From: Sphaerisporangium krabiense
GTDB taxonomy: Bacteria; Actinomycetota; Actinomycetes; Streptosporangiales; Streptosporangiaceae
Direction: 5' to 3'
DNA: 64,000 nucleotides
NCBI RefSeq assembly: GCF_014200435.1
Contig: NZ_JACHBR010000001.1
Span: 3,069,501-3,133,500 of the forward strand
The translations under genes and the position numbers were made by a program. The notes below the pieces were generated by a model. It saw only the letters and a program-made list of their open reading frames with translations, was not told where the DNA came from and did no database searches. Shown here piece after piece: positions 1 to 64,000 of the stretch. Position 1 is the first letter of the stretch. Every line of letters begins with the position of its first letter.

Positions 1-1039
1 ATTGCAGGTGGGCGCCGCTGATCCGCGTCCCGTCCTGTGTCCAGGTGGCCGACCAGCCGGAGGCCAGGCGGGGCGCGGGCGAGGCGTAGTCGATGGCCAG
101 CGTCCAGCCGTCGATCGTGGTGGTGCCGGTGTTGCGGATGGTGATCTCGGCGCTGAGCCCGGTGGTCCATGTCGTCGCCCGGTAGGTCACCGTGCAGGTC
201 CCGGTGGGCAGGCCCTCGCGGGCGAGCGCCGAGAGGAAGGCGGACGGCAGGCTGATGTTGTTCGCCACGTCGCGGGCCACCACGAAGTAGTTGTAGCGCT
301 TCCCGGCCTCCAGGCCCGACTCGGTGAAGTTCGGGGACGAGGTGGCCGTGCGGGTGCCGACCTTCAGGTAGGCGGTCGCGGTCTCGCGGTAGACGTCGTA
401 GGCGACCACCCCGATGTTGTCGGTCGAGGGCGTCCAGCAGAACGAGACGCCCGGATAGTCGGCCAGGCAGCCGTCGACCAGGCCCGCCGGCCTCGACGGG
501 GGCTGGATGTCGGGGAAGGCGGTCGGGGAGGGCGTCGGGGACGGCGTCATCCCGGTGACCGCGGGGACGGTGATCAGCTCGGACGGCTGGCTGACGTTCC
601 CGGCCATGTCCCTGGCCACGACGTAGATCGTGTACATGCGGTTCAGTTCACCGCCGAATCCGCCCACGGTGGACGTCGTGGTGGCCGCCTTGACGAACCC
701 TTCCACGTCGAGGCGATAGAGGTCGTAGCCGGCGATGCCGGAGCTGTCCGACGAGGAGTTCCAGCAGATCGAGGCGTATCCGGACTGGTAGTTCAGGGCG
801 AGGGGCACCGGGCAGTGCCGCAGGCCCGAGGGCCGGGTCGGAGGCGTGGTGTCGTCCGCGCTCTGCGCCCGCGGAGCCGCCTGCCCGGGGACGACCTGGG
901 CCTGTATCGGGGCCTTGGCCGCCTGCGGTGCGGGAACGGTCGCGCGGGCGGCCTGCCCCGTGGACCCGAGGACGAGCGCGGCGGCGACGAACGCCAGGGT
1001 GAGGAGAACCGCGCTTAAGGAGTGTCTGCCGAGCTTCAT
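1..1039 (-). CDS. Secreted FN3-FN3-CBM2 carbohydrate-binding protein (C-terminus cut by window edge)
   Basis: Read from an ATG at 1039 leftward with no stop before base 1, so the gene is incomplete. The N-terminus (KLGRHSLSAVLLTLAFVAAA) is a Sec signal peptide. Two fibronectin type III modules follow, each with the paired pattern ICWNSSSDSSGIAGYDLYR and SFCWTPSTDNIGVVAYDVYR, separated by a Thr/Pro linker. After the second module comes the start of a family 2 cellulose/chitin-binding module (TCTVTYRATTWTTGLSAEI, then a tryptophan-bearing strand). CBM2 proteins are exported and bind insoluble polysaccharide. A catalytic domain, if there is one, would lie outside the window. The forward-strand open frame over the same bases is antisense. 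Confidence 0.85.
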   Translation of the reverse strand, partial: MKLGRHSLSAVLLTLAFVAAALVLGSTGQAARATVPAPQAAKAPIQAQVVPGQAAPRAQSADDTTPPTRPSGLRHCPVPLALNYQSGYASICWNSSSDSSGIAGYDLYRLDVEGFVKAATTTSTVGGFGGELNRMYTIYVVARDMAGNVSQPSELITVPAVTGMTPSPTPSPTAFPDIQPPSRPAGLVDGCLADYPGVSFCWTPSTDNIGVVAYDVYRETATAYLKVGTRTATSSPNFTESGLEAGKRYNYFVVARDVANNISLPSAFLSALAREGLPTGTCTVTYRATTWTTGLSAEITIRNTGTTTIDGWTLAIDYASPAPRLASGWSATWTQDGTRISGAHLQ

Positions 1040-1261
1040 TCCGCCCCTTGTCGATTGGCGTGGCGTGGATCCCCCCGCGTAGATCGTGAAGCAACTTCAC
1101 CAATTCGTAAAGGGCCCGAACTTTCGTGAACGGAACCACGCATGGCGAGGGACGCGCGGAAGAGAGGGCGGGCCTGCGGCGCGGGCGGGCGGCGGAAAAT
1201 TGATTGCCGACGCCGGGCGGGATGACTAGCGTCGGACGCCCTTGCCCCGGACGATCGGATA

Positions 1262-2536
1262 GTGCTCATGGTGTGGCGCGCGGGCGCACGCCGGTTTCCG
1301 GTGCTCGCGATCCGGGACTTCCGGCTGCTGCTGGCCGATCGGCTGCTCGCGCCCGCCGCCGTGGCCTTCTCGGTGGTGGGCGTCTCCTTCGCCGTCCTGG
1401 ACCTGACCGGGTCCACCGCGGACCTGTCCTACGTCCTCGCGGCCCAGATCGCACCGGCCCTGGTGTTCACGCTGATCAGCGGCGTGGTGTCGGACCGGGT
1501 GCCCCCGCAGCGGGTGATCGTCGCGGCGAACGTGGTGATCGCGCTGTCGGAGGGGCTGCTCGGCGTCCTGGTGCTGAGCGGCGCCGTCCGTCTCTGGCAC
1601 ATGATCGTGCTGGAGACGCTGACCGGCGTGGGCATGGCCGCGCTGTGGCCGGCCATGCAGTCGGTGCTGCCCAAGATCGTGCCGGACGAGCTGCTGCAGC
1701 AGGCCAACGCGGTGAGCCGGCTGGCGATGAACGGCGCCCAGATGGGCGGGGCCGCGGTCGCGGGCGTGGTGGTCGCGGCGGTGGGGCCGGGCTGGGCCAT
1801 GAGCGTCTGCGGGGTGGGCCTGCTCGCCACGGTGCCCATGCTGCTCTCGATCCGCGCCTCCGGTCACGCGCGCACGGACGAGACGAGCGCGTTGCGCGAC
1901 CTCAGGGACGGCTGGTCGGAGTTCCGCAGCCACACCTGGCTGTGGACGATCGTTGCGCAGTACTGCGTCGTGCTGATGGCCTGGTACGGCAGCTTCCAGG
2001 TGCTCGGCCCGCCGGTCGCCAAGGACCATCTCGGCGGCGCTGCCGCCTGGGGGGCGATCACCTCGGCCGAGGCGCTGGGCCTGATCGCCGGTGGCGTGAT
2101 CTCGCTCCGCTTCACCCCGCGCAGGCCCCTCTTGCTCGTGGTCTCGATCGGCGCGATCCTGGCGGTGTCGCCGTTGTCGCTGGCCATGCGGTGGCCCCTG
2201 GTGGCGATATGCCTGGCCACGGCCGTGCTCGGCGTCTTCCTTGAGATCATGATGGTGCAGTGGAGCGTCACGCTGACCCGTAACGTGCCGCCGGAGAAGC
2301 TGGCCCGGGTCTCGGCGTACGACGCGCTCGGCTCGGTGATGGCGATGCCGATCGGCGCGCTGGTCGCGGGCCCGCTGGCGGCCGAGATCGGGCTGTCGGC
2401 GACGCAGTACGGCGCGGCGGCGCTGATGGTGGCCGTCTCGTCGCTGGCGCTTCTGCCCCGCGACGTGCGCCGGATGCGCTCCACGGACGGCGGGAGCGCG
2501 CCGTCCGTGCCCGCCGCGTCCCCGTCAGGATCCTGA
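1262..2536 (+). CDS. MFS transporter
   Basis: Major facilitator superfamily permease of about 424 residues with the expected twelve hydrophobic segments. It has the early N-terminal pattern RDFRLLLADRLL and, after TM2, the cytoplasmic loop SDRVPPQRVIV that corresponds to MFS motif A. It is most like the drug/siderophore exporter branch and presumably works as a proton antiporter at the membrane; the substrate is unknown. Start is GTG 1262 or ATG 1268, with no convincing ribosome site for either. It lies divergent to the CBM2 gene and upstream of a MarR/MFS pair. Confidence 0.85.
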   Translation: MLMVWRAGARRFPVLAIRDFRLLLADRLLAPAAVAFSVVGVSFAVLDLTGSTADLSYVLAAQIAPALVFTLISGVVSDRVPPQRVIVAANVVIALSEGLLGVLVLSGAVRLWHMIVLETLTGVGMAALWPAMQSVLPKIVPDELLQQANAVSRLAMNGAQMGGAAVAGVVVAAVGPGWAMSVCGVGLLATVPMLLSIRASGHARTDETSALRDLRDGWSEFRSHTWLWTIVAQYCVVLMAWYGSFQVLGPPVAKDHLGGAAAWGAITSAEALGLIAGGVISLRFTPRRPLLLVVSIGAILAVSPLSLAMRWPLVAICLATAVLGVFLEIMMVQWSVTLTRNVPPEKLARVSAYDALGSVMAMPIGALVAGPLAAEIGLSATQYGAAALMVAVSSLALLPRDVRRMRSTDGGSAPSVPAASPSGS

Positions 2537-2715
2537 CCGCCCGAGTGCCGTCCCGCCCCGGTGGTGGGGGTGGGCCGAGCTGCGTCGGTTGCGGAGCGCG
2601 CCCTTTGTGTGGCAAGACGTAGCAAATGATCTCGGCGTCTCCGGCATTTTCGGCGTTTCGGACATCCCGGACGTATCCGCAGGGGCGTGCGGGAATCAGG
2701 GCCACGGGTATATAG

Positions 2716-2728
2716 TTAGCAAAGGTAA
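2716..2728. promoter_or_regulatory. Candidate MarR operator
   Basis: TTAGCAAAGGTAA is an imperfect dyad (TTAxC...GxTAA) in an AT-rich patch containing TATATAGT, just ahead of the MarR gene at 2735. MarR regulators commonly repress their own promoter through such dyads. The assignment rests on position and symmetry only. Confidence 0.4.
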
Positions 2729-2734
2729 TGAGTT

Positions 2735-3196
2735 ATGACGAACATCACCACAAGGACGGAGCGCCCGGCGGTCCCGCGCAGCGACGCCGAGCTGGCGTCC
2801 GCGCTGCGCGTGTCTCTGGCCCGTCTGAACCGGCGGCTGCGGCGGCAGGCCGGAGCCAACAGCCTGACCCCCACCCAGTTCGCGACCCTCGCCGCCGTCG
2901 AGCGGCACTCCGCTATAACGCCTGGCGAGCTCGCCGAGCTGGAGAAGATGCAGCCCCCTTCGATGACGCGGGTGATCGCCGCACTGGAGCACAGAGGACT
3001 GCTCGCCCGCACCCCTCACCCGACCGACCGGCGACAGGTGACCATCAGTGTGACCGAGGCCGGACGCGGGCTGATGAAGGAGGAACGCCGACGGAAAGAG
3101 GCGTGGCTCGCCATGCGGCTGATGGAGCTGTCGCCCGAGGAACGGGCGACGCTGCGGGCCGCGGCGCCGATCCTGGAGAAGCTCTCGCAGACCTGA
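2735..3196 (+). CDS. MarR family transcriptional regulator
   Basis: 153 residues with a typical MarR winged helix: TPTQFATLAAVERH (helix 1), ITPGELAELEKMQPPSMTRV (recognition helix) and the wing HPTDRRQVTISVTEAGRGL at about residues 92-112. The acidic/basic DRR wing motif is intact. It is followed after 26 nt by an MFS gene, so the likely role is ligand-relieved repression of that exporter and of itself. ATG 2735 follows AAGG at 2722-2725. A 609-residue open frame that starts seven bases upstream in another frame is not the MarR product. Confidence 0.93.
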   Translation: MTNITTRTERPAVPRSDAELASALRVSLARLNRRLRRQAGANSLTPTQFATLAAVERHSAITPGELAELEKMQPPSMTRVIAALEHRGLLARTPHPTDRRQVTISVTEAGRGLMKEERRRKEAWLAMRLMELSPEERATLRAAAPILEKLSQT

Positions 3197-3222
3197 ACCA
3201 TCCCCGGGCCGCGGACTCCGGC

Positions 3223-4557
3223 GTGGCCACCGCCCAGGTGACCGAGCTACGCGAGGTCCAGGCCGAGGAGACGCAGGGCGCCGAGCCCGTCGCGCGCTCC
3301 CGCGGCGGGATGTTCCGGTCGCTCAGAAACTACAACTACCGCCTGTTCGTCTCAGGCAGCGTCGTGTCCAACGTCGGCACGTGGATGCAGCGCACCGCGC
3401 AGGACTGGCTGGTCCTGGAGCTGAGCCACGGCAGCTCGGCCGCGCTCGGCGTGACCACCGCCCTGCAGTTCCTGCCGGTCGTGCTGTTCGGCCTGTGGGG
3501 TGGAATGCTGGCGGACCGCTACCCCAAGCGCCCGCTGCTGATGGCGGCCCAGTCCCTCATGGGCCTGCTCGCGCTCGCCATGGGCGTACTCACGATCACC
3601 GGGCACGCGCAGATCTGGCAGGTCTACGTGATGGCGTTCATGCTCGGCTGCGTGTCGTGCGTCGAGGTGCCCACCCGGCAGTCGTTCGTCGTCGAGATGG
3701 TCGGCCGCAGCGACCTGCCCAACGCGATCGCGCTCAACAGCTCCACGTTCAACCTCGCCCGGGTCGTCGGCCCCGCCGTCGCCGGCGTGCTGATCTACGC
3801 GCTGGGCGGGACCGGCCCGATCTTCCTGCTGAACGCCCTGTCGTTCGCCGCCGTGATCTCCGGCCTGGTCCTGATGCGGACCACCGAACTGCGCACCCCC
3901 GAGCCGGTCGCCCGCGCCAAGGGCCAGCTCCGCGCGGGCCTGCGGTACGTGTGGCAGCGGCCGGAACTGCTGATGCCGATCCTGGTGGTGGCGTTCGTGG
4001 CGATGTTCGCGACGAGCTTCTCGATGAGCATCGCGCTGATGGCCAGGCAGGTGTTCGGCCAGGACGCCTCCTCGTTCGGCGTGGCCTCCAGCGTCTTCGC
4101 GGTCGGCGCCCTCGGCGGGGCGCTGCTGGCCGCGCGGCGCGCCCGCCCGACCCGCCGGCTGCTGATCGCCGGAGGCATCGTCTTCGGCGCCGCCCAGATC
4201 GTCGCCGGGCTGGCCCCGACGTACGCGGCGTTCCTGATCCTGCTGGTCCCCGCGGGCATGGCCATGATCACGACGAACACGACCGCGAACTCCTCGGTGC
4301 AGCTCGCCGCGTCGCCCGAGATGCGCGGGCGGGTCATGGGAATCTATGTGCTGGTGTTCACCGGTGGCGCCCCGATCGGCGCGCCGCTGATCGGCTGGGT
4401 CGGCGAGCTGGCCGGGCCGCGCCTCGGAGTGGTGATCTGCGGGGTGATGTGCCTGGCCGGGGTCGGGCTGGCCATGCTGCTGACCAGGTTCGCCGCGGGA
4501 AGGACGCGTCGTGCGGTTGTTCGTGGCGTTGTCGCCGCCCCCGGAGGCGCTCGCTGA
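3223..4557 (+). CDS. MFS transporter (MarR-linked)
   Basis: Major facilitator exporter of about 444 residues. Recognisable landmarks are FRSLRNYNYRLFVSGSVVSN at the first membrane segment, LADRYPKRPLL (motif A) after TM2, and a mirrored second half. This signature is typical of actinobacterial EntS-like MFS proteins. The start is uncertain: GTG 3223 sits 26 nt after the MarR stop, but ATG 3310 is also possible; the open frame runs further upstream only because it passes through the MarR gene. The last 47 nt overlap thpR in another frame, which suggests translational coupling. Confidence 0.88.
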   Translation: MATAQVTELREVQAEETQGAEPVARSRGGMFRSLRNYNYRLFVSGSVVSNVGTWMQRTAQDWLVLELSHGSSAALGVTTALQFLPVVLFGLWGGMLADRYPKRPLLMAAQSLMGLLALAMGVLTITGHAQIWQVYVMAFMLGCVSCVEVPTRQSFVVEMVGRSDLPNAIALNSSTFNLARVVGPAVAGVLIYALGGTGPIFLLNALSFAAVISGLVLMRTTELRTPEPVARAKGQLRAGLRYVWQRPELLMPILVVAFVAMFATSFSMSIALMARQVFGQDASSFGVASSVFAVGALGGALLAARRARPTRRLLIAGGIVFGAAQIVAGLAPTYAAFLILLVPAGMAMITTNTTANSSVQLAASPEMRGRVMGIYVLVFTGGAPIGAPLIGWVGELAGPRLGVVICGVMCLAGVGLAMLLTRFAAGRTRRAVVRGVVAAPGGAR

Positions 4558-5074
4558 GGTCGCCGGGGCCGTCGGCGCGCGTCCGGAGCGGTGGCCGGAC
4601 CTGCGCTGGACCGGCAGCGAGACCTGGCACATCACGATGGCCTTCCTCGGCGAGGTCCCCGAGAAGGCGCTGCCCGAGCTGGAGACCCGCCTGGGCCGCG
4701 CGGCCGGGCGCCACGCGCCGATGACGCTGCGCTTCGAGGGGGCGGGGGCGTTCCCCTCCGCGCGGCGGGCCCGGGTGGTGTGGCTGGGGCTGGCGGGCGG
4801 GGGGACGGCGATCTCGCGCCTGGCGGCGTCCCTGGCCGCCGGGGGCCGGCGCGCCGGGGCCGCCGGCGCCGAGGGCAAGCCCTTCCACCCGCACCTCACG
4901 CTCGCCCGCGCGCGCCCGCGCGACGGCCTGGACGCCAGGCCCCTGGTCGAGGAGCTGAAGGACTTCGGCGGCGCGCCGTGGCGCGCCGACGCCGTCCACC
5001 TCATGCGCAGCCATCTCGGCCCCAAGACGCGTTACGAGGCGCTCGAATCCTGGCCATTGACCGGTGGCGGCTAG
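4511..5074 (+). CDS. thpR: RNA 2',3'-cyclic phosphodiesterase (2H superfamily)
   Basis: 187 residues, the usual length for ThpR/LigT enzymes, which open 2',3'-cyclic phosphates on RNA ends. The two catalytic HxTx motifs are present: HITM at residues 40-43 and HLTL at 128-131, at normal spacing. The typical N-terminus RLFVALSPPPEAL is intact. The ATG lies inside the 3' end of the preceding MFS gene. Its role next to an exporter is unclear and may be simple operon hitchhiking. Confidence 0.93.
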   Translation: MRLFVALSPPPEALAEVAGAVGARPERWPDLRWTGSETWHITMAFLGEVPEKALPELETRLGRAAGRHAPMTLRFEGAGAFPSARRARVVWLGLAGGGTAISRLAASLAAGGRRAGAAGAEGKPFHPHLTLARARPRDGLDARPLVEELKDFGGAPWRADAVHLMRSHLGPKTRYEALESWPLTGGG

Positions 5075-5077
5075 GCT
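5072..5077 (+). promoter_or_regulatory. -10 element TAGGCT, leaderless arrangement
   Basis: TAGGCT fits the actinobacterial -10 consensus TANNNT and is followed by exactly seven bases and then GTG 5085, the spacing of leaderless transcripts. There is no good -35 hexamer at 17-18 bp. Confidence 0.4.
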
Positions 5078-5084
5078 TCAGGAC

Positions 5085-5168
5085 GTGGACCGTCCCCGCC
5101 GCTGGCTGCTGCCCGCAGTGCTCGCGCTGCTCGTGGCGATCGTCGTCGTCGGCGCGCTGCTCACATAG
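5085..5168 (+). CDS. Putative 27-residue single-pass membrane peptide
   Basis: Starts at GTG and reads VDRPRRWLLPAVLALLVAIV followed by VVGALLT and TAG. It has a basic N-terminus (DRPRR) and then one uninterrupted hydrophobic stretch of about 20 residues, the layout of a small membrane-anchored protein with a cytoplasmic N-terminus. The TAGGCT-N7-GTG arrangement upstream supports leaderless expression. It begins 10 nt after the thpR stop. No function can be assigned. The main doubt is that hydrophobic reading frames this short can occur by chance in GC-rich DNA. Confidence 0.5.
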   Translation: MDRPRRWLLPAVLALLVAIVVVGALLT

Positions 5169-5247
5169 CCGCCGGTCATCGAGGCCGTGCCGCCCGTCGG
5201 AGGGCGAGCACGGCCTCGGACGTCCCGTCACGGAAGACGGGGCCCTC

Positions 5248-6219
5248 CTACCAGGCGTACGCCTCGGGGGCGGGGCCGCCGGGGCCGGGGAAGATCTCGT
5301 CGAGCCGGGCGAGCGCCTTCTCGTCGAGCTCGATCTCCAGGGCCCTGAGGCTGCCGTCGAGCTGCTCGATCGTCCGCGGGCCGACGATCGGGCCGGTGAC
5401 CGCCTTCTGCGCGAGCAGCCAGGCCAGCGCGACGTTCGCCGGGTTCTCCCCCAGCTCATCGCAGAACGCCTCGTACCGCTCGATCTTGTCGCGGTGCTTC
5501 TCCAGCTCGCCGAGCATCCTCTCGGACGCCGACCGGCCCTTGTCGATCTTGCGGAGCACGCCGCCCAGCAGGCCGCCCGCCAGCGGGCTCCACGGGATCA
5601 CGCCGAGCCCGTAGTCGTCGCACGCGGGCAGGACCTCCAGCTCGACCTCCCGGACGAGCAGGTTGTAGTGCGACTGCTCCGACACCAGGCCGAAGAACCC
5701 GCGCCGCTTGGCGGTCTCCTGCGCCTTGGCGATGTGCCACCCGGCGAAGTTCGACGAACCGGCGTAGATGATCTTGCCCTGCTGGCGGAGGACCTCCATC
5801 GCCTCCCAGATCTCGTCGAACGGGGTGTTCCTGTCGACGTGGTGCATCTGGTACAGGTCGATGTAGTCGGTCTGCAGCCGCTTGAGCGAGGCGTCGCAGG
5901 CCCGGCGGATGTTCAGCGCGGACAGATACGACTCGTTCGGCCAGTCGCCCATCGAGCCGTAGAGCTTGGTGGCGATGACCGTCTTCTCACGACGGCCGCC
6001 CCCCTTGGCGAACCACCGCCCGACGATGTGCTCGGTTATCCCCTCGCCCTTCTTCCAGCCGTAGACGTTCGCGGTGTCGAAGAAGTTGATGCCGACGTCG
6101 TGGGCCTTGTCCATGATCGCGAACGAGTCCTCTTCCGAGGTCTCGGGCCCGAAGTTCATGGTGCCCAGGCAGAGGCGGCTCACGGACAGACCGGCGCGTC
6201 CCAGGTGTACGTATTCCAT
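5248..6219 (-). CDS. Aldo/keto reductase
   Basis: 323 residues from ATG 6219. The AKR catalytic tetrad is present: Asp48 in FFDTANVYG, Tyr53, Lys85 in VIATKLYG and His126 in YQMHHVD. The C-terminal NADPH-binding region (VGPRTIEQLDGSLRALEIEL) is typical of the Tas/YajO-like AKR11-13 branch. It reduces carbonyls with NADPH; the substrate is unknown. An in-frame extension upstream to 6612 lacks coding character. It is transcribed alone and is divergent from the exported protein at 6401. Confidence 0.92.
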   Translation of the reverse strand: MEYVHLGRAGLSVSRLCLGTMNFGPETSEEDSFAIMDKAHDVGINFFDTANVYGWKKGEGITEHIVGRWFAKGGGRREKTVIATKLYGSMGDWPNESYLSALNIRRACDASLKRLQTDYIDLYQMHHVDRNTPFDEIWEAMEVLRQQGKIIYAGSSNFAGWHIAKAQETAKRRGFFGLVSEQSHYNLLVREVELEVLPACDDYGLGVIPWSPLAGGLLGGVLRKIDKGRSASERMLGELEKHRDKIERYEAFCDELGENPANVALAWLLAQKAVTGPIVGPRTIEQLDGSLRALEIELDEKALARLDEIFPGPGGPAPEAYAW

Positions 6220-6400
6220 GAGCCTCACCCTAAGCACCTGGAGTGCACTCCAGCCCAGCCGAGGCCCGCCGGAAACGCGTCGTACGTCAGGAAGCGGCCG
6301 CGAAGACGACGGTCTCTCGACCAGACCTATCCCAACTCCAGCCCCCGACCCACGCCGACGGTCGGACGCGGCGCCCGTGGTGGCGGGGCATGATGTGGCA

Positions 6401-7483
6401 ATGGGGAGTAGACGGGTGATCGCGGGGGCGCTGGCGGCGCTCGCCCTGGCGCCGCTGGGAGGCGCGATCGCGTCCCCCGCGCACGCCACGGCCGGGCACG
6501 GCTCCGGGGGGACGTCGGGCGGGTCCGAGGACGGCAAGGAACGGCTGCTGTTCCGCTTCAAGGACCCGCGCATCGGCGAGTCCAGCGGGCTCGCCGTCTC
6601 GCCCACGCACAAGAACGTGTACTACACGCACAACGACAGCGGGGCCAGCCCGCAGTTCTACGCCGTCGGGCCCGACGGCCGCACGCTGGCCACGTTCACG
6701 CTGGCCGGGGCGGCGGCCCGCGACTGGGAGGCGATGGCCGCCTCGGTGGACCCGGCGACCGGGCAGAGCCACCTGTGGTTCGCCGACATCGGCGACAACA
6801 TGAACGGCGCCTGGCCCGACTACTCGATCTACAAGGTCGCCGAGCCGAAGGCCATGCGGGACGCGACCCTCCAGGCGACGCGGTACCGCTTCCGGTACGA
6901 GGACGGCGGGCGCAACGCCGAGGGCATCATGGTCCACCCCACGACCGGGCGGCTGTACGTCGTCAGCAAGGAGTTCGCCGGGTCGATCTACGCGGCCCCG
7001 GCCAAGCTGCGCACGGACAAGGTGAACATCCTGCGGCGGGTCGGCCCCGCGCCGATCATGGCGACGGACGCCGCCTACGCGCCGGACGGGTCGAGCTTCG
7101 TCATCCGCACCTACTTCTCCGCCTCGCTCTACAAGGCGCCGGGGGAGTTGATCGGCCGGGTGACCATGCCCGCGCTGGACCAGGCCGAGTCGATCACCTA
7201 CACGCGGGACGGCAGATACCTGCTCACCGGCACCGAGGGCGCCTCCAGCCCGGTGTACGCGGTGCCGCTGCCCGCCTCGGCCGTCGCCAAGCACGCCAAG
7301 CCGGAGCCGGCCCGCACCGGAGGGCCCGCGCGCACGGCGTCCGCGCCGGACGTCGCCGCCTCGCACGCCGCCGGGAGCACCGGCGACGACGGCGGCGTCC
7401 CCGCCGGGGTGATCGCGCTGTGGCTCGGCGTGGCGCTCGGCGCGACCGGCATCATCGCCGTGCTGGCCCGCAAGGCCGGCTGA
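6401..7483 (+). CDS. Exported, C-terminally membrane-anchored beta-propeller-like protein
   Basis: 360 residues from ATG 6401. Residues 1-30 form a Sec signal peptide ending AHA. The body has repeating blade-like units (GLAVSPTHKNVYYTHNDSG, MVHPTTGRLYVVSKEFAGS, AYAPDGSSFVIRTYFSA, TYTRDGRYLLTGTEG), as in esterase-like or WD40-like propellers. A Pro/Ala-rich stalk and one transmembrane helix (about 335-355) ending in KAG place the propeller outside the cell. No catalytic residues are evident, so binding or scaffolding is as likely as enzyme activity. An upstream in-frame start at 6074 would remove the signal peptide and is rejected. Confidence 0.82.
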   Translation: MGSRRVIAGALAALALAPLGGAIASPAHATAGHGSGGTSGGSEDGKERLLFRFKDPRIGESSGLAVSPTHKNVYYTHNDSGASPQFYAVGPDGRTLATFTLAGAAARDWEAMAASVDPATGQSHLWFADIGDNMNGAWPDYSIYKVAEPKAMRDATLQATRYRFRYEDGGRNAEGIMVHPTTGRLYVVSKEFAGSIYAAPAKLRTDKVNILRRVGPAPIMATDAAYAPDGSSFVIRTYFSASLYKAPGELIGRVTMPALDQAESITYTRDGRYLLTGTEGASSPVYAVPLPASAVAKHAKPEPARTGGPARTASAPDVAASHAAGSTGDDGGVPAGVIALWLGVALGATGIIAVLARKAG

Positions 7484-7509
7484 CCCTCGCGGAGAGGGGC
7501 CGATGACGG

Positions 7510-7546
7510 GAGAGCCTGCCGGGCCGTGGTTCGCCGGCAGGCTCTC
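7510..7546. terminator. Hairpin terminator between convergent genes
   Basis: A perfect 13-bp stem, GAGAGCCTGCCGG at 7510-7522 with its complement at 7534-7546, and an 11-nt loop. It lies between the stop at 7483 and the convergent gene ending at 7592, so it can serve both directions. There is no T tract, as is usual in actinobacteria. Confidence 0.75.
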
Positions 7547-7591
7547 GCGTCCGTCCGGGCCGGGTCTCGGCCGGACGTCACGCGAACGCTT

Positions 7592-8755
7592 CTAGCGCGC
7601 GGGGCGCGGCAGCGGCACGGCCGTGTCCGGCGGCGCGATCAGGTAGCCGTCGGCGAAGTGCTCCGGCGCCTGCGCCGGCCTGGTCTGCCCCGCGGACGTC
7701 GCCGGCTTGGCGTGCGACGGGGGCGTCAGCGGCGTGCCCGCGACGATGGGCGGCGCCACGGGCTTCTGGACGGGCGTGACCGGTGTCACCGGCTTGACGT
7801 CCGGGGCGTGCGGCTGCGTGGCGGGCTTGAGGTCCGGGGCGTACGGCGGCGTGACGGGCTTGACGTCCGGGGCGTACGGCGGCGTGGCCGGCTTGGCGCC
7901 CGGGGCGTAGGGAGGCGTGGCCGGCTTGGCGCCTGGGACGGCGGGCGGCGTGACCGGCTTGACCCCCGGCGGCGTCACCGGATGGCCGGGTCTGACGCCC
8001 GGGGTGACCGGCTGGTGCGGCTGGATCGGCAGCCCGAGCGTGTCGCACGCCCGGGGCGAGTGCTTGGTCGCCTTCGGGCACGGCGGGGTGCAGAAGATCT
8101 CCACCGAGTCCAGGAAGTTGCCGTAGCTCGGCGACCCCGCGGCCGAGGAGACCGACTCGACGGCGATGCGGGTCACCCTCTGCCCCCTGGGCACGCGGTA
8201 GATGCCCGTGTAGTGGCCCCAGGAGATGCCGCCGTCCGCGATGTCCCCGGAGCTCTGGCCGAGCGGGACCTGGACGGTCAGCGCGCCCGGGGTGCCGATC
8301 TTCACGCGGACGACGTCCTTCTGGTCGGAGGTGGTGGTGCGGGCCCGGTGGGCGATCCGCCACACCAGGATCGTCCGGGGGTTGGTCGCGACGTCCTGGT
8401 AGAGGGTGGAGACCTGCGTCCCGTTGAGCTCGGCGAACTGCCTGCCGCTGTCCGCGGCGACCTCGCCGCCGTTGGCGCCCGCGTTGCCGGGGCCCCAGAT
8501 CTCGATGGCGCCGTCGCTGGCCGTGGTGTGCCAGGCGGGGATGTCGGTCCTGAGGTTCCCCGCGCTGGTCAGCCCGCCGGGCTGCTCGAAACCGCCGTTG
8601 GCGGAAACGCACGCGGCCGGTGGGGGGGTTTTGGGAGGCGCCGGTTGCGCGGCCGCGCCGGCGGCCCCCGCGGCGGGGACCGTGAGCAGCGTGACGGCGC
8701 CGCCGAGCAGGAGGACACGCTGAGGCAGGGGCACCAGAGCATGGGTTCGGTTCAT
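7592..8755 (-). CDS. Secreted galactose-binding-like protein with Pro/Thr/Lys tandem repeats
   Basis: 387 residues. Residues 1-36 form a signal peptide (LLLGGAVTLLTVPAAGAAG). A jelly-roll-like domain of about 170 residues follows (NGGFEQPGGL, DGAIEIWGPG, GRQFAELNGTQ, STLYQDV), a pattern seen in exported actinobacterial proteins with a DUF642/galactose-binding-like fold. After a Cys pair (CTPPC) comes a region of degenerate 11-residue units of the form KPxTPPYAPxx, which may span or bind the cell wall. Function unknown; surface display or wall binding is inferred from the architecture. Confidence 0.75.
   Translation of the reverse strand: MNRTHALVPLPQRVLLLGGAVTLLTVPAAGAAGAAAQPAPPKTPPPAACVSANGGFEQPGGLTSAGNLRTDIPAWHTTASDGAIEIWGPGNAGANGGEVAADSGRQFAELNGTQVSTLYQDVATNPRTILVWRIAHRARTTTSDQKDVVRVKIGTPGALTVQVPLGQSSGDIADGGISWGHYTGIYRVPRGQRVTRIAVESVSSAAGSPSYGNFLDSVEIFCTPPCPKATKHSPRACDTLGLPIQPHQPVTPGVRPGHPVTPPGVKPVTPPAVPGAKPATPPYAPGAKPATPPYAPDVKPVTPPYAPDLKPATQPHAPDVKPVTPVTPVQKPVAPPIVAGTPLTPPSHAKPATSAGQTRPAQAPEHFADGYLIAPPDTAVPLPRPAR
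7780..7990 (-). repeat. In-gene tandem repeat of about 33 bp (11 codons)
   Basis: On the minus strand this part of the secreted protein encodes successive units such as AKPATPPYAPG, AKPATPPYAPD, VKPVTPPYAPD and LKPATQPHAPD. The forward DNA shows matching near-identical blocks built on GGCTTGACGTCCGGGGCGTA. Copy number is expected to vary between strains. Confidence 0.8.
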
Positions 8756-8797
8756 GAGATTCCCCTCGATCGATGACCGCCCCGGGAGGTCGGGGCG

Positions 8798-8837
8798 GGC
8801 ACGCCGCGAACATCAGTGCGAATCATGTCGGCGTGCC
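8798..8837. promoter_or_regulatory. Inverted repeat upstream of the secreted protein gene
   Basis: GGCACGCCG (8798-8806) and CGGCGTGCC (8829-8837) are perfect 9-bp arms 22 bp apart, 43-82 nt upstream of the start at 8755. It may be a regulator site or a leader hairpin; nothing links it to a known family. Confidence 0.35.
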
Positions 8838-8910
8838 TGTCGAGGTATGCCCTGCTGAAACGGGGAACCGTGGGACCGGAGTGACTCTTGGGACCGGCCG
8901 ACCCATGGTT

Positions 8911-9303
8911 TTACCTAGGCGATCTTCTTTGTCCTGACTCGTCCAGGCGGGCGACGAAGGGCTCGCCGCGCAGCGCCTGCTCGACGAGCGCGATGGAGGC
9001 GCCGAGCTCGACCAGCCGCGGGCCTTCGCGGCGGTAGGCGGCGAGGACGGCCTCGACGGCGTGCGGCGGGAGGTGCTCCTTGAGGTCCACGGCGGCGGTG
9101 CGGTACCCGGCGCGGGCGGCCTCGACGGTGGCGTCCACGTGCTGGCGCGCCATGCGGGCGAGCGCCAGGGGGTACCGTCTGAGCACTCCGTAGGCCCGGT
9201 AGTCGGGTGGCACGGCGTCGAGCAGCCAGGTCACCGCCGAGGTCTCCCAGTCCGGGCTCCCCGGCGGCAGGACCTCTTGCGGCCAGCCCGGTGGCAGGTA
9301 CAC
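8911..9303 (-). CDS. Conserved actinobacterial hypothetical protein
   Basis: 130 residues from GTG 9303, beginning VYLPPGWPQEVLPPGSPDWE. It is rich in helices and has a Trp/Pro-rich N-terminus. It has no signal peptide, membrane segment or recognised catalytic motif, so a soluble cytoplasmic protein is likely. I recognise the N-terminal pattern as recurring in many actinobacteria, but no function is known to me. The start is supported by a -10 element exactly seven bases upstream of the GTG. It is divergent from lhgO. Confidence 0.8.
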   Translation of the reverse strand: MYLPPGWPQEVLPPGSPDWETSAVTWLLDAVPPDYRAYGVLRRYPLALARMARQHVDATVEAARAGYRTAAVDLKEHLPPHAVEAVLAAYRREGPRLVELGASIALVEQALRGEPFVARLDESGQRRSPR

Positions 9304-9310
9304 GTCGGGA

Positions 9311-9316
9311 AGTGTA
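9311..9316 (-). promoter_or_regulatory. -10 element TACACT, leaderless arrangement
   Basis: On the minus strand TACACT is followed by TCCCGAC and then the GTG start at 9303, giving TANNNT-N7-start. There is no Shine-Dalgarno sequence, so a leaderless transcript is inferred. Confidence 0.5.
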
Positions 9317-9445
9317 TCGAATGTCCGTTCGAGTTGGGGTATAGGCGTTATGTCGGTTGTGAAGATCCTGGCGGTCCGAAGCCCGTCGTCCCGACGGTCC
9401 GGAATCGGGTGGTCCGTGCTTCATTTCCCGCTGTCCTGGCGCCTG

Positions 9446-9456
9446 CTGTGGAAAAC
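9446..9456. promoter_or_regulatory. CTGTGGAAAAC motif, copy 1 of 3
   Basis: An 11-mer upstream of lhgO that recurs exactly at 31235-31245 and, in the opposite orientation, at 41753-41763, each time between genes. It differs by one base from a DnaA-box-like core. Function unknown. Confidence 0.4.
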
Positions 9457-9473
9457 GAGGAAAATACCCAGTT

Positions 9474-10658
9474 GTGACTGAGCGAATCGGGGTGATCGGC
9501 GCCGGCATCCTGGGGCTGGCGGTGGCCAGGGAACTGGCCGCGCGTGGCGCCACGGTGACCGTCCTCGACAAGGAGGACCGGGTCGCCGCGCACCAGACCG
9601 GCCACAACAGCGGCGTCGTCCACGCCGGCATCTACTACGCCCCGGGGTCGCTCAAGGCGCGGCTGTGCAGGACCGGCGTCGCGCTGCTGCGCGAGTACTG
9701 CGCCGAGCACCGCATCCCCTACGAAGAGGTCGGCAAGCTCGTCATCGCCTCCAGCTCCGCCGAACGCGCCGGGCTGCGCCGCATCGCCGAGCGCGCCCGC
9801 GAGAACGGCGTCCCCGGCATCGCCGAGCTGGACGCCCTCGGCCTGCGCGAGATCGAGCCGCACGCGGTCGGCGTCGGCGCCGTCCACTCGCCGCACACGG
9901 CGATCATCGACTTCCCCGCCGTCGCGCGCCGCCTCGCCGAGGACGTCAAGGACCTCGGCGGGTCCGTCCGGCTCGGCCACCCGGTGCGCGCCCTCCGCGA
10001 GACCGCGAGCGGCGTGCAGGTGCTCGGCGGCACCACCAAGTTCACCTTCGACCGGCTGGTCGCCTGCGCCGGGCTCGGATCCGACGCCATCGCCAGGATG
10101 GGCGGCCACGCGGGCGACGTCCGGATCATCCCGTTCCGCGGGGAGTACTACAAGCTCGCCGGCGGCGCCAAGGACCTCGTCCGCGGGCTCGTCTACCCCG
10201 TGCCCGACCCGCGCTACCCCTTCCTCGGCGTCCACCTCACCCGGCGCATCGACGGCGAGGTGCTCGTCGGCCCCAACGCCGTCCTCGCCCTGGCCCGCGA
10301 AGGCTACACCTGGCGGGACGTCTCGGCGTCCGACCTGCGTGAGATCCTGCTCTGGCCGGGCACGCGCAAGCTCGCCGCCCAGCATTGGCGCACCGGCGTC
10401 TCCGAGGTCTACGGCTCGCTGGTCAAGAACGCCTTCCTCAAGGCCGCCCGCCGGTACGTCCCCACGCTGGCCTCCCACGACCTGGTCCGCACGCCCGGCG
10501 GCGTGCGCGCCCAGGCCGTGGCCAGGGACGGCGGCCTCGTGGACGACTTCGTGGTGGACGTCCACGGACGGGTGATCCTCGTGCGCAACGCCCCCTCGCC
10601 CGGGGCGACCTCCAGCCTGGCGATCGCCCGGCACATCATGTCTTTCGTCCCGGCTTAA
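9474..10658 (+). CDS. lhgO: L-2-hydroxyglutarate oxidase
   Basis: 394 residues from GTG 9474. The N-terminal FAD dinucleotide-binding motif is GVIGAGILGLAVARELAARG. The sequence then shows the LhgO/YgaF signature HQTGHNSGVVHAGIYYAPGS and the substrate-domain motif FRGEYYKL. The family oxidises L-2-hydroxyglutarate to 2-oxoglutarate and passes electrons to the respiratory chain, removing a by-product of promiscuous dehydrogenases. Length is normal. It is followed after 23 nt by a two-component system in the same direction, though a functional link is not obvious. Confidence 0.93.
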   Translation: MTERIGVIGAGILGLAVARELAARGATVTVLDKEDRVAAHQTGHNSGVVHAGIYYAPGSLKARLCRTGVALLREYCAEHRIPYEEVGKLVIASSSAERAGLRRIAERARENGVPGIAELDALGLREIEPHAVGVGAVHSPHTAIIDFPAVARRLAEDVKDLGGSVRLGHPVRALRETASGVQVLGGTTKFTFDRLVACAGLGSDAIARMGGHAGDVRIIPFRGEYYKLAGGAKDLVRGLVYPVPDPRYPFLGVHLTRRIDGEVLVGPNAVLALAREGYTWRDVSASDLREILLWPGTRKLAAQHWRTGVSEVYGSLVKNAFLKAARRYVPTLASHDLVRTPGGVRAQAVARDGGLVDDFVVDVHGRVILVRNAPSPGATSSLAIARHIMSFVPA

Positions 10659-10666
10659 GTCCGGCA

Positions 10667-10687
10667 GGTCACTATAGGTGGGTGACC
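10667..10687. promoter_or_regulatory. Dyad overlapping the response-regulator start codon
   Basis: GGTCAC (10667-10672) and GTGACC (10682-10687) form a 6-bp inverted repeat around CTATAGG, and the right arm contains the GTG start. It could be an autoregulatory site or a hairpin that masks initiation. Confidence 0.35.
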
Positions 10688-11383
10688 GAATCGTCTGAAG
10701 CCCGACTGCTGATCGTCGAGGACGACCCCAACATCCTTGAACTGCTCGCCGCCAGCCTGCGCTTCGCCGGGTTCGACGTGGACACGGCCGCGAGCGGGAC
10801 GAACGCCGTCGAGGCCGCCCAGCGCCGCCGCCCCGACCTGATCGTCCTCGACGTCATGCTGCCGGACATGGACGGGTTCGACGTCGTACGCCGCCTGCGC
10901 GGCGGCGGCGCGCACACGCCGGTCGTCTTCCTCACGGCCAGGGACGCCACCGAGGACAAGATCAGAGGGCTCACGCTCGGCGGCGACGACTACGTCACCA
11001 AGCCGTTCAGCCTCGAAGAGGTGATCGCCCGCATCCGCGCCGTCCTGCGCCGCACCGCGGGCGACCCGGCCGTGCCGCCGCCCCGGATGACCTTCGCCGA
11101 CATCGAGCTGGACGAGGAGAGCCACGAGGTGTGGCGGCAGGGCAAGGTCATCCCGCTGTCCCCGACCGAGTTCAAGCTGCTGCGCTACTTCATGGCCAAC
11201 GCCGGCCGGGTGCTGTCCAAGGCGCAGATCCTCGACCACGTGTGGGACTACGACTTCCGCGGCGACGCCGGCATCGTCGAGTCCTACGTCTCCGTCCTCC
11301 GCAGAAAGATCGACAACACGCCTCCCCGCCTCATCCACACCCTCAGAGGCGTCGGCTACGTCCTCCGCCAGCCCCCGAAATGA
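10682..11383 (+). CDS. OmpR/PhoP-family response regulator
   Basis: 233 residues from GTG 10682. The receiver domain has the acidic pocket EDD (13-15), phospho-acceptor Asp57 in VLDVMLPDMDG, and the conserved Lys of DDYVTKPFS. The winged-helix output (DIELDEESHEVW, LSPTEFKLLRYFM, VVESYVS-like VESYVSVLRRKID) closely resembles mycobacterial PhoP-type regulators. The cognate kinase follows after 37 nt. A paralogous pair lies at 35181-37662. There is no ribosome site upstream; a dyad overlaps the start. Confidence 0.93.
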   Translation: MTESSEARLLIVEDDPNILELLAASLRFAGFDVDTAASGTNAVEAAQRRRPDLIVLDVMLPDMDGFDVVRRLRGGGAHTPVVFLTARDATEDKIRGLTLGGDDYVTKPFSLEEVIARIRAVLRRTAGDPAVPPPRMTFADIELDEESHEVWRQGKVIPLSPTEFKLLRYFMANAGRVLSKAQILDHVWDYDFRGDAGIVESYVSVLRRKIDNTPPRLIHTLRGVGYVLRQPPK

Positions 11384-11420
11384 CCCCCGCCCCGCCTGTA
11401 CTCGCCTCCGGATCCGCGAG

Positions 11421-12971
11421 ATGAACCCCACCGCGCCGCCCCCGCCCGAGAACCCTCGCCCGCTGCCGTACCCCGCTCCACCACCCGCGCCCCCCGGAGC
11501 CGTACGGCGGCGCAAGCGGTTCCTCGCGTCACTCTCGGGACGCACGCCGCTGCGCGTCAAGCTCATCTCCACCATGCTGGCGCTCGTCGCCGTCGCGCTG
11601 ACCGGCATCGGCGTGAGCAGCGTGTCCGTCCTGCGCGGCCACCTCGTCGACCGCGTCGACCAGCAGCTCGACACCTGGGCCCACGACGTCGCGCGACGCC
11701 TGCAACGCGCCCCCGGACTCGGCCTCGGCACCCGGATCCCGCCGGACGGGCTCGTGCAGGTCCGCGACGCGAACGGCCAGGTCGTCGCCGAGGCCGTGGG
11801 CCTGGAGGCCGAATCACAGCCCGGGCCCGCCCTGCCGGCCACGATCTCGTCCTTCGAGCCCGAGACCGTCCCCGCCGCCACCGGAGGCGGCGACTGGCGG
11901 GTCCGTGTCGTCCCGGTGGCCGGCGTCGGCAGCGTCGTCATCGCCATCGACCTCACCTCCGTCGACCAGATCACCTCGCGCCTCATGATGAGCGAGCTGC
12001 TCGGCGGCGGCATCGTCATGGTCGTCCTCGCGGTGCTCGGCGTGGTGATCGTCCGCAGGAGCCTGCGTCCCCTCGTCGAGATGGAGCACACGGCCGCCGC
12101 CATCGCGGGCGGCCAGCTCGGCAGGCGCGTGCCCGACGCCGACCCGCGCACCGAGGTCGGCAGCCTCGCCGCCTCGCTGAACGGCATGCTCGCCCAGATC
12201 GAGGCCGCCCTCCACGCCCGCGAGGTCTCCGAGGCCGCCGCCAGGGGCTCAGAGGAGCGCATGCGCCGGTTCATCGCCGACGCCTCCCACGAACTGCGCA
12301 CGCCGCTCACCTCGATCCGCGGCTACGCGGAGTTCTACCGCCAGAACCCGTCAGGCGACCCGGCCAAGCTCATGCGCCACGTCGAGGACGCCGCGGCCCG
12401 CATGGGCCTCCTCGTCGAGGACCTGCTGCTGCTCGCCCGCCTGGACCAGCAGCGCCCGCTCACCATGGGCCCCGTCGACCTGCTCGCCCTCGCCGCCGAG
12501 GCCGTCCAGGACGCCCGCATCCTCGCCGCCGACCGTGAGGTCGGCCTGGAGGTCTCCGGCGACACCGCCCCGATCGTCTCCGGCGACGAGGCACGCCTCC
12601 GCCAGGTCCTCGGCAACCTGATGACCAACGCGCTCACCCACACCCCCGCGGGCACCCCGATCCGCGTCCGCGCCGGCACCACAGGCCCCACCGCCTTCGT
12701 CGAGGTCATCGACAAGGGCCCCGGTCTCACCCGCGACCAGGCGGAACGCGTCTTCGAACGCTTCTACCGCGCCGACCCCTCCCGCGCGCGCACCACAGAC
12801 GACAAGAACCACACGGACCCGAGCACCCGCGGCACCGGCCTCGGCCTCGCCATCGTCGCCGGCCTGGTAGCCGCCCACTCCGGCACCGTCACCATAGAAA
12901 CCGCCGTAGGCACCGGCTCCACCTTCCGCGTAACCCTCCCCCTCGCCCCCGAGGTCCTAGCCTCGGACTGA
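11421..12971 (+). CDS. Sensor histidine kinase (HAMP-HisKA-HATPase)
   Basis: 516 residues. A proline-rich cytoplasmic head (residues 1-30) precedes TM1 at about 46-70. An extracytoplasmic sensor of about 120 residues and TM2 (about 190-212) follow, then HAMP. The phospho-acceptor His290 lies in FIADASHELRTPLTSIRGYA. The ATPase has the N-box RQVLGNLMTNAL and the G boxes DKGPGL and GTGLGLAIVAGL. It is the partner of the PhoP-like regulator just upstream. The signal is unknown. Confidence 0.93.
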   Translation: MNPTAPPPPENPRPLPYPAPPPAPPGAVRRRKRFLASLSGRTPLRVKLISTMLALVAVALTGIGVSSVSVLRGHLVDRVDQQLDTWAHDVARRLQRAPGLGLGTRIPPDGLVQVRDANGQVVAEAVGLEAESQPGPALPATISSFEPETVPAATGGGDWRVRVVPVAGVGSVVIAIDLTSVDQITSRLMMSELLGGGIVMVVLAVLGVVIVRRSLRPLVEMEHTAAAIAGGQLGRRVPDADPRTEVGSLAASLNGMLAQIEAALHAREVSEAAARGSEERMRRFIADASHELRTPLTSIRGYAEFYRQNPSGDPAKLMRHVEDAAARMGLLVEDLLLLARLDQQRPLTMGPVDLLALAAEAVQDARILAADREVGLEVSGDTAPIVSGDEARLRQVLGNLMTNALTHTPAGTPIRVRAGTTGPTAFVEVIDKGPGLTRDQAERVFERFYRADPSRARTTDDKNHTDPSTRGTGLGLAIVAGLVAAHSGTVTIETAVGTGSTFRVTLPLAPEVLASD

Positions 12972-13137
12972 GCAGGTTCAGCGCTCCCACCGAATTGGTG
13001 CGGTGCACTCTCGTGGAGGGGATGGTCGATGCAGGGCCTCTTCCGAAAAGGGCCTCCGCTCCGCTCCGGGCTGTTTTTCCCAGGGGGCCCGCCCCCTTCG
13101 ACCCCCAAGCTGAAGCCTGCCCGAGGGAGGCCGTTGG

Positions 13138-13398
13138 TTACAGGGCGCCGTTTTTGAGCGCGATACGAAATGCACCCCACCCCGTGTGAGTGAAAGCCAG
13201 AATCCTGCCATGAGGATCCTTAGAATCGCGCACCAGGTACAGTGATTTCTCTCCCCCTCCGTACGATGCACGACTCGCGCCACGCGCGATGCAGACCTCG
13301 ACGCAGTCTCCGCCGTTGTTGCTGTGACTACTCTTACGCCATTGACCGTGGAATCGAAGCTTGTCGTCCATCCGGCGCCTCCGTGAGGAGTCGGTCAT
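13138..13398 (-). CDS. DUF397 protein (orphaned from its XRE partner)
   Basis: 86 residues from ATG 13398. The DUF397 hallmarks are WRKSSHSNNGGDCVEVCIA, the strand LVRDSKDP and the C-terminal block ILAFTHTGWGAFRIALKNG. These small proteins normally pair with an upstream XRE regulator (family including BldB-like partners) in streptomycete development and stress. Here no intact XRE gene is adjacent; only a 37-codon stub ends at its start (next entry). The 166-nt gap to the histidine kinase gene at 12971 holds GC-rich hairpin-forming DNA and no evident gene. Confidence 0.9.
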   Translation of the reverse strand: MTDSSRRRRMDDKLRFHGQWRKSSHSNNGGDCVEVCIARGASRASYGGGEKSLYLVRDSKDPHGRILAFTHTGWGAFRIALKNGAL

Positions 13399-13508
13399 GA
13401 AAGCTCTCTGGCCGTCCGTTCGATCAAGGCGCGTGAATCCACGGGTTCAGTCACGGGTAAGGCGGCAGGGGGACGGAGAAGCACAGCCCGAGCGTAGCGA
13501 GGACCAAT
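13395..13508 (-). pseudogene. Possible 3' remnant of an XRE regulator gene
   Basis: On the minus strand an open frame of about 37 codons ends PVDSRALIERTARELS and its TGA overlaps the DUF397 start as ATGA. Both the C-terminal pattern (SRALIxxxAxEL) and the 4-nt overlap are what intact XRE-DUF397 pairs show. The frame runs back only to the stop codon of the ATPase/nuclease gene at 13511, with no helix-turn-helix upstream. I infer that the rest of the XRE gene was replaced. The tract is short, so chance is not excluded. Confidence 0.4.
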
Positions 13509-13510
13509 GT

Positions 13511-15469
13511 TCAGGGGGTGGCCGTCGCTTCGGGAGTGACTGAGGTGTGTACTCGGCGTAGGTATTCCATGGCGTGTTCTGTGGCCGGGTCGTGGTTCAG
13601 TCGGTCGCGGTAGAAATGGAGACGGTCCTCACAGTCGTCGATGATCTCGCTCCAGGTGCGTGCCCAGAGGCGCACCCCTCCTTCCCACTCGGCGATACAT
13701 CCGGGTGGGCGGTTCGGTGCGCTCGCATCGCGCCTTACGGTCTTTTCCAACTCGGTGGAGACGACCCAGAAGTCCCAGGAAACGCGAGCGTCGCGGAATT
13801 GGGGATCGCTGACTATCGCCTCCGCGTAGCTCTTGATCTGGGCGACCTCGACTTGACCGACCTTGACATTGGGAGCCTTCAACTCGACCACGAGATGCTC
13901 CCTTCCGGCGTTTCCCCTGTGGGCGCGTCCCAGAAGCAGGTCGACGATCCCCGTTCGGCCGTCCTCGCGACGTACCGGATTCAGCCGGCCGTCCTCGGGT
14001 CGGCGTCCAAGCTCTTTGAGATGGCGCGCCAGCACGGCGTCAAGGCTCTGGTCGCTGACCATCAGCGCGTAGGCGTCACCGAAGATCCAGGTCTCGCGTT
14101 CGAGGATCTTGTGGAGCTCGGCCCGCTCTTTGACCGTCCGGCTGATCGCCGGCTCGAATACCAGCTTCTTGAGGGCGGCGAGGAAGTCGAGCCGGTCGCT
14201 GACCTGGCTGGTCGCCTTGATCACTTCGGAGAGGCTGGTTCTCTGGAGGATACGCTTCAGCGCTTCCTGCTCGGACTGCGGCAGCCGGAACAACTCATCG
14301 AGTACCGGGTAGAGCCCGCCGGGGTCGTGCGCGATGATCTCCTTGAGCAGCCGCAGTGTGGTCTTCTTGCTCTGCGTCACACCTGGCAGCCGTCGTGCGA
14401 TCGTGGTCGCCACCTCGTCGAACATCTGGCGTTCGACCGCCTGGGCGGGCAGGACGGGCTCGCCCGTGTACGGATAGACGCCTTCGCTTATCCAATCCTG
14501 GATCAGCCGTTCCCGTCGTTCCTGGTCGCGTCTTCTGAAGTGTATTCGCAGCTTTTCGCGCGCCGATTCCAGCAGGTCTGTGATCTCGTCCAGCTCTGCC
14601 AGCGGCAGATTACCTCGTCTTTCGACGAACCCGTCCCACAGAAGGTAGGCGGTGAAATGGTAGCCGGGAGCCTGTATTCCAGGGGAGGGCTCGTCCAGGA
14701 CCACGCCGTTGGCGTCGCAGAGTGCGAGCACCCGGCCGACATTTTTGCGCCACTCGATGACGCGGAGCAAAGGAGGTGCCTGGTCCGCCGCATCCGGCCA
14801 TGGCAGCACGTACTCCGCAATTTCAGTCCATACGGTGGCCGGGTCGAGTTGCGTGCCGTGATAGATGATTCGCACATCCGGATTGGCGGCGAGGAAGGGG
14901 GCGAAGGTGGAGGTGAGTTGCTGGGCGGTGTCCTCATGCGAGAGGCGGCCGACGAAGTTGGCCGGAACCGATACCTCGACACGAGTCCCGCACGGGATTT
15001 CGACGCGTTCTGGCTCGGAGATCTCGAAGTCGGCAGGCCGATCGACCGCTCCTGTGATGACCGTCCGCTCGGTCCGTCCGTCGGCGGCATGCGCCACTGT
15101 GATCCACCGAACCTGCTCTCCGAGGGCGAAAGCCCGAAGCCTGCCCTGCCCGCTGCGGCCATGCAGACCGCGCTTGAGGTTCGGCGAGACCTTGGCGGTC
15201 GTCTTCCATGATCCGCCCAGGCCGCTGAAGTAGCTCGTGCACGAGGCGTTGGGCATGCCATGGCCGTCATCGGTGATGCTGACCGACTCGACGCCGTTCA
15301 GTTCGTTGACCTCAAGTTCAACGCGGACATGACAGGCTTCGGCGTCCAGAGCGTTCCAGATCATCTCCGCGACCGCGCCCACGGGGTCTTTCTGCCGTGC
15401 CAGGCGCAGAAGATGATCGGGTTTCGCTTCGATGTGAACGATCGGCACAGGGTCACTATCGCAGACCAT
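13511..15469 (-). CDS. GHKL ATPase fused to a Shedu-like (DUF4263-type) PD-(D/E)XK nuclease
   Basis: 652 residues from ATG 15469 (GTG 15448 is an alternative). The N-terminus is a GHKL (HSP90/MutL/Morc-like) ATPase with N-box Asn39 in MIWNALDAEA, DDGHGM at 67-72 and the glycine-rich lid GRSGQGR at 104-110. A helical, charged middle (about 280-450) follows. The C-terminus carries the Shedu/DUF4263 pattern: LERETWIFGDAYAL near 460, Asp510 in GIVDLLLG and E529-x-K531 in VVELKAP, the likely metal site. Shedu nucleases are anti-phage effectors; the ATPase may be the sensor or activator (inference). Base composition is visibly less GC-rich than in the neighbours, which suggests transfer. Confidence 0.8.
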   Translation of the reverse strand: MVCDSDPVPIVHIEAKPDHLLRLARQKDPVGAVAEMIWNALDAEACHVRVELEVNELNGVESVSITDDGHGMPNASCTSYFSGLGGSWKTTAKVSPNLKRGLHGRSGQGRLRAFALGEQVRWITVAHAADGRTERTVITGAVDRPADFEISEPERVEIPCGTRVEVSVPANFVGRLSHEDTAQQLTSTFAPFLAANPDVRIIYHGTQLDPATVWTEIAEYVLPWPDAADQAPPLLRVIEWRKNVGRVLALCDANGVVLDEPSPGIQAPGYHFTAYLLWDGFVERRGNLPLAELDEITDLLESAREKLRIHFRRRDQERRERLIQDWISEGVYPYTGEPVLPAQAVERQMFDEVATTIARRLPGVTQSKKTTLRLLKEIIAHDPGGLYPVLDELFRLPQSEQEALKRILQRTSLSEVIKATSQVSDRLDFLAALKKLVFEPAISRTVKERAELHKILERETWIFGDAYALMVSDQSLDAVLARHLKELGRRPEDGRLNPVRREDGRTGIVDLLLGRAHRGNAGREHLVVELKAPNVKVGQVEVAQIKSYAEAIVSDPQFRDARVSWDFWVVSTELEKTVRRDASAPNRPPGCIAEWEGGVRLWARTWSEIIDDCEDRLHFYRDRLNHDPATEHAMEYLRRVHTSVTPEATATP

Positions 15470-15474
15470 GTGCG

Positions 15475-15491
15475 TGACCACGGCGTGATCA
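15475..15491. promoter_or_regulatory. Dyad immediately upstream of the ATPase-nuclease gene
   Basis: TGACCAC-GGC-GTGATCA pairs 6 of 7 arm positions and ends five bases upstream of ATG 15469, in the promoter region. A control site for a potentially toxic nuclease is plausible but inferred from position only. Confidence 0.35.
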
Positions 15492-15564
15492 GGTGAGAGG
15501 CGCGCCGCCGTTGGCGGTGGTCGTCTCAAGCGGCGGCGGCTGGGGAACTGTCGCGGCACATACC

Positions 15565-16254
15565 TCAAGGAGAGGCCGGTCGGGGCTGGCCGGGGGTGAC
15601 GAGGCCGCATTCGTAGGCGAGGGCCACGGCTTGGGCGCGGCTGTTGAGGTGGAGTTTGGTCATGGCGCGGTTGAGGTGGGTTTTGACGGTGGCCTCGCTG
15701 ACGCCCAGGGAGGTGGCGATCTCGGCGTTGGACCGGGCCTGTCCGACGTGTTCGAGCACCTCGACCTCGCGCCTGGTGAGGACGTCCAGGGCAGAGGACG
15801 GTGGGGCGGGGGCGGCCGGGAGGCCGGCCTGGTTGGTGTAGACCTCGATCAGGCGGCGGGTGACGCTGGGCGCGAAGAGCATGTCGCCGGAGGCGATCGT
15901 GTGGATGGCGGCGATGAGGCGTTCGGGCGGGGTGTCCTTCAGCAGGAACCCGGAGGCGCCGACGCGCAGCGCGTCGTAGACGTACTCGTCGAGGTCGAAG
16001 GTGGTCAGGATGAGCACCCGCGGCAGGTGGTCGCCGGGAGCCGCCAGGATGCGTTCGGCCGCGGTGACCCCGCTCATGCCCGGCATCCTGATGTCCATGA
16101 GGATGACATCGGGGCCGGTGACCGCCGCCTGGCCGACGGCCTCCTCGCCGCAGGCCGCCTCGCCGACGACGTCGAGATCAGGTACGGACCGCAGCAGCGC
16201 CACCAGGCCGGCGCGGACCAGGACCTGATCGTCGACGACAAGTACCTTGATCAT
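15565..16254 (-). CDS. NarL/LuxR-family response regulator
   Basis: 229 residues. The receiver domain begins MIKVLVVDDQVLVRAGL with phospho-acceptor Asp54 in ILMDIRMPGMSG and a Lys in GFLLKDTPP. The C-terminal LuxR helix-turn-helix reads LTRREVEVLEHVGQARSNAE and SEATVKTHLNRAMTKL. It lies 9 nt downstream of its kinase and is transcribed away from the LamG/RHS cluster, whose promoter it could regulate (inference from the divergent arrangement). Confidence 0.93.
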   Translation of the reverse strand: MIKVLVVDDQVLVRAGLVALLRSVPDLDVVGEAACGEEAVGQAAVTGPDVILMDIRMPGMSGVTAAERILAAPGDHLPRVLILTTFDLDEYVYDALRVGASGFLLKDTPPERLIAAIHTIASGDMLFAPSVTRRLIEVYTNQAGLPAAPAPPSSALDVLTRREVEVLEHVGQARSNAEIATSLGVSEATVKTHLNRAMTKLHLNSRAQAVALAYECGLVTPGQPRPASP

Positions 16255-16263
16255 GCATTCGGC

Positions 16264-17493
16264 TCACTGTTGTCGGTGGACAGGCTGATCAGGGGTGTCC
16301 GGAACCGATAAGGGCAGGGTGACCAACACCTCGAACCCCCCTGACGGTCCGGGGCCTGACTTAAGCGTTCCCTTATAGAGCTTGACGCGTTCCCGCATGC
16401 CGATCAAGCCGTGGCCCTCGCGTCCTGGGGCGGCGGATGCTCCGAGCCCGTCATCGGTGATGCGCAGCTCCAGGTCGGCTCCGTAGTGCAGATGGATGCG
16501 CGTCGTGGCCCGGCCCGCGTGTTTCAGCACGTTGGTGAGGGATTCCTGCACGATCCGGTAGGCGCACACGTCGATGCCGGGCGGCAGGGAGCGCACCGTG
16601 CCGGTAATCGACAAGTCCACCGGTACGCCAGCGCCGCGTAACCGATCCGCCAGCGTTTCGAGCCGTTGGAGGCCGGGCGCGGGGGAGTAGGCGTCGGCGT
16701 CGTCGTCGTCGGAGTCCACGCGCAGGACCGCCAGGAGCCGCCGCATCTCGCCCATGGCCTCGCTGCCGGAGTCGGAGATGGCGGACAGCGCGCCGCGGGC
16801 GGTGGCGGGGTCGGAGTCGAACACGTACCGGGCCAGCCCGGCCTGGATGACGATGACCGATATGTGGTGGGCGACCACGTCGTGCAGTTCGCGGGCGATG
16901 CGCACCCGTTCCTCGGTGACGGCGCGCCGGGCCCGGTCCTCCTGCTCCTGGCACAGCCGGGCGCCGAGCGCGGAGAGCTGCCGGTTGCGTTCGACCAGCA
17001 TCCGGGTGCTGGTGCCGAATGACCACGCGACCGCGACGATGATGCTCGTCCGCCCGATGTTCAGCCAGATCTGGTCGTCCGGGCCGAGGGTCAGGGCGTA
17101 CCACCACTGGGCCGCCACGCCCAGCGCGCAGAGGACCGACACGGCCGGGAGCAGGCGGCAGGTGACGGTGTAGAGGGCCAGGAGGGGCGCCGCCTCGTTG
17201 AGCTTGGTGGTGTAGCCGGTGACGTGGAAGATGGTCGCCGCCGTGCAGGAGATCGCCAGCACGGTGAGAGGCGCCCGCCGCCGCCAGGCGAGCACGAGGT
17301 TCGTCAGAAGGGCCAGTCCCACGCCTGCGGCGTCCATCGAACGCCGCGCGTACTCGGGGTCGGCAGAACCCCCCGTGAAAACGAACGCGAAGCCCAGCGA
17401 GATACCGGTGAGGAGCAAGCTCAACAGCAGGTCGACGATGAAGGGATTCGTCGTGGGGAGCCGTCGCAGGGACGACAGCACCTTTGCGCCCAT
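16264..17493 (-). CDS. NarX/DesK-type sensor histidine kinase
   Basis: 409 residues. Several N-terminal membrane segments (about 20-165) have almost no extracytoplasmic domain, so sensing is probably within the membrane. HisKA_3 follows with phospho-acceptor His204 in RIARELHDVVAHHISVIVIQ, then a HATPase (YRIVQESLTNVLKHA, DDGLG, GHGLIGMRERV). It forms an operon with the regulator downstream. A TAGCAT box six bases before ATG 17493 suggests a leaderless mRNA. Confidence 0.92.
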   Translation of the reverse strand: MGAKVLSSLRRLPTTNPFIVDLLLSLLLTGISLGFAFVFTGGSADPEYARRSMDAAGVGLALLTNLVLAWRRRAPLTVLAISCTAATIFHVTGYTTKLNEAAPLLALYTVTCRLLPAVSVLCALGVAAQWWYALTLGPDDQIWLNIGRTSIIVAVAWSFGTSTRMLVERNRQLSALGARLCQEQEDRARRAVTEERVRIARELHDVVAHHISVIVIQAGLARYVFDSDPATARGALSAISDSGSEAMGEMRRLLAVLRVDSDDDDADAYSPAPGLQRLETLADRLRGAGVPVDLSITGTVRSLPPGIDVCAYRIVQESLTNVLKHAGRATTRIHLHYGADLELRITDDGLGASAAPGREGHGLIGMRERVKLYKGTLKSGPGPSGGFEVLVTLPLSVPDTPDQPVHRQQ

Positions 17494-17561
17494 CAGCGCA
17501 TGCTAGCCGTCGGCCTCGCGATTGCTCATTGACCATGCGATTGATCGGAACTACGACCGGT

Positions 17562-17589
17562 GCGGTAGAGGCGGCGGGTCGTCTACCGC
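17562..17589. promoter_or_regulatory. Inverted repeat between the two-component system and the RHS cluster
   Basis: GCGGTAGA (17562-17569) and TCTACCGC (17582-17589) are perfect 8-bp arms 12 bp apart in the 280-nt divergent intergenic region. It is a candidate site for the adjacent NarL-type regulator; a leader hairpin is the alternative. Confidence 0.4.
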
Positions 17590-17773
17590 GCAGGTTTACC
17601 CGGCGGCGGTGCCCTACGGCGGGACGGCAGGTGGGCGTTCATCCTGCGGGCTGACGCCCTGTTTGACCGACCTGTTTCACAATAGTCACGTTTCGGATCG
17701 CCGGCACCTCCCATGCGGCGGGCACCGATGAGTACTCCGTGGAAATCCGTTACGCCGATTCTCTGGAGGCTTC

Positions 17774-20700
17774 ATGCGCCGCCGCACCCGTGGTGGTCTC
17801 CTTGCCGTCGTCCTGTCGCTGACGGCCGGCTGCCTGGTGGCCGTACCCATGACGACGACGCCCGTACGCGCGGCGACGGGAAACGTCCCCGCGCAGACGG
17901 AACGGGAGGCCCTTGACCGCGCACGTGGCACCAAGCAGCAGGTCGAGGTCCTGTCACTGCGTACGGAGACCCGTCAGGTGTTCGCCAACCCCGACGGCTC
18001 GTTCACCTCGCAGACCTCGGCGCTGCCGGAGCGGGTACGGCGCGGCGGCGGATGGGTCGACGTCGACCCGAGCCTGGTCTTCGCCGCGGACGGGAGCGTA
18101 CGAACCGTGGCGACCCCGCTGGAGCTGACCTTCTCCGGCGGCGGGACGGCCCCGGTGGCCGCCATCGGCGACGGCGGCCGTTCGGTCGCGATGACCTGGC
18201 CGCGGAGCCTGCCCAAGCCGTCCCTCGCCGGGGACACCGCGACGTACACCGAGGTCCTGCCGGGAGTGGACCTGAGGCTGACCGCGTCGGCGCTCGGCTT
18301 CTCCGAGGTGCTCGTGGTCAAGTCCCGGCAGGCCGCCGCCGACCCGGCGCTGAGCAAGCTCGCCTTCGGCGTGCGCGCGAACGGGGTGAGCGTGCGGAAG
18401 ACGGCGACCGGCGGCCTGAGCGCGGTCACGGCGACGGGGACCGAGGTGTTCCACGCGCCCGCGCCGCGCATGTGGGACTCCTCGGGCGCGCCGGCCGCCG
18501 CCACGGCGAAGGCCGGGCCCGCGGCCGAGGGCAGGCAGGCGGTCATGGACGTGGAAGTGGCGGCGGACCGTCTCGTGATCACGCCGGACAAGGAGCTGCT
18601 GACCTCTCCCGGTACGACGTACCCGGTCTACATCGACCCGCAGTGGTCGGGGTCGAAGCTGGCCTGGACGTACGTGGACAAGGCATACCCCTCGCAGGAG
18701 TACTGGAACTCCAGCCACATGGCGGAGGCGGGGGACTACGGGAGCGGGGTCAAACGCTCGTTCTTCCGGATGGACTCCAACAACGTCAACGGCAAGCACA
18801 TCCTCAAGGCGACGTTCCGCATCACCCAGATCAAGTCGTGGGGCTGCACCTCCACTCCGCAGGGCGTGGAGCTCTGGCTCACCGGCGGCATCTCCTCGTC
18901 GACGAACTGGAGCCACCAGCCGTCCTGGAGCCAGTACCAGGGCACCGTCGCCTCCGACGCCGGCTACAGCTCCTCCTGTCCCGACAAGGGCATCGAGTTC
19001 AACGTGACCGGCGCGATCGTCAAGGCCGCCAAGGGCGGCTGGTCGAGCACCACCTTCGGGCTGAAGGACTACAACGACACCAACAGCAGCGTGTGGGGCT
19101 GGAAGGGCTTCAGCAACGCGCCCAAGCTGGTCATCGACTACAACACCCCGCCGGCGGCCCCGGCGGGCATCGGCACCTCCCCGGCCACCCCTTGCGTCAC
19201 CGGCGCCGCCAGGCCCACGGTCAACGCCGGCGACGCCGAGAGCCCGATCCAGCTCAAGGCCAAGATCTACGACCCCGACAAGGCCAACGACGGTGTGCGG
19301 GCCGAGTTCATCCTGCACCACTACAACACCGCGACCGGCGCCTGGGACGACATCACCTCGACCATGCCGGGCGGCGGCAAGACCGCCTACAAGTACACCA
19401 CCTCGGCCACCGACCACTCGGTGAAACTGGCCGGGCTCGTCACCGGGCACAGCTACGCCTACAAGGTCAAGGCCTACGACGGCACCGACTCCAGCGCGTG
19501 GAGCAAGTGGTGCGAGTTCACCGTGGACACGATCGACCCCGCCACCCTGCCCAAGGTGACCTCCCTGGACTATCCGGCCGACACCCCGGACGCCTGGCAG
19601 GGCAGCGTCGGCTGGGCGGGCGCGTTCACCCTGGCCCCCGGCGACGGCGAGACCGACGTGACGGGCTTCCTCTGGGCGCTCGACGACCGGGAACTTGCCA
19701 CCCCCGCCACCAAGGTGACGATCCCCGCCGGGCAGACCTCCGTCAACGTGCGCGTCGCCCCCCGCCACGACTGGCTGAACTCCCTGTTCGTCTACCCGGT
19801 CGACCGGGCGGGCAACGTCGGCAAGAATTACGCCGTCTACGACTTCTATGTGAACCCCGGGTTCGGCCCGGAGGGGCACTGGCGGCTGGACGAGACCTCC
19901 GGAACCACGGCCGCCGACTCGGGGGCGACGGCACACCCGGCGACGATCGCGGGCGGTGCCACCTGGGCCGGTGCCCGCGTGGCCGGTGGACTGAGCCTGA
20001 ACGGCAGCACCGGATACGGCAGCACCGACGGCCCGGTGGTGCACACCGACAGGAGCCTGAGCGTCTCGGCCTGGGTGCTGCTGAAGGACAAGAGCAAGAA
20101 CTCCACGGTGGTCAGCCAGAACGCCGCGCGCAACTCGGGCTTCCAGCTCTACTACTCCTCCGGCTACAAACGCTGGATCTTCAACAAGATCGCCGCCGAC
20201 GTCGACGACATGACCATCGTCCGGGCGATCAGTGACGCCGAGCCGACGACCGACATCTGGACCCACCTGACCGGCGTGTACGACGCGCCCCACCGGCAAC
20301 TGCGCCTGTACGTCAACGGCATCCTGCAGTCCACGACGGCCTCCTTCCCCTACGAACCCTGGGATGCGACCGGCCCGCTGCAGCTCGGACGGTTGCAGTG
20401 GCACGCCACCTACATCGAGAACTTCGCCGGCGACATCGACGACGTGAAGGTCTGGAAGCGGGAGCTGTCCGACCATCCGCAGACCGTCACCGATCCCGCG
20501 CTCGGCAACGAGATCGCCGCCATGGCCAAGCAGCCGCCCATCCAGCGCGGCTGGTGGAAGTTCGAGGAGACCAGCGGCAACACGGCCGCCAACACCGTCG
20601 ACAGCCGCTGGCCCGCGGCGCTCGGAGGCGGCGCCGCCTGGTCCGACGACGGCTTCGACGACGGCGGCGTGCTCAGCCTCAACGGGACCACCGGCTACGC

Positions 20701-21232
20701 GGCCACCCCGTCGGCGCCGCTGCGGACCGACCACAGCTACACGGTGACGGCCTGGGTGCGCCTGACCGGCGACGACACCTGCACGCTGCCCAACCGTGTG
20801 ATGACCGTCCTGGCCCAGGACGGAACCAACTACAGCTCCTTCTTCCTCAGCTACCGGCTCTTCAGCGAGAACGGTGTCGCGGTGCCACGCTGGTCGTTCT
20901 CGACGATCCCCGACGCCGCCGGCGGCACCCTGACGCACGCCTCTTCGGCCGAGCCCATCGACTGTTCGGCGATCACCGCCTGGACCCACCTGGCCGGCGT
21001 GTACGACGAGCAGTCCAAACAGATCCGCCTCTACGTCAACGGCCAGCTCAACGACCAGCGAACCTTCGGCACCGGCTGGTCGGCCGGGGCGCTGCAGATC
21101 GGCCGGGCCAAGTACCGCGGCGTGCCCGTCGACTACTTCGGCGGCGACATCGACGATGTGCGCGCCTACACCGGCGTCCTGACCGACCACCAGGTCCTCG
21201 CCGTCGCGCAGAACCTCCCCATCGACTCCTAG
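17774..21232 (+). CDS. Secreted giant protein with two LamG domains, upstream partner of the RHS toxin
   Basis: 1152 residues from ATG 17774, with GGAGG at 17765-17769. After a signal peptide (residues 1-34) comes a region of about 420 residues with the pattern of exported DNRLRE-like proteins (LPGVDLRLTASALGFSEVLV, YPVYIDPQWSG, SFFRMDS). An FN3-like module (about 490-600) and two LamG/concanavalin-like domains follow, at about 696-905 and 924-1140. Each LamG repeat has the same order: WRLDETSG or WKFEETSG, LSLNGSTGYG or LSLNGTTGYA, TGVYD or AGVYD, LRLYVNG or IRLYVNG, FAGDIDDV or FGGDIDDV. It lies 54 nt upstream of the RHS gene, so it is co-transcribed and may help surface attachment. Confidence 0.85.
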   Translation: MRRRTRGGLLAVVLSLTAGCLVAVPMTTTPVRAATGNVPAQTEREALDRARGTKQQVEVLSLRTETRQVFANPDGSFTSQTSALPERVRRGGGWVDVDPSLVFAADGSVRTVATPLELTFSGGGTAPVAAIGDGGRSVAMTWPRSLPKPSLAGDTATYTEVLPGVDLRLTASALGFSEVLVVKSRQAAADPALSKLAFGVRANGVSVRKTATGGLSAVTATGTEVFHAPAPRMWDSSGAPAAATAKAGPAAEGRQAVMDVEVAADRLVITPDKELLTSPGTTYPVYIDPQWSGSKLAWTYVDKAYPSQEYWNSSHMAEAGDYGSGVKRSFFRMDSNNVNGKHILKATFRITQIKSWGCTSTPQGVELWLTGGISSSTNWSHQPSWSQYQGTVASDAGYSSSCPDKGIEFNVTGAIVKAAKGGWSSTTFGLKDYNDTNSSVWGWKGFSNAPKLVIDYNTPPAAPAGIGTSPATPCVTGAARPTVNAGDAESPIQLKAKIYDPDKANDGVRAEFILHHYNTATGAWDDITSTMPGGGKTAYKYTTSATDHSVKLAGLVTGHSYAYKVKAYDGTDSSAWSKWCEFTVDTIDPATLPKVTSLDYPADTPDAWQGSVGWAGAFTLAPGDGETDVTGFLWALDDRELATPATKVTIPAGQTSVNVRVAPRHDWLNSLFVYPVDRAGNVGKNYAVYDFYVNPGFGPEGHWRLDETSGTTAADSGATAHPATIAGGATWAGARVAGGLSLNGSTGYGSTDGPVVHTDRSLSVSAWVLLKDKSKNSTVVSQNAARNSGFQLYYSSGYKRWIFNKIAADVDDMTIVRAISDAEPTTDIWTHLTGVYDAPHRQLRLYVNGILQSTTASFPYEPWDATGPLQLGRLQWHATYIENFAGDIDDVKVWKRELSDHPQTVTDPALGNEIAAMAKQPPIQRGWWKFEETSGNTAANTVDSRWPAALGGGAAWSDDGFDDGGVLSLNGTTGYAATPSAPLRTDHSYTVTAWVRLTGDDTCTLPNRVMTVLAQDGTNYSSFFLSYRLFSENGVAVPRWSFSTIPDAAGGTLTHASSAEPIDCSAITAWTHLAGVYDEQSKQIRLYVNGQLNDQRTFGTGWSAGALQIGRAKYRGVPVDYFGGDIDDVRAYTGVLTDHQVLAVAQNLPIDS

Positions 21233-21286
21233 GCCCACCACGTCACCGACGTCCGCTCACGCTCACCGACCCCCTCGGAGGAAGCC

Positions 21287-24200
21287 GTGCCCGGTTCATG
21301 GCGAGGCTGGAACAAGATCGCCGTCATCCTGGCCATCGCGGTACCGGCCACGCTGGCCCCGCCGATCGCCGCGCAGGCGACCGCCGGTGATCCGGCCTGG
21401 CAAAAGGCCCAGGAGCAACATCCGGTACCCGGCCACGTCGCGAAGCCACGCGCGCCCCTGGCGGATCCAGGCGCCGCCTACGACCTGAAGGGCGCGCCGC
21501 CCGTCTCCTGGCCGGCGCCGGCCACGGCGGCGGTGAACCTCTCGCCGGCCACTCCAGGGGTGACGGCGCGCGGCGGCGACACCGCCAAGGTCCGGGCCGC
21601 GGGACTGCCGATCTGGCTGAGCCAGGCCGCCGCGAAGAGCGGCGGCACCCCGGCCGCCGTCACCGGCGTCCAGGTGCGCACGATGGACGCCGCCACCGCC
21701 GGCAGATCCCACATCACCGGTCTCGGCATCCAGCTCACCCCCCAGACCCGGCCCGCCGGGGAGTCCCGCCTGACGGTCGAGGTCGACTACTCGGGCTTCC
21801 GGTACGCCTACGGCGGCGACTGGGCGTCCCGCCTGCGCCTGGTCCGATTACCCGAATGCGCGGCCATCACGCCCGACCTGCCCCAGTGTCAGGGCAGAAC
21901 GCCGCTGCCCACCCGCAACGACGTCAAGGCCGGCCATCTGACCGCCGACGTCGGCCTCACCACCGCCGGCACGATGACGCTGGCCGCCGAGGCCGGTCCG
22001 TCCGGAGCGGCGGGCACGTACGAGGCCACGTCGTTGTCGCCGTCGGCCACCTGGGACGTCAGCGAGCAGAGCGGCGCGTTCTCCTGGTCCTATCCGCTGC
22101 AGCTGCCCCCGGTCCCGGGCGGCCCGACTCCCAACATCGGCTTCGCCTACTCCTCCGGGAACGTAGACGGCCGCACGGTCGCCACGAACAACCAGGTGTC
22201 CTGGATCGGCGAGGGCTTCGACTACTGGCCCGGTTTCATCGAGCGCCGGTACAAGTCGTGCGCCGACGACGACGTCACCCCCAAGCGCAACGACCAGTGC
22301 TGGGGCAACCACAACGCCGTATTGTCGCTGAACGGCCAGGCCACCGAGCTGATCCTGGACGACGAGACCGGCACCTGGCAGCCGAAGGATGACGACGGCT
22401 CCAGAATCGAGAAGTTGTCGGGCGCCGACAACGGTGACGACGACGGCGAGTACTGGCGCGTCACCACCCCCGACGGCACCCAGTACTACTTCGGCCGCAA
22501 CCGCCTGGTGAAAGGCGAGGCAGAGACGCAGTCGACGTGGACGGTCCCGGTGTTCGGCGACGACGACGACGAGCCCTGCCACAAGGCCACCTTCTCCGAC
22601 TCCTGGTGCAACCAGGCATGGCGGTGGAACCTCGACTACGTCGTCGACACCCACGACACGGTCGCCACCTTCTGGTACGGCCGCGAAACCAACTACTACC
22701 GCCGCGACGTCACCACCCTGACCAACGGCGTTCCGAACGGCACCCCCACCGTCTACGACCGGGGCGGCTACCTCAAGCGCATCGACTACGGCCAGCGCTC
22801 GGATGCGATCTTCACCTCCTCGGCTCCGGCCCGGGTCGTCTTCGACGTCAGGGAGCGGTGCATCCCGGCCTCCGGTTTCGACTGCGCCGAGGGCAAGTTC
22901 ACCAAGGACAACGCCAAGTACTGGCCGGATGTCCCCTACGACCAGCATTGCGTCTCCGGGGACAAGTGCGTCGACCGCTACTCCCCGACGTTCTGGACGC
23001 GTAAACGCCTGGCCGCCGTCACCACCCAGGTGCTGTCGGGCAGCGCGTACACCGACGTCGACACCTGGACCCTCGATCAGCAGCTACGCGCGCCCGGCGA
23101 CGGCACGGCGCCGGCGCTGTGGCTGGCCGGGATCCAGCACACCGGAAAGGTCGGCGGGACGGCGTCGCTGCCGCCGGTGAAGTTCGCCGGCGTGCAACGC
23201 CCCAACCGGGTCGACGCCCTGGAGGGACGCCCGCCGCTGACCAAGTGGCGCGTCTCCGCGATCGACAACGAGACCGGCGGCGCCCTGTCCATCACCTACT
23301 CCGACGAGGACTGCGCCGCCGGGCACACCCCCGAGCCCGACTCCAACACCCGCCGCTGCTACCCGCAGTACTGGACCCCCGAGGGCGCCACCACCCCCAA
23401 GCACGACTGGTTCCACAAGTACGTCGTCACCCAGGTCCAGCAGATCGACAGGACCGGTGGTGCCCCCGACGTGCTGGAGACCTACGAATACCTCGGCGGC
23501 GGTGCCTGGCACCACGATGACGACGACGGCCTGGTCAAGGAGAAGTACAAGACCTGGTCGCAGTGGCGCGGCTACGGCAAGGTACGGGTGCTGCGCGGCG
23601 CCCCCGGCGAGCAGCGATCCAAGGTCGAGTTCACCTACTTCCGGGGCATGGACGGCGACGAGCTGTCCGGCGGCGGCAGACGCGACGTCAAGGTCACCGA
23701 CTCCACGGGCGCCGCCGTCGACGACTCCGACCCCCTGCAGGGCCGCGTCCGCGAGGAGATCCACTACGACGGACCCTCCGGGCCCGCCATGACCGGCACC
23801 ATCACCGGCTACTGGACCAGGCAGACCGCCAAGCGCGTCCGTTCCTGGGCCACCACCACCGCCCACATGGTGCGCGACGACAAGACCCGCACCCGTACGG
23901 CGCTGGCCGCCGGCGGCTGGCGGTACACCACCACCGACACCGACTACAACACCGACGGCCTGCCCACCCAGGTCAACGAGCTCGGCGACGGCGCCACCCC
24001 CGACGACGACCAGTGCGTCCGCACCACCTACGCCCGCGACACCGCCCGCTGGCTGGTCTCCTTCGCAGTCCGCGTGGAGACCGTCACCAAGGCGTGCGAC
24101 CTCACGCCGCAACGTCCCGGCGACGTGGTCTCCGACGTGCGCAAATACTACGACGGCAAGGCGTTCGGCGACGCGCCGTCCAAGGGGAACGTCACCAGGA

Positions 24201-27200
24201 CGGAAAAGCTCGGCTCCTGGGACGGCGGCCCGCAGTACGTCACCGTCGGCTCCACCACCTTCGACATCTACGGGCGCCCTTTGGTGGTCACCGACCCCAA
24301 CGGCACCACCACCAAGACGTCCTACACCCCGGCCACCGGCCTGCTCACCCTCAAGCAGGAGACGAACGCGCTCGGCCACGTCATCAGGACCGAGATCGAG
24401 CCCGCCTGGGGTCTCGCCAAGGCGACGACCGACGCCAACGGCAAGCGCGCCGACCTGGCCTACGACCCGCTCGGCCGGCTGACCGGCACCTGGCTGCCCG
24501 GCCACGCCAAGGCGACGTTCCCGGCCACGCCGAACATGAAGTTCGGCTACCAGGTCCGCGCCGACGGCCCGACCACCGTCACCACCTCGACCCTGCTCGC
24601 GGACGGGACGACCTACGCCACCGGCTACGCCCTCTACGACGGCCTCCTACGCCCCCGCCAGGCGCAGGAACCCGCCCCCGGCGGCGGCCGGCTGGTCAAC
24701 GACACCTTCTACGACACCCGCGGCCTGGTCTACAAGACCAACGCCGACTACTACACCGAAGGCACCCCCGGCAACGCCCTGTGGGTCCCGGGCAGCGACG
24801 ACGACGTCCCCGGCCAGAACGTCACCGTCTACAACGGCATGGAGTGGCCGACCGCGGAGATCTTCCGCAAGCGCGGCACCGAGCAGTGGCGCACCACCAC
24901 CACCTACGGCGGGGACCGTATCAGCGTCGACCCGCCCGCCGGCGCCACCCCCACCACCACGATCACCAACGGGCAGGGCGAGACCGTCGAAGTCCGCCAG
25001 TACAAGGGCGACTCTCCGACCGGCGACTACGACGCCGTCAAGTACACCTACACCCGCGCCGGGAAGCCGGCCACCGTCACCGACGCCGCGGGCAACACCT
25101 GGGCCTACCACTACGACCTGCGCGGCCGCCTGACCCAGGTGGACGACCCCGACAAGGGCACCGCCGAATACACCTACAACGACAAGAACGACCTCGTCAC
25201 GACCATCACCGACGCGCGTGACTCCAGCCTCTTCTTCACCTACGACGCCCTCGCCCGCAGAACCGCGGAGTACGAGGGCACCTCCGCCGCGGGCACCAAG
25301 CTCGCCGAGTGGACGTTCGACGAACTGCCCGACGGCACCGTGGTCAAGGGCCAGCCGACCGGTTCCACCCGCTACGTCAAGAACGCCACCACCGGCGCCA
25401 TGGACGCCTACACCAGCGCCGTCACCGGCTTCGACGAGGCCTACCGGCCCACCGGCACCCAGACCGTCATCCCGGCCGCCGAAGGCGCCCTTGCCGGTAC
25501 GTACAAGACCACGACCGACTACAACTCCGACGGCACCATCCACCGCACCGTGCTGCCCGCCGCCGGCGGCCTGCTCGGCGAAACGCTCCTGTACGACTAC
25601 GACGAGCTCGGCAACCCCACCACGATGCGGGGCCTGACCAACTACGTCACCTCGACGAGCTACTCCAAGCTCGGCCAGATCCTCGCCACGACGATGAGCA
25701 CCGGCCTGAAGCGGGTCAAGGAGACCAACTTCTACGAGGAGGGCACCAACCGGCTCTCCCGTTCGGTGTTCGAGCGGGAGACCGCCCCCATCTCGGTGTC
25801 CGACGCCAACTACACCTACGACCCGGCCGGCAACGTCACCAAGATCGCCGACACGCCCTCCGGGCAGACGCCCGACGTCCAGTGCTTCCGCCAGGACCAC
25901 CTGCAACGCCTGACCGACGCCTGGACGACGACCGGTGACTGCGCCACCGACCCCACCCAGGGCAGCGTCGGCGGACCCGCGCCCTACTGGCAGTCCTTCG
26001 CCTACGACGTCGTCGGCAACCGCACCAAGGAGATCGACCACCAGGCGAGCGGGGACATCACCAAGAGCTACGCCTACGCCGGACCCGGCAAACCGCGACC
26101 GCACACCTTGGCCTCCGTCGCCTACGAGGGCGGTCCGCGCGACGGCCAGACCGATGCCTACACCTACGACCAGGCCGGCAACACCACCCAGCGCGGCGCG
26201 GGCCGCCTCCTGGAATGGGACGTCGAAGGCCACCTGGCCAAGTCGACCGACCCCTCCGGCGTCAGCACCTACCTCTACGACGCCGACGGCGAACGGCTCA
26301 TCCGCCGCGACCCCACCTCCACCACCCTCTATGTCGCCGACATGGAGATCCGGCTCGACGTCAAGACCGGCGCCAAGAGCGCGACCCGCTACTACGACTT
26401 CGCCGGGCAGACCATCGCCACCCGTACCGGCAAGGGCGTCACCTGGCTCGGCGCCGACCACCACGGCACCGCCGACGCCTCCGTCGAGGACACCTCCGTC
26501 CAGGCGACGAGCCGTCGTCGCTTCACCCCCTTCGGCCGGCAGCGCGGCACGCCTCCGTCGTCCTGGCCCGGCCAGAAGGGCTTCGTCGGCGGCGTCATCG
26601 ACGAGGCCACGGCCCTGACCCACCTCGGCGCCCGCGAGTACGACGCCGAGACGGGCCGCTTCATCTCCGTCGACCCCGTCTTCGACGACGCCGACCCGCA
26701 GAGCTGGAACGGCTACGCCTACGCCGACAACAACCCGGTCACCGGTTCCGACCCGACCGGCCTGATGTACGACGGCGGCACGCAGTGCGGTGTCATCGCG
26801 TCGAACCCGTGCAACGCGCCCAGCGGAGGCGGCGGTGGGGGTGGCGGCGGTGGACGCCCCAAGTGGTCGCCTCCTCCGCCGAACAACCCGCCCACCTGCG
26901 GCCGGTTCGGGGCCCTCGGCTGCATGGCGAAGAAGTTCTGGAACAAGCACAAGGCCACCATCGTCAACGTCACCGTCACGGTCGTCGTCACAGTCGGCTG
27001 TGAGGCGGCCACGGAAGGCGCCGGCAGCATCGGCTGCCTCGCCGCGGGTGGGGCGGCGGGAAACGTGGCGGGCTACATGGTCGCGACCCCCCGCGACGAA
27101 TGGAACACCGGGGACGCGTTCAAGGCCGCGGCGGTCGGCGCCACCACGGGCGCCGTCTTCGGCGCCATCGGCAAGGGCGTGGGCGCGGTACTCGGCAAGC

Positions 27201-27733
27201 TCGCCACCACAGCGGCCGGCAAGGTCGTCACCGCGGCGGTGAGCAAGGCGGCCGGCAAGGTGGGGAGCATCCTGGGACGCGGTGGCGGTTCCGCGATCGT
27301 GCCGAGCGCCCGTGGAATCGCCGGCAAGAACCCTGTGACACCCGTATTCGGTAAGGCGGAGGGTTTGTTCAAGCGCCAAAAGCTGGCGCGACTGGAGTCG
27401 CAGGTTCCTGGATTCGCGCTACGCAACCGCACCAGTAAAACCGCGGGTCGAGCGTACGTGGGCGCGCTGAACACCAGGACGGGTCAAACCGTTCTGGCAG
27501 CCTCCGGCGGCATTCCGGGATGTGCCTCCTACTGCGCCGAGGGCAATGCGCTGCTGGCTCTCGGTGGCGATGCCAGTGAAGTGATTTTCACCAAGGCTTT
27601 TTGGGTGAGGAGAATCTCCGGCGAATACCGAGCGGTACCGAAGCCGGTATGTAAGGGATGTCAGAAGGACTATCCCAGGTCGAACTTCCGCCGTGGCGTG
27701 AAGGGGGAGCCTGGCGGAGAATGGAACGACTAG
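21287..27733 (+). CDS. Sec-exported RHS-repeat polymorphic toxin with C-terminal deaminase-fold domain
   Basis: 2148 residues from GTG 21287, with GGAGGA at 21277-21282. Residues 1-31 are a signal peptide; an SpvB-like N-terminal region follows (SWSYPLQLPPVPGG, near 265), then many YD/RHS repeats (about 1000-1760). The RHS core (GQKGFVGGVIDEATALTHLG, ending DPTGL near 1822) marks the usual cleavage boundary. A hydrophobic linker leads to the tip: CAEGNAL near 2082 and PVCKGCQ near 2121, the C-A-E ... C-x2-C zinc signature of a YwqJ-like deaminase toxin. The tip is less GC-rich than the shell, as expected of exchangeable tips. Substrate (nucleic acid or nucleotide base) is unknown. Confidence 0.88.
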   Translation: MPGSWRGWNKIAVILAIAVPATLAPPIAAQATAGDPAWQKAQEQHPVPGHVAKPRAPLADPGAAYDLKGAPPVSWPAPATAAVNLSPATPGVTARGGDTAKVRAAGLPIWLSQAAAKSGGTPAAVTGVQVRTMDAATAGRSHITGLGIQLTPQTRPAGESRLTVEVDYSGFRYAYGGDWASRLRLVRLPECAAITPDLPQCQGRTPLPTRNDVKAGHLTADVGLTTAGTMTLAAEAGPSGAAGTYEATSLSPSATWDVSEQSGAFSWSYPLQLPPVPGGPTPNIGFAYSSGNVDGRTVATNNQVSWIGEGFDYWPGFIERRYKSCADDDVTPKRNDQCWGNHNAVLSLNGQATELILDDETGTWQPKDDDGSRIEKLSGADNGDDDGEYWRVTTPDGTQYYFGRNRLVKGEAETQSTWTVPVFGDDDDEPCHKATFSDSWCNQAWRWNLDYVVDTHDTVATFWYGRETNYYRRDVTTLTNGVPNGTPTVYDRGGYLKRIDYGQRSDAIFTSSAPARVVFDVRERCIPASGFDCAEGKFTKDNAKYWPDVPYDQHCVSGDKCVDRYSPTFWTRKRLAAVTTQVLSGSAYTDVDTWTLDQQLRAPGDGTAPALWLAGIQHTGKVGGTASLPPVKFAGVQRPNRVDALEGRPPLTKWRVSAIDNETGGALSITYSDEDCAAGHTPEPDSNTRRCYPQYWTPEGATTPKHDWFHKYVVTQVQQIDRTGGAPDVLETYEYLGGGAWHHDDDDGLVKEKYKTWSQWRGYGKVRVLRGAPGEQRSKVEFTYFRGMDGDELSGGGRRDVKVTDSTGAAVDDSDPLQGRVREEIHYDGPSGPAMTGTITGYWTRQTAKRVRSWATTTAHMVRDDKTRTRTALAAGGWRYTTTDTDYNTDGLPTQVNELGDGATPDDDQCVRTTYARDTARWLVSFAVRVETVTKACDLTPQRPGDVVSDVRKYYDGKAFGDAPSKGNVTRTEKLGSWDGGPQYVTVGSTTFDIYGRPLVVTDPNGTTTKTSYTPATGLLTLKQETNALGHVIRTEIEPAWGLAKATTDANGKRADLAYDPLGRLTGTWLPGHAKATFPATPNMKFGYQVRADGPTTVTTSTLLADGTTYATGYALYDGLLRPRQAQEPAPGGGRLVNDTFYDTRGLVYKTNADYYTEGTPGNALWVPGSDDDVPGQNVTVYNGMEWPTAEIFRKRGTEQWRTTTTYGGDRISVDPPAGATPTTTITNGQGETVEVRQYKGDSPTGDYDAVKYTYTRAGKPATVTDAAGNTWAYHYDLRGRLTQVDDPDKGTAEYTYNDKNDLVTTITDARDSSLFFTYDALARRTAEYEGTSAAGTKLAEWTFDELPDGTVVKGQPTGSTRYVKNATTGAMDAYTSAVTGFDEAYRPTGTQTVIPAAEGALAGTYKTTTDYNSDGTIHRTVLPAAGGLLGETLLYDYDELGNPTTMRGLTNYVTSTSYSKLGQILATTMSTGLKRVKETNFYEEGTNRLSRSVFERETAPISVSDANYTYDPAGNVTKIADTPSGQTPDVQCFRQDHLQRLTDAWTTTGDCATDPTQGSVGGPAPYWQSFAYDVVGNRTKEIDHQASGDITKSYAYAGPGKPRPHTLASVAYEGGPRDGQTDAYTYDQAGNTTQRGAGRLLEWDVEGHLAKSTDPSGVSTYLYDADGERLIRRDPTSTTLYVADMEIRLDVKTGAKSATRYYDFAGQTIATRTGKGVTWLGADHHGTADASVEDTSVQATSRRRFTPFGRQRGTPPSSWPGQKGFVGGVIDEATALTHLGAREYDAETGRFISVDPVFDDADPQSWNGYAYADNNPVTGSDPTGLMYDGGTQCGVIASNPCNAPSGGGGGGGGGGRPKWSPPPPNNPPTCGRFGALGCMAKKFWNKHKATIVNVTVTVVVTVGCEAATEGAGSIGCLAAGGAAGNVAGYMVATPRDEWNTGDAFKAAAVGATTGAVFGAIGKGVGAVLGKLATTAAGKVVTAAVSKAAGKVGSILGRGGGSAIVPSARGIAGKNPVTPVFGKAEGLFKRQKLARLESQVPGFALRNRTSKTAGRAYVGALNTRTGQTVLAASGGIPGCASYCAEGNALLALGGDASEVIFTKAFWVRRISGEYRAVPKPVCKGCQKDYPRSNFRRGVKGEPGGEWND

Positions 27734-27734
27734 G

Positions 27735-28265
27735 ATGCCCTTCGTGAACCTCGTGAAGCTTGAGATCGAGCGGCACCGCTGGGATGGAATGCAGTGCGGC
27801 TGTGATCGGTCCGCTGCGCACGTAGCGACAGATCTGCTGCGACTGGCCCAGGGAGGCGGCGAACACGGATTCGACGTCGTCGAAACTCTTGACGGCCACG
27901 CGTACATCCCGTCGGTGCTGTTCGAGCCTTCCGTTCCCGCGGTGTCCGTCGTATTGGCGGCGCTCGCCGATGACATTTCCCCGGACGCTCGGGAGGGCTT
28001 CCTGGAGGCACTACTCCATCTGGTCGCCGGAGAAGGGCAGTCGATCAAGGCGGAAGCCGAGGGAAGAGACCTGATCAGTGAATGTATCGACGCGGCAAAA
28101 AGCGGGATCTGGCTCCTATATTCCGAGATGTTCTCCGGACGTTCTGTAGGCGCGGCCGGCTATGCCTATGAGGTGCTGACTCTGGTCGACGAGGATGAGG
28201 ACCGTGTCAGGCGTGCCCAAGCCGCCGCCGCGCACTTCCTGCCCGAAGATCTCCGGCCTGAATGA
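27735..28265 (+). CDS. Putative immunity protein for the RHS deaminase toxin
   Basis: 176 residues. Its ATG begins one base after the toxin stop codon, the standard position of a cognate immunity gene. It is predicted to be helical and acidic (MPFVNLVKLEIERHRWDGMQ at the N-terminus, later a string of Ala/Leu/Glu helices such as REGFLEALLHLVAGEG), with no signal peptide, so it is cytoplasmic. It shares the lower GC content of the toxin tip, so the two were probably acquired together. The family is not one I can name; the function is inferred from position. Confidence 0.75.
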   Translation: MPFVNLVKLEIERHRWDGMQCGCDRSAAHVATDLLRLAQGGGEHGFDVVETLDGHAYIPSVLFEPSVPAVSVVLAALADDISPDAREGFLEALLHLVAGEGQSIKAEAEGRDLISECIDAAKSGIWLLYSEMFSGRSVGAAGYAYEVLTLVDEDEDRVRRAQAAAAHFLPEDLRPE

Positions 28266-28353
28266 TCGAGGCCACGCCGGCACCTCGACGTCGCCCATCT
28301 CCGCGATAGCGAAGACGGCCCGTCGCGGGGATGGATGGCGGCGGCGTGAGTGA

Positions 28354-28385
28354 CAGGGCCCGCCCGTGGTCGAGGGCGGGCCCTG
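28354..28385. terminator. Hairpin terminator after the toxin/immunity operon
   Basis: CAGGGCCCGCCC (28354-28365) pairs perfectly with GGGCGGGCCCTG (28374-28385) across an 8-nt loop, 89 nt after the immunity stop. It is followed by ATCTGATC rather than a T tract. Confidence 0.7.
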
Positions 28386-28501
28386 ATCTGATCACTCGCT
28401 TTTGAAGGCGCCCGGACCATGTGGGCGCGCCCTGGGTGGCGTGGCCGGGGCGAGTCCGCCGATTCCGTGGCCCGCCCGTCCTGGGCGAGAGTCGCGCGAC
28501 G

Positions 28502-28520
28502 ACTTTCCCATTGGGAAAGT
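28502..28520. promoter_or_regulatory. Palindromic operator, copy 1
   Basis: ACTTTCCC-ATT-GGGAAAGT is a perfect 8-bp inverted repeat. It shares the core ACTTTCCY-N3-RGGAAAGT with a second palindrome centred 26 bp downstream. It is a likely binding site for the winged-helix regulator at 29048. Confidence 0.65.
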
Positions 28521-28525
28521 AGATG

Positions 28526-28548
28526 CTACTTTCCTTGTAGGAAAGTAG
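28526..28548. promoter_or_regulatory. Palindromic operator, copy 2, containing the ribosome site
   Basis: CTACTTTCCT-TGT-AGGAAAGTAG is a perfect 10-bp inverted repeat ending two bases before ATG 28551. Its right arm AGGAAAG also serves as the Shine-Dalgarno sequence, so a bound repressor would block both transcription and ribosome access. Confidence 0.7.
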
Positions 28549-28550
28549 TC

Positions 28551-29048
28551 ATGCCGACCACGGGGGTGGACTTCTTGAACCCACACGACGCTCAGTCCTC
28601 GCTCGACGACATCCGCCGGTTCCAGGACACGACCAGGAACGAGATCGTTCGTCGTGCCTTCGCCATGCCTCGCGTGATCGTTGTCGCGCTCGGGCTCTTC
28701 CTCGGCTTCGCCTCGATCGACCTGGAGACGCCCTGGCGGCTCATCTGCTTCGCGCTCGGGTTCTTCCTGTACATCGGGGTGGGCATCGTGTACGAGTACC
28801 GGGCCGCGGTCCAGAGGCAGCCCACCATGCAGGAGATGCTGTACCACGGCATGGTGCTGATCGGCGTCTTCGTGGTCTTCGTCGTCGGGCGGGTCCTCGC
28901 CTTCGCGCTCTTCCACGCGCCCGCTCACGGCCTGATGTCCCAGGCCATGGCCGGCGCCGTCCTTGCGGCCGTCGCGTACGTCGCGGCCACGCCCATCAAC
29001 CGGTCGGTGATGAGATCACTCGTCCGGCAGGGCGGTGGGCGGGGCTGA
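28551..29048 (+). CDS. Small multi-pass membrane protein
   Basis: 165 residues from ATG 28551. The soluble N-terminus (HDAQSSLDDIRRFQDTTRNE) precedes four hydrophobic segments: VIVVALGLFLGFASI, LICFALGFFLYIGVGIV, GMVLIGVFVVFVVGRVLAF and MAGAVLAAVAYVAA. Function unknown. The stop overlaps the regulator start as TGATG, so the two proteins are translated together. The twin palindromes before the start suggest tight control by that regulator. Candidate roles are transport, stress sensing or a regulator partner. The in-frame extension upstream to 28419 runs through the operators and is rejected. Confidence 0.85.
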   Translation: MPTTGVDFLNPHDAQSSLDDIRRFQDTTRNEIVRRAFAMPRVIVVALGLFLGFASIDLETPWRLICFALGFFLYIGVGIVYEYRAAVQRQPTMQEMLYHGMVLIGVFVVFVVGRVLAFALFHAPAHGLMSQAMAGAVLAAVAYVAATPINRSVMRSLVRQGGGRG

Positions 29049-29416
29049 TGGATCCGGGGTTCGACGAGTTCTTGCACGTACCGGCGCGACTGTCGATCGT
29101 GGCGGTGCTGGCGCCGGCCGACTGGGTGGACTTCGCCTTCCTGCGCGACTCGATCGGCACCAGCGACTCGGCCCTGTCCAAGCAGGTTTCGGCGCTGGCG
29201 GGCGCCGGATACGTCGTCGTCCGCAAAAATCAGGACAAGCGGGCTCGGCGTACGTACGTGCGGCTCACCCCGCAAGGGCGGGAGGCGTTCGTGCGGCACG
29301 CGGCGGCACTGGAGCGGATCGTCGCGCTCGCCCGCCCGTTCGAGGAGCGACCCGCCGTCGAGAGCGTTTCCTCGTCCAGACCCGAGGACGGCCCGGACGC
29401 CGCGCCGGCAGGCTGA
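29048..29416 (+). CDS. Winged-helix transcriptional regulator (MarR/ArsR-like, HTH_34 type)
   Basis: 122 residues. The compact winged helix reads LHVPARLSIVAVLAPADWVD, FLRDSIGTSDSALSKQVSAL (recognition helix) and a wing KRARRTYVRLTPQGREAF. The family regulates adjacent membrane protein genes in actinobacteria. Translationally coupled to the membrane protein upstream. It presumably binds the ACTTTCC palindromes at 28502-28548. The C-terminal 25 residues are low-complexity. Confidence 0.9.
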   Translation: MDPGFDEFLHVPARLSIVAVLAPADWVDFAFLRDSIGTSDSALSKQVSALAGAGYVVVRKNQDKRARRTYVRLTPQGREAFVRHAAALERIVALARPFEERPAVESVSSSRPEDGPDAAPAG

Positions 29417-29438
29417 GAACGCCTCTCTCCCGTACCGG

Positions 29439-31187
29439 TCAGGGGGTGGGGAAGGGGTCGGTGGGGAAGCCGGCCGAGTCGGGGGCGGGGAGTTCTATGC
29501 GGTCGCCGTCCTTCAGGCCCGAGCGGATCTCCACGTATTGGTCGCCGCGGATGCCTGGTTCGACCTGGCGGGTGGTGGTGTGGTCGCCGTCGCGGACGGT
29601 CACGGTCGTGGTGCCGTCGCCGCCGGGGCGGATGGCCTGGGCGGGGATGTAGACGGTGTCGTCGGCCTTGGCGGTCGTCACCTGGACGGTCGCCGTCTGG
29701 CCGACCAGCAGGCCCTTCGGCGGGTGGTCGAAGGCGACCGTGACGCCGTACTGGACCAGGCGTCCGTTGGTGGTCGCGGTGGGGTCGATGCGGGTGACCT
29801 CGCCGGTGTAGGTGCTGCCGGAACGGGTGGCCAGGGTGACGGACGCGGGCTGGCCGATTTTCAGGCGGCCGACGTCGGTCTGGGAGAACATGGCCTTGAC
29901 CTGGAGCTCGTCGAGGTCGCCCAGGGTGAGGAAGCTCGTTCCCGCGGTGGCGTTCGCGCCGGTCGTACCGGAGACGGTGAGGATCGTGCCCGCCGCCGGG
30001 GCCTTGATCGTGACGCCGGCGAGGGCATGTTCGGCCGCCGTCAGCGTGGTCCGGGCCTTGCGGACGTTCGCCTCGGCTTGGGCGACCGTGGTGATCTGCC
30101 GGCCGCCCTGCGCTCCCTGGCCGGACCGGCCACCTGCCCCGGATTGGCCGCCTTGGCCTCCGCTGGCGCCGCCGCGTCCTCCGGTCTGGGGCATCTGTCC
30201 TCCTTGGCCGTTCTGGCCGTTCTGGCCTGAGGTGCCTTGGGGTGGGGACGTCTGCTGCCCGTTCGGGGGTTGGCCGTCGCCGTTCGGAGCCGTGCAGCCA
30301 CCCGCGGGCTTCCTCGTGGGCGTCGCGGTCGGCTTGATCGGTTCAACGGTCGGCCTGGTCGGATCGACCGGTACGACAGTGGGCCTGGTCGTCGGCTTCG
30401 GGGTGGGTGTCGGCTCAGCGGTGGGCTTGGGAGCCCGAGACGGGCGCGTACGGCCGTCGGGGGTGTGGTTCTCGGTGTCCGGCGACGTCTTCGTTGCGCT
30501 GTACGCGGCCGGAACGACCGGGTGTGGTGTGACGGTGTAACCGTGGTTCCCGCCGTCGTCGTGCCGGAGGGTGGGAGTGGGGGAGGGGGTTGGCGCCGAG
30601 GGAGGGCAGGTGGAGGTCGGTCCTGATGACGGCTGTCCCTGCCCGGTCGGTGTGCCGGAGCCACCGGAACCGCCCGAGCCGCCGGAACCGCCGTGACCGC
30701 CAGATCCGCCCGCGCCGCCAGAACCTCCCGCACCTCCCGAGCCACCGGAGCCGCCCGCTCCTGCGGCGCTGCCGGCCGTGCCACCTGTGGTCAGGGTGCC
30801 GTTCTCTATGGCGTCGAGGGTTTCCTCGGCGGCGGCCAGGGACGCGCGGGCCGCGGTGAGGTCCTCCTGGGCGAGCGTGTCGTCGATCCGGGCGAGGACC
30901 TGGCCCTTCCTGACCTTGTCGCCGGGCTGGACGTACACCTTCTCGACCGTGCCGGACGCGCCGAAGGCCAGGTCGCGAATGTGGGTGTCCACGGTGTTGC
31001 CCGCCGCCGAGACCGCGCTGACCACCGTGCCGCGTTTGGCGGACGCGAGCTGGATCCTTGCGGGGGCCGTGTCGTCGCCGCCTCCCGCGTACACCAGCCC
31101 GGCGCCGGCCAGGAGGACCACGGCCGCGAGGGCGAGGCCGCCGACGCGGACCACGGTGGGAGGAGTGCTCGATCTCATGCGGGTCAT
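29439..31187 (-). CDS. HlyD/MacA-type efflux adaptor with a large low-complexity insert
   Basis: 582 residues, against about 350-400 in typical adaptors. One N-terminal anchor (residues 11-35) is followed by a lipoyl half (GTVEKVYVQPGDKVRKGQVL) and the first hairpin helix. Residues about 133-372 are a Gly/Ser tract and then Pro/Thr-rich low complexity, inserted between the two hairpin helices. The second helix, lipoyl half (GTILTVSGTTGANATAGTSF) and beta-barrel follow. Family role: couples an ABC exporter to its extracytoplasmic path. It has no ABC gene on its own strand and lies divergent to the MacB-like operon, so it may be a second adaptor for it. Confidence 0.85.
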   Translation of the reverse strand: MTRMRSSTPPTVVRVGGLALAAVVLLAGAGLVYAGGGDDTAPARIQLASAKRGTVVSAVSAAGNTVDTHIRDLAFGASGTVEKVYVQPGDKVRKGQVLARIDDTLAQEDLTAARASLAAAEETLDAIENGTLTTGGTAGSAAGAGGSGGSGGAGGSGGAGGSGGHGGSGGSGGSGGSGTPTGQGQPSSGPTSTCPPSAPTPSPTPTLRHDDGGNHGYTVTPHPVVPAAYSATKTSPDTENHTPDGRTRPSRAPKPTAEPTPTPKPTTRPTVVPVDPTRPTVEPIKPTATPTRKPAGGCTAPNGDGQPPNGQQTSPPQGTSGQNGQNGQGGQMPQTGGRGGASGGQGGQSGAGGRSGQGAQGGRQITTVAQAEANVRKARTTLTAAEHALAGVTIKAPAAGTILTVSGTTGANATAGTSFLTLGDLDELQVKAMFSQTDVGRLKIGQPASVTLATRSGSTYTGEVTRIDPTATTNGRLVQYGVTVAFDHPPKGLLVGQTATVQVTTAKADDTVYIPAQAIRPGGDGTTTVTVRDGDHTTTRQVEPGIRGDQYVEIRSGLKDGDRIELPAPDSAGFPTDPFPTP

Positions 31188-31234
31188 CCTGGCGGTCCGA
31201 CGTCATGCCCAGCTCAGCCGGACCTCCAGGTTTC

Positions 31235-31245
31235 CTGTGGAAAAC
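31235..31245. promoter_or_regulatory. CTGTGGAAAAC motif, copy 2 of 3
   Basis: An exact copy of the 11-mer at 9446-9456, placed in the 201-nt divergent region between the two adaptor genes. Confidence 0.4.
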
Positions 31246-31388
31246 CCGGCGATAGGGACGCGGTGAGCTGCGGTTTCTTCGCACCATAGGATGCTTTGCA
31301 CGTCGATCGCCTACATATCGCGACGTTGCCAGGAAACGTTCAGGTATGCCGGAGGTTCGCCCAAGCGGCGTGCACCAGGCTCGGCGTC

Positions 31389-32540
31389 GTGAAGCTGTCG
31401 ACGAAGCGCAGAGCGCTGATCGTGAACGGCGCCCTCGCCGTGGTGCTGCTGGGAGGTGCCGGTGTCGCCTACGCCTCGCTGAACCAGGGCCCGGCCGCCG
31501 AGGCCACCCCGCAGACCACGCGCGTCGCACGCGGGACCGTCCTGTCGGCGGTGTCGGCCTCAGGCTCGGTGGCGAGCGCACGGACCCGCTCGCTGGACTT
31601 CGGCACGAGCGGCACCGTCGAGAAGATCTACGTCGAGGCCGGCGACAAGGTGACCAAGGGGCAGATCCTCGCGAGGATCGACGACACGGCGGCCAGGGAC
31701 GCGCTCGACGCGGCGCAGGCGAGCCTGGACGCGGCCGAGGACGGCGACACGACCACGGCGTCCGGCTACTCCCAGTACATCCAGGCCAGGAACTCCTACC
31801 GCGAGGCCCGGCGCGCGGTGAACGCCACGGTGATCAAGGCGCCGTTCGGCGGGACGGTCACGGCGGTGAACGGCACGGTCGGCGGCTCGTCCTCCGGAAG
31901 CGGCTCCTCCGGGTCCAGTGGGTCGTCCGGCTCCGGCGGCGCGGGCGGGTCCTCGGGCGGATCGTCGGGAGGCTCCTCCGGGAGCGGCTTCATCGAGCTG
32001 GCCGACGCCGGCCGCCTCCAGCTCGTCGGCAACTTCACCGAGGCCGACGTCACCAAGCTGAAGATCGGCCAGCCCGCCACCGTGACGTTCGACGCGCTGC
32101 CGGGAGTCACCGCGAGCGGCAAGGTCACGCGGATCGACCCCGTCGCCCAGACCACCGACAACGTCGTCCAGTACGCCGCCACGATCTCGCTGAGCGACGT
32201 GCCCGCCACCGTGCGCCTCGGCCAGACCGCGTCCGTCCAGGTCGTCGTCGCCAAGGCCGACGACGTGCTCACCGTGCCCACCTCGGCGATCAGGACCGCC
32301 GGAGGCCAGAACACGGTGACCGTGCTGGAGAACGGCCGTCAGGTCGCCAAGCGCGTCGAGGTCGGCGTCAAGGGCGACACCACGAGCGAGATCACCTCGG
32401 GGCTGTCCGAGGGAGACCAGGTGGTGCGCTCGACGGGCGGCACGAGCGGCGGCCTGCAGGGCGGCTTCCCGGGCGGGGGCTTCCCCGGCGGAGGGCTCAC
32501 CGGCGGCGGCATCCGCGTCGGCGGCGGAGGCGGGCGATGA
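31389..32540 (+). CDS. HlyD/MacA-type efflux adaptor
   Basis: 383 residues from GTG 31389 (KLSTKRRALIVNGALAVVLL, one membrane anchor). The lipoyl half GTVEKIYVEAGDKVTKGQIL closely matches the divergent adaptor at 29439. The hairpin is short, and a Gly/Ser-rich loop (about 163-197) precedes the beta-barrel strand TEADVTKLKIGQPATVTF. A Gly-rich tail ends the protein. The stop overlaps the ABC ATPase start as ATGA. It belongs to a MacAB-like exporter, acting outside the membrane to stimulate the ATPase and present substrate. Confidence 0.9.
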   Translation: MKLSTKRRALIVNGALAVVLLGGAGVAYASLNQGPAAEATPQTTRVARGTVLSAVSASGSVASARTRSLDFGTSGTVEKIYVEAGDKVTKGQILARIDDTAARDALDAAQASLDAAEDGDTTTASGYSQYIQARNSYREARRAVNATVIKAPFGGTVTAVNGTVGGSSSGSGSSGSSGSSGSGGAGGSSGGSSGGSSGSGFIELADAGRLQLVGNFTEADVTKLKIGQPATVTFDALPGVTASGKVTRIDPVAQTTDNVVQYAATISLSDVPATVRLGQTASVQVVVAKADDVLTVPTSAIRTAGGQNTVTVLENGRQVAKRVEVGVKGDTTSEITSGLSEGDQVVRSTGGTSGGLQGGFPGGGFPGGGLTGGGIRVGGGGGR

Positions 32541-33268
32541 CCGCGCCCGTCCTGGAGGTCCGCCAGGTCAGCAAGATCTACGGATCCGGGGACGCCCAGG
32601 TCCACGCCCTGCGCGGCGTCTCCCTGGTCGTCGAGCGCGGCGACTACGTGGCCATCATGGGCGCGTCCGGCTCCGGCAAGTCGACGCTGATGAACATCCT
32701 CGGCTGCCTCGACGTGCCCACCAGCGGCACGTACCTGGTGGACGGCACGGACGTGGGGGTGCTCGGCGACCGGCAGCTCGCCGTCCTGCGCAACCGGAAG
32801 ATCGGCTTCGTGTTCCAGTCGTTCAACCTGATCCCGCGCATGAGCGCCCTGGCCAACGTGGAGCTGCCCCTCGCCTACGGCGGCGTCGGCGCGTCCGCCC
32901 GCCGCAAGAGGGCGCTGGCCGCGCTCGACCAGGTGGGGCTCGGCGACCGGCTGCACCACGAGCCGAACGCGCTGTCCGGCGGCCAGCAGCAGCGCGTCGC
33001 CGTCGCCCGCGCGCTCGTCACCGCGCCGTCCCTGCTCCTGGCCGACGAGCCGACGGGCAACCTGGACACCACCTCCACCGAGGACGTGCTGCGCATCCTC
33101 GACCGGCTCAGCTCCTCTGGACGGACGATCGTGCTGATCACCCACGAGAACGACGTGGCCGCGCACGCCAAACGCGTCATCAGGCTCATCGACGGGCGCG
33201 TCGTCGACGACCGCCGCCAGGCGCCGGTGGACGGCCCCCCGCCCCGGTTCGCGCGGGTGGCCCCCTGA
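32537..33268 (+). CDS. MacB/LolD-type ABC transporter ATP-binding protein
   Basis: 243 residues. Walker A GASGSGKST is at 42-50, the Q-loop in FVFQSFNLIPRMSA, the signature LSGGQQQRVAVARAL, Walker B LLLADEPTGNLD and the switch His in VLITHEND. The sequence is complete and closest to the MacB/LolD family, which powers mechanotransmission rather than classic transport. It overlaps both neighbours by 1-4 nt, so adaptor, ATPase and permease are made together. Confidence 0.95.
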   Translation: MTAPVLEVRQVSKIYGSGDAQVHALRGVSLVVERGDYVAIMGASGSGKSTLMNILGCLDVPTSGTYLVDGTDVGVLGDRQLAVLRNRKIGFVFQSFNLIPRMSALANVELPLAYGGVGASARRKRALAALDQVGLGDRLHHEPNALSGGQQQRVAVARALVTAPSLLLADEPTGNLDTTSTEDVLRILDRLSSSGRTIVLITHENDVAAHAKRVIRLIDGRVVDDRRQAPVDGPPPRFARVAP

Positions 33269-34539
33269 TGGGCGCCCTGGAGGTCCTGCGGTTCGCGGTG
33301 CGCGGGCTGACGGCGAACAAGATGCGCAGCGCGCTCACCACGCTCGGCATCCTCATCGGGGTCGCGGCGGTGATCCTGCTGGTCGCGGTCGGCGAGGGCA
33401 CCTCGCAGTCCATCCAGCAGAACATCCAGCGGCTCGGGTCCAACACGCTGACCGTGATGCAGTCGTTCGCGGGCGGCGGCGCCCGGGGCGGCGGCGGGTT
33501 CGGGGGCGGCACGCCCGGCGGTCAGCGGCAGGGCGGCACGGGCCCGCGCACGCAGGCCAAGGAACTGAGCCTCGACGACGCCCGCGCCCTGGCGGACGCC
33601 ACCGCCGCGCCCTCGGTGAAGAGCGTGTCCCCGGTGGTCACCGCGTCGTCGCAGGCCGCCGCGTACGCGGGGGCGAGCCACTCGATCGCCCAGCTCGTCG
33701 GCACCTACCCGAGCTACTTCGAGGCGTCCAACAAGCCGATCGCCAAGGGCTCCTACTTCTACAACGACGACGTGACCGCCGCCCGCAAGATCGTGGTGCT
33801 CGGGCAGACCGTCGTGGACGACCTGTTCGGCGGCGTGGACCCGATCGGCAAGCGGATCACGGTCGCGGGCGTGCCGTTCACCGTGGTCGGCGTGCTCAAG
33901 GCGGCCGGGTCGTCCGGGTTCCAGGACGCCGACGACGTGGCGATCGCGCCGCTGCCCGCCGTCCAGCAGAGCCTCACCGGCTTCGGGCCGCTCGGGCAGA
34001 TCATCGTCCAGGCCAAGAGCGCCGAGGCCGTCGACACGGCGCAGTCCGAGGTCACGGAGATTCTCAACCAGCGGCACGGCATCACCGCGACCTCCACCGC
34101 CGACTACCGCATCCTCAACCAGGCGCAGCTGCAGGAGACGGTCAGCCAGACGATCGGCACCTTCACCGTGCTGCTCGGCGCCGTCGCCGCGATCAGCCTG
34201 CTCGTGGGCGGCATCGGCATCACCAACATCATGCTGGTCACCGTCACCGAGCGGACCCGCGAGATCGGCATCCGCAAGGCCATCGGCGCGCCGCGCGGGG
34301 CCATCCTCGGCCAGTTCCTCGCCGAGGCCACGATGCTCAGCCTCGTCGGCGGCCTGCTCGGCGTCGCGATCGGGTTCGCGGGCAGCAGGTTCACGATCGC
34401 CGGCGTCCAGCCGGTCATCGTGCCCGCCTCGATCGCGCTCGCGCTCGGCGTGTCGGTCGCGATCGGCCTGTTCTTCGGCAGCTACCCCGCCAACCGCGCG
34501 GCCAAGCTGCGGCCCATCGAAGCGCTCCGGCACGAGTGA
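33268..34539 (+). CDS. MacB-like ABC transporter permease (FtsX domain)
   Basis: 423 residues with one N-terminal membrane helix (TTLGILIGVAAVILLVAVGE). A large extracytoplasmic domain with a Gly-rich loop (about 70-95) follows, then the three-helix FtsX domain (LLGAVAAISLLVGGIGITNI, GAILGQFLAEATMLSLVGGL, VSVAIGLFFGSYPANRAAK). The cytoplasmic motif EIGIRKAIGAPR is the coupling helix. Exporters of this type in Gram-positive bacteria handle peptides, lipids or antibiotics; the substrate is unknown. Start overlaps the ATPase stop (TGATG). Confidence 0.94.
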   Translation: MGALEVLRFAVRGLTANKMRSALTTLGILIGVAAVILLVAVGEGTSQSIQQNIQRLGSNTLTVMQSFAGGGARGGGGFGGGTPGGQRQGGTGPRTQAKELSLDDARALADATAAPSVKSVSPVVTASSQAAAYAGASHSIAQLVGTYPSYFEASNKPIAKGSYFYNDDVTAARKIVVLGQTVVDDLFGGVDPIGKRITVAGVPFTVVGVLKAAGSSGFQDADDVAIAPLPAVQQSLTGFGPLGQIIVQAKSAEAVDTAQSEVTEILNQRHGITATSTADYRILNQAQLQETVSQTIGTFTVLLGAVAAISLLVGGIGITNIMLVTVTERTREIGIRKAIGAPRGAILGQFLAEATMLSLVGGLLGVAIGFAGSRFTIAGVQPVIVPASIALALGVSVAIGLFFGSYPANRAAKLRPIEALRHE

Positions 34540-34566
34540 CGTACGGCTACCGCACCAAGGAGTGAC

Positions 34567-35181
34567 ATGAGCGACATGGGCACGCACAGACGCGGGCCGT
34601 ACCCCGCCGAGGCGCCCGCCGACCCGCTGGAGACCTCCCCGTTCGACGGCGACCTCGACGCCGTGCTCGCGGCCCGGCCCGAGGCGCGCCGGACGTCCCG
34701 GCTGACGCTGGCGCTGGCCGCCGGGGTGATCCTCGTGCTCGGCATGCTGCTCGGCATCCAGGCGCACAAGGCGTGGGGGTCGGGCGGCGAACGCGGCGGC
34801 ACGTCCTTCGGCGCCGTGGCCGGCCAGCGGGGGACGAACGGCGGCACGCGGAGCGGGTTCGGCGGCCAGGCCGGGCAGACGGGGCAGGCGGGCCAAGGCG
34901 GCGTGCCCGGGCAGCCGGGCGGCCAAGGGCAGGGCGGCGGGTTCACCGTCGGCACGGTGAAGCTCGTCGACGGCGGCAAGCTCTACGTGCAGACCGCCGG
35001 CGGCGGCCTCGTCGTCGTCACCACCACGGACGGCACGAAGGTGCAGGTCAGCAAGGCGGGCAAGCTCAAGGACCTCAAGCCGGGCAGCACCGTCGTCGTC
35101 CAGGGCACCCAGGGCGAGGACGGCTCGGTCAGCGCGACCTCCGTCAACGGCGGCGGGTTCGGCGCCAGGGGCGGCGGCTGA
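34567..35181 (+). CDS. Membrane-anchored DUF5666-like protein in the exporter operon
   Basis: 204 residues. A cytoplasmic N-terminus of about 50 residues is followed by one membrane helix (LALAAGVILVLGMLLGIQAH), a Gly/Gln-rich linker and a small C-terminal beta domain (FTVGTVKLVDGGKLYVQTAG, then TVVVQGTQGEDGSVSATSV) resembling the OB-like DUF5666 fold. Its place between the permease and a two-component system suggests an accessory or sensing role for the exporter. The stop overlaps the regulator start. Confidence 0.75.
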   Translation: MSDMGTHRRGPYPAEAPADPLETSPFDGDLDAVLAARPEARRTSRLTLALAAGVILVLGMLLGIQAHKAWGSGGERGGTSFGAVAGQRGTNGGTRSGFGGQAGQTGQAGQGGVPGQPGGQGQGGGFTVGTVKLVDGGKLYVQTAGGGLVVVTTTDGTKVQVSKAGKLKDLKPGSTVVVQGTQGEDGSVSATSVNGGGFGARGGG

Positions 35182-35912
35182 TGCCCGCGCGCGAGACCAG
35201 GCCGCGCGGACGGCCGGCGCCGGGCGGCGGCGAGGCCAGGCTGCTGATCGTCGACGACGAGCCGAACATCCGCGAGCTGCTGTCCGCCACCCTGCGCTAC
35301 GCCGGGTTCGACGTGCTGACGGCGTCCGACGGGCGCGAGGCCGTGCAGATCGCCGAGCGCGTGCGCCCCGACCTGGTCGTCCTCGACGTGATGCTCCCCG
35401 ACATGGACGGCTTCGCGGTCGCGGGGCGCCTGCGCACGGCCGGTCGGCGGGTTCCCGTCCTCTTCCTGACCGCCAAGGACGAGCCGGAGAGTAAGCTGAC
35501 CGGCCTCGGCGTCGGGGACGACTACGTGACCAAGCCGTTCAGCCTCGACGAGGTGCTCGCCAGGATCCGCGCGGTGCTGCGCCGCACCCGGGCCGACCTC
35601 GAACTGCCCTCCCGCCTCCAGGTGGCCGACCTGGAGCTCGACGAGGAAGGGCACCAGGTGTGGCGGGCCGGCGAGCGGGTCAAGCTGTCGCCGACCGAGT
35701 ACAAGCTGCTGCACTACTTCATGGTCAACTCCGGCCGCGTGCTGTCGAAGGCGCAGATCCTCGACCACGTCTGGCACTACGACTTCGGCGGCGACCGCAA
35801 CGTCGTGGAGTCCTACGTCTCCTACCTCCGCCGCAAGATCGACACCGTCGAACCCCGCCTCATCCACACACTCCGGGGGGTGGGCTACGTCCTGCGAGCA
35901 CCACGCCCCTGA
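35181..35912 (+). CDS. OmpR/PhoP-family response regulator (exporter-linked)
   Basis: 243 residues from ATG 35181. The receiver domain has DDE at 25-27, phospho-acceptor Asp69 in VLDVMLPDMDG and a Lys in DDYVTKPFS. The winged helix (LELDEEGHQVWRAGERVKLS, VESYVSYLRRKID) is paralogous to the regulator at 10682. The extended N-terminus (residues 2-18) is Arg/Pro/Gly-rich. It is encoded in the exporter operon and followed by its kinase, so it probably controls this MacAB-like operon in response to envelope stress (inference). Confidence 0.93.
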   Translation: MPARETRPRGRPAPGGGEARLLIVDDEPNIRELLSATLRYAGFDVLTASDGREAVQIAERVRPDLVVLDVMLPDMDGFAVAGRLRTAGRRVPVLFLTAKDEPESKLTGLGVGDDYVTKPFSLDEVLARIRAVLRRTRADLELPSRLQVADLELDEEGHQVWRAGERVKLSPTEYKLLHYFMVNSGRVLSKAQILDHVWHYDFGGDRNVVESYVSYLRRKIDTVEPRLIHTLRGVGYVLRAPRP

Positions 35913-36060
35913 CCTCCCCACCCCCCACCAGGAGAACACCGGCCCACCTCCCTCCACCACGACGCCGGAGCCCACCTCGCCAGAGGCCGGCTCCGCCGCT
36001 CCGTCGCCGGACCGCGGCGCCGCGACGGGCACGCCGTCCGGGGCGGCCGTCGTCCGATGG

Positions 36061-37662
36061 GTGCGCGCCCCTGCGCGCGAACTGCGGCGCCGCGTCGCGC
36101 GCACCCCGTTGTGGCTGCGGCTGGTCGCCGGGACGCTGTTGCTGGTCACGCTCGCCGTGACGCTCACCGGCGGGTTCGCCGTCCAGCTCCTGCGCGGGTA
36201 CCTCGTGGACCGCGTCGACCGGCAACTGATGCTCGCCGCCGTCATCCGCCGCGAACCTCCCCCTCCGCCGCCCGCGGACGGCGCGCGCCGGCAGTACGGC
36301 CTGTACTACGTCGCCCTGCTCGGCCGGGACGGCGCGGTGGAGCGCATCCTCCAGGAGAGCCCCGGCACCGACCCGCCCAGCCTCCCCGCCCTCACCCCGA
36401 GCCAGGTGGGGAAGAGCGCGCCCCACCCCTTCACCGTCGTGTCCGGCTCCGGGACGAGCTGGCGGGCGATCGCCGTGGAGGACGGCGACGGCGCCCACGT
36501 CCGCGTGGTCGCCATCCGCATGGCCGACATCGACGCCACCGTCACCCGCCTCGCCGTCATCGTCGCCACCGTCGGCGGCGGCGTCCTCGTCCTGCTCGGA
36601 TTCGCCTGCCACTGGCTGGTACGGCGCAGCCTGCGGCCCCTCGGCGAGATCGAGCGCACGGCGGGCGCCATCGCGCGCGGCGACCTGTCGCGCCGCGTCC
36701 CCCTGCGCCATCGCCGTACCGAGGTGGGACGGCTGGGGCGCGCGATCAACGGCATGCTGGCCCAGATCGAGTCCGCCTTCCGCGCCCGCGAGGCGTCCGA
36801 GTCCGCCGCCCGCGAGTCCGCCGCCGCGGCCCGGGAATCGGCCATCGCCGCCCGCGAGTCGGCCGCCGAGGCCCGCCGCTCGGAGGAGCGCATGCGCCGC
36901 TTCATCGCCGACGCCTCCCACGAACTGCGCACCCCGCTGACCTCGATCAGAGGCTTCGCCGAGCTCTACCGCCACGAGACCCCGGACCTCGCCGAGGCCG
37001 CCCGGCTGCTCTCCCGCATCGAGGCGGAGGCCGCGCGCATGGGCCTGCTCGTGGACGACCTGCTCCTACTCGCCCGCCTGGACCAGCACCGCCCCCTGGA
37101 ACGCCGGCCCGTGGACATGCTCAGCCTCGTCGCCGGAGCCGTCCTCGACGCCCGCACCCTCGCCCCCGACCGCGAGATCGACCTGATCCGCCTCGACAAC
37201 GCCGACGCCCCCGTCACAGTGCTCGGCGACGAGCCCCGCCTCCACCAGATAATCACCAACCTCATCGCCAACGCCCTCCGCCACACCCCACCGGGAACCC
37301 CGTTCCGCGTCGCCATCGGCAACCTGACCCCCCGCGCAGACGCCCCCGCCCCCTGCGCGGACGACCCTGCCCCAGGCACGGACCACCTCATCACCAACGC
37401 CGGCGACTCCGGCCCCCGAGTCGTCATCGAGGTCACCGACGAGGGCCCCGGCCTGCGCCCCGAGGACGCCGACCGCGTCTTCGAACGCTTCTACCGCGCC
37501 GACCCGGCCCGCACTCGCACCGACCCCACCGGCGGCACCGGCCTCGGCCTCTCCATAGCCGCCGCCCTAACAAAGGCCCACAACGGCACCATCACCGCCA
37601 CCTCCACCCCAGGCCGCGGCACCACATTCCACCTCGAACTCCCCGCCGCACCGGATTCCTGA
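36061..37662 (+). CDS. Sensor histidine kinase (HAMP-HisKA-HATPase)
   Basis: 533 residues from GTG 36061. It has TM1 (LRLVAGTLLLVTLAVTLTGG), an extracytoplasmic sensor of about 110 residues, TM2 (about 160-185) and HAMP. An unusual repeated Ala/Arg/Glu-Ser coiled linker (ARESAAAARESAIAARESAA) comes just before HisKA. The phospho-acceptor is His287 in FIADASHELRTPLTSIRGFA, with G boxes DEGPGL and GTGLGLSIAAAL. In-frame Pro/Thr/Ala-rich codons continue upstream to about 35938 but contain no start codon, so the true N-terminus is uncertain. Confidence 0.92.
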   Translation: MRAPARELRRRVARTPLWLRLVAGTLLLVTLAVTLTGGFAVQLLRGYLVDRVDRQLMLAAVIRREPPPPPPADGARRQYGLYYVALLGRDGAVERILQESPGTDPPSLPALTPSQVGKSAPHPFTVVSGSGTSWRAIAVEDGDGAHVRVVAIRMADIDATVTRLAVIVATVGGGVLVLLGFACHWLVRRSLRPLGEIERTAGAIARGDLSRRVPLRHRRTEVGRLGRAINGMLAQIESAFRAREASESAARESAAAARESAIAARESAAEARRSEERMRRFIADASHELRTPLTSIRGFAELYRHETPDLAEAARLLSRIEAEAARMGLLVDDLLLLARLDQHRPLERRPVDMLSLVAGAVLDARTLAPDREIDLIRLDNADAPVTVLGDEPRLHQIITNLIANALRHTPPGTPFRVAIGNLTPRADAPAPCADDPAPGTDHLITNAGDSGPRVVIEVTDEGPGLRPEDADRVFERFYRADPARTRTDPTGGTGLGLSIAAALTKAHNGTITATSTPGRGTTFHLELPAAPDS

Positions 37663-37722
37663 CCCAGGACACGCGATACCGGCGCGTCGGAGACTGTAAA
37701 AGATGGCCCGGTAACGTATCGA

Positions 37723-38133
37723 TCAGGGCAGTAGCTCGAAGAATCCGCCGTGGACATTCCTCACAGCGCCGAAGTGGCGGTGGTCCAAGGTGGCGATCTC
37801 CTGGACACCGAGCCGTTCCGCGATCGCGATCACGGAGGCATCCACTGCGCCCAGGGGAAAATTCGCATAGGTGGTCACCAAGGACCTCATCCTTGTGACG
37901 TCGGCAACGGACAGGGCCTCTAAGATCAACTCGCCGGCCACGATGGACTGGAGAAATTCAGCTTCTGCGGCTGGGCCCACGCGTGACTCCAGGATCCAGC
38001 ACACTTCCGCGAGAACCGGGCCAGGGAGGATCAGAGGCCCTTCGTGGCTTTCGAGGAGATTCAAGCAGCGATCATGATCCTGGTCCTTACGGTTCATCGC
38101 CGCATACAGCGGACCAGTATCACAGACCAGCAC
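37723..38133 (-). CDS. vapC: PIN-domain toxin (VapC-like)
   Basis: 136 residues. The acidic PIN active site is visible: Asp5 in MLVCDTGPLYA, Glu43 in LAEVCWIL, Asp98 in GAVDASVIAIAERL and Asp117 in ATLDHRHF. VapC toxins are Mg-dependent RNases that cut tRNA or rRNA, neutralised by the antitoxin encoded just upstream. The start overlaps the antitoxin stop by one base. Less GC-rich than the flanking genes, as is common for mobile toxin-antitoxin modules. Confidence 0.92.
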   Translation of the reverse strand: MLVCDTGPLYAAMNRKDQDHDRCLNLLESHEGPLILPGPVLAEVCWILESRVGPAAEAEFLQSIVAGELILEALSVADVTRMRSLVTTYANFPLGAVDASVIAIAERLGVQEIATLDHRHFGAVRNVHGGFFELLP

Positions 38134-38369
38134 TAACGGCCTCGGAATCGGTCGGCCAGAATCTCTTCCGAGCGTTGGGCGCTATCGGCTTCGTCGGAGA
38201 CGATGCCGGCGAAGGAGAGGCGACGTCGTCGGCCATGTGGCTGGACCACGGTCGCGGCTTCGTTCTCAACGAGCTCAAGAGCGACGGCGCGCAGCGCTCT
38301 GGCCTGGTTGGGCGTCAAGCGATCGACCAAGCGATGCAGGTCTTCGTACTCTTCCGGTGCCGCGCTCAT
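38133..38369 (-). CDS. Antitoxin of the VapBC-type module
   Basis: 78 residues from ATG 38369. The N-terminal helices (EEYEDLHRLVDRLTPNQARA) and a basic/aromatic C-terminus (GRRRRLSFAGIVSDEADSAQ) fit a small antitoxin whose C-terminal tail wraps the PIN toxin. I do not see a clear AbrB or RHH fold. ATG 38369 is chosen over the upstream TTG 38390 because a TAGACT box lies exactly seven bases before it. Confidence 0.82.
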   Translation of the reverse strand: MSAAPEEYEDLHRLVDRLTPNQARALRAVALELVENEAATVVQPHGRRRRLSFAGIVSDEADSAQRSEEILADRFRGR

Positions 38370-38376
38370 ACATGCC

Positions 38377-38382
38377 AGTCTA
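38377..38382 (-). promoter_or_regulatory. -10 element TAGACT for the toxin-antitoxin operon
   Basis: On the minus strand TAGACT-N7-ATG (38369), the leaderless arrangement also seen at 5072, 9311 and 47083. Confidence 0.45.
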
Positions 38383-38483
38383 CGTCGCAACGAAGATCAC
38401 CTATCGGTATCGGCTCGTCAGGCCGCATCCTCGCGAAACATGTCGCGGCCAAGGTGCGCCGCACTTGATCGCGCCTCCACTCG

Positions 38484-39395
38484 TCAATCCACGTCGAGGA
38501 CGGCCTTGCCGGTTATGCGGCGAGCGGAGAGGGCCTGGGTGGCTTCGGTCACCTGGTGCCAGGAGACGCGCAGGCTCACCTCCGGGCGGAGTTCGCCCTG
38601 GGCGAGCAGGGTGAGGAGGGTGGTCAGGTCGGTGGCGGAGGCGGTGATGTCGCCGAAGGAGCTCAGGGTCTTCGCCGGGCCCAGGGAGAACGTCGCGTAC
38701 GGGGGGAGGACGGCGGGTTCGCCGGAGGCCCAGCCGATGCTCTGCAGATCGCCGCCTGGGGCGAGGAGGTGCCACGCGGTGACCAGGTGGGGGCCGCCGA
38801 CGTTCTCCAGGACCAGGTCGACGGGCTCGCCGATGCCGTCCAGGCCGGTCACCACCTCGTCGGCGCCGAGTTCGCGCAGGCCCGCGCCGCGTGCCTCCGA
38901 GCCGACGGAGGCGATCACGTGCGCCCCGCCGAGTGCCGCGAGTTGGACGGCCATCCGTCCGACGCCGCCGGACGCTCCGGTGATCAGGACGCGCTTGCCC
39001 GGGAGCAGCCGGCCGGCGCGCAGCGTCCGCAGCGCGGTGAGCCCGGCCGCGGGGACGGCGGCGGCGTCGGCCAGGTCCACCGACGCGGGCACCTCGGCCA
39101 GGTCGCCCGTCGGCACGGCCACCCGCCGCGCCCAGGCGCCCACCACGAAGGCCGCCACGCGCGTTCCCACGGCCGGGCCGCTGCCGTCGGCCGCCGCCCG
39201 GACCACCACGCCGGAGCCGTCGACGCCGAGCACGGTGCCGGGAGGACGCACCTCGGTCCGCAGGTCCCCATGGTTGACGGACGCGTGGCGCATCTCGATC
39301 ACGGCCTGATCCGGCCGGGGGCGCGGGTCGGGGACCTCGCCCATCCTCATTCCGCCGGGCGCTTCGGGATCGGTGATCACAGCGCGAACGCTCAT
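38484..39395 (-). CDS. Zinc-independent MDR-family NADP-dependent oxidoreductase
   Basis: 303 residues. The GroES-like N-terminal half (HASVNHGDLRTEVRPPGTVL, GVDGSGVVVRA) lacks the catalytic zinc Cys/His set. The Rossmann half has ITGASGGVGRMAVQLAALGG and a nucleotide-binding strand ending ASVGSEARG. This fits quinone-oxidoreductase or enoyl-reductase-like MDR enzymes that use NADPH on reactive carbonyls or quinones. It is divergent from a TetR regulator with two shared operators, so it is probably induced by the regulator's ligand. Confidence 0.9.
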   Translation of the reverse strand: MSVRAVITDPEAPGGMRMGEVPDPRPRPDQAVIEMRHASVNHGDLRTEVRPPGTVLGVDGSGVVVRAAADGSGPAVGTRVAAFVVGAWARRVAVPTGDLAEVPASVDLADAAAVPAAGLTALRTLRAGRLLPGKRVLITGASGGVGRMAVQLAALGGAHVIASVGSEARGAGLRELGADEVVTGLDGIGEPVDLVLENVGGPHLVTAWHLLAPGGDLQSIGWASGEPAVLPPYATFSLGPAKTLSSFGDITASATDLTTLLTLLAQGELRPEVSLRVSWHQVTEATQALSARRITGKAVLDVD

Positions 39396-39525
39396 CGGGT
39401 TCCCCCTCGGTACAGGTGTGCGGTGGCGCGGACGACGGTCGCCGCGCCGCCCACGAGGTCAGTCGGCATCCACGAGGTCAGCCGGCCCGCCTCGGGGACG
39501 GATGCCGTGTCCGGGTTCGATGAAC

Positions 39526-39540
39526 CGGACCAACAGTCCG
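39526..39540. promoter_or_regulatory. TetR operator, site 1
   Basis: CGGACCAACAGTCCG, a copy of the shared palindrome CGGACCARCRGTCCG. Flanking AAC and GTT extend the outer symmetry. It lies in the divergent promoter region of the oxidoreductase and TetR genes. Confidence 0.75.
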
Positions 39541-39562
39541 GTTAGCTCTGGTCGATAATATA

Positions 39563-39577
39563 CGGACCAGCGGTCCG
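39563..39577. promoter_or_regulatory. TetR operator, site 2
   Basis: CGGACCAGCGGTCCG, the second copy of the same palindrome, centred 37 bp from site 1. The AT-rich GATAATATA between the sites supplies possible -10 sequence for both directions. Confidence 0.75.
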
Positions 39578-39618
39578 CCTCTTCAAGAGGAGACCGGTGA
39601 TCGGTGACAGGAGGCGTC

Positions 39619-40203
39619 GTGAGCGAAACGCAGGAGCGTCCGGAGCGCGCCGACGCCGTGCGGAACCGGCGGGCGATCCTGGAGGCGGCCGAGGCGCTGG
39701 TCGCCGAGCACGGGTCCGACTATGTTTCGCTGGACAAGGTCGCCGCCGCGGCCGGGGTGGGCAAGGGCACGGTGTTCCGCCGCTTCGGCAGCCGCACCGG
39801 CCTCATGCGCGCGCTCCTCGAAGAACGCGCGACCGTGCTCAGCGAGGCCATCGTGTCCGGCCCCCCACCTCTGGGCCCCGGTGCCCCACCCGGCGAGCGA
39901 CTCCCCGCCTTCCTGGACGCCCTGACCGACCTGGCCACCCGCAACATCGCCGTCCTGACGGCCCACGAACGCGCCTGCGCCCCCGCCAAGCTCTCCGACC
40001 CCACCTACCTACGCTGGCACCGCCACATCACGTCCCTGCTCCACGAGGCCCGCCCGGACACCGACGCCGACTTCTACGCGCACACCCTGCTGAGCATGTT
40101 CGACGCCGACCTCGTCAGAACCCTCACCGCCAACGGCGGCCCCGCCCGCCTGTCCTCCTCCCTCCGCGCCCTCGTCGGCGCGATCCTCCGCGCGCCGGCA
40201 TGA
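39619..40203 (+). CDS. TetR family transcriptional regulator
   Basis: 194 residues. The N-terminal TetR helix-turn-helix reads RRAILEAAEALVAEHGSDYV, then VSLDKVAAAAGVGKGTVFRR and FGSRTGLMRALLEE. A helical ligand domain follows. GTG 39619 is preferred over GTG 39604 because AGGAGG lies at 39609-39614. Probably represses itself and the divergent MDR oxidoreductase through the paired CGGACC palindromes. Confidence 0.93.
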   Translation: MSETQERPERADAVRNRRAILEAAEALVAEHGSDYVSLDKVAAAAGVGKGTVFRRFGSRTGLMRALLEERATVLSEAIVSGPPPLGPGAPPGERLPAFLDALTDLATRNIAVLTAHERACAPAKLSDPTYLRWHRHITSLLHEARPDTDADFYAHTLLSMFDADLVRTLTANGGPARLSSSLRALVGAILRAPA

Positions 40204-40255
40204 TCTCGTGGTTTTCCAGGAGGCCGCGGGGGCGCGTGACCGGCTGTGATGGGGG

Positions 40256-40273
40256 TGCGTCGAGGACGACGCA
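40256..40273. promoter_or_regulatory. Palindrome upstream of the Tat-exported protein
   Basis: TGCGTCG-AGGA-CGACGCA is a perfect 7-bp inverted repeat 24 nt before ATG 40298. It could be an operator or a short leader hairpin. Confidence 0.4.
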
Positions 40274-40297
40274 TCGTTTCGCGGGCGGGAGAGTGCC

Positions 40298-40906
40298 ATG
40301 GAGGACGCCGAACGAGGATTAGGTCGGCGCGGTTTTATGGGGCGGGCGCTGCTGGGGGGTGCCGCCGTGGTGGCCGGGGGCGTTCTGGGGGATGTGGCCG
40401 TGCCTGCGCCGGCGCGGGCGGGGGTGAGTGACGCGTTTCGGTGGTGTAGCCGGTGTCAGAACATGTGGTTCGTCGCGGGCGGGAACAACGGGCACTGTCC
40501 GGTCAGTCACTTGTGGGACCACAACCACTACACCAACGGGAGCTGGACGTTCTGGCTGCCGGACGATCAGTCCACCGACACCTTCGGCCGGCTGTTGCTG
40601 AAGTGGTGCCAGACCTGTAAGGCCGTGTACTTCGCCGGCTCGGGGCGGGGCGTTTGCCCCAACAACGGGAACGGGCACACGCCTTCCGCGCGCGCGTACC
40701 GCATCGAAAGCAACGTGGGCGGCACGATCTCCGGTTTCGCCAAGCAGTCGGGGTGGCGGCGCTGTGAGCGGTGCCTGCTGTTGTGCTGGGGCGCCGGCTG
40801 GCTGGACAGTCACTGTCCCATGGGCGGCGGGGCGCACGTCATGGCCTGCTTCATCCACCCCACCTTGGGGTGGGTCTTCGAGGACTACATGCCCCGCCAC
40901 ACCTGA
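40298..40906 (+). CDS. Tat-exported protein with three CxxC...CP repeats
   Basis: 202 residues. The N-terminus carries a twin-arginine signal (GRRGFMGRALLGGAAVVAGG), ending near residue 42. The mature part has three spaced modules with a CxxC pair and a following HCP/VCP: WCSRCQNMWF...GHCP, WCQTCKAVYF...GVCP and RCERCLLLCW...SHCP, each with aromatic residues and His. This pattern recurs in exported actinobacterial proteins of unknown function. Folded Tat export plus four cysteine-type ligands per unit suggests metal-binding knuckles or disulfides; neither is proven. A GC-rich hairpin (CCGCCC/GGGCGG, 40962-40978) lies downstream. Confidence 0.82.
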   Translation: MEDAERGLGRRGFMGRALLGGAAVVAGGVLGDVAVPAPARAGVSDAFRWCSRCQNMWFVAGGNNGHCPVSHLWDHNHYTNGSWTFWLPDDQSTDTFGRLLLKWCQTCKAVYFAGSGRGVCPNNGNGHTPSARAYRIESNVGGTISGFAKQSGWRRCERCLLLCWGAGWLDSHCPMGGGAHVMACFIHPTLGWVFEDYMPRHT

Positions 40907-41084
40907 TCCGCTGACCGGTGAGGCACGTGGACGATCGCCGTGCGAAGCGCCGCCGTCCGCACCGCCCGGCGTGGGCGGCGGTGGCGGTTGACAGGTTGGT
41001 TTCAGGTTCGGCTCATGGATTTTTGAGGTTGGGGGGCTGTGATGGGGGAGCCAAAGTCCCTCGGTTTCCCGACGGAGTCCACCT

Positions 41085-41642
41085 GTGACCGCGTTGCGCC
41101 GTGTCGTCGGCACCGCCGCCGTAGCCGCCACTCTGCTGACCTCCGGCTGCGGTGGTGGGGAGTCGCAGGCCACGACCGGAGCCCATCCTTCGCCCACTGG
41201 GTCCGGAGACGGGCGTGCGGCGTTCGTCGCGTGCATGAGGCAACACGGTGTGGAGGTTCCGTCCGGTCGTCCGGGAGGACGGCCGACGGCTCGGCCCAGC
41301 GGTTCCCCGTCCGTTCCGCCGAGCGGGGGGCCGAGGGACTTCGGCACCATGCCCTCCCAGTCCCCGCAGACGCGCCAGGCACTGGAGGCGTGCCGCTCGC
41401 TCATGCCGGGCGGGTTCGGCCAGGGGCGACGGCCGGGCGGGGGCATGGACGCCTCGGCGCTCCAGGCGTTCCGCACGTGCATGAAGGACAACGGGGCCGA
41501 GCTTCCCGAGAACGGCGGCATGCGGGGCCTGAAGACGGAGGACCCGGCCATCGCCAAGGCGCTGAAGAAGTGCCGCCCGCTGCTGCCCACCATGCCGCCC
41601 CGCGTGCCCGGCGGCACGGCCTCCCCGACCACGGGGGCCTGA
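41085..41642 (+). CDS. Lipoprotein with duplicated C-M-x2-x-G motif
   Basis: 185 residues from GTG 41085. A lipoprotein signal ends in LLTSGC, so the Cys is probably lipidated and the protein anchored outside the membrane. Two similar units follow, AFVACMRQHGVEVP and AFRTCMKDNGAELP, each paired with a later ACRSLMP or KCRPLLP, so the fold probably has two disulfides. The linker is Pro/Ser/Gly-rich. A TTGACA hexamer at 40988-40993 may be its -35 box. Related proteins often sit beside HlyD/MacB-type exporters; here the nearest one is about 6 kb upstream. Function unknown. Confidence 0.78.
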   Translation: MTALRRVVGTAAVAATLLTSGCGGGESQATTGAHPSPTGSGDGRAAFVACMRQHGVEVPSGRPGGRPTARPSGSPSVPPSGGPRDFGTMPSQSPQTRQALEACRSLMPGGFGQGRRPGGGMDASALQAFRTCMKDNGAELPENGGMRGLKTEDPAIAKALKKCRPLLPTMPPRVPGGTASPTTGA

Positions 41643-41752
41643 CCCGGACCGGCATGGGCCGGGAGGCTTGATCCGGTTGCGCCGCCGGCCCGGCGTATGT
41701 GTCGGCCGGTGTACGGCACCGGACACGGACGGCGCGGGCCCGGTGACCTAGG

Positions 41753-41763
41753 GTTTTCCACAG
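41753..41763. promoter_or_regulatory. GTTTTCCACAG motif, copy 3 of 3
   Basis: Reverse-complement copy of the 11-mer at 9446 and 31235, lying 28 nt upstream of the first dynamin-like GTPase gene. Confidence 0.4.
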
Positions 41764-41791
41764 GTGGTGGATAGGTGGCGCTTCCTGGGGC

Positions 41792-43561
41792 ATGACCGGT
41801 CGTATGGCAGGGAACGACGGCCTGCTCGCGGCCTTGGAGAACCTGCGACGCCTGCTCGATCACGACCTCTTCCCCCTGGAGATCGGGGACGTCGCCTCGC
41901 ATCGCCGTGCGCTGAAGGAGCTCAGGGGCCAGCTCGACGACTACCTGCTCCCGCGCGTCGCCGCGATGGACGCGCCCCTGCTCGCCGTCGTCGGCGGCTC
42001 CACGGGCGCGGGCAAGTCGACGCTGGTCAACTCGCTGGCCTGCGCCGACGTCACCGAGCCCGGCGTGCTGCGCCCGACCACCCTGGCTCCCACGCTCGTC
42101 GCCAACCCCGCCGACGAGCCCTGGTTCGGCAGGCAGAACGTGCTGCCCGGCCTCGCCAGGACCACGGGCCGCGGCCGGGGCGAGCCGGGAACGCTGCGGG
42201 TGGTCACCGCCGAGACGCTCCCGCCGGGGCTCGCCCTGCTCGACGCGCCGGACATCGACTCGGTCGTCACGGCCAACCGCGAGATCGCCGCGCAACTGCT
42301 CGCCGCCGCCGACCTGTGGCTGTTCGTCACCACCGCCGCCCGGTACGCCGACGAGGTGCCGTGGGGCTTCCTGCGCAGCGCTCGCGAGCGCAGCACCGCC
42401 CTGGCGGTCGTCCTGGACCGCGTGCCGCCCGAGGCGCTGGAACCGGTCTTCGCGCACCTGACCCGGCTGCTCGGCGAGAACGGCCTGTCCGGCACGCCGC
42501 TGTTCAGCGTCCCCGAGGTGGCACTCCCCGAGGAGAACGCCCGCCTGCCCGAGCCGGCCGTCCGGGACGTGCGGGACTGGCTGGCCGGCATCGCCGCCGA
42601 CGCCCACGCCCGCGCCCGGGTCGTGCGCCGTACGCTCGCGGGCGCGCTCGACAGCATCTCCATCCGCGTCCCGGCCCTCGCCGACGCGGCAGAGCGGCAG
42701 CGCGCCGGGCTCGCCGACCTGCATCGCATGGTCGGCAGCGCGTACGGGGCGGCCATGGCGACGTTCGACGACGGGATCCGCGACGGGTCGCTGCTGCGCG
42801 GCGAGGTGCTGGCCCGCTGGCAGGACTTCATCGGCACCGGCGACTTCATGCGTTCGCTGGAGTCGCGGATCGGCTGGCTGCGCGAACGCGTCGTCTCCGC
42901 GTTCACCGGGCGGCCCGCCCCCGACACGCGGCTCCGCGTCGCCCTGGAGACCGGGGTGGAGGCGCTGATCCGCTCCGCCGCCGACACCGCGGCCGAGCGC
43001 GCGCTGGAGGCGTGGTCCGGCACGCCCGCCGGGCACGACGTGCTCGAACGGGCCGGCGTGGTCTCCGCGGGTCGGCTCGCCCGCGCCTCGTCCGCCCTGC
43101 CGGAGCGCGCCGCCGCGGCCGTACGGGCCTGGCAGGGGTACGTGCTCGACCTGGTCGCCGAGGAGGGGGCCGAGAGGCGGACGACCGCCCGGCTCGCCTC
43201 GTTCAGCGTCAACGGGGCGGGGCTGCTGCTGATGCTGATGGTCTTCGCCTCCACCGGCGGGCTCACCGGCATCGAGCTGGGCATCGCCGGAGGGACCAGC
43301 GTCCTCAGCCAGAAGCTGCTGGAGGCGGTCTTCGGCGACCAGGCGGTGCGCACGCTCACCCAGGCGGCACGCGACGACCTGCGCGGCCGGGTGCGCGCCG
43401 TGCTGGACGAGGACGCCGCCCGGTTCACCTCCCTGCTCGAAGGCGCGGGCCCGCCCGAGGACGTCGCCCCCGCGCTCCGCAGGGCGGCCCAGGCCGTGCG
43501 CGACCACCGCGACGAGGTCGAGGCGCCCGGCGCCGTGGGACAGGCGGACCGGTCGCGATGA
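41792..43561 (+). CDS. Dynamin-like GTPase, first of a pair
   Basis: 589 residues. P-loop GGSTGAGKST at about 68-77, a switch-region Thr in RPTTLAPTLV and a G3-like LLDAPDIDSV, followed by long helical regions. Near residues 470-500 a hydrophobic helix (GAGLLLMLMVFASTGGLTGI) may contact membrane. Two adjacent dynamin-like GTPases are known in Streptomyces as DynA and DynB, which stabilise sporulation septa; this pair may be their counterpart, an inference from arrangement and domain layout. The stop overlaps the next start as ATGA. Confidence 0.8.
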   Translation: MTGRMAGNDGLLAALENLRRLLDHDLFPLEIGDVASHRRALKELRGQLDDYLLPRVAAMDAPLLAVVGGSTGAGKSTLVNSLACADVTEPGVLRPTTLAPTLVANPADEPWFGRQNVLPGLARTTGRGRGEPGTLRVVTAETLPPGLALLDAPDIDSVVTANREIAAQLLAAADLWLFVTTAARYADEVPWGFLRSARERSTALAVVLDRVPPEALEPVFAHLTRLLGENGLSGTPLFSVPEVALPEENARLPEPAVRDVRDWLAGIAADAHARARVVRRTLAGALDSISIRVPALADAAERQRAGLADLHRMVGSAYGAAMATFDDGIRDGSLLRGEVLARWQDFIGTGDFMRSLESRIGWLRERVVSAFTGRPAPDTRLRVALETGVEALIRSAADTAAERALEAWSGTPAGHDVLERAGVVSAGRLARASSALPERAAAAVRAWQGYVLDLVAEEGAERRTTARLASFSVNGAGLLLMLMVFASTGGLTGIELGIAGGTSVLSQKLLEAVFGDQAVRTLTQAARDDLRGRVRAVLDEDAARFTSLLEGAGPPEDVAPALRRAAQAVRDHRDEVEAPGAVGQADRSR

Positions 43562-45519
43562 AAGTACTCCGCAGGACAAAAGGTGTGTCGCTGGACGAAC
43601 GGCTCGCCGCGCTGGCCGAGGCCGCCGACCTCGCCGAGGGCCGCCTGGACACCGGCGCGGTCGAGGACGCCCGGGTCGTCGTCGCGCGTGCCGGGGCGCG
43701 CCGGCGCCTGTCGGTGGACCACACGGTCGTCGCCCTCGCCGGCGCGACGGGCAGCGGCAAGTCGTCCCTGTTCAACGCGCTGTCCGGTACGTCGCTCGCC
43801 GGTGTGGGGGTCACGCGGCCGACGACGTCGGCGGCTCAGGCGGCGATGTGGGGCGCCGAGGGCGCCGGGCCGCTGCTGGACTGGCTGGAGATCCCGCGCC
43901 GCCACGGCGTCGACGACGGCTCCACCGTGGACGGCGTGCCGTCCGACCGCCGGGACTCGCTCGCCGGGCTGATCCTGCTCGACCTGCCCGACCACGACTC
44001 CATCGAGCTCGCCCACCGCCTGGAGGTGGACCGGCTCGTCGACGTCGTCGACCTGCTGGTGTGGGTGCTGGACCCGCAGAAGTACGCCGACGCCGCCGTC
44101 CACGAGCGGTACCTGCGGCCGCTCAGCCGGCACCGGGACGTCATGATGATCGTCCTCAACCAGGTGGACCGCCTGACGCCCTCGTCGGCGGGCCGCTGCC
44201 TCAACGACCTGCGCAGGCTCCTCGACGAGGACGGGCTGCGCGGCGTCCCGGTGCTGGCCACGTCGGTGCCGCGGCACGACGGCGTCGAGGAGCTGCGCTC
44301 GGCACTGGCGCGGCGGGTGGCGGACCGGCGCGCGTGGGCCGCCCGGCTCGGCGCGGACGCGGTGACGGCCGCCGACACGCTCGCCGTGGCCGCCTGCGCC
44401 GATCCGTCGAGGGACGGCGACGGGCGGGCGCATCCGGTGGCCGAGCAGGCCGTCACGGACCTGGGCGGACGCGCCGAAGCGGCCGAGCGGGCGGTCGACG
44501 GGGAGCTGGCCGGGCCGCTGACGGCGGCGCTGGCCGAGGCGGCCGGGGTGCCGCTGGTCGTGGCGGCGGTCGCCAAGGCCCACCGGCACCGTTCGATCGC
44601 GGCCACCGGGTGGCCGGTCACGCGGTGGCTGCGCCGGTTCCGCCCCGACCCGCTCCGCCGCCTGCGCGTCGGCGTGCCACCGTCCGGCCACGCCCTGATC
44701 AGCGCCACCGCCCGGAGCGGCACGGCGGACGGCACGGCCGCCGTCGCGCGAAGCGGCGAGGGCACGCCCGCCGCTCCACGGAGCGGCACGCCCGCCATCC
44801 GGCCGAGTGGTACGCCCGCCGTTCCGCCGAGCGGCGCGGCCGGTGGTACGCCCGCCGCCGCGGGCGCGCCTCCCCAGGGCCCCGCACGTGGCCCCGCCGG
44901 GCCTACGACCCCGGCCGTCCGCCGCGCGTCCACGGTGCCCGTCATCGGCCGTACCTCGATTCCGCCCGCGACGGCGATCCAGCGGTCGCAGATGGACATG
45001 GCGATCCGGGAGGCGGCGGCCGAGGCGGCGACCGGGCTGCCCGAGCCGTGGGCGCTGGCCGTACGGCGGGCGTCCCGGTCGCGGGCGGACGAGCTGGCCG
45101 ACCGGCTCGACCAGGCCGTGTCGGTCACGTCCGTCGGCGCGGGACGGCGGCCACACTGGTGGCGGGCCGTCGGCGTGCTGCAGTGGCTCGTCTTCGCCGT
45201 GATGGTCGCCGGGCTGCTCTGGCTGTCCGCGCTGTTCCTCGTCGACTACATGCGGCTCCCCGAGGTGCCGACCCCCACGCTCGGCGTCGTCCCCTGGCCC
45301 ACCGTGCTCGCGGCGGGCGGCGCGGCGCTGGGCGTCCTGATCGCCCTGCTCTGCCGCCTCCTCGCGTCCATCGGCGGACGCCGTCGCGCCCGCAAGGCCC
45401 GCAAGGCGCTGTGGTCGAGCGTGGACACCGTCGGCCGCGAGCTCGTCCTCGACCCGATGCGCGCCGAACTGGCCCGCACCCGCGACTTCGCCGCCCGCCT
45501 CACCGCCGCCCGCTCCTGA
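43558..45519 (+). CDS. Dynamin-like GTPase with C-terminal membrane anchor, second of a pair
   Basis: 653 residues. P-loop AGATGSGKSS at about 61-70, G2 Thr in VTRPTTSAAQA, G3 DLPDHDS near 145 and G4 NQVD near 200. A Ser/Gly/Pro/Thr-rich repeated linker (AARSGTPAIRPSGTPAVPPS-like, about 390-460) separates the GTPase from a C-terminal region with two membrane helices (WLVFAVMVAGLLWLSALFLV and VLAAGGAALGVLIALLCRLL). The paired arrangement and the two-helix anchor resemble bacterial dynamin pairs in which one member carries the anchor. Role in septation is inferred. Confidence 0.82.
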   Translation: MKVLRRTKGVSLDERLAALAEAADLAEGRLDTGAVEDARVVVARAGARRRLSVDHTVVALAGATGSGKSSLFNALSGTSLAGVGVTRPTTSAAQAAMWGAEGAGPLLDWLEIPRRHGVDDGSTVDGVPSDRRDSLAGLILLDLPDHDSIELAHRLEVDRLVDVVDLLVWVLDPQKYADAAVHERYLRPLSRHRDVMMIVLNQVDRLTPSSAGRCLNDLRRLLDEDGLRGVPVLATSVPRHDGVEELRSALARRVADRRAWAARLGADAVTAADTLAVAACADPSRDGDGRAHPVAEQAVTDLGGRAEAAERAVDGELAGPLTAALAEAAGVPLVVAAVAKAHRHRSIAATGWPVTRWLRRFRPDPLRRLRVGVPPSGHALISATARSGTADGTAAVARSGEGTPAAPRSGTPAIRPSGTPAVPPSGAAGGTPAAAGAPPQGPARGPAGPTTPAVRRASTVPVIGRTSIPPATAIQRSQMDMAIREAAAEAATGLPEPWALAVRRASRSRADELADRLDQAVSVTSVGAGRRPHWWRAVGVLQWLVFAVMVAGLLWLSALFLVDYMRLPEVPTPTLGVVPWPTVLAAGGAALGVLIALLCRLLASIGGRRRARKARKALWSSVDTVGRELVLDPMRAELARTRDFAARLTAARS

Positions 45520-45534
45520 CCGGCCGTCCCCGGC

Positions 45535-47040
45535 TCACAGGCGCCGCAGGAGAAGCACGACCATGAGCGCCAGGAGGGCCATGCAGGCGGCGCTGACGCC
45601 CGCGCTCAGGTGGAAGCCGGCGGTGAACGCCTCCCGGGCCGTGCCGAGCAGCCCGGACGACTCCGGGGCGGGGAGCCGCGCGGCGGCCGTCACGGCGCCG
45701 CCGAGGGTGTCGCGGGCCGCCGCCGGTCCGCCGCCCGCCATGCGCGCCCGGTACACCACCGTGATCAGGCTGCCCAGGATCGCGACGCCCAGGGCTCCGC
45801 CGAGCTGCGGCGCCGTCGAGGAGATCGCCGACGCCACGCCGACCCGTCCGGGCGGGGCCGCGGCGACGATCACGTCCGTGGCCAGGGCCATCATCGGCCC
45901 CAGCCCGGCCGAGACGACCACGGACCCGGTCACGAGCACGGCCAGGCCGCCGGTCGGAGGGACCTGGGTGAGCAGCACGAAGCCGAGAGACGCCAGCGCC
46001 AGCCCCGCGCCGATGACGACACCGCGGCCCACCCGGTGGGCGATCCGGGTGGCCACGATCGACCCGGCGATGACGCCCCCCGCCGAGGGCGCCGTCCACA
46101 GCCCCGCCTCCAGCGGATCCAGCCCGCTCACGAGCTGGAGGTACTGCGCGATGGCGTAGTTCGCGCCCCACAGGACGAAGATGCCGAGCGCGAGCGTGCC
46201 CGCCGCGGTGCTGAACGCCCGGCTCGCGAACAGGCGCAGGTCCACCAGAGGGTCGGCCGCGGTGCGCTGCCGGCGCACGAACGCCACGGCGAAGACCACG
46301 CCCGCGACGATGGCGGTCACCGAGACCGGGTCCGGCCGGCCGGAGGCGATCTGCTTGAGCCCGTAGACGGCCGGCAGCACCGCCGCCAGGAGGAGGACGG
46401 CGCCCGCGACGTCCAGCCGTCCCCCGGTCCCCGGGCCCTTCTCCGGCCGTGTCTCCGGCAGCAGGAGCGGGCCGAGTACGAGCAGCAGGGCCATCACCGG
46501 CACGCCCAGCAGGAAGACCGAACCCCACCAGAAGTGCTCCAGCAGCCAGCCGCCCACCAGCGGGCCGATCGCGGTGCCCCCGGCGACGCTCGCGATCACC
46601 AGTCCGATGGCCGTGGTGCGCTGCCGGGGGTCGCGGAACAACGTGGCGGTCAGGGCGAAGACCGACGGCATCAGCGTCGAGCCCGCGACGCCCATCAGGC
46701 CGCGGGTGACGATCAGCACGCCGGGGCTCGGCGCGTAGGCGGCGAGCGCCGAGGCCACGCCGAACGCGGCGGCGCCGCCCAGCAGCAGCCTGCGCTTGCC
46801 GATCCTGTCGCCCAGCGCGCCCAATGGGATCAGTGCGCCGGCCAGGAGGAACGCGTAGACGTCCACGATCCACAGCAGTTGCGCGCTGGACGCGGACAGG
46901 TCTCTGCCGATGGCGGGCAGGGCCAGGTGCGTCACGGTCAGTTCCAGGGAGGCGAGCACCGCGGGCAGGAAGAGCACGCCGAACCCGATCCATTCGCGGC
47001 GTCCGGCCGGCGCCGGGGGAGCCTCTTGCGTCGTCGTCAT
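45535..47040 (-). CDS. DHA2-type MFS exporter (SoxR-controlled)
   Basis: 501 residues from ATG 47040, with fourteen predicted membrane helices as in the EmrB/QacA (DHA2) branch. Landmarks are [20 protein letters not shown] at TM1 and [17 protein letters not shown] (motif A). Proton-driven export of dyes, quinones or antibiotics is the family role. ATG 47040 is chosen over ATG 47049 because the latter falls inside the -10 box CAGGAT, while CAGGAT-N7-ATG gives a leaderless start at 47040. It is divergent from soxR and its promoter contains the SoxR box. Only 15 nt separate its stop from the convergent GTPase gene. Confidence 0.9.
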
Positions 47041-47047
47041 GCGGGCC

Positions 47048-47078
47048 ATCCTGAAACCTCGACTATGGACGAGGTCAA
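47048..47078 (-). promoter_or_regulatory. SoxR-type promoter of the MFS exporter
   Basis: On the minus strand the -35 is TTGACC (forward 47073-47078) and the -10 is CAGGAT (forward 47048-47053), with a 19-bp spacer. An over-long 19-bp spacer filled by the SoxR dyad is the known layout of SoxR-activated promoters such as E. coli soxS; oxidised SoxR untwists the DNA to align the boxes. Confidence 0.7.
47057..47074. promoter_or_regulatory. SoxR box
   Basis: CCTCGACTATGGACGAGG is an 18-bp dyad with CCTCG and CGAGG ends, the same length and outer bases as the E. coli SoxR box. It overlaps the MFS -35 by two bases, as in soxS. Confidence 0.75.
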
Positions 47079-47082
47079 GTCG

Positions 47083-47088
47083 TAGCCT
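47083..47088 (+). promoter_or_regulatory. -10 element TAGCCT of soxR
   Basis: TAGCCT-N7-GTG (47096), a leaderless arrangement. The SoxR box lies just upstream, so SoxR may also affect its own expression. Confidence 0.5.
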
Positions 47089-47095
47089 GGCGACT

Positions 47096-47593
47096 GTGAC
47101 GAAGCCGCCGTTCGACGCCAAAGAACTCACGGTGGGACAGCTCGCCGCCCGGTCGGGCGTCGCGGTGACCGCCCTGCACTTCTACGAGGAGAAGGGGCTG
47201 ATCCGCAGTCGCAGGACCCCCGGCAACCAGCGCAGGTACCCGAGGGACACGCTGCGCAGGGTGTCGTTCATCCGCGTGGCGCAGCGGGTGGGCATTCCGC
47301 TGCGCATGGTGGCCGAGGCGCTCGCGACGCTGCCCGACGGGCGGACGCCCACCCGTCAGGACTGGGCCCTGCTCTCCGAGCGGTGGCGCGCCGAACTCGA
47401 CACCCGCATCGATCAGCTCGTCCGCCTGCGCGACACGCTGTCGGACTGCATCGGGTGCGGCTGCCTCTCCATCGACAGGTGCGTCCTGCGCAACCCCGAC
47501 GACGCGCTCGGCGACACCGGCACCGGCCCCCGGCGCCTCTACACCAAGCCGCTCGCCGACCAGACCGGCTTCGACCCGCCACCACCGGCCTGA
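47096..47593 (+). CDS. soxR: Redox-sensitive transcriptional activator SoxR
   Basis: 165 residues from GTG 47096. The MerR-type N-terminus reads [20 protein letters not shown], followed by the dimerisation helix. The SoxR [2Fe-2S] cluster motif is complete: Cys118, Cys121, Cys123 and Cys129 ([12 protein letters not shown]). Oxidation by redox-cycling compounds switches SoxR to an activator. In actinomycetes SoxR typically controls exporters and reductases for the cell's own redox-active metabolites rather than a general superoxide response. The divergent MFS promoter has a textbook SoxR layout. Confidence 0.96.
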
Positions 47594-47645
47594 CCCTCGC
47601 GCCCGGGACCGGGCCGCCTGGGTCAGGACGAGGCGGGCGCGGGCG

Positions 47646-48734
47646 TCACGGCTCCTTGCGGGTCGTGTCCTTCTCGGCGGGCGCGGGCTCGGAGACGTCC
47701 AGGTCGGGGACGGGGTTCAGGGTCGGCGTGCCCGTGGTGAGCGAGCGCGGGCCGGTGTCCTCGGCGTCGGCGATGGCGGCCTTGGCGGCCTCCTCCGCCT
47801 CGGTCGCCGCCGTCTTGGCGGCGGACCTGGTGTCCGGGACCTCGCGGGTCGCCGGCGACTTCGGCAGCGCCTCGGTGAACGCCTTGGACACGCCCTGGAG
47901 CGCGGAGGTCACCTCGCTCGGGATCACCCAGAAGGTGTTGCCCTGGCCCTGCGCGAGCTGCGGAAGGACCTGGAGGTACTGGTAGGCGAGCAGCTTGGGG
48001 TCGGGGTCGTTGCGGTGGACGGCCTGGAAGACCTCGTCGATGGCCTGGGACTGGCCCTCGGCCTTGAGGATCGCCGACGTGCGCTCACCCTCGGCGCGCA
48101 GGATCGCGCTCTGCTTCTCGCCCTCGGCCGTGAGGATCTGCGACTGGCGCAGGCCCTCCGCGGTGAGGATCGCGGCGCGCTTGTCCCGCTCGGCGCGCAT
48201 CTGCTTCTCCATCGCCTCCTTGATGGTCTTCGGAGGGTCGATGGCCTTGATCTCGACGCGGTTCACCCGGATGCCCCACTTGCCGGTGGCCTCGTCCAGC
48301 ACGCCGCGCAACTGGCTGTTGATGGTGTCCCGGGAGGTCAGGGTCTTCTCCAGGTCCATGCCGCCGACCACGTTCCGCAGCGTCGTGACCGTGAGCTGCT
48401 CGACGCCCTGGATGAAGTTGGCGATCTCGTACGCGGCGGCGCGCGGGTCGGTGACCTGGAAGTACAGGACGGTGTCGATGTCGACGACCAGGTTGTCCTC
48501 GGTGATCACGGGCTGCGGCTTGAACGAGACGACCTGTTCGCGCAGGTCGATCAGCGGGCGCACCCGGTCCACGTACGGGATCACGAAGTTCAGCCCGGGG
48601 CCGAGCGTCCGGTAGTACCGGCCGAGGCGCTCGACGTTACCGGCCCGCGCCTGCGGGACGATACGCACGCCACGGAGGACCGTGAACACCGCGAAGAGGA
48701 CGATCACGATTCCGGCGATCAAGGCGGCGTCCAT
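47646..48734 (-). CDS. SPFH/band 7 membrane protein (stomatin/slipin-like)
   Basis: 362 residues. One N-terminal membrane segment (LIAGIVIVLFAVFTVLRGV) is followed by the SPFH domain (RLGRYYRTLGPGLNFVIPYV, DPPKTIKEAMEKQMRAERDK) and a coiled repeat (AILTAEGLRQSQILTAEGEK). The C-terminal 60 residues are acidic/Ala-rich. SPFH proteins form ring or cage scaffolds in membrane microdomains. The NfeD gene 3 nt upstream is the classic partner, so the two form an operon. Confidence 0.94.
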   Translation of the reverse strand: MDAALIAGIVIVLFAVFTVLRGVRIVPQARAGNVERLGRYYRTLGPGLNFVIPYVDRVRPLIDLREQVVSFKPQPVITEDNLVVDIDTVLYFQVTDPRAAAYEIANFIQGVEQLTVTTLRNVVGGMDLEKTLTSRDTINSQLRGVLDEATGKWGIRVNRVEIKAIDPPKTIKEAMEKQMRAERDKRAAILTAEGLRQSQILTAEGEKQSAILRAEGERTSAILKAEGQSQAIDEVFQAVHRNDPDPKLLAYQYLQVLPQLAQGQGNTFWVIPSEVTSALQGVSKAFTEALPKSPATREVPDTRSAAKTAATEAEEAAKAAIADAEDTGPRSLTTGTPTLNPVPDLDVSEPAPAEKDTTRKEP

Positions 48735-48737
48735 GCT

Positions 48738-49169
48738 CTACTCCCGTGGATATACGAGGGCGGTGGCCCCTTCGATTTCTATGACGTCGACCGTCGCGCC
48801 CGCCGGGATCACCAGCGACTCGTCGTAGGCGCGGGCGGACCATTCCTCCCCGCCGATGCGCACCCGGCCGTTCCTCGCCGTGACCTCGTGCGTGACGTAC
48901 GCGGGCTTGCCGACCAGGGCCGACACCCCGAACCGCTGGGCAGGCGGCTGCGTGAGGTGGCGCCGGGCGACGGGCCGCAGGAGGACGAGGCTCGACACGG
49001 ACGCGAGGATGAACGCGGCCAGCTGGACCCCCATCGGCAGGCCGATCGCCGCGACGGCGGCCGTCAGCAGCGCGGCGGCGCCGAGCAACCCCAGTGCCGC
49101 GGTGAGCGTGAAGATCTCCGCTACGCCGAGCACCGCCGCGAGTATCAACCAGAAGATCCACGAGTCCAT
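48738..49169 (-). CDS. NfeD-like membrane protein
   Basis: 143 residues from ATG 49169. Three or four short membrane helices (SWIFWLILAAVLGVAEIFTL, AALLTAAVAAIGLPMGVQLA, FILASVSSLVLLRPVARRHL) precede a C-terminal OB-fold (GKPAYVTHEVTARNGRVRIG, VIPAGATVDVIEIEGATALV). NfeD proteins partner with SPFH proteins in membrane microdomain assembly. This is the short, protease-less form. An upstream extension of the frame to 49274 is not supported. Confidence 0.92.
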   Translation of the reverse strand: MDSWIFWLILAAVLGVAEIFTLTAALGLLGAAALLTAAVAAIGLPMGVQLAAFILASVSSLVLLRPVARRHLTQPPAQRFGVSALVGKPAYVTHEVTARNGRVRIGGEEWSARAYDESLVIPAGATVDVIEIEGATALVYPRE

Positions 49170-49289
49170 CGCGTCGGCCCTCCTACATGAGGAACGCGTT
49201 TCGACCGTCAGTGGTTCCGAGAATGCCACGTTAACCCCATTTCCCCCCCACCAACACACCCGCCTGCAATCCACCCACCCCGCGCCCCT

Positions 49290-50561
49290 TCAACCTGCCC
49301 GCGGGGATGGGGGGTGCAGGGCGCTGCCTTGGCGCCATTGGGGCCAAGGGAGTTGCCAGAAGCCCCAGCCGTTCCACCATTCGAGGGGTCTGTCGGTGCC
49401 GGTGACGGTTACGGGGTCGCCGCGCAGGGAGTGGTCGAAGAACCATTTCGCCTGGTCCGGCCGGGCGTTGACGCAGCCGTGGCTGACGTTGATCCGGCCC
49501 TGCGCCCACACGTTGCCGAGGGCGTGGACGTACTCCCCGCTGTTGGAGATGCGGACGGCGTGGTCGATCATGCGGTCGTAGTACCCGGGCTGGCCCTTGT
49601 GTCTGCCGGGGGACACCATGCGGACCGGATCGCCCTTGTCCATGGTGAGATGGACGCCGCTGGTCGTGGTGTACTCGCGGGTCGAGCCCTTGCCCGCGCT
49701 GATGGCCATGCGCTGCACGAGCCGGCCGTCCCGCAGGACGCGCATCTGGTGGGTGCGGGTGTTCACCACGCTGGTCTGCCGCCGTCCGATGGAGAAGCGC
49801 AGGGTGTGGTCGGCCGTGCCGTACGTGCGCGGGGCCGCGTGGACGCCGGCGAGGTGTGCCGTGAGGGTCACACGCCGCCGCGCCGGCCACAGGGCGCGTG
49901 GTCGGTAGACGACCTGGCTCTCGCCGAGCCACCGCCACGCCCCTTCCACACGCCGACCGGCCGGTGCCGTCGCGCCGGGCACGTCGCCGTCGGCGTCCGG
50001 CCGCAAGCCGGGTACGTCGTCGTCCAAGCCGGGGGAGGAATAGTGGGGGGTTCGGCTCGCCCGCACTTCGAGGGCGCGTTCGACGGCGGCGCGGTGCCGC
50101 ACGGGGGTCGTGAAGGTCAGGATGATCGGCATGCCGACGCCGACCGTCTCACCAGGGCTGGGGACGGCCTCCTGAACGCCGAAGGCCCGTGGCGCCGGGC
50201 GGGTGTGGAAGGTCGCCACGAGCGCGGCCGGCCGGTCGCCCGGCCGGACCGGGCTCGCCGCGGCGGACACCACGTACGAGGCGCCCGGCACCAGGGTCCA
50301 GGACGATCGCCAGGCGCGCCGCGCGCGGTCGAAGCGGCCGGGCACGCGCACGCCGCCGACGGAGACGCGCACGCTGGTCAGGGTGCCCTTGGCGGCCGTG
50401 ACGCGCACGTGGCGATCGGGGCGCGCGCGCACCGAGCCCGGGGCCGGCGCGACGGCGATGGCCACCGAGGGAGGCGGGACACGCCTCGCCTCGGTGATCG
50501 CCTGCGAGCCGCCGGCGGCGAACATGAGAAGGATCAGAGACACGACCAGGGGGTGCCGCAT
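49290..50561 (-). CDS. L,D-transpeptidase (YkuD) with Ig-like domains
   Basis: 423 residues from ATG 50561, with GGAG in the leader. Signal peptide 1-22, then two Ig-like (BIg) modules (about 25-270) of the kind that act as stalks in actinobacterial Ldt enzymes. The YkuD domain has VNTRTHQMRVLRDGRLVQRM and the catalytic motif SHGCVNARP with Cys363. The C-terminal tail has the Trp-rich WWNGWGFWQLPWPQW typical of Ldt enzymes. It makes 3-3 cross-links in peptidoglycan outside the membrane. A CCCCGCG/CGCGGGG hairpin (49278-49306) spans its stop. Confidence 0.94.
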   Translation of the reverse strand: MRHPLVVSLILLMFAAGGSQAITEARRVPPPSVAIAVAPAPGSVRARPDRHVRVTAAKGTLTSVRVSVGGVRVPGRFDRARRAWRSSWTLVPGASYVVSAAASPVRPGDRPAALVATFHTRPAPRAFGVQEAVPSPGETVGVGMPIILTFTTPVRHRAAVERALEVRASRTPHYSSPGLDDDVPGLRPDADGDVPGATAPAGRRVEGAWRWLGESQVVYRPRALWPARRRVTLTAHLAGVHAAPRTYGTADHTLRFSIGRRQTSVVNTRTHQMRVLRDGRLVQRMAISAGKGSTREYTTTSGVHLTMDKGDPVRMVSPGRHKGQPGYYDRMIDHAVRISNSGEYVHALGNVWAQGRINVSHGCVNARPDQAKWFFDHSLRGDPVTVTGTDRPLEWWNGWGFWQLPWPQWRQGSALHPPSPRAG

Positions 50562-50645
50562 CGTCCCGCCCTCCACCCCATCGATGATCAGGAACACGCC
50601 TAGAGTACCTCTGCGTGTCCGTCCGATGACCTGGAGTGAGGGCGG

Positions 50646-50654
50646 TGTGGATAA
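50646..50654 (-). promoter_or_regulatory. DnaA-box sequence TTATCCACA
   Basis: The forward strand reads TGTGGATAA, an exact canonical DnaA box, alone in the gap between the L,D-transpeptidase and homogentisate genes. No cluster of boxes is nearby, so it is not an origin. Confidence 0.3.
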
Positions 50655-50669
50655 CCTGGCCGCCCCGGG

Positions 50670-52835
50670 TCAGGAGGGCTTGGCCGGGTGGATCGTGCCG
50701 GTGACCTCGCCCAGGGAGATGGTGCTTCCGTCAGGGCCGGGAGCGGTGGCGGTGAGGGTGATGGTGTCGCCGTCCTCCAGGAACGTGCGGGTCTGGCCGT
50801 CGGAGAGTTTGAGAGGGTCCGTGCCGTTCCAGGTGATCTCGATGAGCGACCCGCGCCGGCTCGGCTCGGTTCCCGAGACCGTCCCGCTGGCGAACAGGTC
50901 GCCCGTCCGCAGCGACGCGCCGTTGACGGTCATGTGCGCGAGCATCTGGTCGGGCGTCCAGTACATCTCCCGGTACGGCGGGGTGGAGATCGGCTCGCCG
51001 TTCAGCTCGACCCGCAGCGTGATGTCCAGTCCCCACGGCTCCCGCCTGCGCAGGTACTCCAGCGGCTCGGGATCCTGCGCGCGACCGGGCACCCGTGCGT
51101 GCTGGAGCGCCTCCAGCGGGGTGATCCACGCGGAGATCGAGGTGGCGAACGACTTGCCGAGGAACGGCCCGAGCGGGACGTACTCCCAGGACTGGATGTC
51201 CCGGGCGCTCCAGTCGTTCACGAGCGTCACCCCGAAGACGTGGTCGGCGAAGTCGCCCGCCGGCTCCCCCAGGCGGGTCGGCGTCCCGACCACGAACCCC
51301 AGCTCGGCCTCGATGTCGAGCTTGACCGACGCCCCCAGCACCGGCGGCCGTCCCGGGCCGGGAAGCCGCTGCCCGCGCGGCCGGGTGATCGGCGTGCCCG
51401 ACACCACGACCGTGCCGGACCGTCCGTGGTACCCCACGGGCAGGTGACGCCAGTTCGGCAGCAGCGGCTCGCCGTCCGGGCGGAACATGCGGCCGAGGTT
51501 GGTGGCGTGCTCCAGCGAGCAGTAGAAGTCGACGTAGTCCCCGACCTCGATCGGGGGGTGCAGGCGCACCTGGCGCAGGGGGATGAGGTGCGGCTCGATC
51601 GCCGCCCGGTTGGCCGCCGCCTCCTCGGCCCGCGCGGACAGCAGCCGCTGGACGAGCCGCCGGGTGTCGCTCCACGCGGTACGGCCGCGCGCGAGGAAGC
51701 CGTTGAGACCGGACGCGGCGAACACCTCGTCGTGCAGCGCGGGCGCCAGGTCGAGCACGTGGTCGCCGATGCGCACCCCGACGCGCGGCGCCTCGCCGGG
51801 AAGGGAGAACACGCCGTAGGGCAGGTTCGCCAGGGTGTACGGCGAGGCGTCCGCCCCGGGCACCCAGCTCGACGTCACGATGCGTCCTTCCTCGGAGGGG
51901 GCGGCGGTCCCGGACCCGGCGGCCGATCCGGTCGGAGCGGTCTGGGGAGGAACCGTGGAGCTCGTCACGTCGCGGGCGGATGCGGTGGCGCCATGAGACG
52001 GGACGGGGTGGTCGATGAGGCCGAGGGCGCGCAGGTCCTCGACGGGCGTGGTGGTGTTGCAGGACCCGTAGGAGACCATCAGCTCACGGGCGCGCAGCGC
52101 GGTCTCCGGCCGTACGGAGCCCGCGAACTCCACCAGCTCGCGCCGTTCCATGAGCTCCAGCACGGGCACCGGGTCGCGCCCGTCCACGGCCGCGCACACC
52201 GCGAGCAGCAGGTTCAGGAACCCGTGCCGGTACACCCCGAGGCTCGGGTCGGGGTGGCGCACGGCGTGGTGCAGGCCCGCGGTGGCCTTGAACGGCGTGC
52301 CCCGCTGGGCGCAGGTGTGGATGAACGCGCCCAGGTCATGCGTGGAGGGGAACAGGTCCGCCGTGACCCCGCCACAGCGCACCTTGGCCCCCACACCCGG
52401 AGGAAGGTGAGCGAACTCCCCGGCGGGCACCTCGACGAACAGCCGCGCCCGCGGCGCGGCCTCCCGCACCCGGGCGGCCAGCGCGGCGACGTCCGCGCCG
52501 GCCGGCAGGGCGACCTCCACCAGCTCGACGGCGACGTCCGTGAGGTCGGCGAGGCCGTCCAGGTCGGGGACGCCCGACGGGTCGAGGATGATCCCGGCGC
52601 GGACGGGCCGCGTCAGCAGGGCGCGCAGCTCGTCCAGCCGGCCGATCGGGCACAGCAGGCGGTGCGTGAGGATCGGTTCCGCCGCGTCCTCGTCGGTGTA
52701 GTGGCGGGCCAGCGCGCCGGACATCGGGAGCGATGTGGGCGGGAACAGCCCCGCGTCGTCCACGAGCTGGAGGAACAGCGGGTTGGTCACGCTCTGCACG
52801 GCGCCGGGGAGGGCGGTGCGGTCCTGGCCGGTCAT
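50670..52835 (-). CDS. fahA: Fumarylacetoacetase fused in frame behind a conserved N-terminal protein
   Basis: 721 residues from ATG 52835, whose ATGA overlaps the hmgA stop. Residues 1-272 match a conserved actinobacterial protein usually found alone (LFPPTSLPMSGALARHYTDE, LVSYGSC-like MVSYGSCNTTTPVEDL). Residues 320-721 are a complete fumarylacetoacetase (DFYCSLEHATNLGRMFRPDG, HGRSGTVVVSGTPI, LVNDWSARDIQSWEYVPLGP), which cleaves fumarylacetoacetate to fumarate and acetoacetate. No stop separates them; the linker 273-319 is Thr/Ser/Pro-rich. GTG 51878 behind GAGGAAGG could also start the 402-residue FAH alone. Confidence 0.85.
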   Translation of the reverse strand: MTGQDRTALPGAVQSVTNPLFLQLVDDAGLFPPTSLPMSGALARHYTDEDAAEPILTHRLLCPIGRLDELRALLTRPVRAGIILDPSGVPDLDGLADLTDVAVELVEVALPAGADVAALAARVREAAPRARLFVEVPAGEFAHLPPGVGAKVRCGGVTADLFPSTHDLGAFIHTCAQRGTPFKATAGLHHAVRHPDPSLGVYRHGFLNLLLAVCAAVDGRDPVPVLELMERRELVEFAGSVRPETALRARELMVSYGSCNTTTPVEDLRALGLIDHPVPSHGATASARDVTSSTVPPQTAPTGSAAGSGTAAPSEEGRIVTSSWVPGADASPYTLANLPYGVFSLPGEAPRVGVRIGDHVLDLAPALHDEVFAASGLNGFLARGRTAWSDTRRLVQRLLSARAEEAAANRAAIEPHLIPLRQVRLHPPIEVGDYVDFYCSLEHATNLGRMFRPDGEPLLPNWRHLPVGYHGRSGTVVVSGTPITRPRGQRLPGPGRPPVLGASVKLDIEAELGFVVGTPTRLGEPAGDFADHVFGVTLVNDWSARDIQSWEYVPLGPFLGKSFATSISAWITPLEALQHARVPGRAQDPEPLEYLRRREPWGLDITLRVELNGEPISTPPYREMYWTPDQMLAHMTVNGASLRTGDLFASGTVSGTEPSRRGSLIEITWNGTDPLKLSDGQTRTFLEDGDTITLTATAPGPDGSTISLGEVTGTIHPAKPS

Positions 52836-54007
52836 CGCGCCCACGTCCAGGCGTACCCCGGGTCCTCGCAGGACAGCGCCGCGTCGCCCAGGTCGAGCGG
52901 GCGGAAGGTGTCCACCATGACGGCCAGCTCGCTGGTCTCCTTGATCCCGCGCGCCACGGCCTCGACGGACGCCTCGACCGCGCCCGGCTGCGGGCCGTGC
53001 GTGAACCCGGCCGGGTGCAGGGATATGGAGCCGACGTCGATCCCGGACCCCTTGCGCGCGGTGTAGTCGCCGCCCACGTAGAACATGAACTCGTCGGAGT
53101 CCACGTTGTGGTGGTTGTAGGGGATCGGCACCGCCTCGGGGTGGAAGTCCAGCGGCCTCGGGCAGAAGGAGCAGACGACGAAGCCGGGCCCTTCGAAGGT
53201 CTGGTGGACGGGCGGCGGCGCGTGCGTGCGCTTCACGATCGGCTCGAAGTCGGCGATGTTGAACGCGTACGGGTACAGGTACCCGTCCCAGCCGACCACG
53301 TCGAACGGGTGGTGGGCGTAGGTGAGCCGGGTGAGGCCGCCACGGGTCCTGACCAGCACCGGCGTCTCGGAGTCCTCGACCTGCAGCGGCTCGCTCGGCG
53401 CCCGCAGGTCGCGCTCGCAGTACGGCGCGTGCTCGAGGAACTGGCCGTACTGCGACAGGTACCGCTTCGGCGGGCGGATGTGCCCGGCCGCCTCGATGGC
53501 CAGCGCCTTCACCGCGGTCCCGTCGAGCGGCACCCACCGGTGGATGGTCCCGGTGGGGATGACGACGTAGTCGCCCTCCCCGGCCTCGATGACCCCGTAC
53601 GTGGACTCGAACCGCACCCGGCCCGCGGCGACGTAGACGCATTCGTCGCCCTTGGAGTTGCGGTACAGCTCGCTCGGGCGGTCGGCGGCGGCGTACGACA
53701 TGCGGACGTCGCCGTTGCCGGCCAGCGCCCGGCGGCCGGTGACGAGGTCGCCGCCGACGGGGAGGTCCTGGGTGCGGAAGTGCCGCGGGGACAGGGGCAT
53801 GTTGGGCGAGAGCGCCGCGCCCGGCCCCTCGGTGACGGCCTCGGCCTTGACGATCGCCGTGGGGAGATGGCGGTGGTAGAGCAGGGAGGAGTCGGAGGAG
53901 AAGCCTTCCTCGCCCATCAGCTCTTCGGCGTAGAGCCCGCCGTCGGGCCGCCTGAACTGGACGTGCCGTTTGCGCGGCACCTCTCCGACCGTGCGGTAGT
54001 ACGGCAT
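52832..54007 (-). CDS. hmgA: Homogentisate 1,2-dioxygenase
   Basis: 391 residues from ATG 54007, preceded by GGAGGGG. Cupin-fold dioxygenase with the family signatures MPYYRTVGEVPRKRHVQF at the N-terminus, HHPFDVVGWDGYLYPYAFNI and the metal-site region YNHHNVDSDEFMFYVGGDY. Family role: opens the homogentisate ring to maleylacetoacetate in tyrosine and phenylalanine catabolism. The downstream fused fumarylacetoacetase completes most of the branch; no maleylacetoacetate isomerase is present in this window. The stop overlaps the next start by 4 nt. Confidence 0.94.
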   Translation of the reverse strand: MPYYRTVGEVPRKRHVQFRRPDGGLYAEELMGEEGFSSDSSLLYHRHLPTAIVKAEAVTEGPGAALSPNMPLSPRHFRTQDLPVGGDLVTGRRALAGNGDVRMSYAAADRPSELYRNSKGDECVYVAAGRVRFESTYGVIEAGEGDYVVIPTGTIHRWVPLDGTAVKALAIEAAGHIRPPKRYLSQYGQFLEHAPYCERDLRAPSEPLQVEDSETPVLVRTRGGLTRLTYAHHPFDVVGWDGYLYPYAFNIADFEPIVKRTHAPPPVHQTFEGPGFVVCSFCPRPLDFHPEAVPIPYNHHNVDSDEFMFYVGGDYTARKGSGIDVGSISLHPAGFTHGPQPGAVEASVEAVARGIKETSELAVMVDTFRPLDLGDAALSCEDPGYAWTWAR

Positions 54008-54264
54008 CGGAACCCCTCCCGGTGTACGCATATCGGACGACACTGTCCTCTATACGTACGACGATCCGCCATCAGGCCCCTGGTGTCAACCTCGCCCTGG
54101 TCGTGACACGCCACACCACGCCCACGTGAATGGCCCCGGGGAAAAGGACAGGCGAAATAGCGTGCTTTGGCGGGTGATCGAACAGGATTTCAGGCTGACT
54201 TTGGAAAGACATGGTGAAATTACGGCGGATGCCCCAAATGACCGCTTGAGAAAGCGAGGATCGG

Positions 54265-55017
54265 ATGCCGGACCATCCCGAAGAGATCACGCGAGTCGTC
54301 GCGGAAAGCGGTCTTGGCGAGATCGTGGGTCGTTATCGCCAGTCGGTGCTCGGGGAGCTGATCGGCCTCCCCTTCGTCGCCGTCCTCGGGGGCGGCCTCA
54401 TGTTCGGGAACGTCGTCGGGAAGACGATCGGCGCCGCGATCTTCGGGCTGGGGGTGGCCTCTTGCCTGGCGGCCTGGGTGAAGGCGCGCAGGTATCTGTA
54501 TCTGTGCTCGGGCGGACTGCTGACCACGTCGAATAAGGTCACGGTGCGGACGATCTGCGCGTGGACGGACGTCCTGTATATCCGTGTATGGACGCTCCGA
54601 ACGTACAGCCAGTACGGGACGCAAGATGTCCCGCGGTGCATTCTGATGCGGGAGGACGGCACGAAGGTCAACTTGGCGAGACCCCCTTATGCCAAGGGGC
54701 GAGAACTCATCAGGGCGGTCGAACAACTGGTCACCCCGACCCTCTACGCGCGAAGGACCGCGGAGATAGAGGAGACCGGGGCCACCGAGTTCGGCCCGAT
54801 CACCGTCACCGCCGAGGGGCTGCGCGACGGCGATCGGTCGGTGAGATGGTCGGACATCACCGGGATGGAACTCGGGCGCGTACGGTTGCGCGTCTGGGCC
54901 GGCTGGGGGCCGCCGGCCATCTCACGGCAGGTGCGAGGCATCGAGGACGTGCGCGTGCTGACGGCCCTCGTGGTGGAGAACTGCCGGAGCCTCAGCGAGC
55001 CGCTGCAAGGGTCGTGA
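54265..55017 (+). CDS. Hypothetical membrane-associated protein (DUF6585-like)
   Basis: 250 residues from ATG 54265, with AGGA upstream. Two hydrophobic segments (about 31-70: GELIGLPFVAVLGGGLMFGN and TIGAAIFGLGVASCLAAWV) are followed by a compact beta-rich domain (YLYLCSGGLLTTSNKVTVRT, AWTDVLYIRVWTLRTYS) that recalls PH-like DUF6585 proteins. The second half repeats a similar strand pattern (TEFGPITVTAEGLRDGDRSV, RWSDITGMELGRV). Family assignment is tentative. The upstream 257-nt gap and the gene's 5' half are less GC-rich than the surroundings. Confidence 0.7.
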   Translation: MPDHPEEITRVVAESGLGEIVGRYRQSVLGELIGLPFVAVLGGGLMFGNVVGKTIGAAIFGLGVASCLAAWVKARRYLYLCSGGLLTTSNKVTVRTICAWTDVLYIRVWTLRTYSQYGTQDVPRCILMREDGTKVNLARPPYAKGRELIRAVEQLVTPTLYARRTAEIEETGATEFGPITVTAEGLRDGDRSVRWSDITGMELGRVRLRVWAGWGPPAISRQVRGIEDVRVLTALVVENCRSLSEPLQGS

Positions 55018-55032
55018 GGCGGACGCGGCCGA

Positions 55033-55680
55033 TCAGCTCAGCGCCTCGCGGAGTTCGATCGCCGTGCGGACCACGCGGGGGCCGAGGGTGGCCGTGTCGA
55101 TGGGGCCGAAGGTGACGATGCCGACGGACGCCTCCAGCCAGGGCAGGCCGGGGAGCGGGGCCGCGATGCCCCGGGCGCCCTCCTGAAGCTGGCCCTCGGT
55201 GACCTGGTAGTCCGTGCGGCCCTCCCGGAGGGCCAGGATGGCCAGGCCCGCGGCGCCGCGGGTGAGGGGATGGCGTGAGCCCTCGCGGTAGGCGACGTGC
55301 ATGTCGGTCCACGTCGGCTCGACCACGGCGATGGCCAGCCCCTCGTCGCCCTCGGCCGCGGTCAGGTGGGCGGTGGCGCCGGTCTCCTCGGCCAGGCGGC
55401 GCAGCGCGGGCAGCGCGGCGGCCCGCAGCAGCGGCTGGACGGCGCGGGCCAGCGCCAGCACCCCGAACCCGAGGTGGGCGCGCCCCTCGGCGTCGCGGCG
55501 GGCGAAGCCCTCGTTCTGCAGCGTGGTGAGCAGCCGGTAGACGATCGGCCGGCTCAGCCCGAGTTCCTGGGCCAGTTCGGTGGGGGTGCGCCCGCGGTGG
55601 CCGTCGGCGAGCAGGCGCAGCAGCCGCAGGCCCCGCTCCAGGGTCTGCGCCGATTCCGGATTGCCCTTGTGATCGCGCAT
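55033..55680 (-). CDS. IclR family transcriptional regulator
   Basis: 215 residues. The N-terminal IclR winged helix (SAQTLERGLRLLRLLADGHR, PTELAQELGLSRPIVYRLLT) is followed by a ligand domain with ARAVQPLLRAAALPALRRLA. It is shorter than the usual 250 residues because the ligand domain is trimmed. IclR members often control aromatic catabolism; hmgA/fahA lie about 1 kb away with one unrelated gene between, so control of homogentisate degradation is plausible but unproven. Confidence 0.9.
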   Translation of the reverse strand: MRDHKGNPESAQTLERGLRLLRLLADGHRGRTPTELAQELGLSRPIVYRLLTTLQNEGFARRDAEGRAHLGFGVLALARAVQPLLRAAALPALRRLAEETGATAHLTAAEGDEGLAIAVVEPTWTDMHVAYREGSRHPLTRGAAGLAILALREGRTDYQVTEGQLQEGARGIAAPLPGLPWLEASVGIVTFGPIDTATLGPRVVRTAIELREALS

Positions 55681-55911
55681 CTCCCGATTATGCGAGGCGG
55701 CGCCCTACCGGTCGGCGAGGAGGCGGCACGTTTACCCTTCGGTGTCCGGGAAGATCGTGCGGGTGAGGAGCGGGTGAACTGTTCGGCCGCGGCATAGGTG
55801 TCACCTGGGAATCCGCCCGATGCACTGGTCCACGACAGATGTCCCCGATACAGTCTTTTCGATCGTTTAGTCTTGATCGCCATGTTTCGCGCCCGCCCAA
55901 GGAGACGCTTG

Positions 55912-57192
55912 ATGCGAATCAGGAGAGCACTGGCCCTCGGCGCCGCACTCACCGTTCTCGGCGTGGGGATCCCGGCCGCTTCGGCGTTCTCCGAGGACGG
56001 CGAGGGCGACTGCAAGAACGTCACCAATGGCGGCTCGCAGTCCGACCCGCAGTGCTTCTGGATGGCCCCTACCCCTGAGGACGCCCTCAAGGTGGTCAGG
56101 TTCTGGACCGAGAACGACAGCGCCAAGCTCAAAGAGGCCACCGAGTACCCCGTCGGCTGGATCGACTGCAAGGTCGAGCAGTGCAGCGCCGAAGGCGAGG
56201 GCGACGGCCAGGCGCACGGCGAGGGCGACCCCGCGCCCGAGGGCTACGTGGAGGACACCACACCGCCCACCTGCGACGTCGCCGGTCAGCCCTGCTCGGT
56301 GAGCCCCGAGGACATCGCCGCCGCCGCGCGCACCGCCGCCGGGCAGGCCATCGCCGCCGCCGCGGCGAGCAACATGCGCGTGTGGATCGACAGTGAGCTC
56401 CTCGACGACTACAAGGCCGGTCCCGCCGCCTTCGCCGCCGCCGTCAAGAAGGTCGGCGCGCTGGCCGCGCAGCCGGGCGTGGTCGGCATCCGGTTCACCT
56501 CCCAGCTCGGCTACAACGGCGCCCTGAAGACGCCGGAGGAGATGAGCGGGTTCGTCGGCGCGGCCGCCGCCGCCCTGCACCAGGTCGCCCCCGGCAAGAA
56601 GCTCGGCATCCACACCGTGGTGCCCGCCTTCGGCTGCGGCGCCAGCGAGCCGTGCGCGGCCGAGATGACCAAGAAGTACCCGCTGCTCACCCCGCAGGTC
56701 ATCGAGCCGCTGCTCACCTCCGGCTCCGTCGACCAGCTCGCCCTGGACGCCGGTCTGCTCCAGTCGGCGTACGGCACCTGGAAGATCAGCGCGCAGGACG
56801 CCCAGCGCAACCAGTGGGCCAAGGTCAAGGCCCTGGCCTGGGACACGCTCGTGCAGATCTCCGCCGAGGACGCCGGGCTCGCCGGCAAGGACGCCTCGCC
56901 GCTCACCGCCGACCAGGCCGCCACGGTCGCGCAGGAGCGCGTAGCCGCCCCGCTGCGGGACGGCGCCGCCACCGTCAACCTGTGGACCCGCTGGCAGGAC
57001 GGCACGGGCGCGACCTACCGCGTGATGGGCGCCCGCCTGGCGAACACGCCCGCCTGGGAGCAGCTCGACAAGCTGGAGCCGCTCCAGCGCCGCCTGACCA
57101 CCATGTACGACCCGGCCGCGCCGGAGGTCGGCATCGGCCAGGACATCAAGAAGCTGTCGGAGGTCTTCGGTCAGGTCTACGTCACCGACTGA
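55912..57192 (+). CDS. Exported protein of unknown function with alpha/beta pattern
   Basis: 426 residues from ATG 55912, with AAGGAG upstream. Signal peptide 1-26 (ALGAALTVLGVGIPAASA). The N-terminal part is cysteine-containing (GDCKNVTNG, DPQCFWM, DCKVEQC, TCDVAGQPC). A central alpha/beta region (NMRVWIDSELLDDY, VVGIRFTSQLGYNG, KLGIHTVVPAFGCG) resembles a hydrolase-like barrel, but no catalytic acid pair is obvious. The Cys pairs suggest disulfides in the exported protein. No operon partner; a strong terminator follows. Confidence 0.75.
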   Translation: MRIRRALALGAALTVLGVGIPAASAFSEDGEGDCKNVTNGGSQSDPQCFWMAPTPEDALKVVRFWTENDSAKLKEATEYPVGWIDCKVEQCSAEGEGDGQAHGEGDPAPEGYVEDTTPPTCDVAGQPCSVSPEDIAAAARTAAGQAIAAAAASNMRVWIDSELLDDYKAGPAAFAAAVKKVGALAAQPGVVGIRFTSQLGYNGALKTPEEMSGFVGAAAAALHQVAPGKKLGIHTVVPAFGCGASEPCAAEMTKKYPLLTPQVIEPLLTSGSVDQLALDAGLLQSAYGTWKISAQDAQRNQWAKVKALAWDTLVQISAEDAGLAGKDASPLTADQAATVAQERVAAPLRDGAATVNLWTRWQDGTGATYRVMGARLANTPAWEQLDKLEPLQRRLTTMYDPAAPEVGIGQDIKKLSEVFGQVYVTD

Positions 57193-57205
57193 CCCCGCGA
57201 ACGTG

Positions 57206-57241
57206 AAGGGGCCGCGGCGCGCACCGGCGCCGCGGCCCCTT
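57206..57241 (+). terminator. Strong hairpin terminator
   Basis: A perfect 15-bp stem, AAGGGGCCGCGGCGC (57206-57220) and its complement (57227-57241), with a 6-nt loop and TTC following. It starts 14 nt after the stop at 57192 and also lies downstream of the convergent gene ending at 57304. Confidence 0.85.
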
Positions 57242-57303
57242 TCGCGTGGGACCGGCTCGCACGGCGTCAGGCGGTGCGAGCCGGCCTGTGGCGACCTCAC
57301 GCG

Positions 57304-58413
57304 TCAGGGAGTGGCGGACGGCTCCCCGGGAGTGGCGGACGGCGTCTCAGAGGCCGGCGCGCCGCTCTCGGTGGGGGACGGCGACTGCGAGCCGGTCATC
57401 TCGCACTTGCTGTCCTTGGTCGCGTCCTTGACGTCCGGCAGCCGGTCCACCACCGAGACCTTGACCTGCGCGGTCCACGTCAGAACCGTGCCGGCCGGCG
57501 CGTCCGCCGCCTTCGCGTCGACCACCGTGCCGCGTTCCCCGAGCAACATGAAGGTCTTCGGATCGAGGATCCGCTGCTCCAGGACGCCGTCGATCACCCG
57601 GCCCAGCGCCACCCCCTCACGTCCGGCCGAGTCCTTCACCCCCGACGCCTCCTCGACGCCGGGAACGGCCTTCGCCGCCTCGAAGAGCGCCTGCCGCTGA
57701 GCCTGCGGCATGTACGTCTCCCGCATCAACTCGCCGAACCTGTCGAAGGCCGCCTCGTCGGCCGGTCTGTCGCCCCCGTCCCGGGTGTAGAGGAGCGCGC
57801 GCATCGCCGCCGGGGTGGCGGGAAGGGTGCGGAGGTAGGCGTAGTCCCGGCGTGTCGAGGCGGGCCAGTCGGCGCAGTACGCGGCGATCTCGTTCCAGCC
57901 GCCGCCCTTCCACTGCGCGGCCTCCTCGGGGAGCGGCCGGCCTGGGAGCTGCCGGGGGGAGCGCCCCTCGATCCACAGCAGGCCCCGGTGGCCGTCGGCG
58001 GACTGGTAGAACTTGCGGTAGGTCCGGTAGAGGTAGCGGCCGGTCGTCTGCGAGTCCCCCATCACCTCGGTGAGGTTCATCGTCTCCGACTCGAACACGA
58101 TGAACTGGTCCGGCCGGGGGTCGAGTTCGGCCATCTGGCCGGGCGCCGTCACGTTCGCCGACGAGGTCACCGTCATCGCCCCCGGTGTCGCGGCGGGGCC
58201 CGGACGGGACGACAACGCCACTCCGAGCCCTCCTGCCAGCGCCAGCGTGAGCCCGAAGGCCCCTGCCGCCTGCCAGCCGAACCGGGGGCGCCACACCCGG
58301 CCGCGGCCGGTGGCCTCGGCGAGCAGACGGTCCCGCGCCGCGCGCCGGGCCTGCTCGGGGTACGACGGAGCGCTGGGGCGCGCGTCGGTGAACTGCTGGA
58401 TCTCGTCACTCAT
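57304..58413 (-). CDS. CU044_5270-type membrane protein paired with the sigma factor
   Basis: 369 residues. The short cytoplasmic N-terminus (MSDEIQQFTDARPSAPSYPE) recalls an anti-sigma lead-in. One membrane helix (AAGAFGLTLALAGGLGVALS, about 49-68) is followed by a large extracytoplasmic domain containing RYLYRTYRKFYQSADGHRGL and PAAMRALLYTRDG, the CU044_5270 pattern. The C-terminus is Ser/Pro/Thr-rich. It is encoded immediately after an ECF sigma factor with a 4-nt ATGA overlap, so it is probably its membrane-bound regulator or sensor; no zinc-binding anti-sigma motif is visible. Confidence 0.85.
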   Translation of the reverse strand: MSDEIQQFTDARPSAPSYPEQARRAARDRLLAEATGRGRVWRPRFGWQAAGAFGLTLALAGGLGVALSSRPGPAATPGAMTVTSSANVTAPGQMAELDPRPDQFIVFESETMNLTEVMGDSQTTGRYLYRTYRKFYQSADGHRGLLWIEGRSPRQLPGRPLPEEAAQWKGGGWNEIAAYCADWPASTRRDYAYLRTLPATPAAMRALLYTRDGGDRPADEAAFDRFGELMRETYMPQAQRQALFEAAKAVPGVEEASGVKDSAGREGVALGRVIDGVLEQRILDPKTFMLLGERGTVVDAKAADAPAGTVLTWTAQVKVSVVDRLPDVKDATKDSKCEMTGSQSPSPTESGAPASETPSATPGEPSATP

Positions 58414-59018
58414 GCCATGGACTCCAGGCTCAAGGGGTCGGAACCGCCGAGCACTCGGCGTAGTTTGGCCCGGACGCGGTGCAGGCGGGAGCGCACCGTT
58501 CCGACCGGGATCTCCAGCGCCCGCGCGACCTCCTCGTAGGTGAGGTCGGTCCAGGCGACGAGCAGCAGGAGGTCCCGTTCCTTCGCGGACAGCCCGGCCA
58601 GCGCCTGGGCGAGGCGGGGTCGTAGCCCCCCGGCGGCGACCCGTTCGACGCTCCTCTCGTCGAACGCGTCGGCCGGCGAGCCGGGCCGCTGCCCGGCCAC
58701 CTTGGCCATGGCGCGCACGCGGCGGCGTTCGGCCCCGCGATGGTGGGCCACCACGTTGGTCGCGATGCCGTACAGCCAGGGCCTGGCATCGGGGCGGGAA
58801 GGGTCGTAGCGGGCGCGGCCGCGGAAGGCGGCGAGGAACACCTCCGCCACCACGTCCTCGGCGATCTCGGGTCCGAGGCGTCGCGCGGCGTACCGGAAGA
58901 TCTCGTCGGCGTGCCGGTCGAACAGCACGGCGAACATCTCGGGCCTGCCTAGCGAGCGCGCGATCACGGTCGAGTCGTCGAGCGTGGATCCGTCGAGCAG
59001 TGCCTGGGCACTTACCAC
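58410..59018 (-). CDS. ECF-type RNA polymerase sigma factor
   Basis: 202 residues from GTG 59018, with GAGAGG upstream; an ATG-like extension to 59069 is less likely. Region 2 reads LFDRHADEIFRYAARRLGPE and AEDVVAEVFLAAFR, with the melting helix YGIATNVVAHHRGAE. Region 4 has LSAKERDLLLLVAWTDLTYE and EIPVGTVRSRLHRVRAKLRR. The pairing with a membrane protein implies control by an envelope signal. A promoter target was not identified here. Confidence 0.93.
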   Translation of the reverse strand: MVSAQALLDGSTLDDSTVIARSLGRPEMFAVLFDRHADEIFRYAARRLGPEIAEDVVAEVFLAAFRGRARYDPSRPDARPWLYGIATNVVAHHRGAERRRVRAMAKVAGQRPGSPADAFDERSVERVAAGGLRPRLAQALAGLSAKERDLLLLVAWTDLTYEEVARALEIPVGTVRSRLHRVRAKLRRVLGGSDPLSLESMA

Positions 59019-59593
59019 GTGCGGTCCTCTCGGGGTTTCGATGCGGTCACCCCGTACTTGCCGCCGCACGGTCCTCCGGTTCCCTGATTTTCCGACTTAT
59101 CGCGATTTTCCATCATCACGCCCGGTCGCGTGCCGCACATGCCCCGGGACGGCCGCCGCCGTCCACCGCGGAACCCGCGCCCCGTCCGGGCCCGGAGCAG
59201 GCGGACGGCGTGCGGCCGGCCGTGCCCGCCGTGCGGAGAATAGAGCGTGAACGCCGGCGGACGAACGCGGATATCACGTGCTCCCGGCCGGGAAAGCCGC
59301 GGGGTCCGGCCCTGGTGGCCGGTTTTCGGGCCGGGCCGCCGCCCATTGTCGACGCCGATCGCGGGCATAACCCCTGGCTATCGATACTGGTCAGCGCGCT
59401 GCGACGGCGCGCGGCATCCCGTAATGCGGGCCGGCCGGAAGAACGGTCCCGTACATATTTAATATTAGGGACCTCATTCCCGTTATTCCGATAACAATCA
59501 CAGCTTTCACTCGTGACACACGTAACAAATCGCCATATCATCACCGATCGTGGCTGAAGGTGATCTTCCCCGTCCCTTCTCATGGAGTTCTGT
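59019..59593. other. Long intergenic region, no gene seen
   Basis: 575 nt between the divergent sigma factor and APC permease genes. The first part is GC-rich and codes for nothing convincing: the small open frames lack signals or family patterns. From about 59450 to 59560 it turns AT-rich (ACATATTTAATATTAGG), the likely promoter zone for the permease, with one palindrome at 59482. Confidence 0.6.
59482..59495. promoter_or_regulatory. Palindrome GTTAT-TCCG-ATAAC upstream of the permease
   Basis: A perfect 5-bp inverted repeat in the AT-rich segment about 100 nt before the APC permease start. It may be a regulator site; no adjacent regulator gene is known. Confidence 0.35.
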
Positions 59594-61066
59594 ATGTCCC
59601 TCATAGAGCAGCGCCCCAGCGCCGTTTCCGCCGCCTTGGCGAAGGATCGGCTCGGCGTCCCCTCGGTCGTGTTCTTCGTCATCTCCGCGGCGGCGCCGCT
59701 GATGGTCGTCGCGGGCTCGGTCCCGACGGCGTACGCGGTGACGGGCGTGATCGGCGTGCCGTTCGCGTTCCTGATGCTCGGCGCGATCTTCACGTTGTTC
59801 GCCGTCGGGTACGTGACGATGGCCAGGCACGTCGTGAACGCGGGCGCGTTCTACGCCTACGCGGCCCAAGGGCTCGGCCGCACCCAGGGAGTGGCGACCG
59901 CGTGGGTGGCCCTGCTGGCCTACAACGCGCTGCAACTGGGGCTCTACGGCATCATCGGGTCGGCGGCCGAGCCGCTGCTCAAGGACTGGTTCGGCGTCTC
60001 GCCCTCCTGGTGGGTGATCGCGCTCGTGGCGTGGGCGCTGGTCGGCGTGCTCGGCCTGCTGCGGGTGGACGTCAACGGCAAGATCCTCTCGGTCCTGCTC
60101 GCCAGTGAGATCGCCGTCGTCCTGGTGTTCGACCTGGGCGACCTGCTGAACGCCGGTCCCGCCGGCGTCACCTTCGAGGGCTTCGACCCCGGCGCGCTGT
60201 TCGTGCCCGGCGTGGGCGCCGCGCTCGCCACCGTCGTCGCCGGGTTCGCGGGCGTCGAGTCCTCGGTGGTCTTCGCCGAGGAGTCCAAGGACCGCGACAG
60301 GACCGTGCCCACGGCCACCTACGTCGGCGTCGCGGTCATCGCGATCCTCTACGCGATCTCGGCCTGGGCCCAGACCGTGCCGACCGGGCCGGACGGGATC
60401 GTCAAGGCCTCGACCGAGCAGGGCACCATGCTCATCTTCAACCAGGCCACCGCCCACATGGGGTCGGCCGTCGCGACGATCGGCTCCCTGCTGTTCGTGA
60501 CCAGCAGCATCGCCTGCATGATCGCCTTCCACAACACCACGGCCCGCTACATCTTCGCGCTCGGCCGCGAGAACGTGCTCCCGCAGGTCTTCGGGCGCAC
60601 CTCGGCCCGCACGGCCGCCCCCGTCACCGGATCGGTGCTGCAGACGGGCCTCGGGCTCATCGTGATCACCGTCTACGCGGTCTTCGGGCTGGACCCGGTG
60701 ACGAAACTGTTCTTCACCTTCGGCGCGTTCGGCGGCCTCGGCCTGCTGACCCTGCTCACCGTCACCTCGATCGCCGTGATCGTGTTCTTCTCCCGCAACC
60801 CCGCCGAGGAGACGGCCTGGCGGACGCGGATCGCGCCCGCGCTGGCCGCCCTGGCGCTGACGGTGATCATCGTGCTGACCCTGGTCAACTTCGACACGGT
60901 GCTCGGCGTCGCGTCCGACTCGCCCATCCGCTGGATCCTGCCCGGCATCTTCGTCGTCGCGATCGTCCTCGGCGTCCTGTGGGCCCGGGTGCTCAAGGTG
61001 ACCAGGCCGGAGGTCTACGCCAACATCGGCCTCGGCGCGCGGGCCGCGAGCGGGGACTCCAAGTGA
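59594..61066 (+). CDS. APC-family amino acid permease
   Basis: 490 residues from ATG 59594, chosen over ATG 59582 because GGAG at 59584-59587 fits it. About twelve membrane helices. APC landmarks are VVFFVISAAAPLMVVAGSVP at TM1, the Gly-rich ATVVAGFAGVESSVVFAEES near TM6 and PSFAMI-like NTTARYIFALGRENVLPQVF. It imports amino acids or amines by ion coupling. The stop overlaps a GNAT acetyltransferase start (TGATG), so the substrate may be acetylated after uptake. Confidence 0.92.
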   Translation: MSLIEQRPSAVSAALAKDRLGVPSVVFFVISAAAPLMVVAGSVPTAYAVTGVIGVPFAFLMLGAIFTLFAVGYVTMARHVVNAGAFYAYAAQGLGRTQGVATAWVALLAYNALQLGLYGIIGSAAEPLLKDWFGVSPSWWVIALVAWALVGVLGLLRVDVNGKILSVLLASEIAVVLVFDLGDLLNAGPAGVTFEGFDPGALFVPGVGAALATVVAGFAGVESSVVFAEESKDRDRTVPTATYVGVAVIAILYAISAWAQTVPTGPDGIVKASTEQGTMLIFNQATAHMGSAVATIGSLLFVTSSIACMIAFHNTTARYIFALGRENVLPQVFGRTSARTAAPVTGSVLQTGLGLIVITVYAVFGLDPVTKLFFTFGAFGGLGLLTLLTVTSIAVIVFFSRNPAEETAWRTRIAPALAALALTVIIVLTLVNFDTVLGVASDSPIRWILPGIFVVAIVLGVLWARVLKVTRPEVYANIGLGARAASGDSK

Positions 61067-61650
61067 TGGCGAAGATCACCCGGCTGAGCGAGGCGGAAGC
61101 CGCCACCGACATCATCGCCGACGCGTTCGGCAACGACGCCATCAGCGCCTGGCTCATCCCGTCGGCGCGGGACCGGATGCCGATCCAGCGGCGGTTCTTC
61201 GGCATGTACGTGGCCCACGCGCTCCACCACGGCGTCGTCTACGGGATCCACGAGTCCGGCGAACTCGTCGGGGCCGCGACCTGGTTCACCGCGCCGTTCC
61301 CCGGCATCCCAGGGGAGGAGCAGGTCATCGCCGCGTTCGCCGGGGAGAACGCCGGACGGTACGGCCTCCTCGGCCGGAAGCTGGTGCGGCTTCACCCGCA
61401 GGTGCCGCACCACTACCTGAACTTCATCGCCCTGCGGCCAGGGCGCACCGGGCGGGGCCTCGGCAGCCTCCTGCTGGAGGAGCACCACCGGCGGCTCGAC
61501 GCCCAGAGGATGCCGGCCTACCTGGAGGCCAGCAGCGCGGACAGCCGCCGGCTGTACCTGCGGCATGGCTACGTGGACATGGCCGAGCCGCTCCGGCTGC
61601 CGGACGGCCCGGTCATGTACCCGATGTGGCGGGCGCCGGCGAGCGTCTAG
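61066..61650 (+). CDS. GNAT family N-acetyltransferase
   Basis: 194 residues from ATG 61066. The GNAT acetyl-CoA motif is visible as LNFIALRPGRTGRGLGSLLL (R/Q-x2-G-x-G/A), followed by the C-terminal strand YLEASSADSRRLYLRHGYVD. A longer frame upstream lies within the permease gene. It is co-translated with the APC permease, and a shared role in amine or amino-acid handling is inferred. The stop codon shares CTAG with the convergent EF-hand gene. Confidence 0.92.
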   Translation: MAKITRLSEAEAATDIIADAFGNDAISAWLIPSARDRMPIQRRFFGMYVAHALHHGVVYGIHESGELVGAATWFTAPFPGIPGEEQVIAAFAGENAGRYGLLGRKLVRLHPQVPHHYLNFIALRPGRTGRGLGSLLLEEHHRRLDAQRMPAYLEASSADSRRLYLRHGYVDMAEPLRLPDGPVMYPMWRAPASV

Positions 61651-61853
61651 CGGGCGGAGTCGAGGTAGGCGGAGAACTCCTCCAGGGAGATGCGCCCGTC
61701 GCCGTCGACGTCCAGGCGCGCCACCGCGGCCTGCGCGGCCTCCTGCGACACCGGCTGCCCGAGCACCTCCATGAGCCGCAGCAGCTCCTCGGCCGAGATC
61801 AGCCCGTCCTTGTCGGCGTCGACCAGCTCAAAGGTCACCGCGTACTCGCTCAT
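61647..61853 (-). CDS. Small two-EF-hand calcium-binding protein
   Basis: 68 residues from ATG 61853, preceded by GAGGAG. Two canonical EF loops with correct ligand positions: DADKDGLISAEE and DVDGDGRISLEE. The size and pairing resemble CabD/calerythrin-like actinobacterial proteins that buffer or sense Ca2+. No signal peptide, so cytoplasmic. Its stop overlaps the convergent GNAT stop within CTAG. Confidence 0.94.
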   Translation of the reverse strand: MSEYAVTFELVDADKDGLISAEELLRLMEVLGQPVSQEAAQAAVARLDVDGDGRISLEEFSAYLDSAR

Positions 61854-61980
61854 CGCCACTCCTCGCATGATCGGTCGCCCAGAACCATAGTCGGGTTCGT
61901 GCCGCGCTCGATGTGTTTTGCGTAGTTAGGTGGGCCGCTCTGCCGTGGACCGGCGCGGACGGTGAAGGCCGAGGGCCGCG

Positions 61981-62002
61981 CGCGCCGATTTCCGTCGGCG
62001 CG
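61981..62002. promoter_or_regulatory. Hairpin ahead of the methyltransferase gene
   Basis: CGCGCCGA-TTTCCG-TCGGCGCG, a perfect 8-bp stem, ends 18 nt before GTG 62021. It may be an operator in the promoter; TAGCCT at 62009-62014 is a candidate -10. Confidence 0.4.
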
Positions 62003-62020
62003 GCTCGGTAGCCTTCGGGC

Positions 62021-62902
62021 GTGGGCGACGACATCGCGGACGACACCGAGGACGACATCGACGAGGTGGAGCGGTCGCGGCTCCGGCTGCGCGCGACCTT
62101 CACCGAGGACGCCGAGCTGTACGACCGCGCGCGGCCGGGGTATCCGGTCGAGCTGTACGACGACCTGGCCGAGGTCGCGGGCGTCGGCACGGGGTGCCGG
62201 CTGCTGGAGATCGGCTGCGGCACCGGCCAGGCCACGGTGCCGCTCGCCGAGCGTGGCTGCCACGTCCTCGCCGTGGAGCTCGGGGAGGCCATGGCGCGGG
62301 TCGCCCGGCGCAACCTCGCCGGGTTCCCGCAGGCGGAGGTCGTGGTGTCCGCCTTCGAGGACTGGACGCCGCCGGAGCGGCCGTTCGACGTCGTGTTCTC
62401 GGCGACGGCCTTCCACTGGGTCGATCCGGCCGTGCGGGTGGTCAAGTCCGCGGCGTGCCTGCGCCCCGGGGGGACGATCGCCACGGTCGCCACCCACCAT
62501 GTCGCGGGCGGGAGCGACGACTTCTTCCGCGAGGTGCAGGACTGCTACGAGCGCTTCGACCCCAGCACGCCGAAGGGGCTGCGCCTGTCCGACGCCTCCG
62601 CCGTGGCCAAGGACGGGCGGGAGATCGAGGAGTCCCCGCTCTTCGGGCCGGTGCGCTTCTTCCGCTACGAACGGGACATCACCTACACGACCGGGCAGTA
62701 CCTCGACGTCCTGCGCACCTATTCCAACCATCGCGCCCTCGGCTGGCCTGTCCTGGACGCCATGCTGGCCTGCATAGGGTCCCTCATCGACCGCCGCCAC
62801 GGCGGCCGGATCACCAAGCGCTACCTGACCGAGCTCAGGGTCGCCCACCGCGTCCCATCCGGACTCGAAAAGGTCGGACCATTACCGTCCGGCGATGCCT
62901 AG
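62021..62902 (+). CDS. Class I SAM-dependent methyltransferase
   Basis: 293 residues from GTG 62021. The acidic N-terminus (DDIADDTEDDIDEVERSRLR) precedes a Rossmann fold with motif I LLEIGCGTGQATVPLA, motif II-like VLAVELGEAMARVARR and the characteristic FSATAFHWVDP of small-molecule methyltransferases (ubiquinone/trans-aconitate type). The acceptor is unknown. Expression is probably leaderless (TAGCCT box). No operon partner. Confidence 0.9.
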   Translation: MGDDIADDTEDDIDEVERSRLRLRATFTEDAELYDRARPGYPVELYDDLAEVAGVGTGCRLLEIGCGTGQATVPLAERGCHVLAVELGEAMARVARRNLAGFPQAEVVVSAFEDWTPPERPFDVVFSATAFHWVDPAVRVVKSAACLRPGGTIATVATHHVAGGSDDFFREVQDCYERFDPSTPKGLRLSDASAVAKDGREIEESPLFGPVRFFRYERDITYTTGQYLDVLRTYSNHRALGWPVLDAMLACIGSLIDRRHGGRITKRYLTELRVAHRVPSGLEKVGPLPSGDA

Positions 62903-63015
62903 GGGCATGGCGCCGCCAAACTCCGCCCCGGTCGTGAAACACCGCCTGGGCGGAGGGTAGGGACAGGAAGGAGAGCGGCCCGCCGGGTCGTCGCCGCGAG
63001 CGAGAGGACGGTGCC

Positions 63016-63309
63016 ATGGCCGCCCATGACGGGAGTCCGGCGAACGGGAGACCGCGGCGCGAGGAAACCCCCGAGGCGCTGCGCGAGGAACTGCGCGTGG
63101 TGGACGAGGATCTGGCCGGCCTGCGCCAGACCGTCAGGGAGCTGCGCGAGCGCATCGGGGACCGCGCCGACGGCCCCACCGACATGACCGAGATCGGCGC
63201 GCTGATCAATATGGCCGACGAACAGGACGGCTTCATCGCCACGCTCGAAGCCCGGCGCGAGAACCTCCTGGGCCGCCTGCGCGAGGCGTCGGGCGAGGAC
63301 ACGCCCTAG
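63016..63309 (+). CDS. Small coiled-coil protein
   Basis: 97 residues from ATG 63016, with GAGAGGA upstream. A charged head (MAAHDGSPANGRPRREETPE) is followed by one long heptad-like helix pair (ALREELRVVDEDLAGLRQTV, QDGFIATLEARRENLLGRLR). No membrane segment or enzyme motif; a cytoplasmic dimerising protein is inferred. Function unknown. Confidence 0.78.
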   Translation: MAAHDGSPANGRPRREETPEALREELRVVDEDLAGLRQTVRELRERIGDRADGPTDMTEIGALINMADEQDGFIATLEARRENLLGRLREASGEDTP

Positions 63310-63310
63310 C

Positions 63311-63335
63311 GGGCGCGCCGCCGGCGGGCGCGCCC
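63311..63335. terminator. Hairpin between convergent genes
   Basis: GGGCGCGCC (63311-63319) pairs with GGCGCGCCC (63327-63335) across a 7-nt loop, directly after the stop at 63309 and before the convergent catalase gene. Confidence 0.65.
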
Positions 63336-63382
63336 GGGAACGGGCTGTCCGGGCTCAGGCCGGGACCGGCAGGAAGGGGCCC

Positions 63383-64000
63383 TCAGGCCGGGACGGGCCG
63401 GGTCGCGCGGCGTGGGAAGCGGTGGGCGGCGACCGCCCGGACGAACGCCTCCAGGAAGCCCTCGGTGTCGGCCTCCCCGGTGACGATCACGCCCCGGGCC
63501 GCGTCGGGCGCGACGCGGGCGAGGTCGAGGAGCTCGGCGCCCTCGCCGATCGCCCCGACGGCCTTGCCGTGCTTGTACGCCTCGGACACGAAGTGCACCG
63601 CGTCGCCGTCCTCGGCCAGCGCGCGGACGCTCTCCCGCCCGCCCGGCACCATCACCGCGTCGTACAGCACCGACGCCGTCGTCGGCATGGCCCGGGTGAC
63701 CATGACGTCCTCGCCGCCCGCGCCCCGGACGACGCCGCCGTGGGCGGCCAGGGTCTCGCAGACCGCGCCGCGCAGGGTCAGCTCGGTCATGAGGCACCGC
63801 ACCTGCGAGGCGTCCACGCCGTCCGCGACCAGGAAGGCGATCTTGCGGGTGGCGATCGTGTCCGCCGGCTCGTGGTCCATGCTCAGCGCGGGCGAGCTGC
63901 GGCCGTGGTTCGGCCGCGACGGCGCGCCCGGCGGCTCGACGCCGATGCCCTCGGCGACCAGGACCGCGAGGTCGTGGTCCACCTCGTTGAGGTTGCGCAC
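63383..64000 (-). CDS. katE: Large-subunit catalase, C-terminal part (5' end beyond the window)
   Basis: The open frame enters from the right edge; the codon at 64000 is internal (GTG, Val), so the gene is truncated here. The first residues, RNLNEVDHDLAVLVAEGIG, are the end of the clade II catalase core, followed by SPALSMDHEPADTIATRKIA. The last 150 residues form the flavodoxin-like/DJ-1 class I glutamine-amidotransferase-like extension (VPGGRESVRAL, GEGAELLDLA) typical of HPII-type catalases. Decomposes hydrogen peroxide; the catalytic heme site lies outside the window. Confidence 0.88.
   Translation of the reverse strand: MRNLNEVDHDLAVLVAEGIGVEPPGAPSRPNHGRSSPALSMDHEPADTIATRKIAFLVADGVDASQVRCLMTELTLRGAVCETLAAHGGVVRGAGGEDVMVTRAMPTTASVLYDAVMVPGGRESVRALAEDGDAVHFVSEAYKHGKAVGAIGEGAELLDLARVAPDAARGVIVTGEADTEGFLEAFVRAVAAHRFPRRATRPVPA

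Follow-up and report, generated by a model that had tools for sequence, protein, structure and literature searches.

Which role does a protein play that joins a MutL/MORC/Hsp90-type ATPase to a nuclease-like end and is encoded by a solitary gene among regulators? The question is raised by a locus of Sphaerisporangium krabiense, which was analysed within a stretch of 64,000 nucleotides (the window, meaning the whole stretch). An initial annotation, made from the letters of the DNA, had taken the gene for an undescribed defence gene. In our assessment, it is probably a horizontally moving, single-gene, ATP-gated anti-phage nuclease which works like VcSduA of Vibrio cholerae (A1552 VC_00276). The features referred to below are the following.

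13511..15469, minus strand: whole gene, with GHKL ATPase, middle domain, helical linker and PD-(D/E)XK nuclease; 652 aa (protein P0001); stop codon at 13511-13513
14855..15442, minus strand: GHKL ATPase domain, about residues 10-205 (boundaries approximate); E35, N39, D67xGxG71, lid 101-110
14570..14854, minus strand: middle domain, about residues 206-300, following the ATPase; S5-like judging from where it lies in the Hsp90/MORC/MutL matches
14156..14569, minus strand: helical linker, about residues 301-438; helices 296-329, 341-356, 365-381, 383-394, 398-410 and 412-438 in the predicted model
13598..14155, minus strand: PD-(D/E)XK nuclease, Shedu-like, about residues 439-624; E448, D510, E529, K531, Q544, Y548
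13138..13398, minus strand: orphan DUF397 gene, context outside the system; its DUF5753/HTH partner is present in the sister genome G008 and not in the window

The gene start was set at 15469; a start at the in-frame ATG further upstream (15610) would make the gene run into that of the response regulator. The protein has the make-up first ascribed to it, a GHKL and PD-(D/E)XK protein of 652 residues on the minus strand, and all the motifs named at the outset were found again: N39, DDGHGM (D67-D68-G69-H70-G71-M72), the glycine lid (101-GLHGRSGQGR-110), ETWIFG, IVDLL and VVELKAP. Residues 31-151 match Pfam HATPase_c_3 (E 1.2e-15), and residues 522-552 give a sub-threshold match to HSDR_N_2. The AF2 model of P0001 has a mean pLDDT of 85.8. 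Structural comparison of this model with Foldseek bore out the GHKL fold of the ATPase half: among the matches listed (best 50), the best were TRAP1/Hsp90, MORC and MutL/MLH1. In these same 50 rows, the alignments to Hsp90, MORC and MutL/MLH1 chains span 328-468 columns and extend past the ATPase.

Conservation was assessed with an alignment of 72 rows (A3) made of P0001, the viral-contig copy L007 and 70 of the 79 genome loci. The loci left out have copies with stops or a frameshift (L020, L043, L046, L072), a partial copy (L029) or were chosen out (L026, L041, L042, L066). A further alignment, A4, holds 66 sequences. Both active sites are intact and invariant in the family. D67, G71, K89, G104, G107, G109, R110, E448, H453 and W461 are identical in all 72 rows, as are D510, E529, K531, Q544, Y548 and W606 in the C-terminal part. 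The catalytic residues D510, E529 and K531, for which the initial annotation had demanded conservation among homologues, are thus without exception in this alignment. N39 is kept in 71 rows and E35 and H103 in 70 each; the exceptions are a gap for N39, and a Q and a gap for E35. The relatives are near full length, share about 31-88% identity and come from several phyla. Against nine of them, the gene has an NG86 dN/dS of 0.07-0.16, which is a rough measure as dS is 0.93-1.55. Because near-full-length relatives occur in several phyla, key residues are invariant and dN/dS is low, the gene is not a chance open reading frame. As first noted, it is less GC-rich than its surroundings (63.4% vs 71.3% for the whole window). 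The same holds for the nine relatives (63-67%), each of which lies below its own locus (66-71%), so a low GC content characterises the gene itself. Turnover is indicated by the copies of L020, L043, L046, L072 and L152, which are interrupted by in-frame stops or a frameshift.

The nature of the C-terminal domain proved less simple. With Foldseek alone, EndoMS/NucS and MspJI came first for the nuclease, one match reached E <= 0.001, and no Shedu was among the matches listed (best 50). After reordering of the Foldseek matches by VIA-align, EcSduA and BcSduA (8ps4, 8ps5, 8ti9) took the top three places with a narrow lead; Shedu structures thus head the comparison, and the C-terminus falls in a nuclease fold. 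In profile-profile comparison, the nuclease matched 20 SduA_C domains with prob 93.8 (E 1.8e-7), six HSDR_N_2 domains with prob 74.9 and 20 Mrr_cat domains with prob 0.8. These sets comprised 20 of 23 SduA_C loci (minus L099, L100 and L110), 6 of 7 HSDR_N_2 loci and 20 of 25 Mrr_cat loci. The curated models are more reserved. Pfam SduA_C (PF14082, DUF4263) has no match in P0001 at E <= 1; two of the 72 rows match it at E <= 0.1 (best 0.0022), and its curated cut-off is not reached. The PADLOC SduA model gives a weak match in 18 of 72 rows (best 5.7e-5). In NCBIfam, the best match of P0001 is the BbrUII model NF050001 with 53.1 bits against a cut-off of 550, and the MutL model TIGR00585 scores 29.4 bits against a cut-off of 180. 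The phage family phrog_6203 matches P0001 at 5e-66. Since the curated Shedu and BbrUII models stay below their cut-offs in this family, it looks like a separate lineage, that of phrog_6203. The DUF4263/Shedu pattern read from the sequence therefore stands as far as profile-profile comparison and structure are concerned; the Pfam model makes no such call, and BbrUII/HgiDII-like proteins are nearer by profile.

Indeed, the whole family aligned with a set of seven BbrUII/HgiDII-like proteins at prob 99.9 (E 3.9e-31), covering 544 columns. Its C-terminal part alone reached prob 97.9 (E 3.2e-13), above SduA_C and first of the four sets compared, and the SduA_C set matched the C-terminal part of the BbrUII/HgiDII-like set with 96.7. 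The NCBIfam BbrUII cut-off is passed by three of the seven proteins. Together with the best NCBIfam match of P0001, these scores speak for an orphan BbrUII/HgiDII-type restriction enzyme, i.e., a sequence-specific GHKL endonuclease whose methyltransferase is unlinked or lost. A member on the Psychrobacter plasmid pP62BP1 points the same way: it lies beside a LlaMI-type restriction-modification pair (cytosine methyltransferase and endonuclease, adjacent to each other) and near Drt2. Nevertheless, this explanation is quite improbable. P0001 scores far below the model cut-off, and a search with four cytosine methyltransferase references (E <= 1e-6) found none in the window or the 79 genome loci and weak matches in 2 of 33 viral loci, whereas such a methyltransferase is adjacent to five of six plasmid-borne BbrUII-like genes. 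The family and the BbrUII/HgiDII enzymes look like sister groups, both combining GHKL with a Shedu-like nuclease and having different partners.

Two further frames touch on this kinship. The genome of S. krabiense also has a 263-aa frame (L097, G000:C1:2827090-2827554) with an SduA_C domain above the Pfam cut-off and may thus hold two different Shedu-type genes. The frame L100 (G112:C11) has 673 aa, is of GHKL type and ends in an SduA_C-like part (about 26 bits); its nearest NCBIfam model is BbrUII, below cut-off. Its catalytic E-to-K spacing is 528, and it was considered as VcSduA-type on that ground. L100 may bridge BbrUII enzymes and Shedu.

The distribution of the gene was surveyed. A scan of GTDB species genomes gave 536 stretches that match the pattern, of which 504 encode a relative (tblastn E <= 1e-3; part of them checked for full length). 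Relatives were also found in two phage records, both of Pasteurella phages, in 47 plasmid records (35 of which cover >= 80%) and in 33 viral-contig loci, some being partial or weak. In the viral contig L007, presumably Mu-like judging by its gene order, the gene stands between a Neck1-type gene and a head-protease gene. On a Phaeobacter plasmid, it lies beside a type ISP enzyme. No obvious defence neighbour was seen in the S. hygroscopicus, Alisedimentitalea, Salmonella and S. avermitilis records, whose gene tables are incomplete. In E. coli, 11 of 5,426 genomes carry a copy, a count that may miss diverged copies because the Salmonella copy, as DNA, served as the query. In all 11 carriers found, the site is the interval between psu (polarity suppression) and the integrase gene of P4-like satellites, and in 10 of them ssrA is annotated beyond the integrase; WP_021536577.1 is such a satellite copy from E. 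coli. This interval is described as a hotspot of antiviral systems (PMC9122126); the words GHKL, Shedu and DUF4263 are absent from the main text of that paper. Within the genus, 3 of 10 other genomes have the gene, and a class sample of 246 genomes gave five near full-length matches besides that of S. krabiense itself, one with an internal stop. Such patchiness is typical of a mobile gene. The initial annotation had called for a survey of defence neighbours and would have been contradicted by housekeeping contexts in all genomes; phages, plasmids, the psu-int hotspot and type I restriction loci were found instead.

The same data bear on the possibility of a DNA-repair or housekeeping protein of the MutL/MORC kind. 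Among solved GHKL proteins, MutL is nearest in sequence, and EndoMS/NucS heads the Foldseek matches listed for the nuclease. Such a role is very improbable, though, for a gene which is this patchy in genus and class, travels on phages and plasmids, shares no gene order among its close relatives (14 loci compared) and is disrupted by stops or a frameshift in four of the loci left out of the alignment. Only isolated matches to the window neighbours occur in those loci: L017 has related regulators 5-7.6 kb away, L020 and L022 have regulator matches of 38-43%, and in L152 the gene directly adjoins a DUF397 match (45%) of different orientation. DUF5753 relatives are present in 12 of 79 loci. DUF5753-type regulators are common in these genera, and their co-occurrence was therefore given no weight.

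In keeping with the claim that the gene stands alone, the five window neighbours scanned with Pfam are regulators and a LamG-type protein, and the type I restriction-modification references, like those for cytosine methyltransferases, have no match in the window. A NarL-type response regulator lies on the same strand, 95 bases upstream. An operon with it was considered and rejected because G008 keeps the regulator without the gene. Scans for promoters, terminators, repeats and tRNAs gave nothing useful. G008 matches both flanks (96% on the left, 90% on the right) and has no copy of the gene, either at the same site or elsewhere in the genome. Its site holds the DUF397 gene, a DUF5753/HTH partner and a HATPase_c_2 protein (L166:4741-6800). 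From window position 13449, G008 continues into the DUF5753/HTH and HATPase_c_2 genes, both missing from the window, and window positions 13507-15563, which contain the gene, correspond to 62 bases in G008. The two genomes differ as if one cargo had replaced another. The truncated regulator pair reported beside the gene is thus, more exactly, an orphan DUF397 gene whose partner is found at the same site in G008.

A recurrent neighbourhood was seen with type I restriction genes. Of the 79 genome loci (mean flank 14.3 kb), 13 have them at a distance of up to 8 kb, and in 12 of these they share the strand of the gene. The loci are L028, L037-L043, L048, L052, L085, L086 and L091, L038-L043 being close kin; L056 was excluded for having a weak helicase-like match only. 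In L085 and L086, which are assigned to different phyla, the gene is located between hsdS and hsdR, 5 and 58 bases downstream of hsdS judging by the ORF coordinates, and overlaps the gene that follows; L085 has additional genes ahead of hsdR. Both share one tree branch with L091. The overlapping gene encodes a Schlafen AlbA_2 and HATPase_c_4 protein in L086 (10031-11743) and a protein with no Pfam match at E <= 0.001 in L085 (10036-11406). A relative of the YgjP-like metallopeptidase accompanies hsdR in 9 of 79 loci (e.g., L038:7131-7853, L048, L085:17041-17745 and L086:15102-15809). On a tree of 80 proteins with 12 labelled rows, including two plasmid cases, the restriction-modification label needs eight changes, at least seven of them on starred branches. 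The labelled rows group together (as few changes in 4 of 500 shuffles), and each change may be a gain or a loss. Several independent acquisitions by type I loci are likely on this phylogenetic basis. The S. krabiense genome (8.5 Mb) has a single N6_Mtase match, 2.9 Mb from the gene, which suggests that chance closeness to type I genes is well under 1%, a rough figure from one genome, and defence genes cluster.

This neighbourhood could mark an accessory of type I restriction that is activated by HsdR, replaces it or guards it, with the stand-alone copies using unlinked systems. PrrC, a guard of type I restriction, is the model for the last of these roles. The counts within 8 kb, the position between hsdS and hsdR and the repeated changes on the tree all speak for such an accessory, which we nonetheless hold to be unlikely. 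Such a neighbour is missing from the window and from the examined flanks of 66 of the 79 loci, the label is clustered and may reflect losses, defence genes cluster anyway, and the only N6_Mtase match of the S. krabiense genome is far from the gene. Moreover, VcSduA is reported to act independently in E. coli (PMC12137116). Doubtful, too, is the broader idea that the lineage itself is a type I restriction module, an additional, ATP-clamped nuclease that hsd operons have taken up several times, even between hsdS and hsdR, and that would act on what stalls HsdR or sense the loss of HsdR, the stand-alone copies of phages and satellites being detached forms.

A defence role is likely since relatives occur on plasmids, viral contigs and P4-like satellites and near type I operons, and since the sister genome lacks the gene. 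The claim first made from the sequence is further supported by the domain folds and the SduA_C profile match. Two counterpoints are the absence of a defence gene next to the gene in the window and the 66 loci without a type I neighbour.

In MutL, MORC and Hsp90, the GHKL domain dimerises on ATP and closes a clamp. By analogy, the GHKL domain of the single-gene anti-phage nuclease proposed here would bind ATP, dimerise and, together with the middle domain, close as a clamp. Closure of the clamp would arm the C-terminal Shedu-like PD-(D/E)XK domain, and the DNA would be cut. We infer ATP-driven closure as the switch, DNA as the clamped substrate, phage DNA as the target and the sparing of self-DNA. 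A need for both active sites is predicted from what is described for VcSduA (PMC12137116).

On these findings, GHKL-gated Shedu-like nucleases seem to form a large family that is mobile. P0001 is not assigned to Shedu by the Pfam, NCBIfam and PADLOC models used, and the annotated copies encountered are named 'ATP-binding protein' or 'hypothetical protein'. A family-based profile could label many such genes. Furthermore, the repeated place in type I operons offers a testable idea of nuclease-restriction coupling.

How does the gene compare with known systems? Its initial description as undescribed does not hold because two published proteins, paraMORC3 (PMC2292703) and VcSduA (PMC12137116), have the same architecture. 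As these papers present them, the design and the defence role are already known, and P0001 is not a discovery in design. The lineage is already present as phrog_6203 in the phage family library, where it has no function label. Shedu SduA proteins of E. coli and Bacillus cereus are the nearest nuclease folds and have the PD-(D/E)XK catalytic residues in common with P0001, but their N-terminal parts are different. The BbrUII/HgiDII restriction enzymes are homologous to the family over nearly the full length, albeit distant, and differ in the adjacent methyltransferase, for which the present family counts 0 of 79 loci.

ParaMORC3 is described as GHKL and S5 domains with a C-terminal RE-fold nuclease bearing E-D-ExK, some members being stand-alone, and is placed mainly in Proteobacteria and Bacteroidetes; a restriction-modification context is given for the wider group (PMC2292703). 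P0001 likewise joins a GHKL domain to a C-terminal RE-type fold, with E448, D510 and E529xK531 as the invariant counterpart of that motif, and the two lineages are likely identical as far as the published description goes.

VcSduA (type I-D) is described as a GHKL-type Shedu encoded by one gene, with homologues in about 1.2% of the genomes surveyed there; the paper cites Gu et al. 2025 and Loeff et al. 2025 on Shedu (PMC12137116). It protected at all tested phage ratios and preserved the host, and loss of an ATPase or a nuclease residue (mutants E27A and K557A, both inactive) abolished defence (PMC12137116). By its published description rather than by sequence, VcSduA resembles P0001 in its N-terminal GHKL ATPase, clamp-like middle domain and C-terminal PD-(D/E)XK domain. 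The catalytic E-to-K spacing is 530 in VcSduA vs 496 in P0001 and 493-516 across the 72 rows. By analogy, P0001 would be a relative or a parallel member of VcSduA.
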